Positions 1 to 64,000 of a stretch of DNA of 64,000 nucleotides are shown here, piece by piece. The DNA lies in NCBI GenBank assembly GCA_025890175.1, contig JANPYM010000008.1, forward strand, positions 1,465,650 through 1,529,649, written 5' to 3'. The stretch's first letter is position 1; every line of letters starts with the position of its first letter. The stretch is from Ciborinia camelliae. Its lineage: Eukaryota > Ascomycota > Leotiomycetes > Helotiales > Sclerotiniaceae. Made by a program: the position numbers and the translations under genes. The notes under the pieces were generated by a model. It saw nothing but the letters and a program-made list of their open reading frames with translations. It ran no database searches and was not told the DNA's origin.

Positions 1-1
1 T

Positions 2-109
2 TTTATCTTCATTGCGGCCTTTGCCAAACTAAGATCAAGGAGTGAGAAGCAAAGAAAGAACCCAGTTGGTTCAAAGTCTTCGACTGATAACAATGTTTTG
101 ATCACTTAA
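2..109 (+). CDS. possible 3' end of an upstream gene (partial)
   Basis: A frame open from the left edge of the window encodes 35 residues and ends at a TAA at 107-109. It starts with a hydrophobic stretch (FIFIAAFAKL), followed by a basic, polar tail, as expected for a last membrane helix with a short cytoplasmic end. Only 48 bp separate this stop from the next start codon, which is tight for a fungal gene. A 35-codon open frame arises by chance fairly often, so this may simply be 5' leader of the next gene. I do not recognise a family. Confidence 0.2.
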   Translation, partial: FIFIAAFAKLRSRSEKQRKNPVGSKSSTDNNVLIT

Positions 110-157
110 CTCGAGTTTGATACTTGCTCTTTAGCCAAGGGACCTCACTTCATCATA

Positions 158-1315
158 ATGCGGGGCATTTACTTTTTGTTCGCAACGTTGGTGTTTCTTC
201 TATCATCTGCCCAAACACTAGCGGCTATAGATGATTTCTCAATATCAGAAGCATCACTTCCAGAGTCTCCTCGTACAATAGTGCCAAAAAAGTCCTCGGC
301 ATCGAGGGAGGATGAATCGACATCCACATCATCCACATCATCAACAGCCACATCGATGATTACGAACACAATCGCTATATCTTCTATTCTTTCAGCCTAC
401 CCAACATCGGAGACCCCTAGCCTCACCGGCGAAGTCGAAGCCACAACGACAGCCACAACGAGCAATCCTTCGTCGACCTCAGTAACCGTCACATCTACAG
501 GCTCTGGCATGAATCGCAATACACTGATTATCATCCTCGCTTCAGTTCTCGGTACACTCGCTATACTCCTCGTTTCACTTGCTATATATCTTTTTATCCG
601 TTATCGAAGAAATCGAAGTTTCACTGGAAGAGGAGTAACTCCAATTGATGACAACGAAATCGAATCGTGGCGGCACTCTGGAAATGAAAGGAAAGTGTTT
701 ATGGGCGAGGACGTAGCATTCGACAAGGAGACAGGAGGCCGAGATCATATTCGGTCTAATACAATACAAATGGCACACTCGCCGGGGTGGACGTGGACAG
801 CTTCACCTACCTCCTCTCGAACACGATCTACCTTTTATCCTTCAGGTTTCTCAGGCTACGTCCCCGATACCCCAACTTTTCTCGCCCAGGCACCGAACGC
901 CAGAGTTGGTCTCACGGACGAAGTAGTGCCGGGCGCAGAACCATTCATAAAACCAGTGGAACGACATAGGTCACGACTATCGAAGTCGAGCGGTCATTTA
1001 CGCACGAAGAGCAGGAGGAGTAGTTTGAGTGGGAGGAGCATGTGGAGTATCAAGAGCGGCAACGGAGGCGAATTGAAAGAATTGAGAACCAATGACCGAG
1101 TCGCAACATGGTATGATCCAGAAGACAACTTTCGAGTGCATATGGATTACTACCATAGAGACTACAACGATTCACCCGCTATGTCCTTTCGAGAAATGAC
1201 TCCAGGCCCGGGGACTCCTAACCCGGTCACGGCATTATCACCAAGGCCTCCACCACGAGCTGTGCACCCGTCGTCCTGGGATAACGATCGGGAGATTGGG
1301 TTAGCCATTTCATAA
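158..1315 (+). CDS. single-pass membrane protein with Ser/Thr-rich ectodomain
   Basis: Intronless 385-aa protein. Residues 1-23 form a typical signal peptide (basic start, long Leu/Phe core, ALA-like cleavage region). Residues about 24-118 are rich in Ser and Thr, as in O-mannosylated mucin-like stalks. One strong membrane helix lies at about 122-147, followed by a basic stop-transfer patch (RYRRNR). The remaining 235 residues would be cytoplasmic and contain Ser/Arg-rich and Pro-rich stretches. This layout resembles fungal Mid2/WSC-type wall-stress sensors, but I see no cysteine-rich WSC module, so a sensor role is inference. The first ATG of the frame is used because it gives the signal peptide. 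Confidence 0.8.
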   Translation: MRGIYFLFATLVFLLSSAQTLAAIDDFSISEASLPESPRTIVPKKSSASREDESTSTSSTSSTATSMITNTIAISSILSAYPTSETPSLTGEVEATTTATTSNPSSTSVTVTSTGSGMNRNTLIIILASVLGTLAILLVSLAIYLFIRYRRNRSFTGRGVTPIDDNEIESWRHSGNERKVFMGEDVAFDKETGGRDHIRSNTIQMAHSPGWTWTASPTSSRTRSTFYPSGFSGYVPDTPTFLAQAPNARVGLTDEVVPGAEPFIKPVERHRSRLSKSSGHLRTKSRRSSLSGRSMWSIKSGNGGELKELRTNDRVATWYDPEDNFRVHMDYYHRDYNDSPAMSFREMTPGPGTPNPVTALSPRPPPRAVHPSSWDNDREIGLAIS

Positions 1316-2145
1316 CTTTAGGCCTGGATGCCAGTCGGTTTTCTTTCTGCATTATTTGGGTTTGGGGAACCGGGTGGGGTTTGTTTGTTATAAAGGAATG
1401 GGAGCTACATATTTTGATACCAAGGAGAATTTATTCGTATTGATGGAGCCTGAGCGCTCATAGGGAGGAGAGGATGCCGATCTGGTGCAATATTATTGGC
1501 ACTTGTGTTTTGGAGGGGATTTGAAATTCACCACTCGACGGTTGGCTTTATTTATGATATGTACAGTCCGGTGACTGAAGCAACAGAAAAGATATACAAC
1601 AGCATGATATTGCATGCAAATATTCAAATGTAAATGTAAAATAATTACACAAACAAACTCTCGACCCTAATCATCCCAAGTATCTCAATGTTTCGAATCT
1701 CTAGATTGTGGTCATACTTCTGAACGACTTAAATCGATGTTGTCCTGTGCGCTTCAGTTAAGAAAGAGGTCTGTCTCATATCCGATGGTTGACCCTGCCC
1801 TGCAAGCCAATTCTCCACGCCACAACTTCAACCTGCCAATATGTTACATAGCAAATGCAAATACCAACGATAGCTTCAAAAAATGCACAGCCTTCCCCAA
1901 AAGAACCGTCAAATATAACAATTACACGTGATCCGACACGGTTTTCGCGTCACCCGCGTCTTGCTAGTTTCCACGCTTCACCGCCTTCCCTATAAGAAAT
2001 GAATTGCCCACCTGCAATATCAATTAAAGACAAACCCATAAACTAAACTAAACTATAAACTACTAAATCAACTACCGTCCTCGACATTACCACCACCGCA
2101 CACTTCCAATCTCACCTTCCTACGAACAAACACATATCCCACAAC
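1316..2145. other. intergenic spacer with the dpb4 promoter
   Basis: Holds the 3' region of the upstream membrane-protein gene and the leader of the downstream histone-fold gene. A CACGTG E-box lies at 1925-1930 and a G1/S-type element at 1941-1960 (listed separately). A pyrimidine- and A-rich leader runs up to the start at 2146. No further coding frame looks convincing. Confidence 0.5.
1941..1960 (-). promoter_or_regulatory. candidate MBF-type (G1/S) promoter element
   Basis: Read on the minus strand, the site contains GACGCGAAAA (1942-1951) next to a second GACGCGG core (1954-1960). ACGCG-type sites are the binding sequence of MBF (Mbp1/Swi6) in ascomycetes, which drives DNA-replication genes at G1/S. 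The pair sits about 190 bp upstream of a DNA polymerase epsilon subunit gene, the expected type of target. Binding is inferred from sequence alone. Confidence 0.4.
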
Positions 2146-3281
2146 ATGCCACCACGAAAAAGTGACGTGGCAAAGCCCGTTACAGGAGATGAGGCTACAC
2201 CCGTGAAAGAAACGGTAGTGAGAGAGGGGATTAGTATCGAGGTTTGTGTTTTTGCAGTTGCTTTTTTGCAGTTGTTTTTCCATTTGTTTTCCATACTTTT
2301 CTTACAGCAGCTCTCCATAGCCGTTTTCTTTCTAATACTTGAAGCGGCCTTCTCCTCCGTCCAGCCCAAACTAGAAGTGGAACTAATGGTTTGGATGCAC
2401 AATCACAGGACCTCAATCTTCCGAAAAGTATCGTCACGCGATTGGCAAAGAGTGTGCTACCGCCTAATACGCAGATTCAGGGAAATGCAATGTTGGCGAT
2501 GAGTAAGAGCGCGACGGTCTTTGTTAATTATTTGGCTACGCAGTGAGTTTATGCATGGGGGCTCTTTAATTGGGTTTCGTGAGAGGACCTGCAGAATCGG
2601 AGGAGGAATTGTTTAGAGAGGGGAATAATGGAACGGAGGAACATTGTGTGAGCAGGTTGCTGATGTGAAAATGAATGAAATAGTGCCAATCAGAATGCAC
2701 AGCATCGAAATGTTAAAACGATAGCGCCGCAGGATGTTCTCAAGGCGTTGGATGATTTGGAGTTTCCGGATTTCAAACCGAGGCTGGAGGCGGAGCTTGC
2801 CAGTTAGTATTCATTTCTACCTTTCTATGGAGATTGTTAATTCTGGGGGGGGTTAGAGTGAGAAAGATGGGGCATGCTAATCATGAATAAACGAACAATA
2901 GAATTCATTGAGATGCAGAGCGATAAGAGGAATACATATCGAAAGAAAGTCGCGGCGGATAAAGCAGTGGGGCACGGGGAAGATGATTCGGAAATGTTGG
3001 ATCGAGAAGGGGATGGAGAACCAAAGGCTAAGAAGGTTAGAAGGGAAGGGGGAAGTGGAGGGAGTGGAGAGACGCAGGATGAGAATGAGGAGGAAGAAGT
3101 AGATGCGGATGAAGATCATGATGAGGAAGAAGAAGATGAAGGAGAGGAGGGCGAAGGGGAAGGGGAAGGAGATGGTGAAGCTGGGGAGGAAGATGACGGA
3201 GAAGAAAGATTTGAGGTTGAGGAGCCGGAGGAAAGGGAGGTGGATGATGAGGCGCTGGATAATGGGGAGGATAGTGATTGA
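2146..3281 (+). CDS. dpb4: DNA polymerase epsilon subunit D, histone-fold protein Dpb4
   Basis: Four exons: 2146-2241, 2409-2542, 2684-2802 and 2902-3281, all joined at GT..AG in phase, giving 242 aa. The core is an H2B/NF-YB-like histone fold (DLNLPKSIVTRLAKSVLP, then the GNAMLAMSKSATVFVNYL helix and the TIAPQDVLKALDDLEF helix) at about residues 33-115. Dpb4 pairs with Dpb3 in the polymerase epsilon holoenzyme and also serves in the ISW2/CHRAC remodeller. After a short basic linker, the last 90 or so residues are almost entirely Glu, Asp and Gly, an acidic tail common in fungal Dpb4. The exon 3/4 junction rebuilds a Lys codon (ELAK|FIEMQ). An MBF-like site upstream fits cell-cycle expression. 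NF-YB/HapC is less likely given the long acidic tail. Confidence 0.88.
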
Positions 3282-3917
3282 AGCCGGCTTTAGTTTTGTG
3301 GAACTTTCGAAAGGCGGTGGAAAGGTGAAATATTATTTGCTAATGATTGGGACGGCAAGGGAAGCGAAGCGTGCATTTAAAATGATGGAGTTTGGTATAT
3401 GGATACAAATGTCGAAAACAAAAGTCCGCCGCATACAAAAATATGTCGCTCTCATTTTATACGCGCTGCAATTTTTCTATTGATAGGGGGATGTTGTACG
3501 AGGATATTTGAATGACATTTCAATTCCAGGCTGGAGGAAAGACAGGCGTCTATTTGCATTAAAAAATGATGGGATGATGTTAATATCTTCCCTCGAGTGA
3601 GGAGGGCTTGATCTTAAAACCAAACCTCTGATATATTCATTCAAATAAATAAATCGAAGTGCCCGGTTATTCAAACAGATATATATCAAGAAAGAGGGAT
3701 CCAAGGTTCTGTCACACGAATCAAGGTATTTACAAGTCACACTTGTGTTAACTGGGCAAACAACTTTGTGTATCAAATCCTTCTATCTGCTTCACATCGG
3801 AGATTACAAGCAAACACCTTTTTTTTTTTGAAGGGATACTTCATGTTTCAGTAAGTATTCATATGTTGCTATTATTTCTAGCGATTATCATATGCATATT
3901 CCTCCGTTCCCTACGAA
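3282..3917. other. convergent 3' spacer
   Basis: Spacer between the 3' ends of dpb4 (plus strand) and the rhamnosidase-like gene (minus strand). It is AT-rich, with a T-run near 3820-3830 and no convincing coding frame. Confidence 0.5.
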
Positions 3918-6021
3918 TCAATAAGTTACCGTCAAATTATGAGCTCCCCCTTCCCCAGAAATGGTGAAAGTGTCCCAAACACTATTATATATCCCCTCCA
4001 CCAATACCCCATTAACCTCTACCCTCGGCGCCATGCCATTTGCAGGTAAAATCAATGTCCCATTCGTTTCAGTCGGAACATCATACCAATAGGTATACCC
4101 CATCTCCCCCATCAAAATCCACCCTGCACTAAATTTTCCCATTGCAGCAGTAATCCCCCCTTCCGCGCTCCTCAAATCCCCAAACTGCGGCACCAATCTC
4201 CACTCCGTACCTCCGGCCGCAACCAACTGTATGCCCACCACGCCCGTGATCAAGACTTCCACAGGACCAGTTCCCCATCCGTGAGAATGTGACGTGTAAC
4301 TAAAATCCCCGTACCCTGCCGCGCTCCTGTATCCCCATGTCCCATCCGAGAGATATCCTTCCGGGACCGTAGATTGCGTTCCCGAGGCGTGGAGGAGATA
4401 CCATCCCCATGATAACCGGATGAGGGCTAGCGAACGCGAGGCCTGTCGCGATGTCATGTGTCCTTTTACTTCGAGCGATGAGCTGTAGGTTACGATGTTG
4501 TTGGGGAGCTCTGGGGATACCGCGCCGATCGAACACCAGTTTGTGAGGAGTTGCGTGGATATGGAGGAGCTGGTGTTTGGGGGGACCACGTTATAGGCTA
4601 GGGCCATGGAATTGGCGTCTTGGGGGTAGAGAGTGAGGTTTGTGTCGCTGTCGGAGAATGCGCCGCTGGAGGGGGAGAATAGGTTTTGGTTGATGGCTGA
4701 TTGGAGGGTTCGTGAGAGAGAGGTCCAGGTGCTGGAGAGAGTGGAGTTGGAGGCCCATTTTGCGAGGGTACTCCCGGTTGTGAGGACGCGGTAGAGAAGC
4801 ATGTTGGATGCGCTGTTGTGACCTCCTTGGGTGAGACGACCCCAGTCGGTCGTTCCCGTTACGTATAGAAGGTTGGTGCTGTCAATCTTGGCGACGATGA
4901 ATGACATTGCTGATTGGTATTTGGGCCAGTAGGTGGTGAGGAATTCTTGGTCGTTGGTATAGAGTATGTATTCGTATGTGGCGATCATGACTGACATGTG
5001 GTAAGTATCGGATCCAAAAACATTGATGGGTGGACCTGCGAATGGCAATTCTCCAGCTTTTTGCTACAGAGAATTAGCAGGCGTATATATACGGTGCGTG
5101 CTGCGATATTGATGCTTGTTTTGAATTCCTTACCTGAACATTATACAGAGCCTCCAAAGTACTCCTCACACCTTCAAAATCACCAAGACTCACGAGAATG
5201 CTAGGAACTGCAATGGCAAGATCCCCAGACCAAATAGTCCGATCCCGTTTCGCTCCATCTACATATGCGGTACTTCCGTTAGTACCCAAATTCATATCGT
5301 TTGCCCAGCCAGAAGTCAAGATGGGCCAGGCTCGACCTGTGTTCGTAGGTGCAGCAGTTGTTTGCAGAGTATATGCACCCGAATACCAAATCTTATTTAA
5401 CAATTCATCATTCGAATGGAAGTATCCTCCATACGCTTGCAAATTGGACCACGCAGGTTGAAATCCGATTTCTAAAGTAATATCCGTGATATTGAACTCA
5501 ATGATTGGCTCTACCGACGTGATGAAGATGGTCAGATAACGAAATCCTCCTCGAAATTTGGCATCGGGCATGGTATAACTTCCATTCATTGTGGCAACGA
5601 GATCTCCGTAAATCGCCCCGTCGGGATTCATTGATCCATTCGAATCATCTGACCATAATCCTGTATAATTCAACGTTTCTGAGAATGCCAACCCGACGCG
5701 TCCGGTGGTTGAAGCATTATATTTAAGCGACACGATCCCTCCGACTTCTTTTCCAAAATCGAAAATCAGAAATGATCCGTTTCCCTGATAGTTTGCGGGG
5801 CCCGGAAAATCGGAAACGGGTATGTTTCCGTTGATGAGGATTTTGATCGGTGATATGCTGCGGGTCGATGGAGAGTAATTGTATTTATCCCATACGCCAG
5901 GGAATGAAGGGGTCGTTTGACCCGTGCAGATAGTATCCCGCCAACATGATGAGTGTGCAGAAGAATCAACCGATTCAAAGATCAAACTTTCGAAAATGAA
6001 CAGGAAATAGAGAAACAACAT
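3918..6021 (-). CDS. secreted GH78-like alpha-L-rhamnosidase (six-hairpin glycosidase)
   Basis: Two exons on the minus strand: 5134-6021 and 3918-5063. The intron has a GTAAGG donor and a CTGTAG acceptor, and the product is 677 aa. Residues 1 to about 22 look like a signal peptide. An N-terminal beta-rich region is followed by the six-hairpin catalytic part, in which fungal rhamnosidase-like motifs are visible: NDELLNKIWYSGAYTLQT, VDGAKRDRTIWSGDLAIAVP and, after the intron, GSDTYHMSVM. Such enzymes remove terminal alpha-L-rhamnose from plant glycosides or pectin side chains outside the cell. The open frame continues upstream to 6273; 6021 was chosen because it gives the signal peptide. Catalytic acids were not assigned. 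Family placement is from recalled motifs. Confidence 0.82.
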
Positions 6022-9000
6022 TTTTAATAATGAGAATATGTTACAGGAAGTATTTCTCGGTGATGATGATAAAATGCATAGAGAAGAAAACTCCCGGAAA
6101 ATCCATCGGGTTATACATGGTTCAACGTTGGCTAACGTAAAAGGTATATCATGAATTATAAAATCATCTATCCTAGCATCATCGTACATGCACATGGCAT
6201 TGATGAAGTGCCAAAAATACATCATCATGAGGGTTAGAAAGGATTTTGGGGCCGCCTTTCTCCTGCGTGACAAACTACGTTTTTTTGGTGCGAGCGGACG
6301 AATGAGAGAAGTCGGTTAACAAAACAACTCTACTTTTTGAAACTTCTCGGAATACTTGTTAGAGATTCAAGAAAATAAAAATAGATGTAAAGATCTTGTG
6401 GATTGGGAGGTGAGATCATATCATTCGTATTCGTACCCGAGCACGAGATGAGATGAGATAAGATGAGATGATGAACTGAAGGTCTCCCTTGATTCTTCGT
6501 CAAATGCACGGGCCACATTTTGTCATAGACTCTCAGCCGAACTCCCATGACTCCTTCATCCATCTTCAAACACAGCACATTGTAAGAACTTATATTCTTT
6601 CGCAAAAAGAAATCTTGAAGCTTGGAACTGTCATTTAAGTATATGATATAAAAGTGTTCGAGAGGTTATTTTGAATCTCAAGGGAACTATGAGCGGGATT
6701 ATATTTCGGAATGGCTCTTGTGGATTGATGTTCTTTTAACGGGGACGTCATGATCGTTGAAGAATTCTTTCAAGGCAAGGAGAAGCATATCCTGTTCTTT
6801 GATAGGATGAAATGGGTTGGAGAAGAGTAGTAGGATGAAATGGGTTGGAGAAGAGTAGTGGGAGGATGGAGCAAGAAAATTTTAGTTGAAACGCTGCTTA
6901 TGATTTGACGTGAAAGCTGTTCTGGCTCAGCAGTACAACCATAAGATTATCATTCCATCTAACTCTCTATCTCATTTCAGCTCTTTTTTGCTCTCTCGTG
7001 TAAGCAATGGGATCAAACCTTGAATTTCATTGATATTTCGAAAGTGGTGTTAACACTATTATCTTTAAATGATGGAAAGATTTAAATGGCAGTGATAGTT
7101 ATCCACTATTTTGCGAAACGGTTTTTACCATTTCATTTCAAAATCCTTAGGCTTGACTGGCAGAGGTAGAAGAAAAAGCGTGAAAAATTATTTTAATCGA
7201 TTGATTCATCTGGCATTGCACTCCTAAAATTTCCAAGGCATTGAAATCACCCCTTTTCCCTGTTTATTTCTTTTGGTAAATGATGAAGTTTGGGCGTTTT
7301 TATAGACATTCAAACATTACTGCCTGCTATCACAAGTTTCATACTAGTATATCAGAACAAATTCTTACGTCCATTCACTTATGTGATGTCATTGCCCAAT
7401 AACGCCTACTGTACAAGTTTCTTATCTCCAGGCAAAGGAAGTATTTGAATCTCCAGCTACCTATATAAGACATACTTAAATGCGGGTTAAGGCAGTAATA
7501 AGTGCGAATTGAAGATGCTCAAAGGACACAGCAGGGCTTCCGAGGAGTTGGCTGAGACAATAATATAGCCAGATATTAGAAAGCATACCTTATTCAGATA
7601 TACGAGGTAAGATGCTGTATTTTCCGTTAATGAACTACGCGCGCACGTTTGCTAAGACATTGGGAAAAGATCAGGTTTGACAGCGGAAATACATTATTAG
7701 CAATGTTATTCATTTTTTGGGTTTATTAACTTTCATAGTGTAATAGTTGAAACTTCTAGTCTCAGCGTGATTTGGTCACAGACTGAAATCCCTGGACTTC
7801 CGATATCATACTGGGTTGGCAACCTTTGATTCATTTGGTGCATTCTCAACCAGATTGTTTTATCGTTTTTAGAAATATCTAATAGAGAAAGCAAGCACTT
7901 CTTATCGCAACAAATAGTAGTAGCGAGCATTTTCCTTCTATTCATTCACTATCGCTCCTCTCCTATGTTCTTTTATATTCTATTACTTCCCAGCTGCCTA
8001 GAAAAAGTACAAGATTATGTATAGGAATATTCACTAGAGTTTACTAGTCACAAGAAAGTTAACATCCTCCTCTTAAAAAGTCGACTATTGACATGGAACA
8101 AGAGAGTAAAAACCATGTCAAAAGCAATAAAACATAGAAAGGAGCATGAAAACATTCCAGAAACCAAATTCTTGTCACTAGCATGGCATAACCCCTATGA
8201 TATTTGAAATTATAAGGAAAATTGATTAACTTCACAAGAATGGGACCATGTAGGATTATAATGGAAGTGGAAATGAAAATAGGGGTTGTGGTGAACGGAT
8301 AAACGACAGTGGGAGGGATTGCCAATGGTACTAGTCAACCCTCCAACGAAATGGTTATAAGAAGACAAGCATATGGATTCTTGAGGTGTCCCCAGCTTTC
8401 AAAGATATCCTGAAGAAAACGTGATTGAAGATGATGGTGTATAGCTCTTTGGCTTTACTCCAAGATTTACCAACCAAACTAATCTCGAATATCAAGTATG
8501 GTAATACTTGGGATTGGATTAAAAGCCTTATTTCAAGACTATCTGATAATGATAAAAATGGAAACAGCACCGTGACAGTATTCTCCAATAATAACGCGCA
8601 ACGCACGAATTTTTGACAGCGAGAATAATAGTAAATGTGACAAAAAATCAAAGACCAACCAAAATTAGAAAACTTCAAATATGATAAGAATGGACGCAAG
8701 TAATATCTTTTATTTGGAGCCAATTCCTCATCAGCTTGAGAGTGTTCAGCGTCTAAAGATTCTTGCACGGGTAGTAATGATGATGAACTATTGGTTCTGA
8801 ATTGTTCTCAATATCCGTTGCATACAATATTGGAAGTAACTTTCGCGTTTTTTATAACCTCTTGAGGCCTCCCTGCTGAACTCTTAGCTTCTGCGAATTC
8901 ACTTCTTGATGATTCAATATTGAAAATGAGCCAGTATGTATTGCACTAGCATCTATCTCACAACCTAAGAACTCTGATCTCAGATCTCTACTTCATCTCC

Positions 9001-11529
9001 AATAAACTACAGAAATCTGTCTATAAAAGAATCAGCAAAATTACGTTGCGACCTGTATAATATTATATAGGGGAATCTACATCAAAGTTCTATAGGCTCT
9101 CTAGAAGGATCTTGACTAAGTTTTTGCAATGTAGAAATTTCTGACACTGTTTCTAAACAAGGTTCACAGAACCTGAGTAACTATACCTAGTGACCTACTT
9201 CTTAGACTTTTCAACAACAAAACCATCCCCAAAAACAATGACAATAAAAAAACCAGCAACCTATATTTCGGCAACAAAAATCACATCAAGAGAGAGAAAT
9301 AGTAAACACTTTCAGCTATCTCACTCCCCAAATCTTGAAACCTAGAAAAAAACTCCGTTCGAAATACAAAATGTTTTCGAGAAACTCCAGGGTTTCAGTT
9401 TAGCGTCTGATGGGTTGGGAAAACTAAATTGTGTAGTAATCCTGATATTGAGGTACCCCTTTTTAAAGCCAAGATTCATTTAGTTCTCGATCTTTTGGAC
9501 TGAATTATGATAAGGTAGACTAGTATTTGGGTGAACCGTGGAGCTTATACTACGGCTTAACTTGTAAGTGCATGTTATATAGTGGAGGGGTTTAGTAGTT
9601 TTTTCAATTTTTCATGTTTGCCATTCCCGTTCTTCTGCTACGGTTTTGAATAATGGTTGCAGTTCTGCTAATATGTATTATATGTGATTTTTTAAATCTG
9701 GCCAAGCTGGATTTTTGTACGTGCAACGGGAAATACCTCGCTCGAGTTGGTAGCTTTCTGGGTAATGTGTACATTTGGCTTCTAAAAGCTCATTATTGTA
9801 TACCGTTTTGGCAATAGCCATGCACTATAAAGACTGGGAAAATTGAGATTCTGGGAAGATGGATCTAGTTGTACTGTAAGAAATGAAGATTGAAGGTGGA
9901 TATAGAATGCAAACTTTCAAACAAACGGGCGAAATCGTGAGTGAGGTAGAGGTGCTTGCTTAGGGGATGTAGAGATGCGACAGTATTGTTTTAGAGATAG
10001 AGGTGTGATAATACAATCTCGTAGGCGCCATGGACGTGGAATGTTAAGGTAGAATGGTATCGTAGTAAATGAAGTAAAATGTCAAGGACGGTAGTGAGTG
10101 TGGAGATAAAATATATCGTATAAACTTGCTTATAAGCAAATGGCTGATGTTCATGCGCCAGGGCCATCTTCAGGGCTTGCTAGCACTTCATGGTGCATGT
10201 ACCTTGGTCACCTCTTATAACCTGGAAGCAAGTTTCTAATCCTAATAAGGTTAACGTGTTTTCAAAACGAGATTTTGACTATCTTGCTTTTTTCATCATC
10301 TATAAGACAAATAACAAAGCTTTCAAGCATCTCAAGTATTCTAACTAATAATTTAGTAACCATTACGATTAGCATCTAGATAGATTGGCGTGCTAGTAAA
10401 ATTTCAAAGTCCAGATCTTTCTTTCTGCCTAGACATCAAACATTATACCCGTACTGTCGTGACTAAATTCGGGTTACACAACCCATCTGTAGATCAACTA
10501 GAAGCTTCCATCACTAGAAACTTCCAATCACTGGAAATTTTCCACCCGGAACTGTTCAATTAGTATGCTTCAATAAACCGGAAATTCATCTATCTAGCAG
10601 GCTTTGATCCTTCGGTACACTCTCGGCACCAGGATTGTAACCCCAATCTTCCCTGGGCCATGTACAACCGTTTATCAACTCCTTAGGTTCAGCCGGATCC
10701 ATAGGTCTATCCTACTCGTGCTGGTGCTCCAAAGAAATCCCTGGTACACATGCTGGATCGGGTTCGAAAACCGGCGAGCCATTTTTGGCCAATCAATACT
10801 TTCAAAAAAACACGGACGAGATTTTATGCCATAAATTCCGGTTTGTTGGATTGGATCGCGGTGAAGAAGTGAGATCATAAGATCTTTAGCTTCTGGGGGA
10901 ATATTGATAATTTCCGATGAAGGGAAGTGGAGTTGCCTTTTCTCGAGATATCTTCCGGAATCTTCTTCGCTCTCGTCAGAGGATGGGGGACATAATGGGG
11001 ATGAAAATGGATGAGCTCCAAAGAATATCTGGTAAATAAAAAGACCTAATATTCACCGATCTCATGCTTCTGTAGAGATTTCTTGGTCCCATGAATCCTT
11101 TCTCTTTATATATTTGAGATTCTACAGATCTATGCGTTTCAGCTCTATGCTATATAAAGCGAACTTTCATCAAATAAGCCAACATCAACGGGTTGAGCGG
11201 GTAAAATCCCCATTATATGCACGCTCAAGCCATCTCGCCCATGGAAAACAGGGCTTAGTGCAATCAACAAGTACGAGCTTGCGATCAAGTATAGAGCCAG
11301 GGCTCTACATGCGGTGAGAAGCGATGTTGATGAAAAGTAGAGGAAGTAGAGTCTGTCAGTTGACAGGATCTAGGAAAACTGGCATGTTTAAACGTTGGGA
11401 AGAGCATAATTTTGGCAATTCTGGTAGATTCCTGTCAGAAACTCGAGCTTATTGAAGCAGAAAGATTAAGGTAGATTCCATGAGCACAAAAGCAAAAGAA
11501 GGCTATTGAATCCACCATCAATTCCATCT
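6022..11529. other. 5.5-kb gene-poor AT-rich spacer
   Basis: No long or conserved frame on either strand. The small open frames (for example 8355-8768 minus) have composition expected of non-coding AT-rich DNA. It contains one 28-bp tandem duplication (listed separately). I see no transposase, reverse transcriptase or tRNA signature. Confidence 0.5.
6804..6859. repeat. tandem duplication, 2 x 28 bp
   Basis: Two adjacent copies of a 28-bp unit (6804-6831 and 6832-6859), each starting AGGATGAAATGGGTTGG. The copies appear identical, which suggests a recent slippage duplication. Confidence 0.85.
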
Positions 11530-12225
11530 TTACAATGCCAGGAAATTGGTCTTATGAGTCCTCAAATACTCCAGCTTTTCCTCATCCACCCCCCTGACAA
11601 ACAAAATGAGGTCCTTTCCAGCGGTCCACACGCCATCCTCGATCGCTTGCATGGCCTCGACTTCCCAATGCCCTGTCTTTCGGGAGTAAGAACTACTAGG
11701 CTTTGCCCATTTCCATACAGGAAATAGACCATTGACAGTAATCCCCTCTGACCTGTCGCTAAAAACTGGAATAGAATAAAAGTGTAGAGGCAGACTTTTC
11801 GGCCCACATGGCTCTGACAGAAACGTGAGATGTGAGATGATGTATGCAACAATTTCCTTATCGCTTGAAAAGTCGGTTGACGATTCGGTAAGAAATGAAG
11901 TAAGATGTGCATACACGCCATGTGGTCCCGTCGATACTGCTTCAATAGGTATGTTGAAAGTTCCGAGTTCTTGAAAATCTTTTATATTTCTTAAGCTATT
12001 GATGTCCAGTTTAGTCTGGATGATATTCAAGGACGATTTGGGTTGTGACTGAAGTGACCAATGATGGAGGGTTGTGACAGTAGTAGCTGATTTGTGAAGA
12101 GGTGAAGTGGTGGTAATGAGAAGGATGTGCAGATAAGAACACGTTGAATCTGGCTCGGATATTGAAGGAAGTTGTTCTTTTGGTTGGCCTTGATGACCTG
12201 GATATGGTGGTGAGCTATCTTCCAT
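11530..12225 (-). CDS. hypothetical protein, 231 aa
   Basis: Uninterrupted 231-codon frame starting at an ATG, the longest in about 10 kb of spacer. The product is soluble, with no signal peptide or membrane helix. Its mixed composition looks protein-like in the C-terminal half (for example GVWTAGKDLILFVRGVDEE and an ending rich in charged residues), while the N-terminal 40 residues are Pro/Ser-rich. I do not recognise a family. Isolation in a gene-poor stretch fits a lineage-restricted gene or a chance ORF. Confidence 0.45.
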   Translation of the reverse strand: MEDSSPPYPGHQGQPKEQLPSISEPDSTCSYLHILLITTTSPLHKSATTVTTLHHWSLQSQPKSSLNIIQTKLDINSLRNIKDFQELGTFNIPIEAVSTGPHGVYAHLTSFLTESSTDFSSDKEIVAYIISHLTFLSEPCGPKSLPLHFYSIPVFSDRSEGITVNGLFPVWKWAKPSSSYSRKTGHWEVEAMQAIEDGVWTAGKDLILFVRGVDEEKLEYLRTHKTNFLAL

Positions 12226-15200
12226 TTTAGAATATCTTGATGCCTTCTCTTTATGAATTTTGGTAAAATAGTCAAAAAACTGTAAATTATTGATAATTGG
12301 TATTTGATATTTAAGAAGAAAGCAAAAACGGCAAGTTATAGATGTTGGTACTCGCTTATTGTTGGATACCTAAGATTGAGAAGATTCTAGGGTCTAGGGG
12401 TTTTGGTTACCTAATCGTCAGGTAGTAGGCATAGCTTCCTCCAACGGAACCTGCGATAGTGTGAACTCGAAAGAAGCTTGACATTGAATATGAATAATTA
12501 CACCTTAGATTTACGTAATTTGTAATGAGACTAGTTTCTCATAAAAAGTACAAAACTAACCTCACAATCCGCTCTCCACAACTCGCGCAATGAAATCCAG
12601 AACATTCCAATCAAATGCGTTCAGAAATATTATGCAGAACTGCTAGTTTTCAAACTGGAGTTCAGAGCGAGTATCTGACTTCAAATCTCTGAGTGTCAAG
12701 TTCTCATACCAAAAGTCAATGCAGATGACAGTATCAAAAAATAAAGATAAACAGACAGCAATTGTTTTGAGAAGGACGATAATAATCGTCCCGAATGAAA
12801 TACCAGGAAAGGATGTTAGATATATCAACAATCTCGGACCCTCATTTCTAGCAAGAACCGCGACCTTTCTGGGGAAAAATACTCCACCACATTATAAATT
12901 AACTTTGTCACTTGTGAACAATCTGCAAACTCTAAATCGGTTTAGTTAGACGTTTATTTATGCCCACCGTTGAAATCAAATAGATGGCGATCTACCCACG
13001 TGATTTTACGAGCGGGGAAGTGAGGTGAATCATACACTCCCAATTCGAAAGTGATACGATATAACTGAGAGGAGATTGCACATACACACGAGGAGTAACT
13101 ATTATTCACCATCCTAAAACTTTCACAAGCTGGGTCGAGGGCTGTGCTGGTGTCCAGTAACACCGTGACCCACCTCCCCCCCAAAAAGTCGGCCACTAAT
13201 TCCTCAAAAGATCTCCAGCCAAGCCAAATAAACAGAAAATTGAATATCAGAATAACTTCAACTTCAACTACGTACTTATAAACCTTCAATATGAAGGTTT
13301 AACTAAAGCTTAAACACAATGACGACCAGAGTACTTCAAACAAAGCCTTAGGACTTTTTGAGACGGTCACAGCATGCGTTTACAAGCTGGCAGTCTGGTG
13401 TGAACTGTTAAAACAAGACCAAAGTAATACGGAAGTAACCAAACACTTGGTTGGATCTGGACTGTATCCACCGAGTGAAACTAATTCCAAAATCTCAGTA
13501 AATCGACAACATGAAGAAGAAATATGAAAATGTCGACAGCAGGAACTTGTCGATTGTTAGTATTATTGAACAAACACCATATAAAAGTAGAGATGAAAAT
13601 CTCCACCAAAAAGGCGAGAAGAAAATACAGGACGTCAAAGAATAATGCGTATCCCAATTTCCCTTCCGCGGGAACCAGATGATGTACCACATTGCCACGA
13701 AGATTTTAGAAAGTAAGATAGCACTCTTTATATACCCCACCACGAGAACCACTAGCGCAAAATATCCCCACCGCCATACCATATTCTCGAGTTCGCTTGT
13801 AAACCATCTACCCACCCATCTAAACACCTCATAGAATTCCTATCTCTTATTGCCTATAAAAAGAGTAACTCGTGAAAAGATTTCGATCAAAGCATATTCC
13901 TGATACCAACACGAGACAGTCAGGAACCTGATCAAGAATTCGAATAACTCACTTATCCACAGCTCCCATTCGTATCGTGATATGCATTGGAAGCAGGGGA
14001 TGTGAGAAACGCGTTACTTGTCCAATATGTATCATCCCATAGACAACGACAGAATAATATAGTGACAGTTAGTTCGCATATAAATTAAATAAACTCGGAC
14101 AGCAATAGAATATTCAAGAACGACAACCAAAACCAGTCCCACAAGATATTGAATAGAAGTTCTTTCTATTTAGTTATATGAGACAGACATAGGAGGCCCT
14201 TCGAATCTGGTCTTTTTTCCCGGCTTAGGCTTCTCACGAAGACATCTTCGACGTTTCTTCTTTTCCCATCGGCAAATACTTTGGCTAGGAGGTGAGTAAT
14301 ATGTAGTATTGCAACTCCTCCGAATTTCCCTGACGATGTAGAAATGGCTCCAAAGTTCGGAATCATTCTTAACATCTAAAAATAAACAAATGATTTATAC
14401 ACCCCAAACAGTACCAAGTTACGTCTTAGCACTCACTAACATCCCACCAATCCACCATTACCTTACCTACCACTCTCCCTTCCCCTTCATCTCCAACTCC
14501 AACCCCTCTCAAAATCTATACTATTAAGATTACATGCAAACCTCTCCTTCCCAAAATTTTCGCAACCCCCATCTATAAAAGCCCGCACAATCCCAGCATG
14601 AAGAAAACAAACAACAAAAAGTGAGAAGTACTCGCATGATAACCCATATGCTCTGCTGAACACTCGTTTCCTGGGCCCTTCATATTCCCAATCTATGATT
14701 CAAATCTGCTGATTTAAGTACGATGTAGATTGGGCGAGGGAGTATAGTAACTAACATCTATGATAGTTACATATCAGCAACGAAAAAGTACAGCGAAATT
14801 AACATTAACAGCGAAAACAGACACGTTTACCTAGTGATTAGCAGTACTGTACGTATTTAAGATCCGATAATGAATAACTTTCCAAAACATCACTTCACTT
14901 CCATACAAACAACATATAACATCCACCCAACCCAACCCAAACTTTTCCGTTTGCAAAAATTTGATGTTTGAAGCAAACCTCCTTTTCGTTTCTTCCCGCT
15001 TGGAGAACGACGCGTATTTTTTAGTGATTGGCAGTGTGCGATGTGTACACGGTATTTATACGGCGTAGGCGAATTCATCTGTGTAAAGCTCTATACTATA
15101 TAAATCCGTTTGCATTGTATAAGGGCCGTCCGTGTATCTATATGATATGTAGTAATTGTTGAGACGATATATAGGATATATAAGAAATATATATTTTAAA

Positions 15201-15910
15201 AAAAAAACTGTAGACATACATAGATAGACTTAATGATATATTTTTATTTATTTGTAACTCTATATAGGTACTCTCATTGCATTACAGGGAATATAATATT
15301 TAAATGAAAGGCAAGTTTACCACATCATATAAACATCATATAATGGTTTCGTAAAGCTCCAAAGGAAGAGAAAAGATGTCACGAATGTGGTTTAGATCCT
15401 CTTCAGCAGATCTGATATATCTAAAGCTGGCTATGAAAGAAAAGTTACATGGCTATTGAGGTGGCTATACAAAATATCTCTCGGCTTTCTCACTAGAGAG
15501 GTTTTAATTGTTCTTAAGAAATTCATTAGCTGCAGTAATGGTTGCGAAATAGCTGATACATTGCTTGAAGAATCGATGATATGAATGGGGAAATATAATA
15601 TTTTGGTGGAGTATTTCAGACGCTATAAGTGCATGGAATAAATGAAGAAAAACAAAGTGTTCTGGATATATAACCGATGGTTGGACAATAATGTGAGGGA
15701 AAGATGGTGGGATGAACATATTGTAATGAGTATTGGTCGTGGTATCAAATTTTTTGAGAATTGGCGATAACCATATGGAGGGATGATCCTATATAACAAC
15801 GGAGGGATCTGCTCCTGTCCGTCAAAATCGGCATCCAATCCTTCGTATGATGTTTTGTAGTATGCAACCAGTCTCAAAGACTGTCCCTTGCTGACCCTCA
15901 CTCCACCCTA
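12226..15910. other. 3.7-kb gene-poor AT-rich spacer
   Basis: Short open frames only (12954-13289, 13495-13827 and 14166-14375 on the minus strand), none with recognisable domains or convincing splice partners. An AT-rich stretch lies near 15160-15260. I see no repeat or RNA gene. Confidence 0.45.
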
Positions 15911-16681
15911 CTAATCCGTGCTCAACCTCCATAATCCATCACCCAAATAATGCCCATCCTCCACCACTGGCCCCTTTCCCTTCTCCTTGACATCCTTAGT
16001 ACCCATACTCAACAGACCAACCGCACAAGCCTCCTCCTTGCCCTCTGCACAAATAACCACCGGTTCACCAGTCACTAGTTCTCTTCCTCCATACCATCCT
16101 TCACCTTCTCCTGTCTCTCCATATACACCCTCTTCTTCATTATTTCCGTTAGGTAATCTGCCGCCTGTAGATGTGAGACCTGGGGCCATGAGTGTAGCTC
16201 CCGAAAGAACAAATCGAATAGCTCCGCGGTCGATACGAATACTAGGGAAGCAGGTTGGGAATCGATGGACGAGTTTGAGATGGGGGAGGAGAGCATCGGT
16301 CATGTGTTGGAAGAATAAGGGTGTTGTGCCAATTAAGTAGAGTGTTACTCTATCTGGACTATTTTCCCAATGTTAGTTTGGATTTCTTGGAATGATCATG
16401 CGACCTGGAGGTATATGACAGAGGAGATCCAAGAGTAAGGAGAGTAATAGAAGCGAACATTTTCATAGCATCCAGCTGCTCTTTCTTCGGTATTATCTCA
16501 TCGATATGAGGAGCCAATAATGGATATGTAGTGACGAGTTGGGTTCTTATGGCACGTTGGACAGAGGACTTAACCTTGCTTTTTGAGCCGGGTGAAATGC
16601 TGCGCAGACATTACAATTAGCATATATATATCATTGGACTTGCGTAGATGCGATCAATAAATCTTACTCTTTCTTAAACAT
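15911..16681 (-). CDS. tma20: translation machinery-associated protein Tma20 (MCT-1 family, PUA domain)
   Basis: Three exons on the minus strand: 16668-16681 (only 14 nt), 16459-16599 and 15911-16358, giving 200 aa, close to yeast Tma20 and human MCT-1 (about 181). The spliced N-terminus reads MFKKDI, then SKVKSSVQRAIRTQ and IIPKKEQLD, all family hallmarks. The C-terminal PUA domain shows RIDRGAIRFVLSGATLMAPGLTS and ends DGHYLGDGLWRL. Tma20 works with Tma22 (DENR) on 40S subunits in tRNA/mRNA release after termination and in re-initiation. Exon 2 uses a weak GTTCGC donor, giving ...LDAMKIPDRVTLYLIG, the length the family expects. A later donor (CCAG|GTCGC) is also in frame and would add about 20 residues. 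Confidence 0.9.
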
Positions 16682-17039
16682 CTTGAATGTGCTTTTGGTA
16701 ATATTGTGATGTTTGTGAGGAGGGGGAGAATTGTTCAGACGTGCATGTGGAGAATGTGCCCCGCGATACGGATGGCGATTAAAACCAAAAGCACACGGAC
16801 TGAAGAGGAGGGGTAAAATGGGGGGGATGATCAGAGGGATCACAACAGGAGGTTATTCAGACATCATGCAAGTTTGGCATAGTAATATCAGTTATTCAGT
16901 TATAGTTTCATGTCATAGATTTAGATTTACGCATTGCCATATCATTCATAATCTTTCATTAAAATTCATCAAATAATACACCCTCGAAACTCGAAAAGTC
17001 CCTTCCCATCATATCATTGCCGGTAGTCCCACCCGCTTC

Positions 17040-17443
17040 CTATTGATGGTTGACATGGGAGACAGTTCCATCTTCGTTGAGGTGGATATTGAGTCTGGGT
17101 ATCAAGTTAGTGATTAGTGCTTGGTGCTTGAAGAAGTCAGATATTGAACATGGGCGCTGACCTGTTCTCCTTGTAATCCTTGGTAACCATTGATCCAGGC
17201 TCAATAATTCTATGCTCTTCGGGAAGATCTTGCTTTGCGAAGGTCTATTGACGAAGTGTTAGTAGAGAGTAGAGAGTATGACTACTCATCAGGGCGAAAG
17301 CGATAGCGAAAGCAATATTAATATTAACATACAGTCTCATTACTAACTTCACCGATCTTCTTTCCAGCCAACTTGCTCATCCACTCCTGGTTCTTGTCGT
17401 TGCCACCGGCAGCACTGTTGGTAATTGGATCGACGAGAGGCAT
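17040..17443 (-). CDS. peptidase inhibitor I78 family protein
   Basis: Three exons on the minus strand: 17333-17443, 17162-17244 and 17040-17094, giving 82 aa. The start is the ATG of MPLVDPITNSA; upstream codons in the open frame belong to the leader. The body reads WMSKLAGKKIGEVSNET, then ...LPEEHRIIEPGSMVTKDY and RLNIHLNEDGTVSHV. This matches the I78 fold, in which the EHRIIEPG..T.D loop inserts into serine-protease active sites and RLNI is a conserved core strand. No signal peptide is seen, so an intracellular role against endogenous subtilisin-like proteases is possible (inference). The size is typical of the family. Phases at both junctions agree. Confidence 0.88.
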
Positions 17444-19281
17444 TTTGAGATATGGTTTTGATGAAAAAGGTTTGATTTTTGATTTTGATATTGGTAACTT
17501 TGCTTGGAGTTTTCTTCTTGTGCAAGATTGAAAGTGTTTGATAGAGATCATGAAGAGAGAGAAAAGCAGAAAACGGATGGTTTTTATGTTCGCTGAACTT
17601 CCAAGGCATCCAAGCCAAGCCTTAGGTTCTGTAACACATGAGGTTCACCTGCTGGATTCGGCCAAATACGTCATAATGAAATAGGCAAATAATCAAATGA
17701 TCATGTGATATAAGCTACACGTGATGATATTTTTTTATCTCATCTTCTGCATTCAGAGGTCTCAGACGCAAACTTTCGCGAACTTCCTCTTCCCCTTCAT
17801 TTTTTTGGGTTTGCCCATTTCCTGTTGATTTCTTCATTCATTTCCATCGAGAAAACAAAATATGAGGTTTGTTTATTATCCGGTGGGTAGGTAGCGTAGA
17901 TTCATTATTTCATTTATACTTATACGATTTCCCTCTCATCGACGTTTCGGTTCCACGAAGCTACAGTATCCCTCAATTGTTCCATACAGACTCAATAATA
18001 TTGCCCGGGCTCCGGAGATATCAATTCATTTCTCATCATACCAGACCGGGTTATGATAATTTGGCAGCAGTTCGGTACTTTTTGCTGTGGACCCAACTAA
18101 CGCTTCGTCCCGAGTCACCCGACGGACGGGACCGAGGACCATTTATGGATTCAAAAATTTAAAATTTCCAGCCACCGGTAGTGCCCACAAGTCACAACCA
18201 CAACCCACTGATCTGATCTATGGAGACCCGGAGTACATCTTATGGTTCTTCTCGCCGACTCGTCACCAAATTCGTGGTCACTGGTTCACTGGTGACCTGC
18301 GAATATGATGTGGATCGAAGCTATATCCACTATACTAACCTTTTCTTATCAATTACGCTATCCTCTACGCGTCCTCTCAAAATGTTCATCCAAATTGTTG
18401 ATGAAGCCTTCTTCACTTCCGAAATATCACCAATGCAAGTTGTGCAACGAATACCTAGTAGTATTAGCCTGGGTTGTTTGCTTCATCACAACACAACTGG
18501 TCTCTTTATGTGCGCTGTTAGTTGTTGTACAGTGTACAAAAGAAAAGGGGCGGGCGGTACATTGTTTATGTCACGATCCTTCCAATCACTCTATGCCAGG
18601 CTCTTGTATGTATATTGCTGCAAATTACCGGTATTGTACAGTGTGACAGTGCATTGTTTGTTTCAAGATCCCTCCAATCGCCCTACGCCAGGCTCTCGTA
18701 TATTACAACACTGTAATCATTAGCTGGGCGCATACCACCCGAATACAGTTCTTGAAGAATCACGGTATGGGGGCTGAAGACCTTGGACAATGGAGAGCCT
18801 TAGACAATTATCTTCAATACACTAATACCATATCAATTATCCAATTATGGGTAGCTCCAAAGGCTTACAAGGCTGATCATTTAGTCCCAATCTTGACATT
18901 ATTCGATTTGTTAAACATAGCCTAGCTGACTAGGGAAGGGTGTTACGCCTCCATTATTACTGTAATATGTCAGACCAGCCCCAAACGACTTGAATCTTCA
19001 AAACTTCGCCTCTGAGCTTAAAATAAGTTCATCATTTGTGGGGGGAGGTGGGGGGATCTATTTGATGCCTAGCACTGATACCCCTTGACAAGCATTTTTT
19101 TAAACATTTATCTATTGCTTATATTCCTTATTTTATTGTTCACCGATCTTGTTTGAGCTGATAATATTCTCATTCATTCTTTGATTCTTCAACTCAATTT
19201 AATTCGAGTAGTTCTTTAATATTTGTTTTACGACTACACCCCAAAGTTCTTGCTTCAACAAAATTTTGAAAAGAGTTCAAT
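17444..19281. other. 1.8-kb spacer with a possible element relic
   Basis: Short open frames near 17870-18720 show no recognisable domain. A diverged 51-bp direct repeat lies at 18559-18701 (listed separately). From about 18772 to 18922 one frame stays open (EDLGQWRALDNYLQY...) and could be a relic of an element or an unplaced exon. The last 250 bp form a T-rich promoter leading to the gene at 19282. Confidence 0.4.
18525..18701. repeat. diverged direct repeat (two 51-bp blocks)
   Basis: Block A (18559-18609) and block B (18651-18701) align without gaps. Both contain a GATCC/TCCAATC core and a GCCAGGCTC motif, and differ at about nine positions, mostly C/T or G/A transitions. Each block is preceded by TTGTACAGTGT (18525 and 18634). 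This looks like an old tandem duplication, perhaps altered by repeat-induced point mutation. Confidence 0.65.
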
Positions 19282-20400
19282 ATGCGTCCAATTCTATTTT
19301 CCCTATTGGCATCTTCAACAGGAATTGTTTCTGCCTATGAATCTTTGGTACCAGATGGATGTATACAAGGGAATTTCCATGATCTTGTGATTAGAAATTC
19401 TTGTGGAGATGATTTGTCAATTGTCAAATGTCTCGCAGAAGATGTTGATTTGAGACGATTGGATCAAATCGAACAATGCTTTATAGCTGGTGGATGCGAT
19501 GCTATTGATTCTACTGTATCAGCAGTATGGTTTTCATATGAGTGTAATGATCGTCAGGGATCGATTGAGGAGGTTATGAAAGAGGATTTAAGGAAGCGAG
19601 CCACCGAAACGAGTTCAACTTCAGAAAGTACTACAGCTTCCACTACGTCAAAGGCTTCATCTTCAACCTCGAGTTCTTCCAGTTCTGACACTACAACGGC
19701 TGCCACAACTACAACTTCCACGTCCACAACTGCTTCATCTTCTTCAAATTCTGCAGCATCATCTACGACCGCTACAAGTTCATCGTCTACAATAACCAGC
19801 GCTTCTGCTTCTACGACCTCGAGTAAAACTTCTTCTACATCCGGCACAACTAGCAGCGCTACGACCAGCGGAAGTAGCGGAACTGGATCTTCCACAAGCT
19901 CATTAGCCTGTTCCACAACCTCTTTCTATTCTACGAGTGTATGTTCATATGGAACAGGAAAATCTACCGGTGTAACTCTCGGATGTGCTACTACATCAGC
20001 CTCATCTGTGACTTGTGCACCAGGAGTTCTTTGTACAACATCTACATCTGGAGATGACGTTTGCATGTTGATTGACAATACTCTCACCACATCTGGGCTC
20101 GTAGTTACAATATTTTTCTCGGTTTCGCTTGGTTGTTTCATTTTGGGACTTTTAATAATGGGAATCAAAGATCGCCAGGCTGCCAAGAAGCTTGAGGCTG
20201 AACGCGAAGCACTTCTTGATGCAGAAAGTGAAGAGGCGACGCAATCATATAGCCAAACAAGATCCAAGTCGGTCCGACAACCAGATGCTTTTGGACATTC
20301 TGAAGCGGGGTTACCATTGATTTCTGAGCCTGGACATGAGCAGGAGTACTCGAATGGCGCGCCTACGACCATTCCCAATTCTCCACCTAGATTGCATTAA
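19282..20400 (+). CDS. membrane protein with Cys-containing ectodomain and Ser/Thr-rich stalk
   Basis: Intronless, 372 aa. Signal peptide at 1-18. A small N-terminal domain carries six cysteines (27, 41, 50, 66, 72, 88), which could pair into three disulfides. It is followed by a Ser/Thr stalk (about 105-210) and a second cysteine-bearing segment (about 212-265, around six to seven Cys). A single membrane helix lies at about 273-294, then a 77-residue cytoplasmic tail that starts with a charged, probably helical stretch (KDRQAAKKLEAEREALLDAE). The domain order is that of a fungal surface sensor or wall-linked protein. The cysteine spacing does not obviously fit CFEM (eight Cys), so I leave the family open. 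Confidence 0.78.
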   Translation: MRPILFSLLASSTGIVSAYESLVPDGCIQGNFHDLVIRNSCGDDLSIVKCLAEDVDLRRLDQIEQCFIAGGCDAIDSTVSAVWFSYECNDRQGSIEEVMKEDLRKRATETSSTSESTTASTTSKASSSTSSSSSSDTTTAATTTTSTSTTASSSSNSAASSTTATSSSSTITSASASTTSSKTSSTSGTTSSATTSGSSGTGSSTSSLACSTTSFYSTSVCSYGTGKSTGVTLGCATTSASSVTCAPGVLCTTSTSGDDVCMLIDNTLTTSGLVVTIFFSVSLGCFILGLLIMGIKDRQAAKKLEAEREALLDAESEEATQSYSQTRSKSVRQPDAFGHSEAGLPLISEPGHEQEYSNGAPTTIPNSPPRLH

Positions 20401-23400
20401 GGATTGAGAGGTTTTGAGTCAGGCTGGTGGATGTCACCTGATTGAATAAATAATTCCATGGGATGGAGTTTGAGGAGTTCTGGTACACGATGTCTCCGGG
20501 GCTTTGTATCATTATATGCTTCTGGAGTTGATGAATTATACCCAGATTTTGATGATTCACCTTGTTTTTTCATGAGCGCGTGGCAAGTGTGCTTTTTGTT
20601 TGTGTCGGTATTAAACATTTCATAATATAATGTGTGGTCTCGAAGTGGGAATGAGAAATTTCTCATCTGTTCTTGTACTTTTAGTTGGTTTATCGCATTT
20701 TTACAATCAATTCACCGTATGAAGTCAAATTTCGAATGCGTGGGGTGAATTTGGTTTTGGTTGTGGTGAATAGTGTCCGATGTGTTTTGAAGAGATCTTT
20801 AATTTGTCCACATTAACATGGATAATAAAATATGATCGTCTGTTAGATTCGAGAGTGTATTCCTCCACCGTGTAAAATATATATAAAATTCAAACTATTC
20901 TCATCTCAAATGCTTTGGAAATATCGATTACATCACAATGACTTTTGCGGGGCTAGAGAACCCCAAGCCTCTTACGACAGATGCCATTGTTATTGATGTT
21001 GTTTCGAGGCGGGTCAACAATTCCATGGTAGACTTTTTGAATTTAACCTTGCTCGTCGGAAACAAGTGGAACCTTCAAATGTCGATCTTTAGAATCTATT
21101 TTGAAAGTATACAATTATGAGATGTTCTCGGCTCAACATTTTCGACTGTATAATTCTTATATACAAGGTGAATATGAACTTTGGATCGGGCTCTCGTCAC
21201 ATGTATTTCAAGGATATATCGGTGATGTTTAATAAATATCTGTGGAATAAATAAGATACTCTCATCCCACATGTTTTTGAGATAGTTCAACGATATATCA
21301 CTCAGGTATTCACGAGTGTTTTCATCTCATTTTGCATCCTACGATCACTTCATGTGCGAAAATAATTCTCCTTGTCTACGATCTGTATAATCTGGCCCAG
21401 GTACTGAATGGATGAGATATGAGAGTGCTCGATTCACCACCGATCGAGCAACATAGAAAATATATTTGGTATGTATAAAGTCCCTAGCATTCCACAAAGA
21501 TGTCTTTCTCCAGAATTGGTGACAAAGATCGGGAAAATATTGCCAAGGGCCGCCGGATACTCTCCTGCCCTCACCTCAAGTTGAGAAAGCATATTATTTC
21601 TGTAATGGAGTTCAGATATTGCCGTTCTCATCATGATCTGATTCTGGCTTCGAGACTTTTTATTGGTCATTTGAGATCGCTGTTGCTATCTTTGCCGTCT
21701 TTTTTGCTATCGATTTTCGGTTCCGAATTATCGGGTTGAGTGATATTACCTCTTCTCTGCCCGTATGGAATATATCTCCGAGTCGGCTGAGCTTAAAATA
21801 ATGATGGCTGGATATAAGTATGTCGCGGAACGAACTGAGGAAGAATCTTGAAAAGCCGATAGAACTCTCGTTGCTTGTGTGGATGGGAATCTTGGTGGCT
21901 GACTTTTGCTCTTTTTATACTCTTTTTCTGTGGGAGAAGTGTGGAAATAGAACTGAAGGTGGTTTGTGATTTATGATTTCTTCGGTGCTTTCTAGGGTGA
22001 ATTTCATTCGTCTTGATAATGAATGAATCGTTCACAAGATAGAATTTACTCCTCCATTTGACCTTCCATATCAAGTTGGGTTCCCTGAGAATAACTCGAG
22101 CGATATCAATACCTAAATCCTAGTTACAAAAAATGAGTTAGGTTCAAAGTGCTGCTGTACGAACTATTTGATACAGATTTGGAGATTTTTGTGGGCTATT
22201 GATTTTGCGCTATTTATATTACGGAAAGAGATGAGGTAGTTGTGGTCAAGGTGATAAATTGGGATCCGAGGGTCATTATTAAATCTGGCTACTCGCTATC
22301 TTCCTTCTCCCAATGCATTGTTATCTTACGGAGTCATTGTCATTGTCATTGTCATTTTCGTCAAAGAGAATAATGGACCGTGACAAATGTGCTCTTAGAA
22401 AAAGGGAAAATGCAAGTTCAACAGTAATTTGGGTTTGAATTTTAGGCTCTAGCTCTAGTGAACAGGTGCGTTGGTGCTAGATTTACAAACCTCCAAACCT
22501 ATGTTATTCACATCTTGTGTTTTGATATGTTTGTATATTGTTCAACGAGATGGAAAATCTAGCTTTATACTTCGGCATTTTGATTGCAGCACTGGATATT
22601 GCAGGTACCTACCCACCTTAAATTTCTAGAAGATGTTTAGAAATCATTTCACCAACATTCTGGATCTTAGTGGGTAGGTGGGTATAAAAGCACCCGGGGG
22701 GCTTGTATTTAATTTCTTCTTCAGCATCGAATGGAAGAAGAAGCAAGCCCCGTAAAAGAAGGTGATTGTGATTCGTGAAGCCAGAGCTCGTAGTAAGCTA
22801 GGTTAATCTACTTGCGATATGTATGGGGATATAAAGGTTGGTCCGAAAACTGGGATAATGGATAATGTTCATTGCCACATCCCTTCTACTACCACCCACC
22901 TTGGATTACCGCCGTTGATTATATTCTTTTTCACTGTCGTTATCAACTGTTCCATTATCATATTTCCCCACTCAATCCTTCACTAAGAATGGAGCCAAGT
23001 ATTTCTCGGTATACTTACTATATTATACTATATCCAGGTAGTAACCTGCATGATCAAACAGATCCATTCTCAAACGAATATTGTATCTTGCACAATTCCA
23101 TCTCTTCTTCAGAGTATATGGTCCAATTATTGCAAGCTGAGGATCATCAATTGATAGGTACGGAGGGTGCTTTTATAGCTGGAATAGTGTTTTGGGGCTA
23201 GTAGTTTGTGGGGTATGGAGAAGTTGGACATGAGTTCTGGGTGAATGATAATAGTTCCGTCACGCATGCGGTATGAGTATATCTTTGAATTTGATGGGCT
23301 GAAGATGGACTAGATGAACTTGAATGGTTTTTTCATTAATGTGGTTACTAAGATACCTATATAATGAAGGTATTGTGTGGATTGGATTTCTCATATAAAC

Positions 23401-24306
23401 TTTACATTTGAATATAAATTTCCCGATAGGATACAGCACATATTGTGCGGGAACATCATGTGCAGGGGGTCACGTGATATTCCCCAATTTGTATATATTA
23501 GATCTTTAATTGTTGGTGTAGAACATTATTGTTGTCTTTTTGAAATATAATATAGGCCAAATTCAGTTTATAAACCTAATCACGATGAAATCACTGTTTG
23601 TTTACAGACCCCTGGTATCTCCGCTAAGGTAGATATCTCTTTCATGCTTTGTGGGAGTGTCACTTTTTTGTGGCTTCCTTCAGTTGATTTATTGATTCAA
23701 TTCCAAAACGCCAGTTTATGAGTTATAGCTTCGATATTTCAAGTGAGGCTCAGTGGGGCTAGAATACCCAGGTATATATAGATGGAAATGTTTTCAGGTT
23801 ATGGTGGCGTAGGCGTTGATTTGTATTTATAAGCCTCAAATTAAGAAACTACAACTCTACAATCGAGCTGATCGAGCATGTTGAGTCTGAATTCAGCCAT
23901 ATGCATAGCAACTTCAACTTAAGTTAGTCAATGATAGAGAAGGCTGTACTGTAATATAAATCTAGCGCATTGGCTCTTGTAAGATTACACACACGACAAC
24001 CAATCGGAAAGGATACTCAATTTCGTGACATGGTAAGCTATCCCAGCAGGCTGCTGCTTATCACATATGCAATACAAGTTTTAGAATACAAACCGGCACT
24101 GTAAGCATGGCTCAGCTCTCAATGTGGTGGTGTTGTGACCATCTTTTTAGGCGGAATGTGTCGGCCCCAATCCCACACTGACGTACCTCTTGAGCCTTCT
24201 CCGCAATAATAATGCGGCACTGATCAGTCTTCATCAGTATGCGGTAGTTCAATTGATTTCGCAGTTGCCAGTATCTTCTCTTCACATAGAATATTATCTA
24301 TCTAAC
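20401..24306. other. 3.9-kb gene-poor spacer
   Basis: AT-rich, with only short frames (for example 22872-23201 plus), none convincing. A short CATTGT run lies near 22333-22355. No RNA gene or mobile-element protein was found. Confidence 0.45.
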
Positions 24307-26157
24307 ATGGAAATTCAAACCCCAATCCGTCGCAAGCCGGCCCAGTCATCGTTCCAACATACTCAAGAACTCCAATATATCTCTCCTAACAATGCGACTA
24401 ACGCAGAAGCTGTCTCTATTGACCAAGTCGACTCGAACAGCTGCAATGAGAGTGAAGCACAGTATTGTCCGGGCACTGTGAAACCACAACCTGGGAAATC
24501 ATCTTTATCGATCCATCCTAGGTCCCCACGTGACTCAGATGAATCCTACGAGTTGGAGAATAGTAGCGGCCTATATTGGTGGAGACCAATTATTTGGATG
24601 GTTACTTGGATACTTTTAGGTTTATCTGTGGCCCTTGGGCATCACTTTGCATATCAAAGGCTTGATCGAAAACCGCCGTCCGTCTTCTCCCAAACTTGGG
24701 CCCACAGTCTTGGCTCCGTAGCGGCCTTTCTGGTGAAGACTTCCTTCACAATTACCGTTTTACTAGCATTACAAGAAGTATTATGGTTCAGCTTTCGCAA
24801 AAAGGCCATCAAAATATCGTTACTAGACAAGCTATTCACCCTTTCAAGCAACCCTTTCAGCTTTGTACCAAGTGCATTCGTAAATGCGCCTCTGGCCACC
24901 TTGCTGGCTGCTTTTGCTTGGACTATCCCGATATCAGCTATACTTTCTCCTGGCAGCTTAGTTGTAGGACAATTGGTAACTTTCAACCATAGCATCTGTC
25001 ACGTACCGACTTTCGCCGCGGATTCGCCCAATATAAGCTTTTATCAGATGACAACGGAGTTGACTAACTCCACTATTCAAGGGCCCAACCCTGGCATCCA
25101 AAAGCTAGCAAGTCAGATATTCGCACAAGGGACCATCTTACCGCCAGTATCGCCCTGCGGAGCTAATTGTTCATACAAACAAGCCTTTTATGGCCCTGCT
25201 CTGCAATGTTCAGATGTTTCCAACAATACGAATTTTAGCCATTCAATCGACGGATCGGTTTACTACAACGCAAAAGACCTGACAAAATTTGGTGAGGATG
25301 AGTATTCACTTATGGAAATTATCATCACATATTTCAATTCCACAGATTCATCATTCCCAGATGAATATACAAGCATAATCTGTCTCCCTTACAACACAAC
25401 CTATGATATTTCAGTCAATTATACAAACGGTCTGCCAAAGATCTATACAAACCTTACCTATAACACACCACTTTTGAATTTGAATGGTACGGAGTTGATG
25501 TACCCTCAAAACTTCCCTTGGATCTCAAACTCTGCAACGCTAGTCCGAGAAGTTTACGATAATCACCTAAACGGCACATGGATCCAAGACCCCAATCGAA
25601 TTTATTCATTTCATGATACCATGATAGAAAATACGATACTGGCCGGTGATACTATTGATGCCAATAACGGACAGAACTCATCCCTCTGGTTTTTGAATCG
25701 AGATCTCCTTACGGGTATACCTGAGCTCCTTACCAATCTTACCATTTCGACACTTGCTTTTAGCCCCATAACGACAACCACACCTTGCTCATCACGCACG
25801 GAAATGTTGGTGTATTACTACAACCCGAATTTGTTATTAATTCCCTACTCTATCGCCTTAATTCTCAGCCTTATTTCATTCGCGGCTGGAGTTTATGTGC
25901 TTAAAAAAACTGGCATTCGCACCGGGGAGATTTTTTCTCAAATATTAGTTACGACAAGGAACCCTTTTCTGGATGAAATTGCAAAAGGCCATTCTCTTAG
26001 TAGTGCAGATGCAGATGAGATGAAGAATTATAAGCTTAGATTAGGCAAACTAAAACGTCTTCATGAGGAGGATAGCGGTGTGGGTATTGAGACCGAAGGT
26101 GAAAGAGCTGGATATGCGGCTTTTGGGCTTGCGGAACAGGTGGACAGACTACATTAA
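24307..26157 (+). CDS. polytopic membrane glycoprotein of unknown function (DUF3176-like layout)
   Basis: Intronless, 616 aa. The frame extends further upstream but has no ATG before 24307. The first 90 residues are polar. Helices lie at about 94-112 (RPIIWMVTWILLGLSVAL), 136-158 and 196-222, then a large extracytoplasmic loop of nearly 290 residues with many Asn-X-Ser/Thr sites, then a fourth helix at about 508-530 and an 80-residue charged cytoplasmic tail. The pattern of N-terminal helices, one large glycosylated loop and a final helix recalls the fungal DUF3176 group, found widely in Pezizomycotina and without known function. That placement comes from architecture and recalled sequence feel, not a search. 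Confidence 0.78.
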   Translation: MEIQTPIRRKPAQSSFQHTQELQYISPNNATNAEAVSIDQVDSNSCNESEAQYCPGTVKPQPGKSSLSIHPRSPRDSDESYELENSSGLYWWRPIIWMVTWILLGLSVALGHHFAYQRLDRKPPSVFSQTWAHSLGSVAAFLVKTSFTITVLLALQEVLWFSFRKKAIKISLLDKLFTLSSNPFSFVPSAFVNAPLATLLAAFAWTIPISAILSPGSLVVGQLVTFNHSICHVPTFAADSPNISFYQMTTELTNSTIQGPNPGIQKLASQIFAQGTILPPVSPCGANCSYKQAFYGPALQCSDVSNNTNFSHSIDGSVYYNAKDLTKFGEDEYSLMEIIITYFNSTDSSFPDEYTSIICLPYNTTYDISVNYTNGLPKIYTNLTYNTPLLNLNGTELMYPQNFPWISNSATLVREVYDNHLNGTWIQDPNRIYSFHDTMIENTILAGDTIDANNGQNSSLWFLNRDLLTGIPELLTNLTISTLAFSPITTTTPCSSRTEMLVYYYNPNLLLIPYSIALILSLISFAAGVYVLKKTGIRTGEIFSQILVTTRNPFLDEIAKGHSLSSADADEMKNYKLRLGKLKRLHEEDSGVGIETEGERAGYAAFGLAEQVDRLH

Positions 26158-29100
26158 GATGGCTAAGATGATTTGGAAAACTAGCGCAGTTTGATTTTCC
26201 ATTTTCAAGGGGTATAAGACGAATTGGTAACTGTTAAATGAGGAGTCTGTTTTTTACTATGGATGGGTCATAAAAGTCACGACGAACTATCGCTAAGTTA
26301 ATGAACTTGTAATTGTTGCCTTTTAGATCCATCGTGTCACTTTTACTCGACCCACCTGCACAATGAAGTGTTTCCACAAGATATGCTGATCACATTCGAA
26401 AAACAGCTTTATGGACCTTGGAGCACAAAATTCAGGTTTCTTCTCTCCATTTTCTTTTTCAACAAGTGCAGAATGATTTCGCATTTAGATGATTTTATAA
26501 GGAGATAGTGGGTCAAGATTGAGTTTCTTGCTTGATGCGTGATTCTGTACCATTAGGGAGGATGAGTGATCAATGGGTAAAATAGGTGAGATGAACACAA
26601 AAAGTACGCTAGGGCTTTTAATGAAGTAGCTATATAAAGCACTTGAGAATGGCGAGAGACAGAAATACCAAAGGTTGTATTTGAGACTATCTTACCGCAA
26701 ACATGCCTGCTCAATCATGGTTTGCCTATATATATTTACTCAGTAGAGCAAATAATCCTTAACTTTCTCTTGTGGGATGTTATTGCCGTTTTAAAGCCTT
26801 ATCGCCTCTTGTTGCGATTTAGATGAACATGTTACTGTTATTTATTTTGCTGGATTTTGATCTGAGTATCCCTATAGTGACCTGTAATCCATACAACAAT
26901 GTAGGTTTTGCCGTTGCATCATTGTCAATCCAGTGGAAGCTGTTGTATATTCCAAGATTTTGAGTTTGGTTGTCCAGTATTGTATATTTTTCTTACTGCG
27001 TTCCTCTCGAGACCTACCTAAATCCAGCATTTTGCGACTCAAATTACCAAACCAGAGAAATTGAATGGAAGCTTAACCTTTTTTTCAAGTTAAAAGACGT
27101 TGGTATATACCAGCGATGAGATAATTTACAATCTCGAGAAAACACGTAGTATAGAGAAGCAACTCCTCACCTTCATCTTCATATTCACACACAAACCCTC
27201 CATTCCTTTATAAATCCAAACATCGCAACATTTCATAACAACATCCACCGCTGGGAATCTATTGGAGAGTATGCTGGCCACATATTTCAAGTCTGACTTT
27301 GCAGCGTCGCATGTATGTGAGTAGAGTCAACGTGCATTATGGTTACTAGGTTCTAGCAAGTGCTAGGATTTCTTTTATGACGTTTTTTTCTATTTTCTTT
27401 CCGCCTTTCGTTTCTTGTTTTTGAAGTTTTTTAAATTTGGGGTTGGTTTTGTTTTCTTGCTGAGAAGTGGTGTTGAGCCAAGGTGTTTAGCGAGGAATGA
27501 GGTTTAAGGGGAGTGAATATGACATCAACTCAGTTCGCAAGAGAAAACCTCATGGAATTGACGTGGTTTGAATTGTAGACTTAGAGAATACTTTGTCGAA
27601 ACAAGATTTTGAACTTTGTATTGACGCATAGGAAATTTTGCACTGGGCGAGTTTGAATAGTGGATTTAAGTTTCGTCAATGCTACATGTTTTTTTTACAT
27701 GATCGAATTATTTGTATTTGTTGCAAGCAAATTTTTCATCATTATAGAACGATAATGATCACTCCGAGACATCTTCTCCATCTCTCAAACTCAAGTTTGG
27801 AAGAAGTCAAGAGCCCTTGCACAAATGATCCAGAATACAGCTCAATCAATGATGAGCTGGGAACTTTGATTCGAACTGCATTTTGAGGCCCTAATTTTTA
27901 ATAGAACCAAGGCGCGGAAAATGCCCATTGATTCCGAAAGACGACAGAAGCTATTTTGTGCTCCTTGTATGTTGCAAACAATGCGCATGAAATGATTCTG
28001 GCATGATGGATTGACATCATGAACATAGGGAATCTAGGTAGTTACCATTTAAGATGAAGAGCCAGTCAAGCTCACCCTTCTATTACAGTTTGAATCAAGA
28101 TTTCAAAGTCATTCATCATTGTCAGCCTACAAATTCTTCTCGTATAGTTGTTGCAATGCAAGGAGCGAGACTATATAAGCAGTTCTGCAATCTAAGCCAG
28201 AAATTTAACGACATTAATCTCAATCAAGGAAAGTTACAGGGCAATATTTAGAAAGCTGGCATCTCGTAAATCATAAGCATGGGAAGACTTTGGGAAACTT
28301 AGGTTGAGGTACAGAAAGAATGTGTCGATGAATTGTTCAGGGTTTTATTGTCCCTCTCCTGCATATTGATTACTCCATAATATTAAATATTTACTGCTGT
28401 CAATCCACATTTCAACCATACTCTCATCCAATCCCAACTTGCAAGACTCCCGTCATATTGCAACATCCCTTCCCATCCAGTATCAGAGAAACAAGAGTTC
28501 CTCTAAATTCCAGATTTTCAGAGACGCACCATAACTTGTTTGCAAGCTTCGCGCTCCGGGCCTCATAAGCTGTATATTAAAGAAGCATTCAGAGAAATAT
28601 TTTAAGCTCGGAGAGCTGGTCCTATGCCTTCTAAAAAAGAACGTGTAAAGAAACAAGGATCGAATCGGGAAAAAAAAAAAAAAAAAAAAAAAAGGGGCTC
28701 ATGATTCACTTTGGGTATTGAAACCTCGGTACTAGAGTGTTTTGAGGAGAACGAAAGAGGAAACAAATCAATGACAAAATCAAAATCAAGAACAACAATC
28801 ATATTTCTTACCTTTAGTTGCATATCTCCATAATTTGATTAGTTCATGAGTGGGAACAGATAAGAACTTAACAATGACGAGGGGTAGAGCAGTATCAACA
28901 TTGGAGCTTACAACAGGGAGGCAAATAGAAGTATGCGGTAAAGCTCAGCAAGTAAGGTCTTCCTCCAGAAAAGGGCGACTGTTTTCTCAGTCAGTCTTTA
29001 ATTTTGACTAATAATCAGCTGCATGGCTATTTTTATCTCGATTCCAATTCTAGCTGACAATGTAGTGTAAGCCTTATCCATCAATCAGATGGCCTCGGAA

Positions 29101-30316
29101 AATTGAACCGGGCAGAAATTGGGTTGTTCACTGCCAACTAAGTCCGCCATTGTCACTCTAAAACTCGGGCCTGCCACCAATCATGACAAAATAATTGCGT
29201 CCGACAGTATCATCACATCATATTTGTTATCATTCAAAGGTAGAAAAGTGCCATACTCATCTGAAGCTCAGAAAAGGACAACTAGTTGTCAAATATACAG
29301 GTAATATTTTGCCGCCGTTCATCACTGACAGGCAATAGTAAGTCTATCACTCGCTCAACAAACTGAGCCGGTTTTCCGTCCATGTCATTTTACTTCTAGA
29401 TCCTCTCTCATTACACCAAAAGAAATTTCAAGGGGGTAGAACAAGACAAATTAAATAAATCATTGGTAACTCTGGCCCAGCTATGAGCTTCTATATAGAT
29501 CCCCAGAAAAATGTGAATTGAGAATGGGGGACACTAGTAATGAGTAAGCTTCTAGTAAAATGTCAAGGTGCCTGATTCACATGTTTCGAAGAAGATACCA
29601 CAACTGCAGCTGCATTCAATTCATTTCTTAAGATCGCACATATAGATTCAAGGGTTTGGATGTCAGCTGAACTATAAATTCTAAACTTTACCTTCTGTCC
29701 AATATGGTAAAATTCTTTCTGCTATGATTTGTTGCCCACCCAGGAGTGAAAGTCCTTGTGAAATGTGAGGCCAACAACTATGGAAACCGCCTTGGGAACT
29801 GTTAATATTTTTTAGTCAACTGGGATTTGATACCAATAGAAACCAGGCTAAAGGAAATTGACTTAAATTTCGCTGCTAATCTACCATAAAGATGTTTGTC
29901 TGTGGTTGTTGAGGGCTGATTTAAAAACAGAGTTCTCAAGCATGCAAACAACTGTGCTTAGATTATCTTTAGTGGTGTTTCCATTAGACGAACAATATGG
30001 GGAACTATCCTTTCAAGAGAAAGAGCGCGAATAAATTTTGTATCAAATAGTATGCCTAGACTCACAGAGAATATGGGACTGTACTTGGGCTTGGGTTTCA
30101 TCATTAACCAAACTCGGAAGATGCTATTGCATGTCATAAATTGTTGAATTTCTTTATTGAATTGGAAGAGTAGGAACCATGGATCAATTGTTAACCTTTT
30201 TATAGCCACGATCTTATTCCTAAAGATGATTTTGTTCCAGGTGCCGGTTGTCAAACCGGCCACTCGCCTCGAATTCCGGTCGGACATCTGCCAGGCAGTG
30301 CCTAAGCTTGCTTAAG
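26158..30316. other. 4.2-kb gene-poor spacer
   Basis: Lies between the 3' ends of a plus-strand gene and a minus-strand gene. Short frames only. It contains a 23-nt A homopolymer (28671-28693). No domain, RNA gene or terminal repeat was recognised. Confidence 0.45.
28671..28693. repeat. poly(A) homopolymer, 23 nt
   Basis: Uninterrupted run of 23 A residues on the plus strand, flanked by GGG on the left and GGGG on the right. No open frame or target-site duplication was seen beside it. Confidence 0.9.
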
Positions 30317-31270
30317 TCACAAATGGGCTTGCGAAGGCACCCCCTTCAAGAACCCCAAGACTCTCTTTACCAACTCTGGTACTGCTTCGGGACTCTTGGT
30401 CAAGTTGTGCGAAGCACCAGGTACAACAGCAGAGTTTTCTTCGTCAACCTTTCCATCTCCCTTGTTTACAAAATCAATCCATCGTTTTACCAATGCCTCT
30501 TTGTCGATATATTTCGGAACATACTCATCGTTTCCAGAGAATAGAATGCACAGTGGGCTCCTAGCTGGCAAGCTTCCAAAAGTCTTCTTCAGTTGCTCGT
30601 CCGTTAGATCAGAGCTGAAATAGTCATCGTCTCCATCGTGATTTGGACTAGTCAACGAGAGCCATCTCCTCGCACATACAGGTGATGGAAAGAATCCTTG
30701 AGTAGCGCTAGATGGTAGAATCTCCTCGCCATCGCCAGCTTCGACCATTTTTTGTGCTAGGATAATGCTATTTTTCAGAATTTCTGCATCCATTTCCTGA
30801 CCCAAGGCCTCACGATCGCTTACTGGAGCTTGGATGATTCCTCCATCAATCGGAGCATTTGTTTCGTGTCCGGGTCCTGTTAGGTATTCCATGACATCTT
30901 GACAGCCAGTAGAATGTCCCATCAAGACAATCTTGCCCGATTTGATGGTTCGGAAATAGGCGACACATTTAGATAGTTCCGCGGCATCTTTCTTAATGGA
31001 AGAGATACCCCATCCAGTGTATGCAGAAGTTAGAAGAACTTGGGCAAGACTCCAATCCACTGGCAATGCATCTGAGATTGATGATGGATATGGTACAGTG
31101 AGTAAACCATCAGATAGACCCCCGATGAAGATGAGAATGTTTTGAGGTTCCGAGTCTGAAGCTTTGGGTGTGTGTTCGAAAGCAGTCAATTTAGGTGTCT
31201 GTGATACATTAGTGAAAGTACTACTGTGGTTGTGGAGTATTTCAAAAACTTTGACAAAGTCAAGCAACAT
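30317..31270 (-). CDS. alpha/beta hydrolase of the SidJ / DUF1749 family
   Basis: Intronless, 317 aa. The N-terminal part shows ILIFIGGLSDGLLTVPY, the oxyanion-side strand of the DUF1749 family. It is followed by the nucleophile elbow GHSTG with Ser120, a candidate acid at Asp248 (FSGNDEYVP) and His288 (PGASHNL), so the triad looks complete. The best-known member is SidJ of Aspergillus fumigatus, which hydrolyses fusarinine C-type siderophores inside the cell during iron release. Many relatives have no known substrate, so I assign the family, not the reaction. There is no signal peptide, consistent with a cytosolic enzyme. It is divergent to mL40 across a 465-bp promoter region. Confidence 0.85.
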   Translation of the reverse strand: MLLDFVKVFEILHNHSSTFTNVSQTPKLTAFEHTPKASDSEPQNILIFIGGLSDGLLTVPYPSSISDALPVDWSLAQVLLTSAYTGWGISSIKKDAAELSKCVAYFRTIKSGKIVLMGHSTGCQDVMEYLTGPGHETNAPIDGGIIQAPVSDREALGQEMDAEILKNSIILAQKMVEAGDGEEILPSSATQGFFPSPVCARRWLSLTSPNHDGDDDYFSSDLTDEQLKKTFGSLPARSPLCILFSGNDEYVPKYIDKEALVKRWIDFVNKGDGKVDEENSAVVPGASHNLTKSPEAVPELVKRVLGFLKGVPSQAHL

Positions 31271-31735
31271 CTCTGAGGCTTAGATCCAAGAAATTAATAG
31301 GGATTAAATGTATGAATCGTTTTGGATACATACAAAGAGATGCGTGACACCTTTCCGCTGAGCTGGGATGAAAGGCATTTTGATATTTTGTTGGATTGCT
31401 TCGCTTTTTGGGGGGTATCGAGAGAAATTCAAATCAATATCAAGGCAGAATATCAACAACTGCAAGACGAAGAAAATCCACTCTACTGCACCTTAAGAGA
31501 ATACAACTGTTAGTTTGGAATCGGCCAGCCAAAAAAGGAAGGCTGAGGTCCACTGCGCACATCGATTTATTGACCACCCTATTTCACGTGCACCACATTG
31601 ACAGGGGTAGCACTTCACTCGCGATGAAATTTGTCCCAAACTTCAAAACCTCTTCCTCTCCATTCAATTTACAACAACAAGCTTTACCACCACAATTCAT
31701 TTTCCTTCCCTTCTCCCATATCCACAATCTTCACA
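31271..31735. promoter_or_regulatory. divergent promoter region, SidJ-like / mL40
   Basis: A 465-bp region between two outward-facing genes. A palindromic CACGTG (31585-31590) lies about 146 bp upstream of the mL40 start. CACGTG is bound by Cbf1/bHLH factors. The mL40 side is pyrimidine-rich. Use of the site is inference. Confidence 0.35.
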
Positions 31736-32548
31736 ATGCCACCTCACCTTCCAACCCCATCACCTCTCTTCCGCCTCCTCACCCCTCTTCTCCAATCCTT
31801 CAGATCCACCGCCCTGCCCTCAACAACATCAAACTCAACCACCCCACTCAGAACCTTCACAAGCACCCCCTCTTTACACAAGAAAAGCGCCAACAGCAAA
31901 ATCGACTCCAGAGTAACCCTCATCCGCTACCATCTCCAACATCCCAAGACCCCACGCCCACTGCGTTTTTCGCGTACGCGTGCGCTGAGACATTGGACTA
32001 TCCATCGGGCATGGATGATATTACGACGGAAGAAGAAGATTGAGGAGGAAGAAGAATTATACAGGTTTGTTTCCCCAACTCCACGAAAGGATTCATTTCC
32101 TTTCTTGTCATCAATTATTTTCCATGTCAATTTTCCCTTTTCTCAAATTACCGAGTCAAAATTCAATATGATGAAATATTCCGGATGTTAAACACATTAT
32201 ACTCCGAGAGCGCAAAACCCATGTGGAGATTTCCGTTGCCTTCCTTCTGATTGTCTATCTTTCCTTCGAGCCTACCAAGGCCTATCCACAATTCATCTTT
32301 CTCCTCTGTATATCTCCTCCAAAACTAACACCCCACCCACAACCAGACTCCACCAATCAATGCACAAAGCAATGGAAGACCTCCGCCTACTGGAAGGCGC
32401 CGGGCAGAAAGAAGCCGGGCGATTATACCGCGTGGCCATGGAGAAAAAGGGAATCTTCGGTAAAGAGGGAATTCCAATTGAGTACGCAAGAGCACAAACC
32501 GATACACCAGCCAAGGAGCCATGGAATCATGGATGGACTAGGTCGTAA
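31736..32548 (+). CDS. mrpl28: mitochondrial large-subunit ribosomal protein mL40 (MRPL28 family)
   Basis: Two exons, 31736-32064 and 32347-32548, giving 176 aa. The 282-nt intron joins AG|A to rebuild Arg (ELYR|LHQSM). The first 50 or so residues are Ser/Thr/Arg-rich without acids, a typical mitochondrial presequence. Family signatures follow: LRHWTIHRAWMILRRKKK, then a charged coiled segment, LYRVAMEKKG, GIPIEYARAQTDTP and the C-terminal WNHGWTR. This is a component of the mitochondrial 54S subunit. Both exons agree in phase with these motifs. Confidence 0.9.
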
Positions 32549-33901
32549 GAGGTAGAAGATAAACCGGATATAACATCACAAAGGTAAGCAAGCAAGCTGC
32601 TCACATTTTATTTATTCGTGTTTTGGTGGAAAGAGTAATATGATGATATACCTTATTCACAGACCTGTTCTGTAATCTTCTATGTGGACAAAAAAAGTAC
32701 CAACTGCTGTCTGATTTCTCCTTTCTATACTATTGTATTTTGGAATTGATAGTAAAGTTCTTTTCTAATGGCTGAGTAGGGTTTACACATGATATATAAC
32801 AGAGTGAGAATTCTGAGAGCCAGATGCCATGTAAGAAACATGCGCAATTTGTACACTAGGTAGTTATAACTTACAGGTTAAATGATATCAGGGGCGAATT
32901 ATGGTTTAGAACAAAGAGCTCAAACACATTGCAAGCTTTCTATCCTATGGGATTGGAGTTAGGGCAATCGAATCAATGATGCAGAATTACACAAAGTAAA
33001 AGCTGCAAATAGACGGAGAAAGGTGCCGTCTGAACCCTCTGTACAAAGTTACGGAAAGAAGGTCAATTCATATAGTAATAAATCGGGCTACAACCATCAG
33101 CCCGTGTTGGACGTCACTTGTTATGTAATTTTATGTACAAGTCAATGTCTTTCCACCTCCATCCCGCCAGTTCTCAAAATATGCATCGAGTCCACATTCA
33201 ATATCCATGTAAAATCCATCCATAACCATAACCCCCCTTAACTTTAACCATTAAAACCCAACGCTAATAATCTGCAATACAAGCAAGTGCACCAACGCAT
33301 CCCCATCCACATCAGTATAGAATTATCCTTCCCGCCATTTCTTCCAAGTCGGCTTGCACTTCAACCTCCCTCTTGCCCTTTTCCGAGCTTTTCCACATGA
33401 CCTCCGGGGGCATGCAAAATGAATCCCCAATTAATATAAAGGAGTAGAGAAATCAAACAGATATGAAGGTATGGGAAACCGAGCCAGAACCCCCTTGCTA
33501 TTTGCGAGAAAAAGTGAGACCGGGAATAGAGACCATGTTTCGCGGTTGATCGTTTCCATTAAAAGCTTTATCTAGCCTGACCACTTCGAGAGAAGCAACT
33601 GAATTGGTTCGCGCAATACATCCGTACCATTATCAGCTCCATTCGTACTTCCTGGCGTCCCGTGAAATTTTTGTTCAGATGTGACAAATTTCCTTGGATC
33701 TTCCAGTGCCGTTAAATTGACCTGTAAAACTTGAAGCCATCCATTACTTGCAATGGAGAAGGCAAATTCGACTCGTTTGTGCATTAATAGTAATGATTGT
33801 GAAGGGTGCTGCCGTTTCCGAAAGGCTCCAATTATATCCTATTTCGATCTTTTCGTCTTGGTTCAACTTATCCCCATCCCCCAAACTCCGTTCGCCTACC
33901 C
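32549..33901. other. convergent 3' spacer
   Basis: A 1.35-kb region between the 3' ends of mL40 (plus) and rho2 (minus). Small frames at 33023-33241 and 33572-33784 have no recognisable domain. It probably holds the 3' UTRs. Confidence 0.45.
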
Positions 33902-34894
33902 TTATAGTATAACACAACATCCGTTACTTTCCCCTTTTTCGAACGTCAAAAGTGCGGCTCGTGTAGCCGCTTCGAAGACATCATCGACTCCGTCGCCGGT
34001 CAAGGATGAGCACTCCAGGTATTTCCTTGCGCCGATAGCTTTTGCAATATCATCTGCTTCTTTCGTTCCCACAAAATCAAGGGATTTCTTTCGCATTTCC
34101 TCTCTGGCCACAGGATCTTCTCGCAAGTCCTTTTTTAACCCAACAAGTATAATTGGAACCCCTGGACACCGCTCGTTTGCCTCTTCGACCCACTAGCCAA
34201 GACATTAGCACTTCGTATCAACTATTCCCAGAAATTATAATCCTACTTTATGTTTGACGTTATCCAATGAATCCGGAGTGTCGATTGAAAATCCTATTAG
34301 AATAACATGGGCTTTCGAATATGCCAGCGGCCGTAATCTCTCGTAGTCTTCTTGTCCTGCTGTATCCCATAATGCCAATTGTACGGATTTTCCATCCACT
34401 CTGCAATCCGTCACATAATTTTCGAAAACCGTTGGGACCTAAAAAAACAAGTTGTCAGCGTCCCACAATTGACAGGCAAATGGGCAGAATTGCTGTCAAC
34501 TATACGTACATAATGCTATATAACCAATGTTAGTAATCATATCAAAGTTTTAATTTTTGGGGGACGCCTTACTGTCGGGAAATATCCAAGTGTAAACACA
34601 CTGAGTAGAGACGTTTTACCGCAAGCACCATCTCCAATTATAACCAATTTCCTGAACTAATGTCAATAACAGGTCCTCCAAAGCGCAGCTGCTTCAAAAT
34701 AACAAGAAATATTTGGGCGGCGCTGACAACCTCCACAAGAGCCCTGTTGCTTTTGCGAGTCGAGATAAATAGCGAGGCTAAGTAGAAAAACGAGTCGCCA
34801 AATGCTGACCAAGACCGAAATCCCCATCAGACATTATAACATGGAATGTGCCAACGTACCTTCGCATGACATTTTGTGCCGGTTGTTGAGCCAT
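33902..34894 (-). CDS. rho2: Rho2-type small GTPase
   Basis: Five exons on the minus strand: 34860-34894, 34573-34651, 34510-34515 (6 nt), 34247-34438 and 33902-34192, giving 200 aa, the same length as fission yeast Rho2. Visible motifs are the P-loop GDGACGKT (18-25), effector loop [14 protein letters not shown] (36-49), switch II DTAGQE (65-70) and a C-terminal CVIL CaaX box, whose final Leu predicts geranylgeranylation. [19 protein letters not shown] and [25 protein letters not shown] match Rho2 better than Rho1 or Rho3. Rho2 acts at the plasma membrane upstream of the Pck2/cell-integrity pathway and alpha-glucan synthesis in fission yeast. The tiny exon encodes His39-Tyr40 in the effector loop; without it the loop would lack two conserved positions. 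Confidence 0.92.
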
Positions 34895-37187
34895 TATCGC
34901 TGGATCGTATGATATTGTAAATATTGAATTGTAGTTGTTGGTAGAGGGAAAAGGATACCGCGCAGAGGATTTTAAGAGAAGACCATGCAATTATGAATGT
35001 CAAGGAACGATCGCCGAAGAGGGTCCCACGCAATTTCGTGAAGATTTTCGTGTGGATTCGAAGAAAGATTATCGATACGAGGGATTGTCAAGAAATCGAG
35101 AAATTCAGATTGGAGAAGCTTCAATTTGGAGGTTTGCTCGAATATAATAAGTGGTTCACAGTGGGATGAATGAGCCGATGAATGAGGTATGAGGTAAGAC
35201 AATGGGTATGTGTATGTATGGTACCTTATTAATAGTAAATGGATCCTCTTGAGGAGTGTGTCACCGTGTCGTAAAGAATCGAAGAAACACAATTGGCATG
35301 AGAAAATGAGTAGTTTTGAAGAAGAGGAAGAAGAAGAATTGAAGTTATACGAGGTATTATTGCATTGAGAGTACGGAAGTACCGGTATCTCTCTTTTTCT
35401 CTCTCTCTCCTTTTAAATTGTTGCAGGTAAAGTAAAGAAGAACTAACTGGGTGGAGATGATTTCAGAAGTGTGAGAACTTTAGAAGGCTGAGTCGTCGAA
35501 CCGTGCACCTTTTTTAAGAGCTCTGAATTGGGTCTAGTTGAAGGAGAAGATCTGTGAGATCTACACGAGGTTCCGTTTTGATTGATTTTAATATGGAAAC
35601 GAAACTTTGTAATATATTGTTAGCGGAGGAAGGTTTTTGATACAAATACCACACCTCCAGGTACGGCCAGATGAAGAGTTGAAGAGGAGGAGAGGAGGAG
35701 AGTTGGAGAGTTGGGAAAGTTGGGAAGAGTTGGGAGAGTTTGACCAAAGAGGATTCACACCTTTAAATTACCTAGGACGGGCTAGGAAAAGTCGATGTCG
35801 ATGTGATTGATTGATATGATACAGAGTGTGTTTGCTGAATAGGTGAACGAAGATGAGTAAGTTGATTTAAAGGTTGGAGAGGCACAGCTCTGTGACAACC
35901 AAACCTTAGAAGATAGATGAAGTTGAAGAGAATACAAGAAGAGGAAAGTTTACTTTACTGTACTGGATTTTAACTCTTGGACTGTCTGTCTTGTGCAGCT
36001 TTGAAGTGTTGGTTGATGAGTTAGTTTCCCACTTGCGCGTTCGAAGAACTTTGAGTTTGATATCTAGGTATGATAAGTTAAGGTAGATAGTAATACTGGA
36101 TAGATTAGATACTCGAGTAGGCACTGAGTAGGGACCTAGGTAATCTATTCAATGAATCTTGAGACGCAGAATATCAGTACCAGTACCAGTACCTTCACTA
36201 AAAACTCCCGGTCTTGAATGATAGTGATTTCAAAGAATACCGACCTAGGTACCCAATCTTACACAAGGAAGTTTTATATATATCATTTACTTTGTCCCGC
36301 GTGTGGATTTGAAATGAGTGATCAACGAAATGAATAGGTAGGTAGGTATGATTGAAGCGATTGATTGTCCTTTAACATCCATAGATCCTGTTGATTTCAT
36401 TTTATCCCTTTCATCCATGCTCACCTCCAGCTGGGCAATATCAACGATTCAACCAGCAGTATCTACACCTACGTAACCACCTTACCTGGGTAGTATTTCC
36501 TCCACGAATAAGTCAAGGTAAAGGCGGCAATGACGGTGAATATGAAATATGACAGGCTGAGTTCCAGTCTGGGCTGCTTTGAACTCTACAGCTCGGTCCG
36601 CTGGCTTTCCAAGTTCAACTACCAAATTCGAATCTCCAGCCGTACTATCAAGACTCAGGAATGGATTGGCATGAATATATGGGATGAATGATTGATGGAT
36701 GGATCCATCCATGAATCCCTCCACCTGTATAAATATACTTGCCTGAGGTATGATGACTCAGCCACCTCACTTAGATTCAATAACCTTCAAAGGTACCCGT
36801 ACAACTGGGTAATTTAACCTTCAAGCCCTTCCAAACTCCCTTCTGGATTTCATGGTGCCCTCTCAATAATAACGACCTGATACAAACCTACATAGTCAAT
36901 AACTTCTCATATTTTCCGAATAATACCACGCGCACTCTAAATATTCCAGCCAGCTCTCATCCCCACACAAAATCATAATTGTGCATCCCGAAGCAAACAG
37001 ACACCTTGGTGGGGCAACCGCGAGAACTAATTCTACAACTTTTGAGTAAGTCTGCAAGTGATATTTTGAAATTCTTCACCAGATACGGTCCTTCGTTGAT
37101 ATTGCTGGTCGAACCAAATCTAAAATTACCTTGTCACTTAGCCACGGTCGTCGCTACCGGGACCCCTCAACCATACACCCCATCGGA
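34895..37187. other. 2.3-kb divergent spacer, rho2 / nst1
   Basis: Contains the promoters and long leaders of rho2 (minus) and nst1 (plus). Purine-rich stretches lie near 35300-35420 and 35690-35740. A GTACCAGTACCAGTACC run and CCTAGGTA motifs lie at 36120-36260. Open frames here look like leader sequence rather than genes. Confidence 0.45.
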
Positions 37188-40100
37188 ATGCCCGCAAACC
37201 AACGAAAGCATACAAGTCAGTCATCTTACTTGCCGAATTCCAGAAATACTACGAAGCCGTTGACGAAGGATGCTGGAAAGTTTGTAACTGTACCCAAGAA
37301 TTCTAGTACGAGCGATTCATCCGAGACATCTCTCACCATGGCACAAACTACAACGAAATCAAATGGGCAGTTACCCACCCCTCCCACAAATATCAATGGC
37401 GCACCCCCCACAGTAAATCGCAAAAAGCAGAAACGAAGGGCGAAACAGGCTGCTAGAGCAGCTGCGGAACAGGCACAAAGCTCTCAGATAAGCGGCGGAC
37501 CATCTCCTGGCGATGTTAAGAGACAAATGCAAGAACTGGAAGCACGCTTCCGCGAAACAGGGCTAGATGAGCAATACGACGACGACGAACAATTCGACCC
37601 TGCGGACGATAATGCGTATGACAGCGATGAGGAAGGCGATGCATACTCCGGCTCCTATGGTCATGATGGCTCCTCAACAAACGGCTATGCGATCCCTGCA
37701 ACGAACTCTTCGGGCAAGAAACAGAAGAAGAAAAAGAAATCGAGGCCTTCGCAGTCGGACAATTCTAACCATGCACACCACGGTCCAAATGGTTCATCAC
37801 ACAATCACGTATCGCTACCACTTCCTCCTTTACAATCCCCTCCGAGCATGCAGAGAGGGCCGGGTATTTCAAAAGAGAAAATCTGGAATACATCATCGCA
37901 AGAAGAACGTGAGAGGATAAAGGAATTTTGGTTATCTCTTGGAGAAGATGAGCGCAAATCCTTAGTCAAGGTGGAAAAAGATGCTGTGCTAAAGAAAATG
38001 AAAGAGCAGCAAAAGCATTCTTGTAGTTGCACAGTGTGTGGTCGCAAGCGCACTGCTATTGAAGAGGAACTAGAAGTACTTTATGATGCATACTATGAAG
38101 AGCTCGAGCAATATGCGAACCACCAAGGAGGCGACGTTCCTCCGCCAATGATGCCACCTCCACGTCGATTTGGCGCCATGAGCGGCTTACAGCCACCTAA
38201 TCGTCTACCTCCGGTTTTTAATGGGCAGCAACCATCAAGGGGCAGAATAGTAGAGCAACTTGGCGATGACGAAGATGAAGAGGGCGATGAGGAGTACAGT
38301 GAAGATGATGCGGATGAAGATGATTATAGTGATGAAGAACCGGAAGAGATTCCAAGAAGTCATGCCACAGATTTTTTTAATTTTGGTAATAGTCTCACAG
38401 TACAGGGTGGAATTCTTACCGTAGCGGATGATTTACTCAAAAACGACGGAAAGAAATTCATTGAAATGATGGAGCAACTAGCCGAGCGTCGCATGGCTCG
38501 AGAAGAAGATGCGAAAGAACAATATGCTAATGCGAATTACGGTCACCCTCCAAATGGTTCCATGCATCCACATTCTCACGGACACGTTCATAATCATCCA
38601 CCGCCGCCAGAAGAAGACGATTATGACGACGAAGAGGATGACGAAGACGAGTATGATAGCCAGGAAGAGGACTATGATGAAGAGGAGATGGTACGTTGAG
38701 GATATTATGGTTTATCATTCCTGTACTAACACGGAACAGGATACCATGACCGAAGAACAGCGAATGGAGGAAGGAAGACGAATGTTCCAGATATTTGCTG
38801 CTCGGATGTTTGAGCAAAGAGTTTTGACAGCCTACAAAGAAAAAGTCGCGAAAGAACGGCAGCAGAAACTTCTCGAGGAACTTGAGGAAGAAAGTCGAGC
38901 GGATTCTCAAAAGAAAGCCAAGAAGGCTAAAGATGCGCAGAAGAAGAAAGAAAAACTTCTTGAGAAGAAGCGGGCCCTGGCCGAAGAAAAGGCTAGAAAG
39001 GAAGCCGAAAGAGCGGCCGAAGAAGCTTCTCTTCGAGAAATCGAGGAAAAGAAAGCAGAGGAGCAGAGGCTAAAACGAGAGGAGAATCGAAAAAAGAAAG
39101 AGGCACAGAAAAAGGCCGACGAAGAGGAGCGTGTGCGCAAAGAAGCTGAAAAGCAACGCCGACTTCAAGAACAAAGAGAAAGACAGGCCGAACAAGAACG
39201 AAAGCAACGTGAAGCCAAAGAGCGAGAGAGAAAGGAGAAAGAGGAGCTGAGGCGCCAAGCACTGGAAGCGAAGGAGGCCAGAGACAAGGAGGCTAAGGAA
39301 CGAAAGGAGAAGCATGAGAGAGAAAAGAGAGAAAAGGAAGCGAAAGTTAAGGCCGACAAGGAAGCTAGAGAGCTACAGAAACGTGAAGAACTTACCGCTC
39401 AACAGGCTGCTGTTCAAGCCGCTCAATCTGTTGCGCAAGCTTCAAGACGCCCAAATCAAGTACCTACGCCTAACTTAAGTCATGTGTTAGCTTCACCTCA
39501 CATCCCGGTTGCCATTCCTGCTGTTCCTAAAGCACCGACTCCCATCAAGCTTCGGACAAATTCTCAGCAAGAAAATCATTCAACCATACCTAGAACTCCT
39601 TCTGGTAAATATCAGAGCATATCACCAAATTCCATAACTCCTCTACCAAACAGTCCCGGCCCAATAGGTCCACCTGGAAAAACGCCGATACAACATCACC
39701 TCCTACAACACCCACAAGCTACTTCTCCGATACATTCAACGCTAAAAGGACCCCCAGGTATTCCCCAGAGTCCATTTGCTGGTTTGCAACCCATGCCTGG
39801 AGTGTTTCAGCCAGGTTTGCCAATGGCTCCCCCTGGTTTTGGCCGACCACATCATGATCCAATGTTCCCACATCAGCAGCCAATGGGTAGCCAATATCGT
39901 CCTTTGCCGGTTCCCAATGGGGGCATGCCACCATTCCAATCCGGATTTAATATGCATCATATGCCACAAGGTAGAGGCTTCCCTATGCATGGACCACCAG
40001 GATTTCCACAACAGTCTCCAAACGGTATTGGTAGTATTGGACAGCTTTTTGGCGCTCCGAAAGAAACGCCCCCTTCGCAGGCTCATTCTCGAAATCAATC

Positions 40101-40914
40101 CGGCTCCTTTGATGGATTGTCATCGACGACACAAGCTCAGCCTATCGCGAGACCCGCACCAATTGGAAGACCATCTAGTATTGTTCACGGCACTCGTCGT
40201 GGTGATATATCTAATAGTAGTGAATCTGATGAATTAAATAAACATCTTGGTAGTAGCGCTTTACTAGATGATACTGATGAACCCCTCAATATTGGAGTTG
40301 GCGCACGACGCTCGAGTGCAGCTCCCGGTAACCCTAATAGGCAGAGTTTCCTACCACCTCTGTTTGGTATGGATCGTTCGGACCCAGCAGGCATGATGAG
40401 CTCTTTTGGCACATGGGGTGGACCACCAAATCCATTTGGTTCCTCTTCCCTACCTGGATCTAATGGTTTTGGCGGAGGATGGAATGCAAATCTCAACATG
40501 AGCAACTCTTTCGGGATGCCGCCTTACTTTCGCCCATCTCAGCCTCGTTCCGTAGCTGTGAGATTGATGATCTGTATGGCTTGCCAAAACCTTCAGAGTT
40601 CGACTCAGGACGGATGGTTAGATATTGGTGCTATCAAGAATGAGGTTGCTCTACTTAACCCTCCTAGGGAGGAGCCAGTTTCTGAAAAGGAATTGATCGA
40701 TATTTGTGACACTGAAGGAAATCAAATGAATGGTGGTGGCACCTTTGAGATCCGTCCAGATTCCAATGGCAAACCCCAAATACATTATGTTAGCGATTCA
40801 ATACCTCATGACTTCCGTTCTGTCGGCGCTCCAGGCGAAATCGGTAGTCCTATTAGTGGAGGAGCATCTAGACATCCAGGACCTCCTGGCCGAGCTCCAA
40901 TTGGTGGTTTTTAA
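37188..40914 (+). CDS. nst1: stress response protein Nst1
   Basis: Two exons, 37188-38690 and 38740-40914, giving 1225 aa. The 49-nt intron has a CTAAC branch sequence and an AACAG acceptor. The frame is open upstream of 37188 but lacks an earlier ATG. The N-terminal third has the Nst1 core: [49 protein letters not shown] and [13 protein letters not shown]. Acidic Glu/Asp stretches follow. A very long charged coiled coil (Lys/Glu/Arg-rich, about residues 540-740) leads into a Pro/Gly/Met-rich low-complexity C-terminal half. Nst1 is a cytoplasmic protein linked to salt tolerance and, in yeast, to splicing factor Msl1. The CxCxxC pattern could bind metal (inference). Size and order match filamentous-fungal Nst1. 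Confidence 0.92.
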
Positions 40915-41222
40915 AGGATATATTTAGCCTAGCTTCTTCTCGCTATCAAAATCTCGTGTTTCAAGCATTACACGTTCGGAATTTTGGAGCTTAATCCCTT
41001 GTGTCTGTGTGTGATTTTTCTCATGACAATGTAAGAATTGCATGGAGGCATCTCTCAAACGAAAAGTCAAAAAGTGGCCCTCTTCATGAATTCGCTTGCG
41101 TTTCTTCGTTCTTCTTAATGCCGGTCGGTCTGGTGTGGTCTCCCTTGTTGATTGGGGAGGATGAATCAATCAATCAATACCTAGTGGCGTTATTACGCTG
41201 AATTATTTTCGCCTGCTTCATA
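40915..41222. other. nst1 3' region
   Basis: Contains the probable 3' UTR of nst1. No coding frame of its own. It ends where the duplicated block begins. Confidence 0.5.
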
Positions 41223-42975
41223 AAGAAGAGGGGAATATCGAATACCAATATTTTTTTTTAGTGTTCTACTACTGTCTGTATATGTTCTTGCTCGGCTGTG
41301 CTTTTTTTTTGTGTTGTGTTGTGTTATGTTGTGTTGACTTGCGTGAATTTTGATGCCCCTTGCTTGATATATCCCTCCTTGGCCGTGATCTTCTGAGGAT
41401 TGGGTGGAATTGATATTGTGCCCTTCTCACACCCATTCCTAGGTACCTAGGTATTATATAAATATATTTCGCTAATTTGGAATATAGAATTCGAGAACCG
41501 GGTTTATTTAGTACTGGTTTTTTTTTCACTGGTTTGTTGGATATATATATGCATGCTACATATATCAAGTTTTATGTGTATATGTACTTTCGTGGAATTC
41601 GAACGATGCACACAGACACACACACACACACATATATATACCCCAAAGTCAAGTTTTCTTCATCATCATGATGATAAATGATCGGGAGCACTTGGAGATA
41701 TTCGCCCCCTCCCCTTCTTTCAAACTTCAAACTTCAAACTTCAACCCCCCCCCCTTGCATCCTATCATACTCTTCTCGATATCATATTACGCCCCTCCGC
41801 TCTTTACATGCGCGGGTTTTGATTGTAATTGTACTTGTCTGGAATAGAATGAAATGGAATGGAATCATACTTGCTTCTTTGCGTATGCTTCAATAGGTAG
41901 GTACCTAGGTAGGTAGGTATATATGGTGTTTTGAAAATATCTTGGGTTGGAATCGTATTGTTATTGTTATTGTTATTGTCGGCTCGGTTGGTCGGTTGGT
42001 TGGTCATCGTTTGTTATGGTTATTTATCATTAGTTTATATTGCTTGGTTTTGTTTGTCCTGGACTTTTTGTTGGTTTATTTATTGAGCTAGGCTGGGCTG
42101 GGCTGGGCTGGGCTGGGCTGGGTTGGGTTGGGTTTGGGATTCTGGGCTTTTTTTCCTTTATATATATAGGTAGGTATGGATGGATGGATGGATGTAAGTA
42201 TGGATGGATGGTAGTAAGTTTTCTTTTGTTCTGGAAGTTTGGTATTTGTGTTGATAGATAGGTAGAGGGAGGTATTTATCTATCTATCTATATATGACGG
42301 GAACTATATGTCAACAACTTATCTTATATCTGGGCGCCAGATGAAGATGAAGATGGAGATGGAGATGAAGATGAAGGAAGGAGAAGGAGAAGGGTAAGGG
42401 GAATGGGGATAGCATGGGTGGGTAAAGGGATGGGGAATAAATAATTGCCTATCTAGATACCTGGGTAGGTACTTGTTTATTGATGCTCGCTTATATATTT
42501 ATGTATATATGTATATATATATATACATACCTAGGTAGTATTTATGGGTATGAGACTGGATGGATGAGATCCGAGATAGAGATAGAGATGCCAGATTGAG
42601 GACGGAAGTGGGAATTAGGACGCGAGATGCGAGATGAAAGATGAAAGATGAGAAAGTTTGATGATGTATGTATGTACATGTATTACATACGTATATGAAG
42701 ATACTAGGCTAGGCTAGGCGGGTTGGGAAACTATCTTGGGATGGAACGCAAGCGAGGAATGTAAAATAGTTATGGTAATAGTCATGGTAATGGTAATACC
42801 AAAGTTCATCTAGAAACAATGTTGGTGTGCATGAGTTGTAGTGAAGTGATTCATATGATTTGCACTGGAAGTTGCACTGGTAGAAGGAGATTTATGGGGA
42901 TTGATTGAATGGATGGATGGGCGGGGGCGGAGATGGGGATGGAGGAGTGGAGGGTGAGGGATAGGGGATAGGGGA
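41223..42975. repeat. duplicated 1753-bp block, copy 1 (left of gap)
   Basis: Identical, as far as I compared, to 42986-44738. It is non-coding and rich in simple repeats: TGTGT runs, a CACACA/TATATA tract near 41616-41640, a GGCTG array near 42091-42121, GGATGGAT and GATGAAGATG runs, and CCTAGGTA motifs. It ends exactly at the run of Ns. Most simply read as the end of one contig that overlaps the start of the next. Confidence 0.93.
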
Positions 42976-42985
42976 NNNNNNNNNN
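42976..42985. other. assembly gap, 10 Ns
   Basis: Ten consecutive Ns, a nominal gap size, placed between two identical flanking blocks. Confidence 0.99.
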
Positions 42986-44738
42986 AAGAAGAGGGGAATA
43001 TCGAATACCAATATTTTTTTTTAGTGTTCTACTACTGTCTGTATATGTTCTTGCTCGGCTGTGCTTTTTTTTTGTGTTGTGTTGTGTTATGTTGTGTTGA
43101 CTTGCGTGAATTTTGATGCCCCTTGCTTGATATATCCCTCCTTGGCCGTGATCTTCTGAGGATTGGGTGGAATTGATATTGTGCCCTTCTCACACCCATT
43201 CCTAGGTACCTAGGTATTATATAAATATATTTCGCTAATTTGGAATATAGAATTCGAGAACCGGGTTTATTTAGTACTGGTTTTTTTTTCACTGGTTTGT
43301 TGGATATATATATGCATGCTACATATATCAAGTTTTATGTGTATATGTACTTTCGTGGAATTCGAACGATGCACACAGACACACACACACACACATATAT
43401 ATACCCCAAAGTCAAGTTTTCTTCATCATCATGATGATAAATGATCGGGAGCACTTGGAGATATTCGCCCCCTCCCCTTCTTTCAAACTTCAAACTTCAA
43501 ACTTCAACCCCCCCCCCTTGCATCCTATCATACTCTTCTCGATATCATATTACGCCCCTCCGCTCTTTACATGCGCGGGTTTTGATTGTAATTGTACTTG
43601 TCTGGAATAGAATGAAATGGAATGGAATCATACTTGCTTCTTTGCGTATGCTTCAATAGGTAGGTACCTAGGTAGGTAGGTATATATGGTGTTTTGAAAA
43701 TATCTTGGGTTGGAATCGTATTGTTATTGTTATTGTTATTGTCGGCTCGGTTGGTCGGTTGGTTGGTCATCGTTTGTTATGGTTATTTATCATTAGTTTA
43801 TATTGCTTGGTTTTGTTTGTCCTGGACTTTTTGTTGGTTTATTTATTGAGCTAGGCTGGGCTGGGCTGGGCTGGGCTGGGCTGGGTTGGGTTGGGTTTGG
43901 GATTCTGGGCTTTTTTTCCTTTATATATATAGGTAGGTATGGATGGATGGATGGATGTAAGTATGGATGGATGGTAGTAAGTTTTCTTTTGTTCTGGAAG
44001 TTTGGTATTTGTGTTGATAGATAGGTAGAGGGAGGTATTTATCTATCTATCTATATATGACGGGAACTATATGTCAACAACTTATCTTATATCTGGGCGC
44101 CAGATGAAGATGAAGATGGAGATGGAGATGAAGATGAAGGAAGGAGAAGGAGAAGGGTAAGGGGAATGGGGATAGCATGGGTGGGTAAAGGGATGGGGAA
44201 TAAATAATTGCCTATCTAGATACCTGGGTAGGTACTTGTTTATTGATGCTCGCTTATATATTTATGTATATATGTATATATATATATACATACCTAGGTA
44301 GTATTTATGGGTATGAGACTGGATGGATGAGATCCGAGATAGAGATAGAGATGCCAGATTGAGGACGGAAGTGGGAATTAGGACGCGAGATGCGAGATGA
44401 AAGATGAAAGATGAGAAAGTTTGATGATGTATGTATGTACATGTATTACATACGTATATGAAGATACTAGGCTAGGCTAGGCGGGTTGGGAAACTATCTT
44501 GGGATGGAACGCAAGCGAGGAATGTAAAATAGTTATGGTAATAGTCATGGTAATGGTAATACCAAAGTTCATCTAGAAACAATGTTGGTGTGCATGAGTT
44601 GTAGTGAAGTGATTCATATGATTTGCACTGGAAGTTGCACTGGTAGAAGGAGATTTATGGGGATTGATTGAATGGATGGATGGGCGGGGGCGGAGATGGG
44701 GATGGAGGAGTGGAGGGTGAGGGATAGGGGATAGGGGA
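42986..44738. repeat. duplicated 1753-bp block, copy 2 (right of gap)
   Basis: Begins right after the Ns and repeats 41223-42975 at a constant offset of 1763 bp. The simple-repeat landmarks recur at the same spacing. The sequence then continues past 44738 into unique DNA, as expected for an unmerged contig overlap. Confidence 0.93.
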
Positions 44739-47700
44739 TGGAGGATGCGGGATGGAGGATGCGGGATGGGTAGTTTGAAGTTGCGAGGTTGATGAATGGA
44801 TGGGTGGGTAAATGGATAGGTCGATGAATGGATGGGTGGGTAAACGTATGGATGGGGGAATGGATGGATGGGTTCTTGGTGCCCGCTTCGAGTGAGAGGT
44901 AATATTCAATATTGGGGATGGGTAGATGAGACGAGAGGGGAGGAGAGCAGAGGAGAGGGATTCATTCATTCATATAAAGACAGATATAAAATGGAGGAGA
45001 GTTTGCGTCATGATTTGTTAAATACCTGAATACCCAAGGTACCTAGATAGATACAATCACGAGAACCTTCTTTTATTTCTCATGACAATCTTCACCATCG
45101 AATCTCCATATCCATCTATTGCATAATTATTGTCTAGAACTTAAAGGAGAGAGACTACTTCCCCACAACACGATTTACAACCAAATCCCGTAAACCCCAG
45201 GATTTCCTCAAGAATCAAGATGTATATATATATATATGTATATGCTCGCGTATTTCCAATTTCTCATTGTGAGTGAGTATAAGGATTTTTATTCTCGTTG
45301 ATGGGGCAGGGGGAGGGTTCTCATTTCTGTATATGAGTTGAGCTGAGTTGAGGAGGTACCTGCAATGAAGCTCTTTGAGATATTCAGATTAACTATCTAT
45401 TACCAATAACTGTCGCTGGGATTTTTAATATACAATTTTAGTTGGTTCTTAAGTCTTGACTACGGGATGGGTGTTATATAGGTATTATTTGAATAGATAC
45501 CTAGGTAGATAGATATAGGAATATATATCACAACCCCTTCCTTCCAGTATGGAAATACCGTACTGTACTGTCATGTCTATATTTCCCGTCAATGAAATTC
45601 CCGATGAGATACGTAGGTATCTATTATATTAATAAGATATACAAAACTTTTCCATTTCCATAACCCAATTTCAATAGCTCGATATCAATATCTATATTAA
45701 ATAAAATACAGCTAGCTGGCTATACATCTACCATCCAGATATACAGTATCGACATTCCAAATTCCAAATAACTTTCCCCTCGCTCGATGAGATAGATCCT
45801 GGAAACCAGAATGCGATTCAATTCGATTCCTACATGTCATGTTGAATACTAGGTAGGTACGGGATGCAAGATAAGCTTAATACCCAACTTAATATCTAAC
45901 AAAACAAGACAAAAAAACAGGAAGAAGGATGAAGGATGAAGGATGAATAAACATTATATGTACCTACCTACCTACCTACTCATCTACTCAATTAACAAAG
46001 ATTCGTTTCGCTCTTAAATCCTGCGGTTATCTACTACCTAGGTACCTACCAAAGCTAAGCGGCGTCTTCAAGGTTGTCTGTCCAGGTACTTATCAAGGTT
46101 CTGAACCGAGGCTATTTTATAGTACCTAGGTACTGTAGGTAGGGAGGCGGATATTGTATCTTACTATCTTACTATCTTACGACCTATCTTACAGCTTTGG
46201 AGTCCCTCCCTAGCTTTAAGAAATGCAGGCAGCGCTGGTTTGTTTAACTATTTGGTATCTACTATAGTCCCTAAGATAGATACCCAGATAGGTACCGGAG
46301 CAGTTTTTCCTTCTCCAAAGCTCTAAGGTTCTAGGGAGGAAATGAAATTGTAGGTAAGAATAGAAGAAGAGATCGGGGATGAGATAGTGTAGATACCTTA
46401 ATATCAGAGTACCGTATATTTTCTTATTATAGGTATGATCAATTCGATGATCGATTCGATGATTGATGATAATTTACATACTGTCATACTGTACTGTCAT
46501 ACCGTCATACTGTATTTTCTCTCGCTCGGAGTTGTTACCAAATTGGCCAAACCCTTTCATGGAACTTGGAACCTCGGAACCTTTTAGTAGGTTAGGTTGG
46601 TTGAAGAATTGAATGGGATGGAAAATTGCTAAATTTGGAACGGGACGGGGAATACGGTACTGGTACTGCCCAAGTAACAGGGGTGGATTTAACAGGTCAC
46701 GTGGGGACTAGACTAGCGTAGTATTAGCTCAGGACCTTGCTTATAAGCAGTCCCAGTTTAGATCTTCAATCCACATCCCTTTCCGTCGAAACTAAAGTAT
46801 TTTCTGCCCACTGTACTGTACTGTTTGTTGTACGGTTGTACTGTTGTACTTCAGTCCAGGGCTGTCTGTAGGTTATACAGTCACTTTGTTGGAACCTGGG
46901 TTGTACCTATTTCCCCTTAAATGGTAACGATCTCTCGGAGAAGGACTAAAGACTCAAGACTAGATGATAGGACATAAAACCTTGGAACCAAACCAACTCT
47001 TCGAGAACTTTTCGAAGGATAAATCTCGTTTCTTTCCTTCCCTTCCCTTCCCTTTCCTTCCCTATCCTTCTCTCACTATTCCATCTTCCGCGATCCTTCC
47101 CGGAAGTAAAAGTTGCATACAAACATACATACAGTCATTACTAGGTATCAATACCTAGCTCCCAAGGTATATTTGAAGGATTCCTTCCAAGTCAGTCCTG
47201 TAAGTTGCAAGCTTGTAAGCCTGTAAGCTTGTAAGCAGCTGGTTGACCCGGTGGCCAAATCGGAAGCTAAGGACTCGACCATGCCACATGCAGAGATTTC
47301 CGGTCGACTAGGGAAGAATTGTAAAATGTATAAATAATGGGTGGTCACTGTACTCCGTACCTATGTAACCATACAATATATATCCACGTGTGATACCGGG
47401 GTTGTAAATTATTTTCCATGGGATTATTATGGAGCAGGATGGAATCGAAGAAATGGAATGGATGATGGATGAATAAATAGCAAATGATAAGTAGAAGACC
47501 ATTTGTTGTTGTTTAGTAGGTAGTATAGTGTCAGTACCAGTAATTGGCAGGAGGATTTAGACATTCTCATCGAGATTCTCATCTCATCTCATCTCATATT
47601 TTTAATCGATAGATTGTGAGATCATGAGATTAGATTACCTTGGTACCGTGGACTGCGGTGAAGCTTAAGAGCTCTATCCTTCCTTCCTTACCTACTAGGT

Positions 47701-49047
47701 TAAAACTTTTAGAAGAGGAGATTTGAGTTTATAGTACCTAAGATTACATAACAACATACTGTACTACCTATTGAATACAGCTTACAGGTCAATGTATTTT
47801 ACGACTCACGAATCAAGTAGTCGATTTCTATTTCCATAATTAACATGCATTGCGCCATTTTATTTTATTTTACTTTATCTTATTTTATCTCACAGATCAA
47901 GTTCCAATTCCCCAAACCATTTCTTCAACAAACAGCATGCAGCATCGCCACAAGACTGCATGTTCTAGGTATGTATCTGTATGCATGGGGGCGAGAGGAG
48001 AGACCAATCTTCAAGGCGTTTTACGGTATCACAAGTATTACTCCCTCCCTCAACCCCTGCAAAAGCAACCACAACCGTATTCCTGCAAGGCTGCGACGCT
48101 GCGGCGCGAATGTGACATCGCTTCGCTCCGTGGTGGATTGTTCGCTAGTGTCGTAGGTAGTTGACTAGTTGACTAGTCACTCTGGACCAGCCTCCCAGGA
48201 CACGCTTGACGGCTTCCCTTCCTGAGCAGTGAGTCGCGAGGACGTGAACTGCGGCCCCCGCCCGGTTTAGACGGGAAAAAAACTGGAAAAAAAAGAGGTG
48301 GACGAACGAGAGGGAAAAAAAGACCGGGTGGTAAGTGGTGAGTTGTAACTTGCAAGGTTATCACTTATGTGGGAGTTTACGAGGGTTGCATGGGGGGAGG
48401 GTGTGCCAAGATGAGTTGAGCGGACATTGGACCAATGGGGGAGGGGGTGGAGGAGGGATTATGGAGATGCAGATACCGGTACCTGTCGTGCTTGGAAATT
48501 TGGAGGATCTCGAGTTCGATAAGAAGATGAAGAGTACGTACCGCCGAGACCTAGCTACCTAGTTACTTGAATGAGGGTCTTGTTTTGGTTTTCTTTTCCC
48601 TCCGGTCTTTCCGCTACATACATATTATCATCAATTGCCATCTACGAGTTGGGAGAAAATCTACTTGGGCATTTCCTGGTGCTACGTCTTTTTCTACCTA
48701 CATACTTACTGTGCTGCCTTTTTTTGCGATTTTGCAAAGTATCAAGTATCTTCTTATATTTATCTTTTCCTATCTTTTATGTGTATACAGTACAGTGTGT
48801 CTGGTCAATTCAAATATGCTTAGAACAATATTCTCAACAGATGGCAGCAGGTGAACTGGAAAAAAGAAAATCAAGTGGTCGACTGATACATCGAAAAGAA
48901 CTACTGTATCGGTGTATCTACTATTTATGATACTTTTCGAAACTCCTTCAAGTCGAGGGTTAAGGTTATTTCCGTCGTACAATCATTAGGAATTACTGTA
49001 TCAGATTTCAGATTTCGGAAAAGACATACATAAATAATTGAACGTCC
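44739..49047. other. 4.3-kb low-complexity spacer
   Basis: GGATGGATG runs (44740-44880) are followed by AT-rich DNA with many TACCTAGGTA-type motifs and repeated TACTGTACTGT words near 45555, 46480-46515 and 46810-46850. A local GC-rich island (about 48040-48330) is listed separately. No convincing gene; frames such as 47845-48156 and 48571-48930 lack domains. Confidence 0.45.
48040..48330. other. GC-rich island in AT-rich spacer
   Basis: Composition changes abruptly to GC-rich, with words such as GGCTGCGACGCTGCGGCG near 48089-48107 and a GCGGCCCCCGCCCGG stretch near 48251-48265, then returns to poly-purine and AT-rich DNA. No coding frame was recognised. Confidence 0.5.
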
Positions 49048-50864
49048 ATGATGGATGCACAAGCCAGTGCAACACAATATCCCCCCGGGTATCTCGAAAA
49101 TTATAACGGACACAAACTCGTCGCTACTTGTATCAGTGCCATTGTGCTGAATGTCTTTTTCGTCTTGGCGAGATTTACTTCGAGATGGATTCACAAGACA
49201 CCAAGGGGATGGGATGATTTTCTTATGATACCTGCGTTGATATTCTCGGTGCTGCTTGCTGCTCTGGGTCTTGGTATGTATATCTATTTTATATGTTAAT
49301 GATTTTTCTCAATCGTCCCGTCCCTCTTATTTTTAATGAATTCATATATCTAATAAAACCCCCCCTTCATTAGTCGGTATAAATTACTGCGGAGTAGGTT
49401 ACCACATCGAAGCCATTGAACAAAGCGACCCCTCCAAACTCATCCGCCTCTCCAAACTTCTCATCTTCTTCCCCGCCACCTACGCCGTCGCCGTTACATT
49501 TCCCAAACTCTCCATCTTGGCCATGTACCTCCGCATTTTCACCGTGCCCTTCTACCGCATGGTCACCTACGCCGTCATCTACATCCTCGTCATCTCCTCG
49601 ACCATCCTCTTCATGATGATGCTCTTCCAATGCACGCCCGTGGATTATTTCTGGGACAAATCCATCCCCGGGGGAAAATGTCATTTGGATATTGAAAAAT
49701 TGTTTTTATATGCCAGTTTACCGAATATCATTACCGATGTCGTTATGTTAGCTATCCCTTTACCGTTTATTTTTACCCTCAATATGACGAGGAAAATGAA
49801 GATTGGATTGGGTCTTACATTACTGACCGGCTCGAGGTAATTTCTTTTTCTTTTTCTTTTCAAATTCCATCCCCTCACTCTCTCCCATTCACCAATCTCC
49901 AAGGCCAATCCTAAATTAAAACTAACACCAACACCCCCAAAGCGGTCTCGCAACATCCATCCTTCGCTTCGTGGCTTTCGCCCAACAATCACTGTTCCCG
50001 GACACATCCCGCTCAGCCGTCACCCTAGCACTCTACACGATCCTCGAAACCAGCATGTATATAATAGCAGCGTGTCTCCCGGCCTGTCGACCGCTCTTCA
50101 ATTTTCTGCGTCACCCCTCTCGAAACATGCAACAGAGCGATCCCAAAGACACGCGTCATTCTCCCGATGATGACGGAAGACACGTTCGCCATGATCATGA
50201 TATCGAACTCCAACGCACGACCACTCATGACGAGAGTGAACATCGAGGTCGCTATCATGGTTTCGGTGATGGCGTCAGAGGTATGCAGGGTAGATTTAAG
50301 AGGTTGGGCTCGGATAATGGGGGTTTTCAGGGTGGGAGGAGGGATTCTCCTCTTTTTCCTTCGCCTGGAGAATCTCCATTGCCCTCGTCCTACACCTCGC
50401 CATTTTCACCCCAATCCGCACCACCCAATCAAAGCCCAAATCCCTCTCAATCCCTAGGCAAAAATCCTGGCCTCACATCCTCTCCCGAAACTACCAATCC
50501 GTCTACCAATCCCAATCCAAATACCAATACCAATAGCAATAGCAATATCAAAACCCAAACATTCCCAACACCACAATCACAACCCCAACCCCAACCCCAA
50601 CCCCAAATCCAAAAACAACCCTCCATCTTCCCACACCCCGAAAGATCCCCATTCCCAGTATCCACTCCCGGCAACCCCATCTTCACACAAGCTCCCGAAC
50701 GTGTACATATCGCCGATATGCAACGGGAAGATTGTGGGGATGAACATCAACGTGGTGGACATCCAGGAATCGGACTGGGGAAAGGGGGATATACGAATGC
50801 GGGTTCGAGTGCGAATGTGGGGGGGATCAGAATTGAACGCGAGTTTAATGTGCTTTATGATTGA
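49048..50864 (+). CDS. Pth11-like rhodopsin-fold integral membrane protein
   Basis: Three exons, 49048-49273, 49374-49836 and 49943-50864, giving 536 aa. The first 290 or so residues hold seven hydrophobic helices. The typical fungal SAT4/rhodopsin-domain motifs are present: FFVLARFTSRW, RGWDDFLM, the CGVGYH start of loop two, FPKLSILAMYLRIF, QCTPVDYFWDKS..GGKC and DVVMLAIPLPFI. These are the Pth11-related receptors of Pezizomycotina, some of which sense surfaces or hosts. There is no CFEM domain at the N-terminus. The C-terminal 240 residues are cytoplasmic, rich in Pro, Asn, Gln and Ser, with short repeated NPN/QPQ words. Both introns restore the frame inside conserved motifs. Ligand and pathway are unknown. 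Confidence 0.88.
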
Positions 50865-52932
50865 GATGGAGATGGAGATGGAAATGGGGTGACTCGGATG
50901 TATGTGTGTGTGTATAGGTAGGTACCTATAGATAAGGTAGATAGGTATCTGGTCTGCTGTGGTGTGGGGTGGTGTGTAGGTATATTGTATTGTATTATAT
51001 TGTATTTTTTATGTATATAATAACATTATATACATACATGTGTGTACCTACCTACCTACCTACATAGCTAGGTATAGGTATGGGTATATATACATGGGAG
51101 TTTTAACTTTTTCGGGGATCGGAACTTATATCTTGGATCTTGGATCTTGGTTCTTGCATCTTGGGCATATGCATTGGGAGGCGCGGATTGTATCTAGGTT
51201 AGATAGGTATGTATGTATTGTTCTATATATTTTACTGTACTATATATGTACCTAGGTACTGGACATACTGTATATATTGTATATACTCTTTAGATAACTA
51301 TGTGTGTATACACTGGGTGGTGGATTGTTTGTTTATTGACCTATCTATCTATCTATTTGATCTTCCGAATTGTCATGATATGCTATGTATGATACGATAT
51401 ATGTAGCCTCCGGTAGTCCATACATTTGCATTTGCATTTGCACACCTTAGGCACCATAGATATATATATTTTCAAATCTCGATAGGTACCTACATACCGG
51501 AATTTGAAAAAGGGGCGTTGGGTTAGGTTAGGGTTAGAACTTAGGTTAGGATAGGTTAGTTGAGCATTACGGTTATAGATCGATCATTCATTTATTCATT
51601 CATCTTGATCTTCGTCTTTCCTTACCTACAATACAGCATATGAATCATCCATGAGAAATAAAATCAACCCAGAATCTTGAAGCGTAGGTAATGTTATACA
51701 AGGCCGGGGATTTCTATTTCCTTTTTTCTATATTCATTTATTTAATGTCATTCATTTAATGTCATATATCCCGCGACTTGATGCGACCTTGATTTTTGAT
51801 GATATGAATAAAGCACCTTCTTCCGCTGTATAAACAATATCTGCAGCTCAGCACAAATCCAGGTTCCCATGAAATCTATCGGCTCCTGCTACATACAACT
51901 GAGTTTTATCATGATATCTAGCTATGGATAATACCCAGCAATCAAGTCTGAATAAGGTACATATATCATCCGAAGGTCTTGATCAGACAACCCAGGTTCT
52001 GAATAGGAGATTTGTATGCAAGAAATATCAGACGAAAAGCATTTAGGTTCTCGGGGGTCCATAAGTTTTGTTGCATGTCTGAAAATTGTATAACTCTTAT
52101 ATGGCTCCTATATGGCTCCTATACGGTCCATACACGGTTCCTACACGGTTCTTACACGCTGTAAGTTCGCTTACATGATGTATACATGCTTTAAGCGATG
52201 TAAATGATATTTACACCATGTACTGCCCAGGTGGTTACATAAACCTCCACTAGGGACCTCGATATGCTATCCCAGGATATAGAGGCTAGATCGACAGCTA
52301 AGGTAGTATCTATCTTCTACTGGGCTCTTAAGCGGTCTAGATTATCTGCTAAGAAATAAGCGACATGCAATACATGACAGACGTGCAACAGAGCCGATGG
52401 AAGTCTAGATGGTTATCATCCGATATTTATAATCTACTTATCATCTCATGAAGATGAGATGAGTCAAACGTCCTATTTCATTTGGACAATAGCTTTAGTC
52501 TCTTTTAAAGCTTATGATAAGTTCACTAGAACATTTATCGATCCAAGGACAACGCTAAATAGGCAGTAAAGTATTCTCCCCAAAGTCTAAGCTACAAATG
52601 AATCTTTAAAATACTCAAACTCTATTGCCAGAGGCGATTATTCTTTGATTATCTCCATACATCCTGATAAGGTATGTACGTATATACTCCTCTTAGCAAT
52701 GATACCCATGAGGGATCTTATGTACAACAATGAAATGCGTTCCCATAAGCGACCAACGAAGCAGAACAGCAGGCACTCACCAATCCCACAGTAAGCCCTA
52801 TTTTAAATGTATAACTAATTCCCCTGAAGATCTCTAAATGAATTTTATCCCCCAAAATAATCAAACAGATATCTCCGGTCTTTCGTAAAGCTCTTTCATC
52901 CCAAGCCAACCTCAGCTCCAAACCCAGCCCCT
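50865..52932. other. 2.1-kb low-complexity spacer
   Basis: GGTAGGTACC-type motifs and tandem TGTGTG and ATTGTATT words extend to about 51500. A short TTAGG-rich stretch lies at about 51520-51560 (GGGTTAGGTTAGGGTTAG), and a degenerate minisatellite at 52098-52160 is listed separately. A perfect hairpin (9-bp arms, 4-nt loop) lies at 52441-52462. The minus-strand frame 52718-52936 overlaps the PHD gene stop and is not called. Confidence 0.45.
52098..52160. repeat. degenerate minisatellite, ~11-12-bp unit
   Basis: About six imperfect units follow one another: TATATGGCTCC twice, then TATACGGTCC, ATACACGGTTCC, TACACGGTTCT and TACACGCTG. The units drift steadily from one end to the other. The following 60 bp contain further partly palindromic TTACA/TGTAA words. 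Confidence 0.7.
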
Positions 52933-54452
52933 TCATATACCCCCAACATCCTTTTCCGCATGATCATCGTAAACCGTATGGCTAAAAGCCTCGAAATCTC
53001 CATTATCAACCAACCACTCGATATCCTCATCATCCGGGCCCAATTTATTCATAAGACCCGTTCCAGCTTTCGGATATGGTGGACTATTTGGCGTGGATTC
53101 TCTGCTTTCCTGCGCGAGCTCTTGTTCATTACCCGTCCCATTTGTGTTTCCATTTGGTTGCGCGGTTGTTGGAACTTGTGGAGGTAATGTTGGTGGAGCA
53201 GAAGAAGAATGAGCAAAAGATGGTGCTGGCGGGAAGGAAGAAATAAACATAGGAGAAGGGGTGATGTTGGAACCTGTAGAATTGGGGGCTATTTTACGAA
53301 TAAAATTTATTGGGGCGTTGGGGTTAGATTCTGCACGAGAGAAGAGACCCGACGTGGATGTGGCGGAGGGAGGAAATGGTTGCGTGATGTGATTTGTTGT
53401 GGGGCGGGATGTATTTTGTGATTGGCGGGGTAGGAGGGGCAGAGGATTGGCGGGGAATATAGGCATATCTGGATGGAGGGTGGAAGCTTTAACGAGAAGT
53501 GCTACTAGCTGGGGATGAGGGAGCAATGATAGATATGCCTTTCTCTACAAGGTGCGTTAGCTGAGAAGTTAAAGGGCGTAAAATAGAGAGTAAATACCTG
53601 GTCGATCGTTCTGTCGGCCCAGCTGACACCATCAGTCTTCGATGGTGCCGGTTTAATACCCCTTTTTCTTGCACAATCATTGCAATACCACGGCGCTTCT
53701 TCGTCCTTCACTTCTTCATCTGAAACCACAGGGTCATGACACATCTGATGCCATCCCAAATTACACCCATCACAAAAAACTATCATATTATTATGGGGAC
53801 TATTGCCTCTCCCGCATCTCTTGCATAATGCTTGTTCTTGAGTTTGACTTCGCTTATTTGTGGACGCGGAGGATCGTTTTCTTGAAGTTGTCTCGGGCAA
53901 TGTAGGAACAAATTGTGTCGGCTTCACTATCTGTCGTCCGCTCTGTGTGATTTTTGGCATTTCCGTTGACGCACCATTCGAATCGTCCGAATCCGAATCA
54001 CCCCCTAGACCACTCAAAGCTTCGGACTCATCCGCACTTTCACTGACATCCTTGACCCTTTTCCGCTTCTGTCCCGCCCTCGGTCCTCCTTTTCCTCTCT
54101 TTTTTATTCCTGCATTTTTAACAGATCCTGTCGGAGTCACAATTTTTGGTGCAGCACTGGGTTTGGGCGTTAGCTTCTTGCTAGTTTGATATCTGGGTGG
54201 CGGTGTATTGATTTGCATATTCTGCGTGGTTTTCATCCCTAACATAACGTTTCTGCGCATTTCTTCGTAGCCCGGTGGTGTCTCTGTAAGGCCAATACTG
54301 GAGAGTCCACCAGTTATTCCAGCTTTCATGCGCTGGAGAATCATTTCGGTCGCGGCAGAGAATTGAGGGACATATTTAGGAGGAGATGATTCGCCCATTG
54401 TTGTATAGCTGGATCCTGCTGGAGGAGTTGATGGGTTATTAGGCGCGTCCAT
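52933..54452 (-). CDS. PHD-finger protein
   Basis: Two exons on the minus strand, 53598-54452 and 52933-53544, giving 488 aa. The upstream codons of the open frame lack an ATG, so the start is MDAPNN. Residues about 210-260 form a canonical C4HC3 PHD finger with Cys 210, 213, 227 and 230, His235 and Cys 238, 257 and 260; the FCDGCNLGWHQMC core is intact. Such fingers read the histone H3 tail. An SGRQIVKPTQFVP motif lies just N-terminal, after basic (KRGKGGPRAGQKRKR) and acidic Ser/Asp stretches. A conserved SWADRTIDQ|RKAYLSLLPH segment spans the intron. The C-terminal part is Pro/Ser/Thr-rich. Probably nuclear and part of a chromatin complex; which one cannot be said. Confidence 0.86.
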
Positions 54453-54980
54453 GTCTGTGGTGGTTGATTGATATTCAGCGAAGGGCAATGATATTTGCGC
54501 CGGCGAGAACGATCAAAGCTGCCGGGCCACGACAAGCGTGATAAGTATCTATAATTGATGGGCTGGATTGAGAGAGTAAGGTCTTGATTGACCGAAGTCA
54601 ATTGAACAATTGAAAGTCGTTTTAACCTTATGGCAAGAGTCAAAAAAAATAATCGATGTACAGACGTGTCGGCACGCGTTCTGATAGATCCCAGCAAGAT
54701 AATTATGACAGAGCTCCTTGAAATACAGCTTCAGCCTGTCGAAATTGTAGGAGTTGCTGCTCTTGTTGGAAGTACTTAAAGATGTCGTTATGAGAGAGTA
54801 CAAAAAGTGGTCTGGTGATGAAATAAACCGGAAATCACATGTTCGTAGATCATGTGATGAGATAAAATTGTACTCCTTCCAATTTAGGCTAATTTCTTGG
54901 ATGTCACTCTTAAGAAGGAGCTCAACGGCATTTATGGGTGAAAGGTTATAGTATTCAATATCTAAGATGTCTATATAGTT
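54453..54980. other. spacer between PHD gene and CoA-transferase
   Basis: A 528-bp region holding the PHD gene promoter and the 3' region of the CoA-transferase. No further gene seen. Confidence 0.5.
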
Positions 54981-56546
54981 CTATTTTACTGCGCCTTCGA
55001 CCTTGAGTGCTTCGATATCAGATTCATTCATACCTAGAACATCCCTAAGGATCTCATCGGTATGTTGTCCTAGCATAGGGGGTACTGTTCTTATGCTTGG
55101 CTTGCTCTCACTATATTTCACTGGAGTGTTGACCATTTTGATAGGACCGCAATATTGATGGTCCATCTCCTTAACCATATCCCTTGCTAACACGTGCTCA
55201 TGGTTCAATGTTCCCTGAACATCATTGATGGCTGCATATGGTAGCCCGGATCCCTCAAAAATATCCAGCCACTCTTTGGTAGTTTTATCTTGCGTAATCT
55301 TCTCTATAGAGCTGTCTAACTCTGCTCGGTGGGTAACTCTTTTTGTGTTAATGACGAATCTTGGATCCTCCTTCCACTCTGAGCGCCCAAGCCCATCACA
55401 TAGAATTCCGAATAATCTATCATTTCCTCCACCAAATAAGATATCCCCATCTTTTGTCTTATATGAACGATATGGTACGATCGATGCTAGTACTGTTGTC
55501 AGGGAGAGTTCTCAACAAGATCAATGAACACTTACGATGCGCAGTCCCCCATCTCCCTTCATCCTTTTCCCCGCTTATTAAACATGAACTCGCCAGATTC
55601 GATAATGTGGCAACTTGACAATCTGATAGAGCAACATCAATATGTTGCCCTCTTCCTGTCCTCCCTCTTGCTAACAAAGCAGCCATAATACTGTTACTAG
55701 TATATAAGCCGGTCGTCAAATCTGTCACTGCAACCCCTACTTTCACGGGAGGTCCATCTCTACTTCCTGTGATGTGCATCAATCCCATCTCGGCTTCTAC
55801 CATCACATCATACCCGGCTCGATTTCGATATGGACCTGTTTGTCCATAGCCAGTAATAGAAGCGTATATTAGTCGTGGATTTATTCCTCGCAGAGTGTCA
55901 TAGTCCATGCCATATTTTTTCAACGAACCCGGTAAATAGTTTTCAACAAGAATATCACTTTCTGCTGCAAGTTTATGGAGAATTTTGACTGCCGATGGAT
56001 GTTTAAATGATAACCCGAGCGATTTTTTGTTTCGATTTACCTGGTAGTTGGTGAGCTATGAAGCTTAGGTAAATTGGGGTATAGGCCAAGCTACAGCAAA
56101 GAAATATGCACTTTCTCCGGGTCCATCTTTCCCTGACCCATCCAAGTATTTCGCATAGGGAGGACCCCAGTGCCTGGTATCATCACCTTTTGTTGGATGC
56201 TCGACTTTTATTACTTCTGCACTAGATCTGTGAGCTTGAATGATGGCCAGAAGAATGGCAAATCATACCCAAGGTCTCCTAATATTTGTGTACAATATGG
56301 CTGTTAAATCGTCAGGAAACGTTCATGGAAAAATTCATATAAATGCCCAAATGTCTAACTTACACCTGCGAGGACTCGGGTCATATCCAGAACTTTGTAC
56401 CCCTTTAGAGGGAGTGTCATATCATTTGTTGCAGCATTTGCCAATCCTCTGCACCTAATCTGCCTGATGGCTGGAGCGAAGCCATTGGAATGCAAAAGAG
56501 TACGAGAAGCTCGAAGGAGCGACGGCGTACAAATCGAAGTACTCAT
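54981..56546 (-). CDS. mitochondrial CaiB/BaiF-type (family III) CoA-transferase
   Basis: Five exons on the minus strand: 56364-56546, 56269-56300 (32 nt), 56095-56227, 55536-56040 and 54981-55486, giving 452 aa. Residues 1 to about 38 are Arg/Ser/Leu-rich without acids, a probable mitochondrial presequence. Family III motifs follow: VLDMTRVLAGPYCTQILGDLG, EVIKVEHPTKGDDTRHWGPP, NRNKKSLGLSFKHP, SDILVENYLPG, and VAVTDLTTGLY with the probable catalytic Asp223. The C-terminus retains the small domain. Human SUGCT (succinate:hydroxymethylglutarate CoA-transferase) and formyl-CoA transferase are the closest kinds I can recall, so the acyl donor is undecided. Exon 5 has two in-frame acceptors 6 nt apart; the downstream one gives the family-typical HPSIVPY. 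Confidence 0.88.
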
Positions 56547-56825
56547 AATGATATGTTATGTACACTGGAGGATGATCAGAGCTTCATACATTGCGAGTGA
56601 CGTTCGTTGTTATTATTGCCCCGCTACCCCAGATTATTGGGGATCTCGGCCCGGCAGAAACCACCGCCGAGGTGATCACCAGGATTCATTATGCCTGTTG
56701 TACAATAATTGATGGGTAGAGGGCAGAGCACAAAGAAAATTATTCAGGAATCCTGCAACACATTGAGATATTATATTATTAGGTATTGAGATTTTTAATT
56801 TCTACAGTCACAAATATGTGCATAG

Positions 56826-58326
56826 TTAGCCTTCCTCTCTATCCATCTCATCCCGACCTCTTTTAGCACCATTGGCAGGTCTTCTTCCTTTCAACACTGC
56901 ACCCTTCTTGCCTCTATCTTCATGCAAATTCTTCATTTCATTCCTAGCGTGCCTCTGGGCTTCTTCCACTCTAGGCTTGAACACCATGACTTCGTCCTTC
57001 ACAGTCTGGTATTCCTCTTGCTTCTTTCCTAATGCTGCTTCAATGCGCATCCAAATTTCCACATCATATTGCGTAACGAAACTGATTGCATGTCCGGCTT
57101 TTCCTGCACGAGCAGTTCGACCAACTCTGTGAATATATGTTTTACTATCCTGTGGCATGTCGTAGTTTAACACAACATCAACTGAAGGAATATCCAAACC
57201 ACGAGCAGCGACATCGGTTGCAACAAGGATTTCTCTTGATCCTGCACGAAACTTATTCAGGGAACCCAAGCGAGAAGATTGTGAAAGTTGTCCATGTAGT
57301 GGAATGGCTCCGAATCCAAGTGTCCTTAGCAAAATGGCAATTCTTTGCGTCTCGTTCACTGTCCGTGTGAAAATAATGGCGGATTGCCCCGCGAACTCAT
57401 TCAAGAGGTAGATCAAATATGTATCCTTGTGGACTAATGGTATGAATATGTAGTTTTGAATGAGAGTTGAGACAGTCTGGTATTTGTTGCTGCTGATGCT
57501 TACTCGGAGTGGGTCTTTCAAACTTGCTCGTTGGAGACTTTCGACTTTGGAGCTGATGGTTGCGGAAAAGAGATATGTTCGTCGCTCTCGAGGAAGAACT
57601 TTGAGGATTTTATCGAGAATAGGTCCGAAATCGAGGTCAAGTAGTCGATCAGCTTCGTCCATAACCAGGTACTTCAGCGACCGCAATGAAAAGCCTTTCG
57701 TATTTTCTAGATGATCGAGAAGACGACCAGGTGTGGCAACTATAATGTGAGGCTTTTTACCCAAAGCAATTGCCTGTGGAACCATATCCATTCCACCTAC
57801 TATGACCGCACATTTTACTCTTATAACAGATCCAAGAGCCTCAAATGATTGAGAGATTTGATATGCAAGTTCACGAGTTGGTGCTAAAACCAAACCAAAG
57901 AAAGGTTGAGGTTTATCGAGTAGAGATTGAAGAATCGGTAGAGCAAATGCGGCTGTTTTTCCACTTCCAGTTTCTGCCAAGCCGATCAAATCTCTTCCTT
58001 GAAGTGCGAGTGGTATAGATTCCTTTTGGATAGGAGTTGGCGCTTTGTATCCTAAGGTGTCGCATGCTTCGCATAGTGAGTCAACGATTCCCTAGAATTG
58101 TCAGTAAAAAAAGCACCTTCGCGATAGGAAAATAATTACTAACCAAATCTTTAAAGGACTTTGCGACCTCCGCTTCCTCCGTTTCTTCCTCTATTTCATT
58201 ATTCTTGGTCTCCTCAATTGGCTCTGGGGAAGGTGACGGGGACGCTTTTTTCGACCCTTTTGCTTGCTTCGACTTCAAGCCCGAAGATGCATTTTCCTCA
58301 GTCTTCCTCCGCTTCACGGAAGACAT
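56826..58326 (-). CDS. rrp3: ATP-dependent rRNA helicase Rrp3 (DEAD-box)
   Basis: Two exons on the minus strand, 58144-58326 and 56826-58091, giving 482 aa, a normal length for fungal Rrp3. Exon 1 encodes a Lys/Ser/Glu-rich tail ending in the Q-motif Phe (SFKDL). Exon 2 holds the helicase core: [17 protein letters not shown] (100-107), PTRELA (132-137), ATPGR, DEAD (206-209), SAT (237-239), [23 protein letters not shown] and [10 protein letters not shown]. The C-terminus is basic. Rrp3 acts in the nucleolus in early 18S rRNA processing within the SSU processome. It is divergent to ssf1 across about 313 bp, so two ribosome-biogenesis genes share one promoter region. Confidence 0.94.
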
Positions 58327-58639
58327 GATTGATATCTCGTCAGACCAAATTCAAGATCGTAAGAGTATATTGAACCAGGTTTCTTTTTTGAAATGGTTAA
58401 CGAATATTAATATTGGGCGAAATTCACTCGATGTTGTGGTGATATATGATGGATAATAATGAATGATGAACGCGAGAGCTAGGAAAGGATGGAGAAAATA
58501 ATTTTTTATCAGCTTATCGGATCCGCTTATCTGATTGGTCGCGCAAAAAAGTTTCTACCTTTAAGAAAATATTAGGAGGACAAAGTCCTAAAATCCTCCG
58601 AAAATAACATCATCTTACAATCCAAAAACAAAAACAAAA
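58327..58639. promoter_or_regulatory. shared divergent promoter rrp3 / ssf1
   Basis: A 313-bp region between two ribosome-biogenesis genes. It contains a GATTGGT (inverted CCAAT) box near 58533-58539, a run of TTATCGG/TTATCTG GATA-like sites at about 58514-58532, and A-rich leaders on the ssf1 side. Joint regulation is inference from the arrangement. Confidence 0.45.
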
Positions 58640-60026
58640 ATGGCGAGAAGACGAACCAAGAAGCGTACTCATGTCGGTGCCAATAATGGACCAGGTGGAG
58701 CAAAGTCAGCTCCTTCTACTCAGGCTTCACGATCGCCGAAAAGCATGGTAATTCGAGCGGGAGCTGGAGAAGTTGGACCAAGTGTTAGTCAATTGGTGAA
58801 GGATGTTAGAAGGATGATGGAACCAGATACTGCGTCGAGGTTGAAGGAGAGAAGAGCAAATAGACTGAAAGATTATCTCACCATGGCAGGTCCTTTAGGT
58901 GTCAGCCACCTCATGTTGTTTTCAAGATCAGAGGCCGGAAATACAAACATGCGACTTGCTCTTACACCAAGAGGTCCAACATTACACTTTAATGTAGAGA
59001 AATACTCTCTATGTAAGGATGTGAGAAAGGCTTTGAAACATCCTAAAGGTGGTGGAAAAGAATACACTACTCCTCCATTGGTATGTTGCAACCTCTTGCA
59101 TCATTTAGGTTTATAACTGATCAAATTAGCTCGTTATGAATAATTTCATATCTCCTGCGTCAGAATCAAGTTCCGAAAACAAGATACCCAAACATCTCGA
59201 ATCGCTCACAACCACCATCTTCCAATCTCTTTTCCCGCCGATCTCCCCTAATGCTACACCTTTATCATCCATCCGCAGAGTTATGCTTCTCAATCGAGAA
59301 CCCACTAAGGGTGAAGATGATGGAACCTACACCATCAACCTTCGTCACTACGCAATTACAACCAAGCGAATAGGTCTATCGAGACCATTGAGAAGGTTGA
59401 ACGCTGCCGAGAAGTATCTACATTCAAAAAATCCAAGAAAAGGTTTACCAAATCTTGGAAAATTGGAAGATATCGCAGATTATATGGTTGGAGAGGACGG
59501 CGCTGGATACATGACAGATGCTACAAGTGGAAGTGAGGTTGATACTGATGCAGAGGTAGAGGTGGTTGAGACCCGCACCCGCAAGATTTTGAATAAACGC
59601 CAAAAAGAAAAGACTCGTGATGGACAAGTCAAGGGTGCCAAGAGTGGTGCCGAAAAAAGGGCTATCAAATTGGTGGAATTAGGGCCAAGGATGAAGCTAA
59701 GAATGACAAAGGTCGAAGAAGGCGTATGTGACGGAAAGATTATGTGGCACGAATATATTCATAAGACTAAAGAAGAAGTCAAAGAATTAGACAAGGTCTG
59801 GGAAAAGAGAAGGCAAGAAAAGGCAGCCCGTAAGAAGATACAGAAGGAGAACGTTGAGAGAAAGAAGAAGGCCAAGTCTGGTAACAAGAAGGGTGGCGAT
59901 AATGATGACGAAGATGATGACGAGATGGATGTAGATGATTGGGATAGTGAGGAACTGGAAGGGGATGGAGAGACGGAGGAAAGAGAAGAATGGGAAGATG
60001 AGGAAGAGGAGATTGCTGCTGGTTGA
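58640..60026 (+). CDS. ssf1: ribosome biogenesis protein Ssf1 (Peter Pan / Brix family)
   Basis: Two exons, 58640-59080 and 59130-60026, giving 445 aa. The start MARRRTKKRTHV is the usual basic N-terminus of Ssf1/Ppan. The Brix domain shows SMVIRAGAGEVGPSVSQLVKDVRRMMEP, then NRLKDYLTMAGPLGVSHLMLFS and RLALTPRGPTLHFNVEKYSL. After the intron, it continues with RRVMLLNRE and INLRHYAITTKRIGLSRPLRRL, and ends with LGPRMKLRMTKVEEG. The C-terminal 100 residues are first Lys/Glu coiled, then acidic. Ssf1 forms a pre-60S module with Rrp14/Rrp15 needed for 27S rRNA processing in the nucleolus. The intron (48 nt) falls in phase between PPL and LVMNN. Confidence 0.93.
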
Positions 60027-61727
60027 GTATGAGTTTTTCTCATGCAATATCAATATCTCGATGTATAAATTTTCTTGGCGCATTCAAAGGTCGCATGGTC
60101 GTTCTGTTGTCAATATCATAACTAATTCAAATCATGTCCTTGGACGCTCAGTCTACGCATTGGGCGATTTACGGAAGTCTCCGTATCAACACGCCTCGAT
60201 GTATTCTTCGTTCTCGGTTCCGATATATTCATGAATATTTGAGACATTGTCTACATAGCTCATTCCAAATGCCCAGAATTCTAGATCGTACAATGTGGTC
60301 TGGTCAGTCAATATCTCAAATCGAGTCGACGCATTGGTGTAATGTAGTTATACATCAAAAAGTTTCTGAGCGTGCCGAAGACGTTCAAGTTGAATTTGAG
60401 TATTGAGAAGTAGATAAAATGCATTCGGCTGTGCCTGTCCTAATTAAGGTGACTGGGAAGTTATTACCGTCTCATTGAATACCGGCCCTGAGGTGATACC
60501 CCTGTAGTCCAGCAATCATATAATGTTCTCCGTTGGATGAATTCTGACCCCGATTGGATGAAATAACTCGCGCAGCGGGGTTCTGATACACCTGTGTAAA
60601 GATAGGCTTCGTCAGTATTTTTTTTATCAATCAAATGTGAATCTCTAGCGTCAAATCTCTGATTGATCCATCCACTGCAACTGGATTGACAACTGGAGTT
60701 CCTGTCTTCACGGTTAAATACCGGTTTCAAGTATGCATATATTTTAATATGCATCAGTCTATTGCTAAATACTTTGTGCTTGATCCAGTCCCAAATGCCC
60801 CAGCACCAACACCTTTACCGCCGACTCCATCCGAAGCTTTGTTCACTTCAATAAGCCCAGCTTCTTCAACACTGCTACCGCCTGCACCTTCATCAGACAT
60901 ACATCAATTACCAGGCACACCTCCAGCCGGTATGTGATAAGCTCTAGATCTTTCATACTCCACCATCATATATGGTTGTGTATCGCAACTGGAAATCTTG
61001 GGACGACAGGGGTTTCAATTGTGTCTGTTGTTCTAGCCGCTATGAGCGCCTACATCGGAACGCTAGCCTATCGCCTTAATAGAGAAAAACATAGTCGAAA
61101 GCTTTTAGAGCGGTGACAGAATACTGCCCTGAAAGATCTGCCTACCACTGCAGCTGTTGTGAAGCACATCCAGATATAAGCCTCGCTCCTTATATCACGC
61201 AGATCACGCAGGCAAATTTTCATAATGCTTATTGTCAGTCGAGAGCAAACGGAGATAAGGAGGGGTGGGATGCAAGTATTCAGATGGTGTTAGTAGATGC
61301 GGATAATGATTTGCAGATATTTACTCTTCAGGTGATTGCTCGTTGTCCCGCTGCTGCATACGCAAATACTTTCTTTTTCGTTAGCCGTCCTTGGCAGCTG
61401 ATTGATCAACCATGCATGACCTTTTCCCGAAGGCGATATCGTTGCATTCAGCCCCATAACTACCCCTGCCTTTTCTGTATTGAATCCAGAAGCTTGTTTC
61501 GTATTGGATAGTTGTTTATCTGAAAGGATTGATGCATACTGTACCTATCGGCTAAATAGACATCCAAGAATCGAACCACACCCTACAACCGGGCAAGTAA
61601 ACTTGGTTATGGGCCTTATCAGAACATCAAAAAGATTGCACCACAGACCAGTTTCTTCGCTATTTGCCCCTCATTCATGTTGTAAACTTAACGGTTCGCC
61701 GTAAGACCACAACTATTAATTGTCAAA
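60027..61727. other. 1.7-kb spacer with uncertain coding fragments
   Basis: Begins with the ssf1 3' region. A 90-codon frame at 60134-60406 overlaps that UTR and is not convincing. A possible small membrane protein at 60749-61116 is listed separately. The frame at 61113-61330 (SAYHCSCCEAHPDISLAPYI...) looks protein-like but has no ATG. It may be an unplaced exon or a decayed gene. Confidence 0.35.
60749..61116 (+). CDS. possible small Pro-rich single-pass membrane protein
   Basis: A tentative model joins the frame from ATG 60749 (MHQSIAKYFVLDPVPNAP, then a Pro/Ser/Thr-rich stretch) across an intron from the CCG|GTATGTG donor near 60930 to the GACAG acceptor near 61009. The downstream part reads VSIVSVVLAAMSAYIGTLAYRLNREK, a good membrane helix with a basic end, and stops at 61116. 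The result is about 96 aa. I do not recognise it. It could equally be the end of a decayed or longer gene, since neighbouring frames also look partly coding. Confidence 0.25.
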
Positions 61728-64000
61728 ATGGCTTTGGTGCCCCCTGAGCGACGTGATACGAGATCATCTATGTTTCTCGATACTCCAAGGAGGACTGCTC
61801 GATATGACGGCCCAGAAGTTCCGCAAATCTCAAGAGTTAAAACACTTGCACACAATAAATTGTTTGATCGCAAAGCAACATACCGAGATCAAAACCCATC
61901 TGGTCGGTCACCAAATGCACCGACCGGGCCTGCTAATGGTATACCATCACTCAAACTACACCCCTTTCACAATTGTGATAACACTGAAGGCGAAATCTCT
62001 GTGGAGGTGGCCGTACTTTTCATGCATGGGGGTGACGAGGATAGATCGCAGTGCTCAATTTTCTCGACTAAGGGCACAGAACAATATTCGGGATCGCCAA
62101 ATATAGCTGTTGGCCAAGCAGACCAATTATCTGAAATCAACCTTGATCGGGGGCAGAAAGAAATCTTTCAAGCGAAAATATCTGGAATGTTAGAATCTCA
62201 GGCAAAGAAAGATCCCACCGATGCTCAAAAACAGCGAACGGCACGATTTGACAATAAATTGCTTCAATCAAGCGGCAAACACATTGAAAAGACTGAGTCT
62301 CCAAGCATACCGCTACACCCTAAGGCAGAGCCTAAGGAAGTGAATTGGCTCAAACAAGATGACATGCTTCCATCGTTACTTCCCGAGGGGCGGGTCATGG
62401 GATATGGGTTTGATTTGGGTGCTCTTAGTTATAAAATTGATTTCAAAGCTGCTGCCAGCATATTTGCCAAGGAGTTCAACAGAATAAGGGGCTGCTTTCA
62501 CAAACCAATTGTGTTGATTGGCCATGGGTATGGAAATATAGTTATCGAAACTCTATTATGCAGCAGTGATGAAGAAAGTAAAGCTTTTAAAAGGCTCACG
62601 ACTGCTGTCATTCTTTTCGCTCCTCCGACATCAGGATCAGCAGAGCTAAACAATTGGAGCACGGACAAGATGAATCTACCGAAGTCCGCCAGTGAGAAAG
62701 CATTCGTCGGTCTAGGAAAGAATTCTGAGGAGCTCAAGAACATATGGGAAGAATTCCGTTCCCTAGCTAGTAGATTGGATCCTTATATTTGCATGTACCT
62801 TCCAAAGCAATACAACATCGACTCAAAAGTCAACACGAAGGATATCAGCGATGAGCCGGCCAGAGATACTGCAGCGGATCCTCAGCACGATAGTTTTGAT
62901 GTTGTTCAAACCTCATCAGGTTTTGGTGATATCGCTAGCTTCTCTAGTACGAAAGACAAAACCTTTTTAAAGTTAGCAAGCCAAATTGTCAGGTCAATTC
63001 AAGTGTGGCAATTATTAGACGCTACTTTACGGGGAGATGGGACTCTTTTGAGAGGACTTATACGTCGATCTGTCAATATAAATTTGGCGGGAAAGACTGG
63101 CAAAACTTCCCTACTCCTATCGGCGCAACGTAAGGATCCCGCCCTCATGAAAATACTACTTGGAGAACGACAACTTGATATCGATCACCAGAATAATCAA
63201 GGTGACACAGCTCTCCATCTAGCTGTGACGAATAACGCTTCTCAAGACACGAAAAGAGAAATGATTCTATCACTTCTGAGAGCTGGTGCCAATCCCGAAA
63301 TTCGAAATCACGACAAGAAGAAGCCAAAACAGCTGGTCTCTAAGAGTGATATCGGCATAAAAAATATTTTTACAAAAGATCGACCATTAGTGGAGGGGCC
63401 TCTAATCCAGCCAAGGAAGCGCTTGGAGAAATCAATACCCCCAGGCCGGGAAGGAATAAAGGCCTGTCAGTCCGTCGAAATGTTCGTTACGGAGATGTAT
63501 TATACCAAGGACTCGAAAACGCTTGTTCCAGAGCGACATTGGACCATGTATAAAACTGTTTACGATCTCATCTATGCGCAACGTCCTGGATCGGTGGAAA
63601 GTATGCTGGACTCGGAACGTTCAAAGAATATCCAAGAATCAGAGAAGCCTCATTGCCGATGGTACCATATCCCAGAGAATAATGTAAGTGGTCGATTTTC
63701 ATTGTCGTAGTATAAATATCTGACCGTTTTCCTTGCTTGACTAGACGCTGGGTGCGCGTAATTATGATTGTAGCTAGTTTCATTTCAATCCACTCGATTT
63801 TGTTGGAAATAAGCTTTCAATGCGCAGAGTCAATTTGAAGGTTGGGATGCAGTTCTTAACAGGAACTTTATCATTACTCGCTACAATGCTCAGGTTAATT
63901 TTAAACATGGGGTTTCTTATTTTGTTTTACAAAAGACAAGCAAGGCTCAATGTCTTAAACTTCTCAAGGTCCAATCGGTTACCGAATCATACAGAATTTG
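61728..64000 (+). CDS. hydrolase-like / ankyrin / CorA-like protein (partial, runs off the window)
   Basis: Exon 1 (61728-63683) encodes 652 residues and ends at a GTAAGT donor. The next exon probably starts at 63828 and continues past the window. Residues about 85-400 have the shape of a SesB/DUF676-type alpha/beta hydrolase (VAVLFMHGG, RVMGYGFDLG, PIVLIGHGYGNIVIETLL), but the nucleophile position is Gly267 (GHGYG), so catalysis looks lost. Residues about 430-545 contain ankyrin-like repeats (NNQGDTALHLAV, LLRAGANPEIRNHDKKKP). RWYHIPENN at the exon end is the opening of the CorA-like domain that closes many fungal ankyrin proteins. Such mosaics occur among fungal NLR-related surveillance proteins, but no NACHT or NB-ARC motif is visible here. 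Function is unknown. A second small intron at about 63893-63941 is possible. Confidence 0.75.

Follow-up and report, generated by a model that had tools for sequence, protein, structure and literature searches.

The exact 1753-base duplication downstream of the NST1 gene is, on the sequence evidence, very probably an assembly artefact, in which the ends of two contigs overlapping by 1753 bases were set side by side with a fixed gap of 10 N and were not merged. This reading, put forward in a preliminary description, is supported by two identical copies that lie flush with the gap, by 17 simple-repeat tracts that are alike in both, by the finding of no further copy in the assembly, and by overlapping ends at five of nine other 10-N gaps (one of the five overlaps being poly-A and one imperfect). 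The window, by which we mean the whole 64,000-nt stretch of DNA analysed, comprises bases 1465650-1529649 of a 2.65-Mb contig belonging to an assembly of 46.2 Mb in 27 contigs. Positions below are those of the window unless they follow an L number, which denotes another stretch of the same assembly.

The duplicated block and its gap

The region consists of the following features.

41223..42975, no strand: left copy of the 1753-base block, probable end of the left contig (0/1753 mismatches to the right copy; assembly search)
42976..42985, no strand: nominal gap of 10 N (N run; gaps of the same size elsewhere in the assembly)
42986..44738, no strand: right copy of the 1753-base block, probable start of the right contig (identity to the left copy and assembly search)

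A base-by-base comparison within the window gave 0/1753 mismatches between 41223-42975 and 42986-44738, at an offset of 1763. The 10 N at 42976-42985 form the sole N run of the 64,000 nt, and both copies are flush with it, the left one reaching up to the first N and the right one starting just past the last. The preliminary description had claimed an exact duplication at this offset, with a left copy ending at the Ns and a right copy beginning right after them, and the comparison bears it out in coordinates as well as in identity. The limits of the match are set by the Ns themselves, which precede the right copy (limit at 41223) and follow the left copy (limit at 42975/44738). Only two families of direct repeats of at least 40 bases are present in the window, namely the 1753-base block and a GCTGG array inside it.

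The order of left flank, block, gap, block and right flank is also what would be expected of a real tandem duplication of very recent date, about 1.75 kb long and lying downstream of NST1, in which no microsatellite has changed yet and an unassembled junction was left as the 10-N gap; a graph assembler would likewise end both copies of such a duplication flush with a gap. However, the total lack of differences over 1753 bases, including the 17 tracts, demands a very recent event, and we consider this explanation very unlikely. Complete identity also bears on the idea that two haplotypes, or two nuclei, of a single strain were assembled side by side, haplotype difference being the cause that passages of Kelley and Salzberg (2010; PMC2864568) treat for such errors in diploid genomes. 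Copies lacking even a single-base difference were not separated by an allelic difference inside the block, however, which makes this origin extremely improbable.

Copy number of the block across the assembly

Assemblers may write shared segments of a graph into several paths, and the block could in principle be a dispersed repeat, such as a mobile element, attached to both contigs as a segment of this kind. Further full copies were nevertheless not found in the assembly: a search of all 46.2 Mb placed the full-length block at two positions only, both in the window, while 75 of its 77 matches are fragments of microsatellite no longer than 61 bases, the search skipping simple repeats and its repeat counts being lower bounds. 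Both ends of the block occur exactly twice in the assembly (the first 24 and the last 26 bases), and a word spanning the passage from the block into its right flank occurs once. A dispersed repeat was rejected on these counts, and its probability is exceedingly small.

We also scanned 319,361 bases, made up of 37 assembly stretches (L009-L045) and the window, for direct repeats spaced within 5 kb. No other exact direct repeat in them reached 200 bases, and all others of 100 bases or longer belong to arrays, in which offsets do not exceed 119 bases and no exact match is longer than 188. The 1753-base match is therefore far beyond chance. The same result counts against a genuine tandem duplication, in that no comparable exact repeat occurs elsewhere in the scanned bases.

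Simple repeats and the contig ends

As the preliminary description held, the block is very rich in simple repeats: it contains 17 tracts, the same in both copies, versus 0 to 7 in bins of 1753 bases taken from the window only and clear of both copies, all counted by a rule of our own. Microsatellites favour slippage and breaks, and the microsatellite richness of the block would in this respect suit a tandem duplication. The preliminary description went on to see in the simple repeats the reason why the ends were not merged. This second part of the claim is weaker, since both contigs pass through the tracts identically, with equal unit numbers; the tracts inside the block thus did not halt assembly and are not in themselves a reason for the missing merge. 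It is only the left end that lies in an array, the following feature.

44690..44770, no strand: tandem array of 7/14-base GGGGATG-type units, continuing beyond 44738, where the right copy ends (rows 44698-44770 and 44690-44769)

Because this array continues beyond the right copy, the left copy breaks off inside it; a tandem array is a usual stopping place for assembly. The start of the right contig, at 42986, lies outside any simple repeat or tandem array of this type, a point that counts against an unmerged overlap.

If the duplication is an unmerged contig overlap, two contigs with ends overlapping by 1753 bases would have been placed adjacent to each other in one scaffold, and a fixed gap of 10 N would have been inserted between the overlapping ends in place of a merge. 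The left contig may have stopped inside the 7/14-base array, after which the joining step would have left the overlap as it was. Non-merging could have come about in either of two ways: one path of the assembler may have ended on a graph segment where the next began, or the two contig ends may each have been extended into a single gap. When an overlap cannot be placed, some assemblers insert a fixed gap of 10 N, a habit that would fit the gap at 42976-42985. The locus would then most likely hold the block once, as a presumed single copy in the cell, and would be 1763 bases shorter than shown.

Other 10-N gaps in the assembly

Gaps of the same size were surveyed over 264.4 kb of this assembly, consisting of 25 stretches of 10 kb (250 kb), of which 19 were chosen around microsatellite matches of the block and 6 were taken at arbitrary places, and of 12 stretches of 1.2 kb hand-picked from listed runs of at least 15 G or C. 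The 10-kb stretches contain four gaps of exactly 10 N, all of them in the chosen 19; the 6 arbitrary stretches have no such gap. Five of the G/C-run stretches contain 10-N gaps; the other seven comprise six without N and one (L040) in which a longer N run is truncated at the stretch boundary. The nine gaps are as follows.

L016 4544-4553: 10-N gap, exact end overlap of 31 bases
L019 2003-2012: 10-N gap, exact end overlap of 23 bases
L024 8256-8265: 10-N gap, exact end overlap of 18 bases
L028 5187-5196: 10-N gap, exact end overlap of 10 bases, poly-A on both sides
L044 594-603: 10-N gap, exact overlap of 3 bases, imperfect longer overlap
L037 631-640: 10-N gap, end overlap of at most 1 base
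L039 549-558: 10-N gap, end overlap of at most 1 base
L041 614-623: 10-N gap, end overlap of at most 1 base
L042 559-568: 10-N gap, end overlap of at most 1 base

The overlap is thus exact in 4/9, imperfect in 1/9 and lacking in 4/9. In the imperfect case (L044), inspection by eye shows the left end repeated in the opening 46 bases of the right side, apart from the length of a C run. At cut points drawn at random from the 25 stretches of 10 kb, a control unmatched for low complexity, exact overlaps reached at least 18 bases in 110/17,576 cases and at least 10 bases in 224/17,576. The longest exact overlap among the nine gaps, 31 bases, is far below 1753, which also counts against the reading as an unmerged overlap.

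A run of 10 N is a nominal gap in this assembly, often but not solely placed between overlapping ends. The idea that every such gap has overlapping ends failed, and 10 N alone does not mean overlap because four of the nine other gaps have none; a 10-N gap can accordingly hide real sequence, as a tandem duplication with a missing junction would have it. Against that duplication stand the five of nine gaps that do lie between overlapping ends. Since the ends overlap at L016, L019, L024, L028 and L044, short false duplications probably occur throughout the assembly.

The four gaps without end overlap (L037, L039, L041 and L042) directly adjoin runs of G or C of 18-24 bases. The assembly thus seems to break at long G/C runs, an observation made at places picked for such runs, with 6/12 stretches holding a long run but no gap. 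Longer N runs were also observed. One of exactly 5000 N (L013 2075-7074) has no end overlap and may represent either a further nominal gap size or a stretch of sequence that was withheld. Another (L025) shows no end overlap; 3418 N of it fall within the stretch, which ends before its right side is reached. Runs of this kind may mark scaffold gaps or withheld sequence.

Neighbouring genes and content of the block

The block lies between two recognised genes.

37131..40914, + strand: stress-response gene NST1, made up of two ORFs that overlap in different frames (first ORF: PF13945, E 6.3e-64; start approximate)
49042..50864, + strand: fungal rhodopsin-type membrane protein, next recognised gene downstream (PF20684, E 3.2e-35 on 49340-49837; stop-to-stop ORFs, limits approximate)

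The two NST1 ORFs are probably joined by splicing. The best named homologues of the second are from Monilinia fructicola (91 percent identity), Botrytis sinoallii (90 percent) and Sclerotinia borealis (87 percent), with two further proteins ranking among these. NST1 thus marks the window as fungal, probably from the Sclerotiniaceae or a closely neighbouring group. The NST1 stop ends at 40914, leaving 308 bases to the block, which is intergenic. A gene in the block was rejected, there being no ORF of at least 120 aa (starts ATG, GTG and TTG) that overlaps 41223-44738 in the ORF list. Among the stop-to-stop ORFs from 44700 on, three on the minus strand, repetitive and 104 to 115 aa long, extend into the final portion of the right copy. 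A structured RNA was likewise rejected, as no Rfam family matched at its gathering threshold in 40900-45100.

Elsewhere in the window, a 660-aa ankyrin-repeat protein is encoded at 61728-63710. With 7999 candidates scored, it gave nine matches including its own record, and because no more than two of these are closer relatives (at 68 and 49 percent identity), the gene is perhaps restricted to its lineage.

Consequences for users of the assembly

As shown, NST1 is separated from the next recognised gene by approximately 8.1 kb; merging the overlap would reduce this to approximately 6.4 kb and would move all later coordinates on the contig by 1763. Counts of copy number, repeats or synteny made from the assembly would include a false duplication. 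The duplication matters solely to users of this assembly, whose remaining 10-N gaps merit equal scrutiny; ten have been seen, including the window's own.

Comparison with known assembly errors

With high probability, the duplication is an artefact of a well-known kind and not biology. Its nearest counterpart is the error class "duplicated overlapping contigs", as given in passages of Kelley and Salzberg (2010; PMC2864568): the facing ends align here with 1753/1753 bases identical and flush with a gap, and what separates the copies is the 10 N at 42976-42985. Where those passages treat haplotype difference as the cause, the present overlap is exact, and the likeness drawn here is one of sequence layout. 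A second parallel comes from a passage of PMC5368935, in which the SOAPdenovo2 scaffolder is reported to insert gaps between overlapping contigs. The layout is not identical, as the gap described there splits one contig in two, but both cases have in common a gap written at a contig overlap in place of a merge.
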